Shown here: one piece after another, positions 1-15,862 of the stretch
Position numbering within the stretch: position 1 is the stretch's first letter
Layout: the number at the start of each line of letters is the position of its first letter
Assembly (NCBI GenBank): GCA_012035435.1
Contig: JAAUPH010000019.1
Coordinates: forward strand, 1-15,862
Direction of reading: 5' to 3'
From: Sphingopyxis sp.
Lineage (GTDB): Bacteria > Pseudomonadota > Alphaproteobacteria > Sphingomonadales > Sphingomonadaceae
DNA length: 15,862 nt
Notes under the pieces: generated by a model
Databases searched by the model: none
The model's input: only the letters and a program-made list of their open reading frames with translations
Told to the model about the DNA's origin: nothing
Made by a program: the position numbers and the translations under genes

Positions 1-531
1 CGAGTGATTGCCGGAACGCGGGTGACCAGCGAGGCGCAGCTTGCCAGAGTTGTCGCACCTGAAGCAGGGCCCCTCCCCCTGACTGTCGCGACCGTTCCGA
101 TTCCGGCGAGGCTCGAAACGCGGCACATGGCGATGATCGGCACCACCGGCAGCGGCAAGACCACGGCGCTGCGCCAATTGCTCGATGGGATCGAAGCGCG
201 CGGCGAGGCGGCGCTGGTCTATGACACCAGCGGCGAGTTCATCGCGCATTATTATGATCCAGCGCGCGGAGACATCATCTTGAACCCGTTCGACGCCCGC
301 TGCGCCTTCTGGTCGCCGTTCGCCGAGATCGCGCATCCCGCCGACGCCGATCGCATCGCGCAGCAGCTTATCACCGAGACCGGCCAGCACGACCGCGATG
401 TCTGGCTGGAAACCAGCCGCATCCTCGTCGCCAACATGATCCGGGAATTGTGGAAGGAGAAGAAATGCACGTTGCCGGACCTGCTCGAAGCTCTGCAGAA
501 GTGGGACAAGGATACACCAAAGAGCAGATGA
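1..531 (+). pseudogene. traD: TraD-like conjugative coupling protein, 5' fragment (interrupted)
   Basis: Type IV coupling proteins are inner-membrane ATPases that feed relaxase-bound DNA into a conjugation channel. This piece carries the start of the ATPase domain: Walker A GTTGSGKT at nt 139-162, followed by a DTSGEF strand and the typical NPFDARCAFWSPF segment. The frame is open to the left edge, so the GTG at nt 4 is probably not the start and the membrane-spanning N-terminus lies outside the window. Similarity stops after LPDLLEALQ near nt 498. The last codons up to the TGA at 529-531 read into an integrase fragment in another frame. The rest of the gene, with Walker B, resumes in the same sense at 1802. 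I am confident of the family and of the interruption; the symbol is by family resemblance. Confidence 0.85.
502..510 (+). repeat. Left junction repeat TGGGnnAAG of the traD insertion
   Basis: TGGGACAAG at 502-510 matches TGGGCTAAG at 1802-1810 in 7 of 9 positions, exactly 1300 bp away. Both copies sit where traD sequence meets integrase sequence, and in the traD frame they read WDK and WAK. They may be the crossover remnants of the insertion, although such a short imperfect match could be chance. A second candidate is AAGGATACA, at 508-516 and again at 1826-1834. Confidence 0.4.
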
Positions 532-740
532 CCACGCATGGCTTCCGCACATCGGCTTCCTCGCTGCTGAACGAATCCGGCAAATGGAATCCTGACGCTA
601 TCGAGCGGGCGCTCGCGCATATGGTGTCCGGCGAGATACGCCGCATATACAATCAGTCGGCATATTGGGCTGAGCGTGTTGAAATGGCGCAATGGTGGAG
701 CGATTATCTGGATGAATTGCGTGAAGGGGGGAACAGATGA
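510..740 (+). pseudogene. int: Tyrosine integrase (P4 type), C-terminal fragment
   Basis: This fragment holds the second half of a tyrosine recombinase catalytic domain. It has the H-x-x-R box (HGFR, just after MTT), the second His in ALAH, and the nucleophile region with Tyr in RIYNQS, followed by the usual tail MAQWWSDYLDEL. It has no start of its own: the reading frame enters from traD sequence at about nt 510 (GYTKEQM). Its missing first half lies about 0.5-1.3 kb downstream, at 1249-1809. Joining ALRRMG at the end of that piece to YTKEQM here gives a continuous family-typical sequence. The TGA at 738-740 overlaps the ATG of the next gene (ATGA), as in an intact two-gene unit. The fragment cannot recombine DNA alone. 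Confidence 0.85.
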
Positions 741-1543
741 CGGGTCGCCCAGATGAAGGTTGGAAAATCTTCGCGGACGGGGACGAAGCCGACAACGTGC
801 CGCTCTGGAAGGTGCTGGCGCAATTCAGGTCAGACGACCTCGATGAAGGCCTGAGCGCGAACGCGGCGATCATCAATCAGGCCAAGCCGTCGCCTGTTCG
901 CTTTTATAATCTCGCTTTCGGCGTCAGCTTTGGTTTCGGGTTCCTGTCCGTCATCTTCCTGATCGGCCTCCTGATCTCGGACCATTCAAAAGCTACGGAC
1001 CTTTTCTTCTATCTCACGTTGGCCATGCTGGCAGCAACGATGGCACCGCACCTCTGGAGACAGTTATATCAGTACGGCCTGAAAATCCCGGAGGTCCCGC
1101 TGAAATTGCCCCATCCGCCGGACCGACTTTTCGACGAAGTGCTGGAGTATTTGCAGAGAGCTGATGGCCCGCGAGCCTACTACCTCTCTCGTTTCCGCAA
1201 GAAGCGGATTCCTCTCAAGCGCAGGCAGTTTTTCGGCAGGCTGGACGCAGGCCGGTTGCCGAGATCAGTCCTGTCGAACTGCTGCATGAAATCAAACACC
1301 ACGAACGACGGGGACGGTATGAAACTGCTAAGCGGCTTCGTTCTTTTGCCAGTAGGGTGTTCCGTTACGCCGCTGCCACGGCACGGGCAGAGCGAGACCC
1401 TGCGCAATTGCTTTTGGGCGCGCTCATCCAGCCAAGGGTCAAGCACTTTGCGGCGATCACCGACCCCGTTGGGTTTGGTGGGTTGCTCCGGTCTATTGAG
1501 GACTACGAGGGCGATCCGGCAGTCATGCACGCGCTCAAACTGA
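737..1543 (+). CDS. Small membrane protein, C-terminus replaced by out-of-frame integrase DNA
   Basis: I do not recognise this family. The ATG at 737 overlaps the integrase stop in an ATGA, so it was probably co-translated with int. Residues 1-50 are soluble and acidic. Two hydrophobic segments follow: about residues 55-80 (FGFGFLSVIFLIGLL) and 86-106 (LFFYLTLAMLAATMAP), then a soluble part reaching about residue 165 (LFDEVLEYLQRADGP). Beyond about nt 1235 the frame merely reads through an integrase fragment that is coding in another frame, and the composition changes to Ser, Arg and Cys-rich. The real protein is therefore about 165 residues, perhaps cut at its end by the deletion that also removed the integrase N-terminus. 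It is probable cargo of the inserted element. Confidence 0.5.
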   Translation: MTGRPDEGWKIFADGDEADNVPLWKVLAQFRSDDLDEGLSANAAIINQAKPSPVRFYNLAFGVSFGFGFLSVIFLIGLLISDHSKATDLFFYLTLAMLAATMAPHLWRQLYQYGLKIPEVPLKLPHPPDRLFDEVLEYLQRADGPRAYYLSRFRKKRIPLKRRQFFGRLDAGRLPRSVLSNCCMKSNTTNDGDGMKLLSGFVLLPVGCSVTPLPRHGQSETLRNCFWARSSSQGSSTLRRSPTPLGLVGCSGLLRTTRAIRQSCTRSN

Positions 1544-1809
1544 CGCCGCATCTGTTTCAGCGGCCCGGCGAGTTGCGGCAGATGGAATGGGCTGAGATCA
1601 ACTTTGAGAAAGCAATCTGGACGCTGCCGCCCGAGAAAATGAAAATGCGGCAGCCCCACGCGGTGCCCTTGTCGCGGCAGGCATTGGGAATTCTGGAGAG
1701 TATGAGTGGGCTGACCGGGAAAGGGAAATATGTGTTCCCATCGGTTCGGACGCGAGCGCGTCCAATTTCTGAGAATACCGTCACCGGCGCTTTACGCCGC
1801 ATGGGCTAA
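1249..1809 (+). pseudogene. int: Tyrosine integrase (P4 type), middle fragment with first catalytic half
   Basis: The frame reads GRRPVAEISPVELLHEI and then ASRVFRYAAATARAERDP, which is the core-binding domain of P4/phiR73-like integrases. After AAITDP comes the first catalytic box FQRPGELRQMEW, with the catalytic Arg, and the beta-hairpin Lys region MKMRQPHAVPLS. It ends in TVTGALRRMG followed by TAA at 1807-1809, where the sequence has switched to traD. The N-terminal DUF4102-type arm domain (about 100-150 residues) is absent. Upstream of about nt 1245 the frame is open but unlike an integrase. The remainder of the protein (HxxR, His, Tyr) is at 510-740. The two pieces together hold all the catalytic residues but lie in reversed order. 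Confidence 0.85.
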
Positions 1810-2698
1810 GCTGAAGAGCTGGCTGAAGGATACATCGTCGGCCCGAACATTTTCGGAAGATGCGGACCGCGCGACCGGCAGTGTGCTCTTCATGCTCGCG
1901 ATGGCCGCGAATCTCATCCAGTTCCTGCGAATGCCCAAGGTAGGTGAGAAAGCCTTCGCCTTCCGGGATTTCATCGCGGGCCTCGACAAGCGCACCGGCG
2001 CGCGCCCGTGGATATTCGTGCCGCGCAAAGAGGATTTTTTCGAAGCATCGAAGCCGCTGCTCGCCTGTTGGCTCGAATGTGCGGCCAGCGCCGTTCTAGG
2101 TCTTCCGCCATCGCCCGATCGGCGCGTCTGGTTCGTCCTCGACGAGCTGGCCGATCTGCCGCGCGTGGATAACCTCGCGCGACTCTTGCCCGAGGGCCGA
2201 AAGTTCGGCGCTGCGGTCGTGCTGACCTTTCAGGCGCTCGGCCAGATGCGGCACCGCTACGGGCCGCAGATCGCGGAGTCGATGCTGGGCTGCTGCAATA
2301 CCAAGCTGTTCCTCCAGATCATCGACAGCGAGACCCGCGTCTGGGCCAGCCAGACGATCGGCGAATGCGAAGTCGAGATCCAGACGTTGACCGACGCGCT
2401 CGCCGAGCGCGACGATGCGGCGCGCACGACCTTGGGCCGAATGCGGAAGATGCGGCCCGCCATTCTCGAAAGCGAACTCCGCCTGCCGAAATTTGAAGGC
2501 TATTTGTTGTTCCCCGATGGCTTGCCCGTCGCACGGATCAAGCTCACCGCCGATCATATCGCGCGGCGCGGCAAGGCGTGCCAGCCGGGGTTCGTCGCGG
2601 GCGATCCGAAAACCACGCTTTGGCAACAGGCGGCGCAGCCTTCGCCTCCATCGCCGCGGCCGTCGCCGCCACCACCCAAGAGCCGGGGGCCGGTCTGA
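1802..2698 (+). pseudogene. traD: TraD-like conjugative coupling protein, 3' fragment
   Basis: This is the downstream part of the coupling-protein gene whose 5' part ends near nt 510. From the junction it reads WAKLKSWLKDTSSARTF, then DRATGSVLFMLAMAANL. Walker B follows as VWFVLDELADLP at about 2126-2160, then the sensor-like region VVLTFQALGQMRHRYG and GCCNTKLFLQ. The C-terminus is Pro and Ser-rich. The open frame extends upstream of 1802, but that part is antisense-like readthrough of the integrase fragment. The TGA at 2696-2698 overlaps the ATG of the relaxase gene by one base, the usual coupled traD-traI arrangement. No native start or Walker A is present here. Confidence 0.85.
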
Positions 2699-3501
2699 TG
2701 GTTGCGTCGGTATCGGCGCTGACCAGTTCGGCGCAGGCCAGCAGCTATTATGAGGTCGATGACTATTATGCCGAGGGCGGCTTGTCGCCATCCGAATGGC
2801 AGGGCGCGGGCGCGAAGACGCTTGGCCTCTCCGGCGAGGTGGATCGCGAGCAGTTCCGCGAATTGCTCGACGGCAGGATCGGCGAGCAGCAGCTTGGCAC
2901 GTTTCGCGACGGCCAGTTGGAGCATCGCCCCGGCTGGGACGTGACCTTGAGTGCGCCCAAGTCGGTGTCGATCATGGCCGAGGTCGCGGGCGACCGGCGC
3001 TTGATCGCGGCGCATGGGCAGGCGGTCAAAACCGCGATGGCGCATGTCGAGACGCATATGGCGGCCAGCATCCGGTTCACCCGCAACGACCGCGAGGCGG
3101 GACGGGTCAACGGTGGGCGCGGCGAGGTGATCGCCGTGGACGGGCAGACGCGCACGGCCATCATCCAGACGCCGGGCGGCAAGACCGAGACCCTGCATCT
3201 CGACGCGGCTCGCGACCGGCATATTGCCCATGCCTACGTCGAAACCGCCTTTGCCGCCCAAGGCCGCACCGCCGATCATGTCATCATCCACGCCGACAGC
3301 AAGGCGACCAATCTCGTCGATCAGAAGAGCTTCTATGTCGGGATTTCCCGCGCGAAGGAAACTGCGACGATCTTCACCAACGATCGTGGCAAGCTGATGT
3401 CTGCCATCAATGAACGCGCCGGGCAGGTGCAAACCGCCATCGCTCAGGTTGCTATCCCGATGCCCGCAGCCGCGCGAATAATGGGCGCCGGATTGGAGTG
3501 A
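2698..3501 (+). pseudogene. traI: MOBF relaxase/helicase TraI with a large in-frame internal deletion
   Basis: TraI/TrwC proteins nick oriT with an N-terminal HUH relaxase domain and unwind DNA with a C-terminal helicase; they are usually 900 residues or more, and this one has 267. Residues 1-125 are the relaxase start: the paired tyrosines in SSYYEVDDYY, then GLSPSEWQGAGAKTLGL and GWDVTLSAPKSVSIM. Near nt 3060-3075 (HMAAS to IRFTRND) the sequence jumps to the distal helicase: FTRNDREAGRVNG, then AYVETAFAAQGRTADHV and FYVGISRAKETATIF. The three-His metal site and helicase Walker A and B are gone, so neither nicking nor unwinding is expected. The frame is preserved across the joint. The start is the ATG overlapping the traD stop. 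The ORF is uninterrupted, but I treat it as a decayed gene. Confidence 0.85.
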
Positions 3502-3568
3502 AATTTCAGCAATCTTCTCGACAAGGAATTCTTCCAAAGATATAAACTGTCTCGAACAGGGGGATTCT

Positions 3569-4288
3569 ATGAAGAGAGCTCCATTCAGAGCAACAGCGGG
3601 CTTGGCTCTTTGTGCCGTAGCGCTATCCAATCCAGCCAATGCGCGCTTTTTGCAAGTCGATCCCGTCGGATACGACGATCAAGTGAATTTGTACGCCTAT
3701 AGCGCCAACGATCCGGTCAATCGGATCGATCCAACAGGCATGCGCAATTGCAATCCGCAGGATACGACTTGCATTGAAACTCCAGAGTCGGAGACGGACC
3801 CCAACAAACCGGAAACCAATCCTCCGGAAACAGACACAAAGGATGCGATTGTCGTAACCGCGCAGAAGAGTAAGAGCAACACTAGCGGGTCGAGTGAAAA
3901 GTTCTTTGAGGTTACGCTAACGTCATTTGACGAGCGCAAGCTGAAACAAAAAGACATACAGTGCCCCGGCGGCGGGAGTGTCACAGTGGGCACGCCTGCA
4001 CCGATATCACCCGGATCAAGTGCTGCGCACTCTCATCCTTCGACTCATTCTGGTGTTCCCGGCCCCGGCGACAACAACTTTGGAAACACGAGTAATACGG
4101 GGTATGTAATAACGCCTTCTAGAGCTTTTGGGATTGATCGGGCCTCGAATGGTACTTATCGTACGAGAATACTTTCCGGAGGCCCGTTGTCTGCGTCGGA
4201 GCGATCTGACTTGATTGGGAACATGCAGAACTGGGAGAGTGGGAATTCTTCTGATAAATCAAAGACACTCGTTCAGCGGTTCTGCTGA
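3569..4288 (+). CDS. Sec-exported Rhs-core protein with JAB/DUF4329-like C-terminal domain
   Basis: The 239-residue product begins with a signal-peptide-like segment ([19 protein letters not shown], then NPANA as a likely cleavage site). The Rhs-repeat-associated core signature follows directly ([19 protein letters not shown], then [11 protein letters not shown]). Next is a Thr, Pro and Glu-rich linker at about residues 63-95. The C-terminal domain contains H154-S-H-P with D168 after PGPG, then [14 protein letters not shown]. This resembles the metal-binding H-x-H-P...D pattern of JAB/MPN and DUF4329 domains found at Rhs protein ends. Rhs C-termini are usually toxins. The rest of the Rhs shell is absent, so this is a short orphan form. 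The region is clearly more AT-rich than its neighbours. The stop overlaps the next start by one base. The toxin assignment is inference. Confidence 0.65.
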
Positions 4289-4674
4289 TGATTGTCCGTG
4301 CCATATCCATAGGGATTTCTCCACTTCTCCTAGTTTCATGCGGTTCTGGTAGCGCGAATTCTCAGCCTGCAAGCCCAACCGCCTTGATGTCATATGATGA
4401 ATGTGTGTCATCCACTATTTGCAGCGCGGAGGGTCAAGTTTCTGTGCAAAACGTGGACGGCATAAAAACAGGCAGAATGGAATTTCCTAACGGAAAATGT
4501 GTAACATTGTCGTTATCAGAGTCCTTCTTCCGAAAGACGAAGCTTCCCGCCACGCTGAGAATAACTGGAAAAATATACAAGGGGCACCATGATCCGGAAT
4601 TCCTTCTTCTAAAAATCAATGGACGCAAGATTTCATACTCCCCTTGTGGAGAATATTACATTTTCGTGGAGTGA
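4288..4674 (+). CDS. Small lipoprotein, candidate immunity partner of the Rhs/JAB protein
   Basis: The 128-residue product begins [20 protein letters not shown], a lipoprotein signal with lipobox LVSC, so Cys18 would be lipidated and the protein anchored in the periplasm. The mature part is compact with several Cys (ECVSSTICS, GKCVTL, SPCGEYY) and a beta-rich middle (ATLRITGKIYKG). I see no known family. Its ATG overlaps the stop of the Rhs/JAB gene (TGATG), so the two are translationally coupled. It shares that gene's AT-rich composition, which suggests they moved together. Periplasmic immunity lipoproteins next to toxin genes are a known pattern, so immunity is the likeliest role, but that is inferred from position only. 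Confidence 0.6.
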   Translation: MIVRAISIGISPLLLVSCGSGSANSQPASPTALMSYDECVSSTICSAEGQVSVQNVDGIKTGRMEFPNGKCVTLSLSESFFRKTKLPATLRITGKIYKGHHDPEFLLLKINGRKISYSPCGEYYIFVE

Positions 4675-4707
4675 AGAGGTTATAGGGAAGTAGACATCGA
4701 TTATTGA

Positions 4708-5657
4708 ATGACTGAACTTTCTCGAAGGGTTGCGATATGCAGAGGCATAGTGGCAGGCATAGCCTCTTCTATTCCACGCTTTGCGCTCGGAAGGTCAACG
4801 GCACTAATCAGCCAGAGCGTTGCGACTATTTTAGCGCGATCATCTGCCGACAGCTATCTGCAATCCAAGCTGGCACTTGATGCGCTTATCGCTCCACCCT
4901 CACCATCTATCGCTGCTGAAATCGACAGATTAGCGGATGCGGTTCGGCAAATGGCTGGGCCAAATCCGACGGATCGCTATAAGCTCGCCGCTATTCGCAA
5001 GACGATCTACGTGGCTGGGCTATGGAACAGGAGCCGACCGTTCAGCTACGATCAGGCGGACCCGCTGGGCCTCAACGTCCGCAACAAACTATTGGACACC
5101 TACTTCAAAACAAGGCTCGGCAATTGCGTGTCATGCCGATCCTGTTTTTGATCTTGGCCGAACGTGCCGGACTGAATACCAGCCTCGCGACCGCGCCGCT
5201 CCACGTCTTCGTGCGCTACATCGATCCCGGCGGGGCACCTGCCAACGCCGAGGCGACAAGCGGCGGCCATTTTTCGCGCAACGAGTGGTATCGCGAGAAC
5301 TTTCCGATGACCGACCTCGCCATCGAGAGCGGTATCTATATGCGCACTTTGACGAAGCCAGAAAGCGTAGCGGTGATGGCGAGCACCGTTGTGGATTTTC
5401 TGCTTGTCCAGCGCCGCTATCAGGAAGCGGCTGACGTTGCTGACGCCATTCTTGCGGTCAACCCGAGAGACGTCTACGCGATGCTCAAGAAGGGCACGGC
5501 GGCGGGTGAGCTATTGCGCGTGGAATTTGCCGAACGCTATCCGACCCCGGCCCAGATTCCTCCTGCTTTACGCTCCCGTTACCAGACGCTCGCGATGCAG
5601 AATGAGAGCGCCTTTAGAGAGGCCGAGGCACTTGGCTGGACGCAGCCCAGCGGCTAG
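4708..5657 (+). pseudogene. Transglutaminase-like protein, broken by a single-base frameshift
   Basis: Two frames together give one protein of about 316 residues. The first frame (4708 to about 5133) begins with a possible export signal (RRVAICRGIVAGIASSIPRF) and ends at LGNCVS, with the candidate catalytic Cys at 5125-5127. The second (from about 5133 to TAG at 5655) continues MPILFLILAERAGLNTSLA, then APLHVFVRYIDPG with a candidate catalytic His, NAEATSGGHFSRNEWY, and a TPR-like tail (RYQEAADVADAILAVNPRD). The family motif GNCVSMP needs one extra A after TCA at 5131-5133, so one base has been lost or misread there. The Cys-protease fold of SirB1/transglutaminase-like proteins is the best match. 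Substrate unknown. Its stop overlaps the convergent gene's stop in CTAG. Confidence 0.7.
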
Positions 5658-6214
5658 TTAATCCAAAAGCGGCGCGATGCCGTCCAGCAAAGCCACTCTT
5701 CGAATGTCTTTGGCCAGAGTGCGAAATATCCGGTGATGCATAGCATCCGCCATCGAACGGCCCATTGATCTATCTTCATGCGGCTCGCGATTTGCTCGCG
5801 GGTCAAATGATCGCGGTGAAGCATGAAGGTTTCGCGGACAGACCGAGGCATGGCCCGCACCATAATTTGACTGACGGCCTGATCGTCGTCGCCGCCATTG
5901 TCCCAAGCGATGCGGATGCCCATAAGGCGCAACCTGCGCTCGCAATAGACGCGGTGGCGTTGGCGAAGTTCGGTCTCGGCCTGTGCCAGCGGTTTGCGCC
6001 GCCAGCGTCGTGGCGTATCGCCATCGACGAATGAGCCGATCATCACCAAGGCTTCGGCTATGCAGCATTCCACGGCTCGGGTCGTAATCGCCAGCCGGTC
6101 GGCAATCTGCCCGTAGGAAAGATCGTCCACACGGTGCAGCAGAAAGACCAAGCGCGTTAATGGAGGAAGCTCGTCCACGGCGGCTTCGTAAAGAGCCAGC
6201 ATGTCTTGCGTCAT
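5654..6214 (-). CDS. Regulator-like protein with two sigma-70 region-4-like HTH domains
   Basis: The 186-residue product has no sigma region 2. The first HTH, about residues 8-58, reads ELPPLTRLVFLLHRVDDLSY and GQIADRLAITTRAVE, close to region 4 of FecI-type sigma factors, including the one encoded at 12280-12807. The second, about residues 115-165, is a more diverged copy (AMPRSVRETFMLHRDHLTRE, QIASRMKIDQWAVR). A basic linker lies between them. I chose the ATG at 6214 because it overlaps the upstream gene's stop in an ATGA; an ATG at 6235 is also in frame. The stop shares CTAG with the convergent transglutaminase-like gene. It may act as a DNA-binding or anti-sigma-like regulator rather than a sigma factor; the role is not known to me. 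Confidence 0.65.
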   Translation of the reverse strand: MTQDMLALYEAAVDELPPLTRLVFLLHRVDDLSYGQIADRLAITTRAVECCIAEALVMIGSFVDGDTPRRWRRKPLAQAETELRQRHRVYCERRLRLMGIRIAWDNGGDDDQAVSQIMVRAMPRSVRETFMLHRDHLTREQIASRMKIDQWAVRWRMLCITGYFALWPKTFEEWLCWTASRRFWIN

Positions 6215-6663
6215 GGCCGTGTCCTGTCTGGGCAACGACGCCAGCCGTTGGGGCGCGGATGGCCGGTGACATCATGCGCCCGGTCCAGCAAGGCTCGCAG
6301 GATTGTCCGGACCTCTTCGATGGTGAACGCGCCATCATCGGGTCGCGGTTTGCCGAACCGATGGACGTGACCCCATTTCCAATAGGGCGAGAGAACCGCT
6401 GTCAGCCGCGTCATGTCGGGGCAATGATGCGCGAAGCCTGTTGCATTGGCGTAGGCCAGCCCTTTGCCAACATCGAGCCGGATATGGCGAGCGTTCCATG
6501 CGTCCGAGAAACCGACGTCGAGTAGGTGCGCCGATAGCGCGAGCTGGGCGACCATGCCGGATTGATAAAGCATCTCGTCGCTCCGATCGTAGAAGCCCCG
6601 ACCCAGCGATTCAAAGAAGCTTTCGGCATTGTGATAGCGGAACCGGCTTAAGCTTCGCCTCAC
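6211..6663 (-). pseudogene. Conserved hypothetical protein, N-terminus replaced by fusion
   Basis: This is the final part (about 150 residues) of a long open frame starting at 7518. From about nt 6605 downward it reads GFYDRSDEMLYQSGMVAQLA, then HLLDVGFSDAWNARHIRLDV, GKGLAYANATGFAHHCPDMT and LSPYWKWG, ending VTGHPRPNGWR. It feels like a conserved sphingomonad soluble protein that accompanies the small sigma-like gene, but I cannot name a function. No convincing start precedes it: the frame enters from permease and DUF3299-like remnants. Residues just before the conserved part (RFRYHNAESFFESLG) may belong to yet another piece. Its TGA overlaps the next gene's ATG, so that coupling survives. 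Confidence 0.5.
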
Positions 6664-6759
6664 CCAGCGCTTCTGCGTCCTTCCATTGTCGAGCGGCATC
6701 ATCCATCCCGCCACCTTTATCGTCTTGCCGTTAAGCGCTTTGACGGCAGCCGGGAATAC
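6664..6759 (-). pseudogene. DUF3299-like fragment
   Basis: About 32 residues in frame between a permease end and a hypothetical protein read FPAAVKALNGKTIKVAGWMM followed by PLDNGRTQKRW. This resembles the start of DUF3299 proteins, where 'L-x-G-K-x-V-x-[IV]-A-G-[FY]-x-x-P-L' opens the mature domain. The rest of that domain, with its conserved Cys/His region, is absent. From memory, DUF3299 genes follow FtsX-like permease genes in metal-responsive operons of the Pseudomonas aeruginosa PA4063-PA4066 kind, which matches the order here. The identification rests on a short stretch. Confidence 0.4.
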
Positions 6760-7464
6760 GCGCAGCGCGGGGATGAAGGCGGCAAGCAGGCCAATCGCAA
6801 AAACGCCGAGGACAATCGCCAACTCGCCCGGAAAAAAGCGCCAGGGATCAATGCCAATCTCTGACAATTGTGAAAAACGTGAAACCGCAATCGCCATTGC
6901 GCCATGGCCGATGACCAAGCCGAGCAAAGCCCCGGCGGCCGCGGTGATCAACCCTTCGGCGAGGATGACGCCGAAAACCGAACCGCGCGAAGCACCCATG
7001 ACCCGCAGCAATGCAAGATCACCTTCCCGCGCCTGGGCAGCATTGAGCAAAGCGACAAAAATCGAGAGGCCGCCGGTAAATGCCAAAAGCCAGGCAAACA
7101 TGCGGACGCTATCAATGCCGATTCCCAACAAGTTCAGGAGACGCGCCGTCTCGGTTGCGGGAACCGCCGCCTGCATTTCGGTTTGCCGGTTGATCATCGA
7201 CGGGATGCGCACGGCTCCGAAAGATGAGCGATAGGATACAAGCAACGCCGTGATCTCAGGCTTAAGCTCTCCGCGCGCAGTCAAATTGGCCGGGCCATGC
7301 TCGTGCCCGTCAGCTTCGTGCCCATCCTCATCATGGTCATGGTGATGAAGCTCTTCATGGGCCTCTCCGGCTTCATGTTCATGGGCGATGCCATGCGCAT
7401 CCCAGACGCTTTCAACTGGTGTGAGGATTAGCCGGTCAATGACCGTTCCGGTCGGTGCCAATAC
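6757..7464 (-). pseudogene. FtsX-like ABC permease with His-rich loop, truncated at both ends
   Basis: About 235 residues of an ABC transporter permease of the MacB/LolC type. The fragment enters at VLAPTGTVIDRLILTPVESV. It then has a His/Asp/Glu-rich stretch at about nt 7295-7400 (HEHEAGEAHEELHHHDHDED and more), a periplasmic part, and three membrane helices typical of the FtsX domain: MFAWLLAFTGGLSIFVALLN, VILAEGLITAAAGALLGLVI, and LAIVLGVFAIGLLAAFIPAL. LLRVMGASRGSVF is the family's cytoplasmic coupling motif. The N-terminal helix and first periplasmic part are missing, replaced at about 7465 by metalloprotease sequence in a different frame. The C-terminus runs straight into DUF3299-like sequence. 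No start of its own. The His-rich loop suggests metal, perhaps zinc, but transport of metal by this subfamily is not shown. Confidence 0.75.
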
Positions 7465-8680
7465 GCGGGTCGATAACCGAGGGGCCGTAGCCGTTGAACA
7501 ACGGAGTAGGCGAAGCAATCCACTGGATCAGGTTATATCGGATGTCGCCGGCGTCCCAATCGGCATCGTCGGGCTGTTGTCGAACCTCAATTGCATTTTC
7601 AAAGCCGGCGGCAGCAAAGGCCGGGTTCCATAGCAACGCCGCCTGTTTCACCAACTCGCGGTAGGCATGCGGTGTGCTGTTCTGGATCCAGAAAACGATC
7701 GGTTTGACCGGTGGCGACAGAGGCTTGGACGGGTCCTGCTTTTCCAGACGCCAGCGTTGGATCACATCGTCGATCTGCGACCCTTCGATCCGTTCCAGGT
7801 TGGTCTTGCGAACAGAGATCAGCCCGACCCGAGGATCGTAGGAACGCGGTGCAAAGCCAGGGGCGGGCACCCTGACAAGGTTATGCTGCAACTCGATGCT
7901 GACTGGCTGAGGACCCGTTTTAAAATCGAACACATATTCGGTGATGATCGCGGTGTTGGCGGGATAGTTTCTGACGTCCTGTAGAGCAGTTTTGGCCTTG
8001 CTAAGCGACGGGTTCAAACCCGCCGCCGTGAGCAGAGGTGAGGCATTGCCGATACGGAACAGATCCGTACCGATAAACAGCGGATTGGCGGCGACGATAA
8101 GTGTCTTGTCGTCGGCATCCCGCGCGACAATCGTGAGGCGCGCCATGACACTGTCACCGGCATTGGTACCAAACGCCCGCTTGAGCGGACTGTCCGGTTC
8201 AATCGTATAGGCCAGATTTTCGCGCATCACATCGATGCGGTTGAACCGCTTGCGAAAACGTATGGTGAAATTGTCGCCGACCTGGCCAGCAAAACGCAAA
8301 TCGCCCAATTGCGCCAACAACCCGCTGACACCGTTGCGCACAAAGGTATAGTAGATGAATTGCTCGGACAGCTGCGATTCCGATATTTCCAGAAACACTG
8401 TGCCGCTGACCGCGTCCCGGTATATCGGAAATAGCCCGTCGAGGCGTTGCTTGTCTTTAACGAACTCTGCGATGGTCTTGGGTTTGGGAGCAGGCTTGTC
8501 CGCACTCGCCGTCGCATCAACTGCGACCGTGGGACAGTCAGGGCCGACGCAGGCCGAATCTTCGGTCGGCGCCGGCTGGGCCGCTGTTGGCATGAGGGGA
8601 AATAGGAGTAGCATGGCGAGAAGCACCAAGCGTGCCCAAGCTGCCATCCTACTGCATCCGATCTCTATCCCGCCAAACAT
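7436..8680 (-). CDS. DUF5117-type zinc metalloprotease, truncated before the catalytic motif
   Basis: The 414-residue product has a signal peptide (LVLLAMLLLFPLMPTAAQ). A long domain follows that I match to the DUF5118/DUF5117 part of secreted metalloproteases (KDKQRLDGLFPIYRDAVSGT; FIYYTFVRNGVSGLLAQLGD; RFRKRFNRIDVMRENLAY). It then begins the DUF4953 catalytic domain (PHAYRELVKQAALLWNPAFA; DIRYNLIQWIASPTPLFNGY; GPSVIDPR) and stops. The HExxH zinc site that should come soon after DPR-T-G is absent. From about nt 7466 the frame reads nine unrelated residues into permease DNA. Family members are about twice as long, so this protein should be inactive. The ATG at 8680 follows the receptor stop by 12 bases, with AGGA upstream, so it sits in the FecI/FecR operon. 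Confidence 0.7.
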   Translation of the reverse strand: MFGGIEIGCSRMAAWARLVLLAMLLLFPLMPTAAQPAPTEDSACVGPDCPTVAVDATASADKPAPKPKTIAEFVKDKQRLDGLFPIYRDAVSGTVFLEISESQLSEQFIYYTFVRNGVSGLLAQLGDLRFAGQVGDNFTIRFRKRFNRIDVMRENLAYTIEPDSPLKRAFGTNAGDSVMARLTIVARDADDKTLIVAANPLFIGTDLFRIGNASPLLTAAGLNPSLSKAKTALQDVRNYPANTAIITEYVFDFKTGPQPVSIELQHNLVRVPAPGFAPRSYDPRVGLISVRKTNLERIEGSQIDDVIQRWRLEKQDPSKPLSPPVKPIVFWIQNSTPHAYRELVKQAALLWNPAFAAAGFENAIEVRQQPDDADWDAGDIRYNLIQWIASPTPLFNGYGPSVIDPRIGTDRNGH

Positions 8681-8692
8681 GAGGTCCTACCT

Positions 8693-11053
8693 TCAGAAAC
8701 GGGCCCGGAAGCCCGCAGAAATCGTCCGCCCGCCGGTAAAGAGATAACGGTCGGGGAAGAAGAATTCGGCGTCGCCGCCATTGAAACGGGACGAAACGGC
8801 ACTGCGGATGTCCAGTTCAGTCGAGCCACGCAGCAGGTCGTCCCCTTGGAGAAACACTGTCCAGCCCGCACCGAGCGTGTCGAAACTATAGGACAGTCGC
8901 ATATCGAGCGTCGCATAAGCGGGGACGATGGTGTCCAGCCCGTGGATTTCGAACGACGACGGCGAAGCGGATTGGCGGGTATAAATCAACCGCCCCTCGG
9001 ACCCGTCCTTTTCGTAATTCAGCGAGGCATTGTAGACGAGGGCTGCCTGATCCTCGAACGGGCGGTCGACCGTGAAGCTTCCCAATGTACCATCATCGTT
9101 TCGGCCAGACAGCAAGGTTGGAAAACGGGACTTGGTATAAGTCAGATTTCCTAGCACCCCGAAATCGCTGAGAAAACCGGGCAGGAAGCTGAGCTTGCGG
9201 ATCAGCTCCAACTCGAAGCCATAAATTTTACCACCTGCGCCGTTTTCAGGGCGATTGCGTTCAAAGGACGTGGACGCATTGAACGCCACCAATTCGGGGC
9301 GCGCAGTGGCCAGAGCGCCAAAGCTGGCCAGGATTTCCTGGCGAACATCATCGTCGCCGCCTGCTTGGAAAAAGACGTTAGTGAAATTGTTGCTGACTTT
9401 TTTGTAAAAAAAGCCCGCCCTTATCAACCCCGGGGAATCGGTAAAATAATAGGACAAATCAATATCGAAATTGTCCGTCTTGGTCGGACGCAAATCGGGA
9501 TTGGCCTCGGTTATCAGCGCGCGATTGATGGTCGGACGCAGATCAATGCTTATCTGGCGCGATCGGCGCAGCAGCCGGAAGTCGGGATTCACGGTCGAGC
9601 GGAAATAGGCAAACCGAGCGACCAAATTGTCCTGTGGGCGATAGTTAAGGATTACACTGGGTGTTAATGTTGTCTGTGTCCCAGACAGTTCGGTGAAAGC
9701 CACCAGACCCGCATTCACAAACGTCTCACGCGGCTCAAGAATGTTCGCGGCTGTACGAACAGAAGGTGAGGTAAGAGATCGGCCACTCCGGAACCGGCTT
9801 TCAAAACGCGCGCCACCAATCAATTCAAAATTGGCCAGAGTGAATTTAGCCTCGACATAGCCGGCGCGGTTCTCTTCAACCGTCTTTGTGGGAATTAGCC
9901 CGCCGACGTCCAGAATGGGATCGAAGTCGCGCCGATCAGTGCGTGTAAAGCGCCGTTCGTTGCCGTTGACCTGAAATTCATTGCCAAAAGCGCGATCAAA
10001 ACCAGTTTCGCCCTCGATCCCGAAATTGAGCGCGAACTTGCCATAATCGAGCCCAGATTTGGTTTCGATTTCGACGAGGCCGCCCGATCCGGTCGCCTGA
10101 TGGCTGGGCAGCAGCGATTTCTGGATGGTAACCTGTGAAATATTTTCTGCCAGGAATCCGCTCAGGTCGATCGTGCGTTCAAATCCGGTCCCTTGCAGAT
10201 CCAGCCCGTTGAGCTGGATATTGATCGCCTCTGAACTGAAGCCGCGCACGGTGATCCGTTCGCCTTCCCCCGTCTCTTCGCTGCGGCCAAAGGCAACACC
10301 GGGCAACCGCCGCAAGGCTTCGGAGACGGTTTCGGCCGGAAAGCTGCCGAGCAGGTCGGACGAAACTATCGTGGCGCTGTTGTCGGCGCGCAGCTGTTGG
10401 TTAAGGGCCCGCTGGATGGCGCTGCTATAGCCAAGCACGACGATTTCGGCGCTCACACCGCCTAGCTTCAGGGCGACTCGCTGGCGCTCTTCGCTATCCG
10501 CAGCGAGCGGGAACGATGCACTCGACTGCCCAAGATATTCGACCGTAATGCTGGTTGCTGAGACCGGCACCTCGGGAAAGAAAAAGCGCCCCCGTTCGTC
10601 GGCTATGGTCGCCAGATCGGTCCCGTCGATGACCAGGCGGGCACCGGGAAGCGCCCAATCGTTGGCCGCTGCAGTAACCACGCCCTGCACGGGTGTTGTG
10701 CCAATTGACCCTGTGTTGTCCGTCGCAGCGCTCGCTGATTGGATTGAGAACACCCGTGGTTCGACCTGGCGGATGCGAAGTCCGGTACCAGTCAACAGTC
10801 GTTCCAGCCCCCGTACCGGAACAAAGCGACCACGCAGTTCGGTCGACCTCAGGCCGCGGACCAGTGCGGGATCGTACACAAGGTCGGCATCCGACTGCTG
10901 CGCGAACTGGTCGAGCGCGGCTTTCAAATCCTGCGCATCGACGTTAAAGGCGATTTGCTGCGGCGCTACCGCAGTCGTTTGTGCGACCACCGGAACGGTC
11001 GTCATCGCGGTCGCACCCGTAAGCAGCGCTGCCAGCCATTTTGCCCTGTTCAT
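8693..11053 (-). CDS. TonB-dependent receptor with STN signalling domain
   Basis: An outer-membrane receptor for active import of a ligand, of the transducer kind that signals to FecR. I start it at the ATG at 11053 because AAGGGG lies seven bases upstream and a signal peptide follows (KWLAALLTGATAMTTVPVVA); the frame is open further, to 11137. In order: an STN domain at about residues 33-105 (LKAALDQFAQQSDADLVYDP), a carboxypeptidase-regulatory-like domain at about 120-195, a plug at about 215-335 (SEALRRLPGVAFGRSEETGE, ERITVRGFSS, ATGSGGLVEIETKSG), then a barrel ending in a C-terminal Phe (RTISAGFRARF). The barrel is only about 420 residues. The step from GNEFQVNGN to ERRFTRTDRRDFDP at about nt 9960 looks like an in-frame deletion. 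The ligand is unknown; metal chelates, saccharides or peptides are possible. Confidence 0.85.
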   Translation of the reverse strand: MNRAKWLAALLTGATAMTTVPVVAQTTAVAPQQIAFNVDAQDLKAALDQFAQQSDADLVYDPALVRGLRSTELRGRFVPVRGLERLLTGTGLRIRQVEPRVFSIQSASAATDNTGSIGTTPVQGVVTAAANDWALPGARLVIDGTDLATIADERGRFFFPEVPVSATSITVEYLGQSSASFPLAADSEERQRVALKLGGVSAEIVVLGYSSAIQRALNQQLRADNSATIVSSDLLGSFPAETVSEALRRLPGVAFGRSEETGEGERITVRGFSSEAINIQLNGLDLQGTGFERTIDLSGFLAENISQVTIQKSLLPSHQATGSGGLVEIETKSGLDYGKFALNFGIEGETGFDRAFGNEFQVNGNERRFTRTDRRDFDPILDVGGLIPTKTVEENRAGYVEAKFTLANFELIGGARFESRFRSGRSLTSPSVRTAANILEPRETFVNAGLVAFTELSGTQTTLTPSVILNYRPQDNLVARFAYFRSTVNPDFRLLRRSRQISIDLRPTINRALITEANPDLRPTKTDNFDIDLSYYFTDSPGLIRAGFFYKKVSNNFTNVFFQAGGDDDVRQEILASFGALATARPELVAFNASTSFERNRPENGAGGKIYGFELELIRKLSFLPGFLSDFGVLGNLTYTKSRFPTLLSGRNDDGTLGSFTVDRPFEDQAALVYNASLNYEKDGSEGRLIYTRQSASPSSFEIHGLDTIVPAYATLDMRLSYSFDTLGAGWTVFLQGDDLLRGSTELDIRSAVSSRFNGGDAEFFFPDRYLFTGGRTISAGFRARF

Positions 11054-11143
11054 TATGTTGCCCCTTGTGCATCGGTCCACTGCGCCGACCAATTCCCTTG
11101 TTGACCGGCTCCATCGAACATGACGCACTAGTGACAAAATCCC

Positions 11144-12283
11144 TCAAGGCTTGGCGGTAATCCCGGCGTCCGATGCGCCATTATTTGCATCCGGCAGGAT
11201 CAAGATAGTATCACCGCGCTGGCGGGCGAGGCGGACAGGGAAGCTGGCTGACAGGGCGTTGGCAAAGTTTTCTGCCGAACCGATGCGCAAGGTTGCGCTG
11301 ATTTTCATCGTCGCGATCGCCGGGTCGCCTACTTGCAATTTGATGTTGGAATAGCGGTTGATCTCCGTCACCACGGCGCTCAGCGGCTGGTTGTCAAAAA
11401 TCAACCGGCCCTCACGCCAGCTGGCGGACGTTGCCAAATTGGCGCGGCTGATTTCAGCGCGCTGGCCAGCGCCAACGACAATTTGCTCCCCGGCCACCAA
11501 CTGCGCAATGCTGGTCGCCGCTGCGGTATCGCCACGCTCAACGCGCACTTTCCCTTCCAGTAGCGTGACCTTGATGCTCCCGGCGTCCTTGCGAACCGAA
11601 AAGACGGTGCCCAATGCAACAACCCTTTCTTTTCCGGCCGCGACAATAAAGGGACGCCTTTGGTCGTGCGCCACATGGAAGACGGCCTCACCCAGCAACA
11701 GTCGCAAGTTGCGGCGCCCATTGCTGAAATCAACGGCCACTAGCGAATTGGTATTCAATTCGATGCGCGAGCGATCAGGCAGGACAAAGCTGGCCCGTTG
11801 ACCAACCGCCGTACGGTAACGCGATGCAAAGCGCTCGCCTTGTGTGGGGTTCGCTGCAGCAACCTCCTGCGGTACGACCGGAGTTTTCGGCGGGCTGCCC
11901 GGACCCTGGGCCGACTGCATCGCCACAGGCGCGGTTTCCGTCATCGGCTTGCTGTAGAGCATCGCGCCAGAGAACAGCACCAGCGCCAGCGATGCTGCTA
12001 TCGCCCAGCCATGCTGCCGCCAACCGCTGGGTCTTTGTGCCGAAACGGAGAGAGCATCAATGCGCAGACGGGCCATCGCCGGATGCTCGCCGACATCACC
12101 GAGCGCGCTCCACATGCTGCTGACCTGTTCATAGGCGGCAGCGTGAGCATGGTTTGCATCGCGCCACCCGCAAAATCTGTTCCAAAGATCGGGTCCAGCG
12201 TCCTCCCTACGGAGTAGTGCAAACCACTCCGATGCCGCAGCAAGCGCATCGCCATCGACCGAATTTTGAGTTACGTCGGTCAT
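11144..12283 (-). CDS. fecR: FecR-family anti-sigma/sigma regulator
   Basis: FecR proteins sit in the inner membrane, sense the loaded TonB receptor through its STN domain and control the partner ECF sigma factor. The 379-residue product has the N-terminal DUF4880-like cytoplasmic part (AAASEWFALLRREDAGPDLW, GWRDANHAHAAAYEQV) and one membrane helix at about residues 91-110 (WAIAASLALVLFSGAMLY). A FecR domain covers about 160-260 (RTAVGQRASFVLPDRSRIEL; LLLGEAVFHVAHDQRRPFIV; LGTVFSVRKD; VTLLEGKVRVERG). An STN-like end follows (FDNQPLSAVVTEINRYSNIK). Length and domain order are normal. The ATG overlaps the sigma-factor stop by four bases (ATGA). The receptor gene follows after about 90 bases. 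The symbol denotes the family, not proven ferric-citrate sensing. Confidence 0.9.
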   Translation of the reverse strand: MTDVTQNSVDGDALAAASEWFALLRREDAGPDLWNRFCGWRDANHAHAAAYEQVSSMWSALGDVGEHPAMARLRIDALSVSAQRPSGWRQHGWAIAASLALVLFSGAMLYSKPMTETAPVAMQSAQGPGSPPKTPVVPQEVAAANPTQGERFASRYRTAVGQRASFVLPDRSRIELNTNSLVAVDFSNGRRNLRLLLGEAVFHVAHDQRRPFIVAAGKERVVALGTVFSVRKDAGSIKVTLLEGKVRVERGDTAAATSIAQLVAGEQIVVGAGQRAEISRANLATSASWREGRLIFDNQPLSAVVTEINRYSNIKLQVGDPAIATMKISATLRIGSAENFANALSASFPVRLARQRGDTILILPDANNGASDAGITAKP

Positions 12284-12807
12284 GCCGGGGGGGCCAGATT
12301 CCGGGCCAGATGATGAATGGCTGCAATCATATGTTTCTCGACGGAGCTTACCGAAATTCCGAACCGGTCTGCAATTTCCCGATATTTCAAACCTTCATAA
12401 CGGTGCAGCAGAAACACCGTTCGGGTCCGTTCGGGCAGTTCATCGATCAGGATGAAAAGATGCCGCAATGCGTCCCGACCAAGCAAGACGCGCTCGGGCG
12501 ATATTTCCTCAAAACTTTCGCCTTCGCGGTGGTGCAGTTCGGTGCGGGCGGTCGACCACGTCAGTCCCCGCCGTGCGCGATCACGCAACAAATTGCTCGC
12601 AGCCTGAAAAACATAGGCGGTAGGATTGTCGATCGATGCATCGTCCGCGCGGTCGAGCAGCCGGCTGAACAACTCTTGCGTCAAGTCATCGACCTCTGCC
12701 GCATTCCTGACCCGCTTGGCAAAATAAGCGCGTATGGGCCGTTCGAGGCGAGCATGGAGATCGGCGTGAAATGCGACTTCGCTATTGTTGAGTTTGCCCT
12801 TCGCCAT
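12280..12807 (-). CDS. fecI: FecI-type ECF sigma factor
   Basis: The 175-residue product has region 2 (FHADLHARLERPIRAYFAKR; VDDLTQELFSRLLDR; NPTAYVFQAASNLLRDRARR) and region 4 (IDELPERTRTVFLLHRYEGL, YREIADRFGISVSSVEKHMI) of FecI-like ECF sigma factors. It is the first gene of a minus-strand unit running into fecR with a four-base overlap and then the TonB receptor. This is the standard cell-surface-signalling order. It should direct RNA polymerase to the receptor operon when FecR is signalled. Length is normal and no lesion is seen. The name is by family; the inducing ligand cannot be read from the sequence. Confidence 0.9.
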   Translation of the reverse strand: MAKGKLNNSEVAFHADLHARLERPIRAYFAKRVRNAAEVDDLTQELFSRLLDRADDASIDNPTAYVFQAASNLLRDRARRGLTWSTARTELHHREGESFEEISPERVLLGRDALRHLFILIDELPERTRTVFLLHRYEGLKYREIADRFGISVSSVEKHMIAAIHHLARNLAPPA

Positions 12808-13056
12808 TCGATGTTAGTGCAGGACGAGTGCCAATAAGGTCAATGATCCAATGTATCGGCACAAATGGGATCCACGCTTGAACAAATGTCAGGATTCAAG
12901 TGGCGGGTCGTTCGTCATTTATGTCAGAAAAGTTGGCGAAACCGCAAATGCCCAAAGAGAGCCTCTGGCGGCACCATACGAGGCCTAAGCCGCAAGCGAT
13001 ATGCCGGACATAAGCGTCTAAGCCCGCAAACAGTTCATTGTGGGCCAAAGGCCCGA
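12808..13056. other. Divergent intergenic region between fecI and traG
   Basis: No gene is recognised in these 249 bases. They hold the upstream region of the minus-strand fecI and of the plus-strand traG. A TTGACC lies 36 to 31 bases before the fecI ATG but has no good -10 partner. A perfect short inverted repeat, GGGCC-AAA-GGCCC at 13042-13054, ends two bases before the traG ATG. The traG frame is open back to 12865, but that upstream part has no protein-like character. Confidence 0.4.
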
Positions 13057-14140
13057 ATGACCCCCACCAAAATCCTGATCGGCCAAAACCTGTTTGTGTT
13101 CGCCATCGTGATCGCGGGCATCTGGCTGGCGACACGATGGGCGGCATCGGCGCTGGCCTACCAACCCCAGCTTGGACCGGCATGGTTCATCGTCGTCGAT
13201 ATTCCTGTCTACCGCCTCTGGTCGATCTTCCCCTGGTGGTATCATTTGGACGCTTACGCCCCGCACGTTTTCGACACAGCAGGCTCGATCGCCGCGGCAA
13301 GCGGCTTCGTCGGCTGCGGCACGGCAATCTTCGGATCGCTTTGGCGCGCCCGGCAGTCACGCAATGTCACCACGTACGGCTCTGCCAAATGGGCGAGCGC
13401 CGCCGAAATGCGCAAGGCCGGGCTGTTCGATGCCGCTGGTGTCTTTCTCGGTCGCATCGGCGCACACTACGTCCGCCATGACGGCCCCGCGCATGTCATA
13501 GCATTCGCGCCGACGCGGTCGGGCAAGGGTGTAGGGCTGGTCGTTCCGACCTTGCTCGGCTGGTCGGGCTCCGCAGTCGTCCACGACATCAAGGGCGAGA
13601 ATTGGCAGCTGACGGCGGGCTGGCGGCAGCGTTTCTCGCACTGTTTGCTGTTCAACCCGACCGATGCACGCTCGGCGCGTTACAACCCGCTGATGGAAGT
13701 GCGGCGCGGCGTTCATGAAGTCCGCGACGTCCAGAACATCGCCGACATCCTCGTCGACCCCGAAGGCGCGCTCGAACGGCGCAACCATCGGGAAAAGACC
13801 AGCCCTGCGCTGCTCGTCGGCGCGATCCTCCACATTCTTTATGCCGAACAGGAGAAGACGCTCGCGCGGGTCGCCACCTTCCTGTCCGACCCCGAGCGCA
13901 GCTTTGCCGCGACGTTGCGCGCGATAATGACCACCAACCATCTCGGCAGCGCCGAGGCACCGCAAGTGCATCCGGTGGTTGCGTCGGCGGCGCGCGAAGT
14001 GCTCAACAAGAGCGAGAATGAACGATCGGGCGTGCTCTCGACCGCGATGTCGTGTCTCGGGCTCTACCGCGACCCGACCGTCGCTGCCGTCACATCGACC
14101 TGCGACTGGCGGATCGCCGACCTTGTCGAAGGCGCACATG
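13057..14140 (+). pseudogene. traG: VirD4/TraG coupling protein, truncated before Walker B
   Basis: This is a coupling ATPase of a trb-type conjugation system. I start it at the ATG at 13057, which opens a membrane helix (ILIGQNLFVFAIVIAGIWLA); more hydrophobic segments follow (WFIVVDIPVYRLWSIFPWW; GSIAAASGFVGCGTAIFG). Then come the family motifs TYGSAKWASAAEMRKAGL, Walker A in FAPTRSGKGVGLVVP at about residues 149-163, VVHDIKGENWQLTAGWR, and NPLMEVRRGVHEVRDVQNIA. Similarity runs to [11 protein letters not shown] near nt 14140 and ends there. The usual continuation with Walker B (LLDEF) is absent, and the frame carries on through an antisense IS3-type fragment to a stop at 14560-14562. About 360 of the usual 600 or so residues remain, so it is inactive. 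Confidence 0.85.
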
Positions 14141-14475
14141 GGGCTGTAGCTTCTTCTGGTAATCGTATGAGCAATATTGGCTACCGCGATCAGAATGGAA
14201 TAGGCAGCCCGGCGGCGGATTACGCAGTCACACCGCCATGTCCAATGCCTGGATCGCCAGATCCTTCTTCATTCGGTCACTGGCAGCCCAACCGACCACA
14301 CGGCGGCGCAGTTTATCCTGAGCGCCTGCCTTGGCAGGCAGTCGAAGGGCAGATCGAGGATGACAGCAAGGTAGAGCCACCCTTCGGCCGTCCAGACATA
14401 GGTGATATCGCCAGCTCACTTCTGGTTGGGCGCAACGGCTACAAAGTCGCCGTCCAGCCAGTTCGCTGCAACACC
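14141..14475 (-). mobile_element. IS3-family transposase (OrfB) remnant
   Basis: Read on the minus strand, the pieces of an IS3-type DDE transposase are in order. NWLDGDFVAVAPNQK is followed by a stop where Trp is expected, then [20 protein letters not shown] with the first catalytic Asp, a disrupted stretch, and [25 protein letters not shown] is then followed by a stop where Arg is expected, and [20 protein letters not shown] holds the second catalytic Asp, before DYQKKL. No ends, inverted repeats or OrfA are present. It joins truncated traG on one side to truncated trbI on the other, so it probably marks a deletion between two IS copies or adjacent to one. It carries two stops and one insertion, so it is dead. 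Confidence 0.8.
14311..14350. repeat. REP-like palindromic repeat inside the IS3 remnant
   Basis: A 40-base insertion breaks the transposase frame between LAVILDL and RRVVGW. It starts GTTTATCCTGAGC, ends GTCGAAGGGC, and carries a central palindrome GCCTGCCTTGGCAGGC (14324-14339; 7-bp stem, 2-base loop). The outer parts match the widespread bacterial interspersed motif of the type TCCTGAGC...GTCGAAGG, from memory common in sphingomonad genomes. It is probably a REP/BIME-type repeat. Confidence 0.5.
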
Positions 14476-14479
14476 CAGC

Positions 14480-15018
14480 GTCATCGCCGCGAGCCTGATA
14501 ACCGGGCTCAACTCCGACTTGCCCGGCCTCGTCACCGCGCAAATGACGCAGAACGTCTATGACAGCGCGACCGGGCGTATATTGCTCGTCCCGCAGGGCG
14601 CGCGGCTGATCGGCACTTACGACAGCGTGGTCGCGTTCGGGCAGCGCCGTGCCTAGATCGTGTGGCAGCGACTGATCCTGCCCGACGGTGATTCGCTGCG
14701 CATCGACAACGCGCCTGCGACCGATGCGGCGGGCTATGCCGGGCTCGAAGACCGGGTCGATTTTTGCACCTGGTCGCTGCTGAAGGGCATCGGTTTCGCC
14801 ACGCTGCTCGGGGTCGGCACCGAACTCTCGATCGGCGGCGAGAGCGATCTCGTCCGCGCAATCCGCGAAGCCACGCAGCAGAACGCCGCGCGAGCGAGCG
14901 ATCAGCTCGTTCAACGCAATCTCGACATTCAGCCGACCATCACGATCCGCCCGCGCGCGTGCGCCTCGTCGTGCACAAGGATCTGGTGTTCGACACGCCA
15001 AACGGGGGAGGGCGCTGA
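14480..15018 (+). pseudogene. trbI: TrbI/VirB10 C-terminal fragment with stop codon and frameshift
   Basis: TrbI/VirB10 spans both membranes as the outer-core scaffold of the conjugation channel. The conserved C-terminal domain is seen: VIAASLITGLNSDLPGLVTA, QMTQNVYDSATGRILLVPQG, ARLIGTYDSVVAFGQRRA. A TAG at 14654-14656 stands where Leu is usual. IVWQRLILPDGDSLRI, GYAGLEDRVD and TELSIGGE follow, then DLVRAIREATQQNAARASDQ and QPTITIRP. Near nt 14955 the frame must shift by one base to continue RVRLVVHKDLVFDTPNGGGR to TGA at 15016-15018. The first half of the gene is missing, replaced by the IS3 remnant. With three lesions it is a clear pseudogene. The DUF2274 gene starts two bases after its stop, as in intact trb operons. 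Confidence 0.85.
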
Positions 15019-15019
15019 C

Positions 15020-15229
15020 ATGGCCGATCTTCGCCTCGCCAAGCTCCCAGACCGCACGCCGGTCAAGCTCGCCATCCAGGTCACGCCCGATCTGCATCAG
15101 GCGCTGACCGACTATGGCGCGCTCTATGCGCTGGCCTATGGTCGCGAAGAGGCGGTCGCCGAGCTTGTCCCGGCGATGCTTGCGGCCTTTCTGGACAGCG
15201 ATCGTGCATTCGCCAAGCGGGCACGCTAA
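15020..15229 (+). CDS. DUF2274 family protein
   Basis: The 69-residue product (MADLRLAKLPDRTPVKLAIQ, VTPDLHQALTDYGALYALAY, VAELVPAMLAAFLDSDRAFA) matches the small DUF2274 proteins found directly after trbI in alphaproteobacterial conjugative elements. The pattern resembles a ribbon-helix-helix protein: a short strand with conserved KLP and VKL, then two helices. The start is fixed by its position just after the trbI stop. It appears complete. The function is not established; a DNA-binding role in transfer control is a guess. Confidence 0.8.
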   Translation: MADLRLAKLPDRTPVKLAIQVTPDLHQALTDYGALYALAYGREEAVAELVPAMLAAFLDSDRAFAKRAR

Positions 15230-15234
15230 CGGTC

Positions 15235-15459
15235 ATGGCGTTTGCCGACCGCCGCGCTTGGGCCTTTGAGCCGACCAAAGCGGACCCAATCAGCGTCCGC
15301 ATGCCCGATGCGGTGCGATTGACCGGGCTTAGCCGTTCGAAGATGTACCAGCTAATTGCTGCGGGCGATATTGAGACCGCAAAGGTCGGCCGCTCGACGG
15401 TGATCCTGGTGCAAAGCCTGCGCGAATTCATCCAGTCCAAACGCGTCAGCCGCCGGTAA
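15235..15459 (+). CDS. AlpA/excisionase-like helix-turn-helix protein
   Basis: The 74-residue product contains a MerR-like winged HTH of the HTH_17/AlpA kind: MPDAVRLTGLSRSKMYQLIA, then AGDIETAKVGRSTVILVQSL and REFIQSK. Such proteins regulate integrase genes or act as excision factors at element ends. It starts five bases after the DUF2274 stop, so the two are likely one transcript. It is followed by integrase-arm-like repeats and a tRNA-end-like sequence, which suits a role in excision. It appears complete. Confidence 0.8.
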   Translation: MAFADRRAWAFEPTKADPISVRMPDAVRLTGLSRSKMYQLIAAGDIETAKVGRSTVILVQSLREFIQSKRVSRR

Positions 15460-15515
15460 TGTGGGTCCTACCCCCCAGATATCATTTTGCACATTTCGTC
15501 GCATATTTCAAAAAC

Positions 15516-15537
15516 TGGGGTATCGAGTGGGGTATCG
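15516..15537 (+). repeat. Tandem TGGGGTATCG repeats, putative integrase arm sites
   Basis: Two identical 10-base copies of TGGGGTATCG (15516-15525 and 15528-15537) are separated by AG, giving a 12-base period. A related inverted copy, TACCCCCCA, lies at 15469-15477. Similar tandem G-rich repeats flank attachment sites of P4-type integrases, where they bind the integrase N-terminal domain. They lie 44-65 bases from the tRNA-like end at 15581-15600, a reasonable arm-to-core distance. Confidence 0.5.
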
Positions 15538-15580
15538 CTTAGGAAAATACTAAATCTTTTCAATACTTAAGAAGCCTTCT

Positions 15581-15600
15581 AGATCCCTCCTCCGCTACCA
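15581..15600 (+). other. Putative att core: tRNA 3'-end-like sequence
   Basis: The 20 bases end in CTCCGCTACCA. They read like the T-stem 3' strand (CCCTC), acceptor 3' strand (CTCCGCT), discriminator A and CCA of a tRNA. The rest of a tRNA is not present upstream: there is no matching 5' acceptor strand AGCGGAG or T-stem GAGGG. It is therefore probably the duplicated tRNA end left at one boundary of an element that integrated into a tRNA gene. The nearby arm-like repeats and AlpA-like gene support this. The parent tRNA cannot be named. Confidence 0.45.
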
Positions 15601-15862
15601 TGTATCCAGGCACGCAGAATGTGACAGGGAAACATGGTGGGCTTCGCAGCATCCCCGCATCGCGGGCTGCGCGCAAAATTAATCATCCGAGGATAGAAGT
15701 TGTTCATCAGTGTAAGTTAGCCCGGAGTGTCCAAACATAAACTGACCGGGGTAGTTTCGATATGTTGAGCAGGCGATCGCTATTCCAAATGGATCTCGGC
15801 TCGGGCAATCCGGACCGGCCCGCACTGATCACGCAGCCGCGCGCAGACTGAGCCCAGCCGCA
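15601..15862. other. Region outside the putative att site, no gene recognised
   Basis: Only short open frames occur (for example ATG at 15762 to TGA at 15851, 29 codons, unrecognised). A small hairpin CCCGC-ATC-GCGGG lies at 15654-15666 without a following T run. The stretch at about 15723-15752 (GGAGTGTCCAAACATAAACT and onward) has the look of an IS3-type terminus read backwards, but no partner repeat is in the window, so this is only a suggestion. Confidence 0.3.

Follow-up and report, generated by a model that had tools for sequence, protein, structure and literature searches.

A permuted integrase gene inside traD of a sphingomonad conjugative element: a probable scar of illegitimate recombination

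The traD gene of a Sphingopyxis sp. contig (GenBank JAAUPH010000019.1; all of the 15,862 nucleotides analyzed are referred to below as the window) is interrupted by a 1294-bp insert in which parts of an integrase gene (int) appear in permuted order, with the C-terminal codons at the left end and the middle of the gene at the right end. As an assembled sequence, this permuted int inside traD is real. In the explanation that we favor, with a probability of about 0.7, the structure is a scar of illegitimate recombination in a decaying conjugative element of the sphingomonad type and not the product of a bacterial suicidal integrase; under the same explanation, the window holds a decaying integrative and conjugative element (ICE) of a bacterium of that type, the host being judged by the relatives.

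Structure of the interrupted traD gene

In the Pfam search of the window, the two halves of traD correspond to positions 2-145 and 149-387 of the TrwB_AAD_bind profile, and the insert lies between positions 514 and 1809, that is, at 515-1808 instead of the limits 498-1815 originally predicted (Table 1). It is composed, in this order, of the last 75 codons of int (ending at 740), a piece of a second gene, ORF2, the start of which overlaps the int stop (737 versus 740), and the middle part of int. The original prediction had recognized the two halves of traD, the placement of the C-terminal and middle parts of int and the missing N-terminus, all of which are confirmed by the Pfam matches and the sequence, and had overlooked the ORF2 piece together with the join that closes it to int. 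The full-length ORF2 product consists of 299 amino acids in three relatives (L001, L004 and L026); ORF2 was not recovered in L009 by a motif search and had no Pfam or PHROG match at an E-value of 0.001.

Table 1. Features of the interrupted traD region and the adjoining relaxase gene; a slash marks the position of the crossover
Feature	Position	Strand	Evidence and remarks
traD (TrwB-type coupling protein), 5' part T1	1..514	+	Pfam PF10412, 6e-55; 87% versus traD of L026's genome
Left junction J1, TA common to traD and int, GGATA/CACC	513..514		alignment to intact traD (L026) and intact int (L103)
Integrase C-terminal part, HGFR, tyrosine region and stop	515..740	+	216/226 identical to L103; PF00589
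ORF2, 5' part, ~168/299 codons	737..1241	+	gene 3' of int in relatives
Closure join J2, ORF2 to int, 2-bp TG identity	1242..1243		judged versus L026 (ORF2) and L103 (int)
Integrase middle part, central domain and start of catalytic domain, without N-terminus, ends ALRRMG	1243..1808	+	550/566 identical to L103; PF22022 and PF00589
Right junction J3, TA common to both, GGGCTA/AGCTG, creates TAA stop	1807..1808		alignment to intact traD (L026) and intact int (L103)
traD, 3' part T2	1809..2698	+	PF10412, 8e-73; 88-90% versus traD of L026's genome
MobF/TrwC relaxase gene	2698..3501	+	in-frame internal deletion of ~1.95 kb at 3066-3067, 2-bp CA (versus L026)

Both parts of int match neighboring segments of the same intact int, that of L103, and are therefore pieces of one gene; as originally predicted, joining the right end of the insert to its left end produces a continuous integrase. 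In L001, the corresponding ORF2 and int stretches adjoin in normal order (8000-9295), so that the insert amounts to 1.3 kb of element DNA that has been closed and permuted. With its PF22022 and PF00589 domains, the window integrase is closely identical to tRNA-linked ICE integrases of sphingomonads; what we take to be its catalytic motifs are HGFR, the arginine of PGELRQ and the tyrosine. A search of the window detected neither an Rfam match at gathering thresholds nor, by tRNA scan, a tRNA, and its int is partial; thus, instead of a full-length int downstream of a tRNA, the window carries a relic copy.

Junction bases and crossover geometry

The uninterrupted traD homologue that the original prediction proposed to look for is present in L026, and its alignment, together with that of the intact int of L103, reduces the bases common to both crossover partners to the dinucleotide TA (513-514 = 1807-1808), or GGnTA when one mismatch is included. 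Intact traD reads GGATAAGCT across the insertion point and intact int reads GGGCTACACC across the break, the respective sequences being GTGGGACAAGGATAAGCTT in traD of L026 and CGCATGGGCTACACC in int of L103; split at the crossover, these are ...GTGGGACAAGGATA/AGCTT... and ...CGCATGGGCTA/CACC..., to be compared with the two window junctions. The longer sequence TGGGnnAAG, previously proposed to be shared by the junctions, arose because one junction was compared with the other and not with the intact genes, and is ruled out as the crossover core by the intact traD and int, in which the common part is TA.

As a check of the coordinates demonstrates, a single reciprocal crossover at TA restores traD and int exactly, with no bases lost and both reading frames kept. 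Accordingly, the insert is most simply derived from a DNA circle that was opened within int, at codon 363/364, and it is from this geometry that we infer a circular intermediate. Around the crossover, int and traD agree at 11 of 20 bases (P about 0.02-0.03 given the 2-bp identity) and at 16 of 40 (P about 0.09-0.11); in about 16% of cases, random joins would share 2 bp or more by chance. Three joins within 2.6 kb share 2 bp each, namely TA, TG (1242-1243; estimated from the relatives L026 and L103 in place of the actual parent) and CA (3066-3067), and the clustering of three such events suggests one general joining process. Of 397 family genomes, none contained the left-junction sequence when up to 3 mismatches were allowed.

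In the favored scenario, a DNA circle with the int-ORF2 region from a related element would have met a resident traD, and an illegitimate crossover at a chance TA dinucleotide would have opened the circle inside int and inserted it into traD without loss of bases. The circle might already have been a 1294-bp deletion product or, alternatively, a whole excised element might have been inserted and later lost all but 1294 bp; closure of the circle would have used the 2-bp TG. The joining would have been accomplished by repair, a topoisomerase or similar means, and not by the site-specific reaction of the integrase itself.

Intact relatives of the integrase and of traD

A scan with the middle part of int returned 158 genome stretches, the best 80 of which were analyzed along with 6 viral-contig loci, for a total of 86 (L001-L086). 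With the intact int as the query, the gene is unbroken across the break codon in 85 of the 86 loci, including all 6 viral-contig relatives. The exception is L072 (4580-4677), where the break occurs ~17 residues earlier, the sequence leaving int at about residue 346 and entering foreign DNA that is presumably IstB-like. The closest intact int, that of L103 (97% over the middle part), is likewise contiguous across the break and is located about 165 bp downstream of tRNA-Met. Among 32 close-relative loci scanned, 26 have a tRNA upstream of int, about 570-680 bp from the matched stretch (13 Gly-ccc, 6 Cys-gca, 5 Met-cat and 2 Leu-cag); no upstream tRNA was found in the other 6, of which L004, L006 and L029 had room for one and L003, L005 and L028 had too little upstream sequence.

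The unbroken state of int in 85 of the 86 loci, combined with the upstream tRNA in 26 of the 32, indicates that the att site most likely is at the tRNA 3' end, outside int, which is a better candidate than a site at the break. In one genome (G003), the 3' end of tRNA-Met is repeated imperfectly at a distance of 20 kb from the tRNA, as expected of attR; the likeness continues past the tRNA end, and the repeat may alternatively represent the left terminus of a different element. If the tRNA 3' end is taken as the att core, its best 12-mer has 7 matches in the traD site (reached by 95% of random stretches) and 8 in the int site (reached by 45%); with the traD site in reverse complement, the match is 9 of 12 (reached by 5%). 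In the same orientation, the presumed core bears no clear resemblance to either the int or the traD site. The original prediction that the crossover occurred within int is thus upheld with respect to geometry, that of a circle opened in int with no loss of bases, and finds no support with respect to an att site of the integrase's own in that position.

The target gene traD runs uninterrupted through the insertion point in all 57 loci with a traD match (the window excluded and overlapping fetches counted), and in 20 of 20 among L001-L086. In several relatives, int and traD belong to one element, with traD about 3-4 kb downstream of int in L001, L014, L026 and others, and 7 kb downstream in L017. 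Overall, the window traD has its closest match in L026's genome (87% over 1-514 and 90% over 1804-3067); the values for L001's genome are 88% over 94-498 and 85% over 1835-3067. No traD match was found in L103's genome. A separate traD comparison scored only 2 candidates per genome, so that the absence of a match in that comparison has little weight. Given that L103 provides the closest match to the int middle part and L026 the closest to traD, the inserted DNA may have come from a second element, an assignment made uncertain by the mosaic composition of such elements. A plasmid search with window positions 1-3520 matched 24 records, none of which covered 80% of the query.

Breaks at the same codon in other integrases

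One other int, in the genome G245 (L153 13168-14444, G245:C6), is broken at the same codon as the window int, with the same local letters GGGCTA/AG. Its protein product is identical to P0107, which is assigned by a source to Sphingobium fontiphilum. The start of this int adjoins tRNA-Gly, and after GGGCTA the gene is joined to unrelated DNA beginning with AG, in which the adjoining gene runs in the opposite direction; a protein search with the latter gave only 2 weak matches. No separate C-terminal half of int was detected in the 20 kb read, and comparison of the whole G245 genome with the C-terminal part of the window int revealed one 81-bp match, at 74%, located elsewhere.

Two protein lists, P0001-P0120 (best 120 of 557 matches) and P0146-P0259 (best 120 of 169), comprise 234 homologues, 71 of which are truncated at the C-terminus; 13 of these 71 end at residues 361-365 (nominal P of 1e-5 under a uniform model), including 6 of 31 in the first list and 7 of 40 in the second, which was made as a test. 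Among the clean-ended truncated homologues listed, 3 of 18 end exactly at residue 363 (nominal P of 5e-4), with 3 of 9 in the first list and none of 9 in the second; those ending exactly at RR(M/L)G are, among the matches listed, P0052, P0107 and P0118. The truncation counts mix frameshifts, contig ends and true breaks, with several cases being frameshifts. Because of these mixed causes, the tendency of conserved blocks to attract alignment ends and the restriction to the best 120 matches, we give the clustering little weight. There is only a slim chance that this integrase family has, in the region of int codon 363/364 (GGnTA), a genuine secondary crossover site or fragile site through which excised circles are occasionally inserted into non-tRNA targets, splitting int, as an occasional bacterial counterpart of archaeal suicidal integration.

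Competing explanations

A site-specific crossover within int is poorly supported. The specific version in which the integrase itself acted through an att-like site inside int, in a suicidal fashion similar to that of SSV or Mx8, using a secondary site in traD and followed by internal deletion, seems to us rather improbable. It would account for the exact reciprocity with which both genes are restored, and it is favored by the G245 int, with its break at this very codon, and by the accumulation of listed truncated homologues at residues 361-365; the tRNA upstream of int in most relatives scanned and the integrity of int at the break codon in nearly all loci point the other way, and the start of the G245 int is still adjacent to its tRNA-Gly, with no separate C-terminal half found in the 20 kb read. 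Furthermore, the overlap used by tyrosine recombinases is usually 6-8 bp, longer than the 2-bp identity at the crossover. Rearrangement without site-specific recombination, which the original prediction had named as the main alternative, fares better. Both halves of the refutation proposed in the original prediction are borne out, the first by full-length int genes beside tRNAs and the second in the sense of short identity at the endpoints, which amounts to 2 bp at the crossover and to 2 bp at each of two other joins in the vicinity.

It is unlikely, if somewhat less so, that the joins are an assembly or amplification chimera that was absent from living cells. The density of the joins, three with 2-bp identity in 2.6 kb, the lack of a second copy of the left junction in the 397 family genomes and the open frames kept by the broken genes, which make the breaks look very recent, are all compatible with an artifact, but random chimeras would not be expected to yield exact reciprocity at both ends of the insert, and short-read assemblers need overlaps longer than 2 bp to mis-join sequences. 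Replication template switching, whereby the stretch from the int C-terminal part to ORF2 would be copied before a jump back to the int middle part and then into traD, fits the 2-bp joins, as these are compatible with microhomology-mediated switching; the exit from each of the two genes and the return to it would need to coincide to the base pair, a double coincidence that makes this route very doubtful. A transposon that duplicates a TA target, in the style of IS630/Tc1-mariner, can be practically dismissed: TA does flank a 1292-bp stretch on both sides, but the ends of the insert are int codons, its outermost 30 bases contain no inverted repeat at the very ends (the best internal 12-mer matches at 9 of 12 positions, not in register), and the integrase domains are the only domains that Pfam detects in it.

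Comparison with known systems

The closest counterparts of the window are the tRNA-linked sphingomonad integrases with PF22022 and PF00589 domains (L001, L026, L103 and their kin), which represent the same gene with the same neighbor, ORF2; in the elements of L001 and L026, traD and mobF are found in the same element as int, as they are in the window. In these relatives int is unbroken, whereas in the window it is permuted, has lost its N-terminus and is located inside traD. The simple reading, if true, adds one more scar, with unusually clear endpoints, to those left by conjugative elements that decay and capture each other's pieces.

In the suicidal integrases of the SSV type, known from Sulfolobus viruses and Thermococcus plasmids, the recombination site lies within int and parts of int are found at both ends of the inserted DNA, as in the window (PMC8371274, in the portions available). 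In contrast to these, the window has no shared core beyond TA, with similarity tests that are borderline at best, and there is no recurrent split state at its int codon, the one broken locus among the 86, L072, being broken elsewhere. The original prediction knew of no standard bacterial case of the P4 type; a bacterial case is in print, namely the myxophage Mx8, in which attP is within the int coding sequence and the prophage int stays functional with an exchanged 3' end, according to the available part of the report (PMC6070905). Integration of this type would leave an altered but active int; the window int lacks its N-terminal part and has its middle and C-terminal parts 0.5 kb apart, in reverse order. 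The integrative mobilizable plasmid pPDL2 of Sphingobium fuliginis is also a sphingomonad element, but its attP is at the 3' end of int1 and recombined with attB at the 3' end of a seryl-tRNA, and the accessible sections of that paper report no split int (PMC3516476). Should the break site prove recurrent and Int-dependent, self-splitting integration, which the available part of a review confines to archaea, would be extended to bacteria.

Other features of the window

An ORF downstream of the relaxase gene (3569-4674) has no Pfam match and, we assume, resembles the C-terminal end of an RHS-type protein; it is followed by a small lipoprotein-like ORF. An FtsX-like permease ORF on the minus strand (6211-7518) runs into unrelated sequence at its end, and positions 6230-6660 match DNA in several other loci at 65-72% and are perhaps an insertion-sequence remnant. 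In the region 14134-14478, TraG (T4SS-DNA_transf) is cut off and followed by ~340 bp that have counterparts in other genomes of sphingomonads (73% for the whole stretch and up to 100% for 43 bp of it) and then by a 5'-truncated gene that we take to be trbI-like; no inverted repeats of at least 10 bp were found. Finally, 7436-12807 on the minus strand encodes an apparently truncated DUF5117/DUF5118 protein, a TonB-dependent receptor, FecR and a sigma factor, a set of uptake-signalling genes situated between two conjugation gene remnants.
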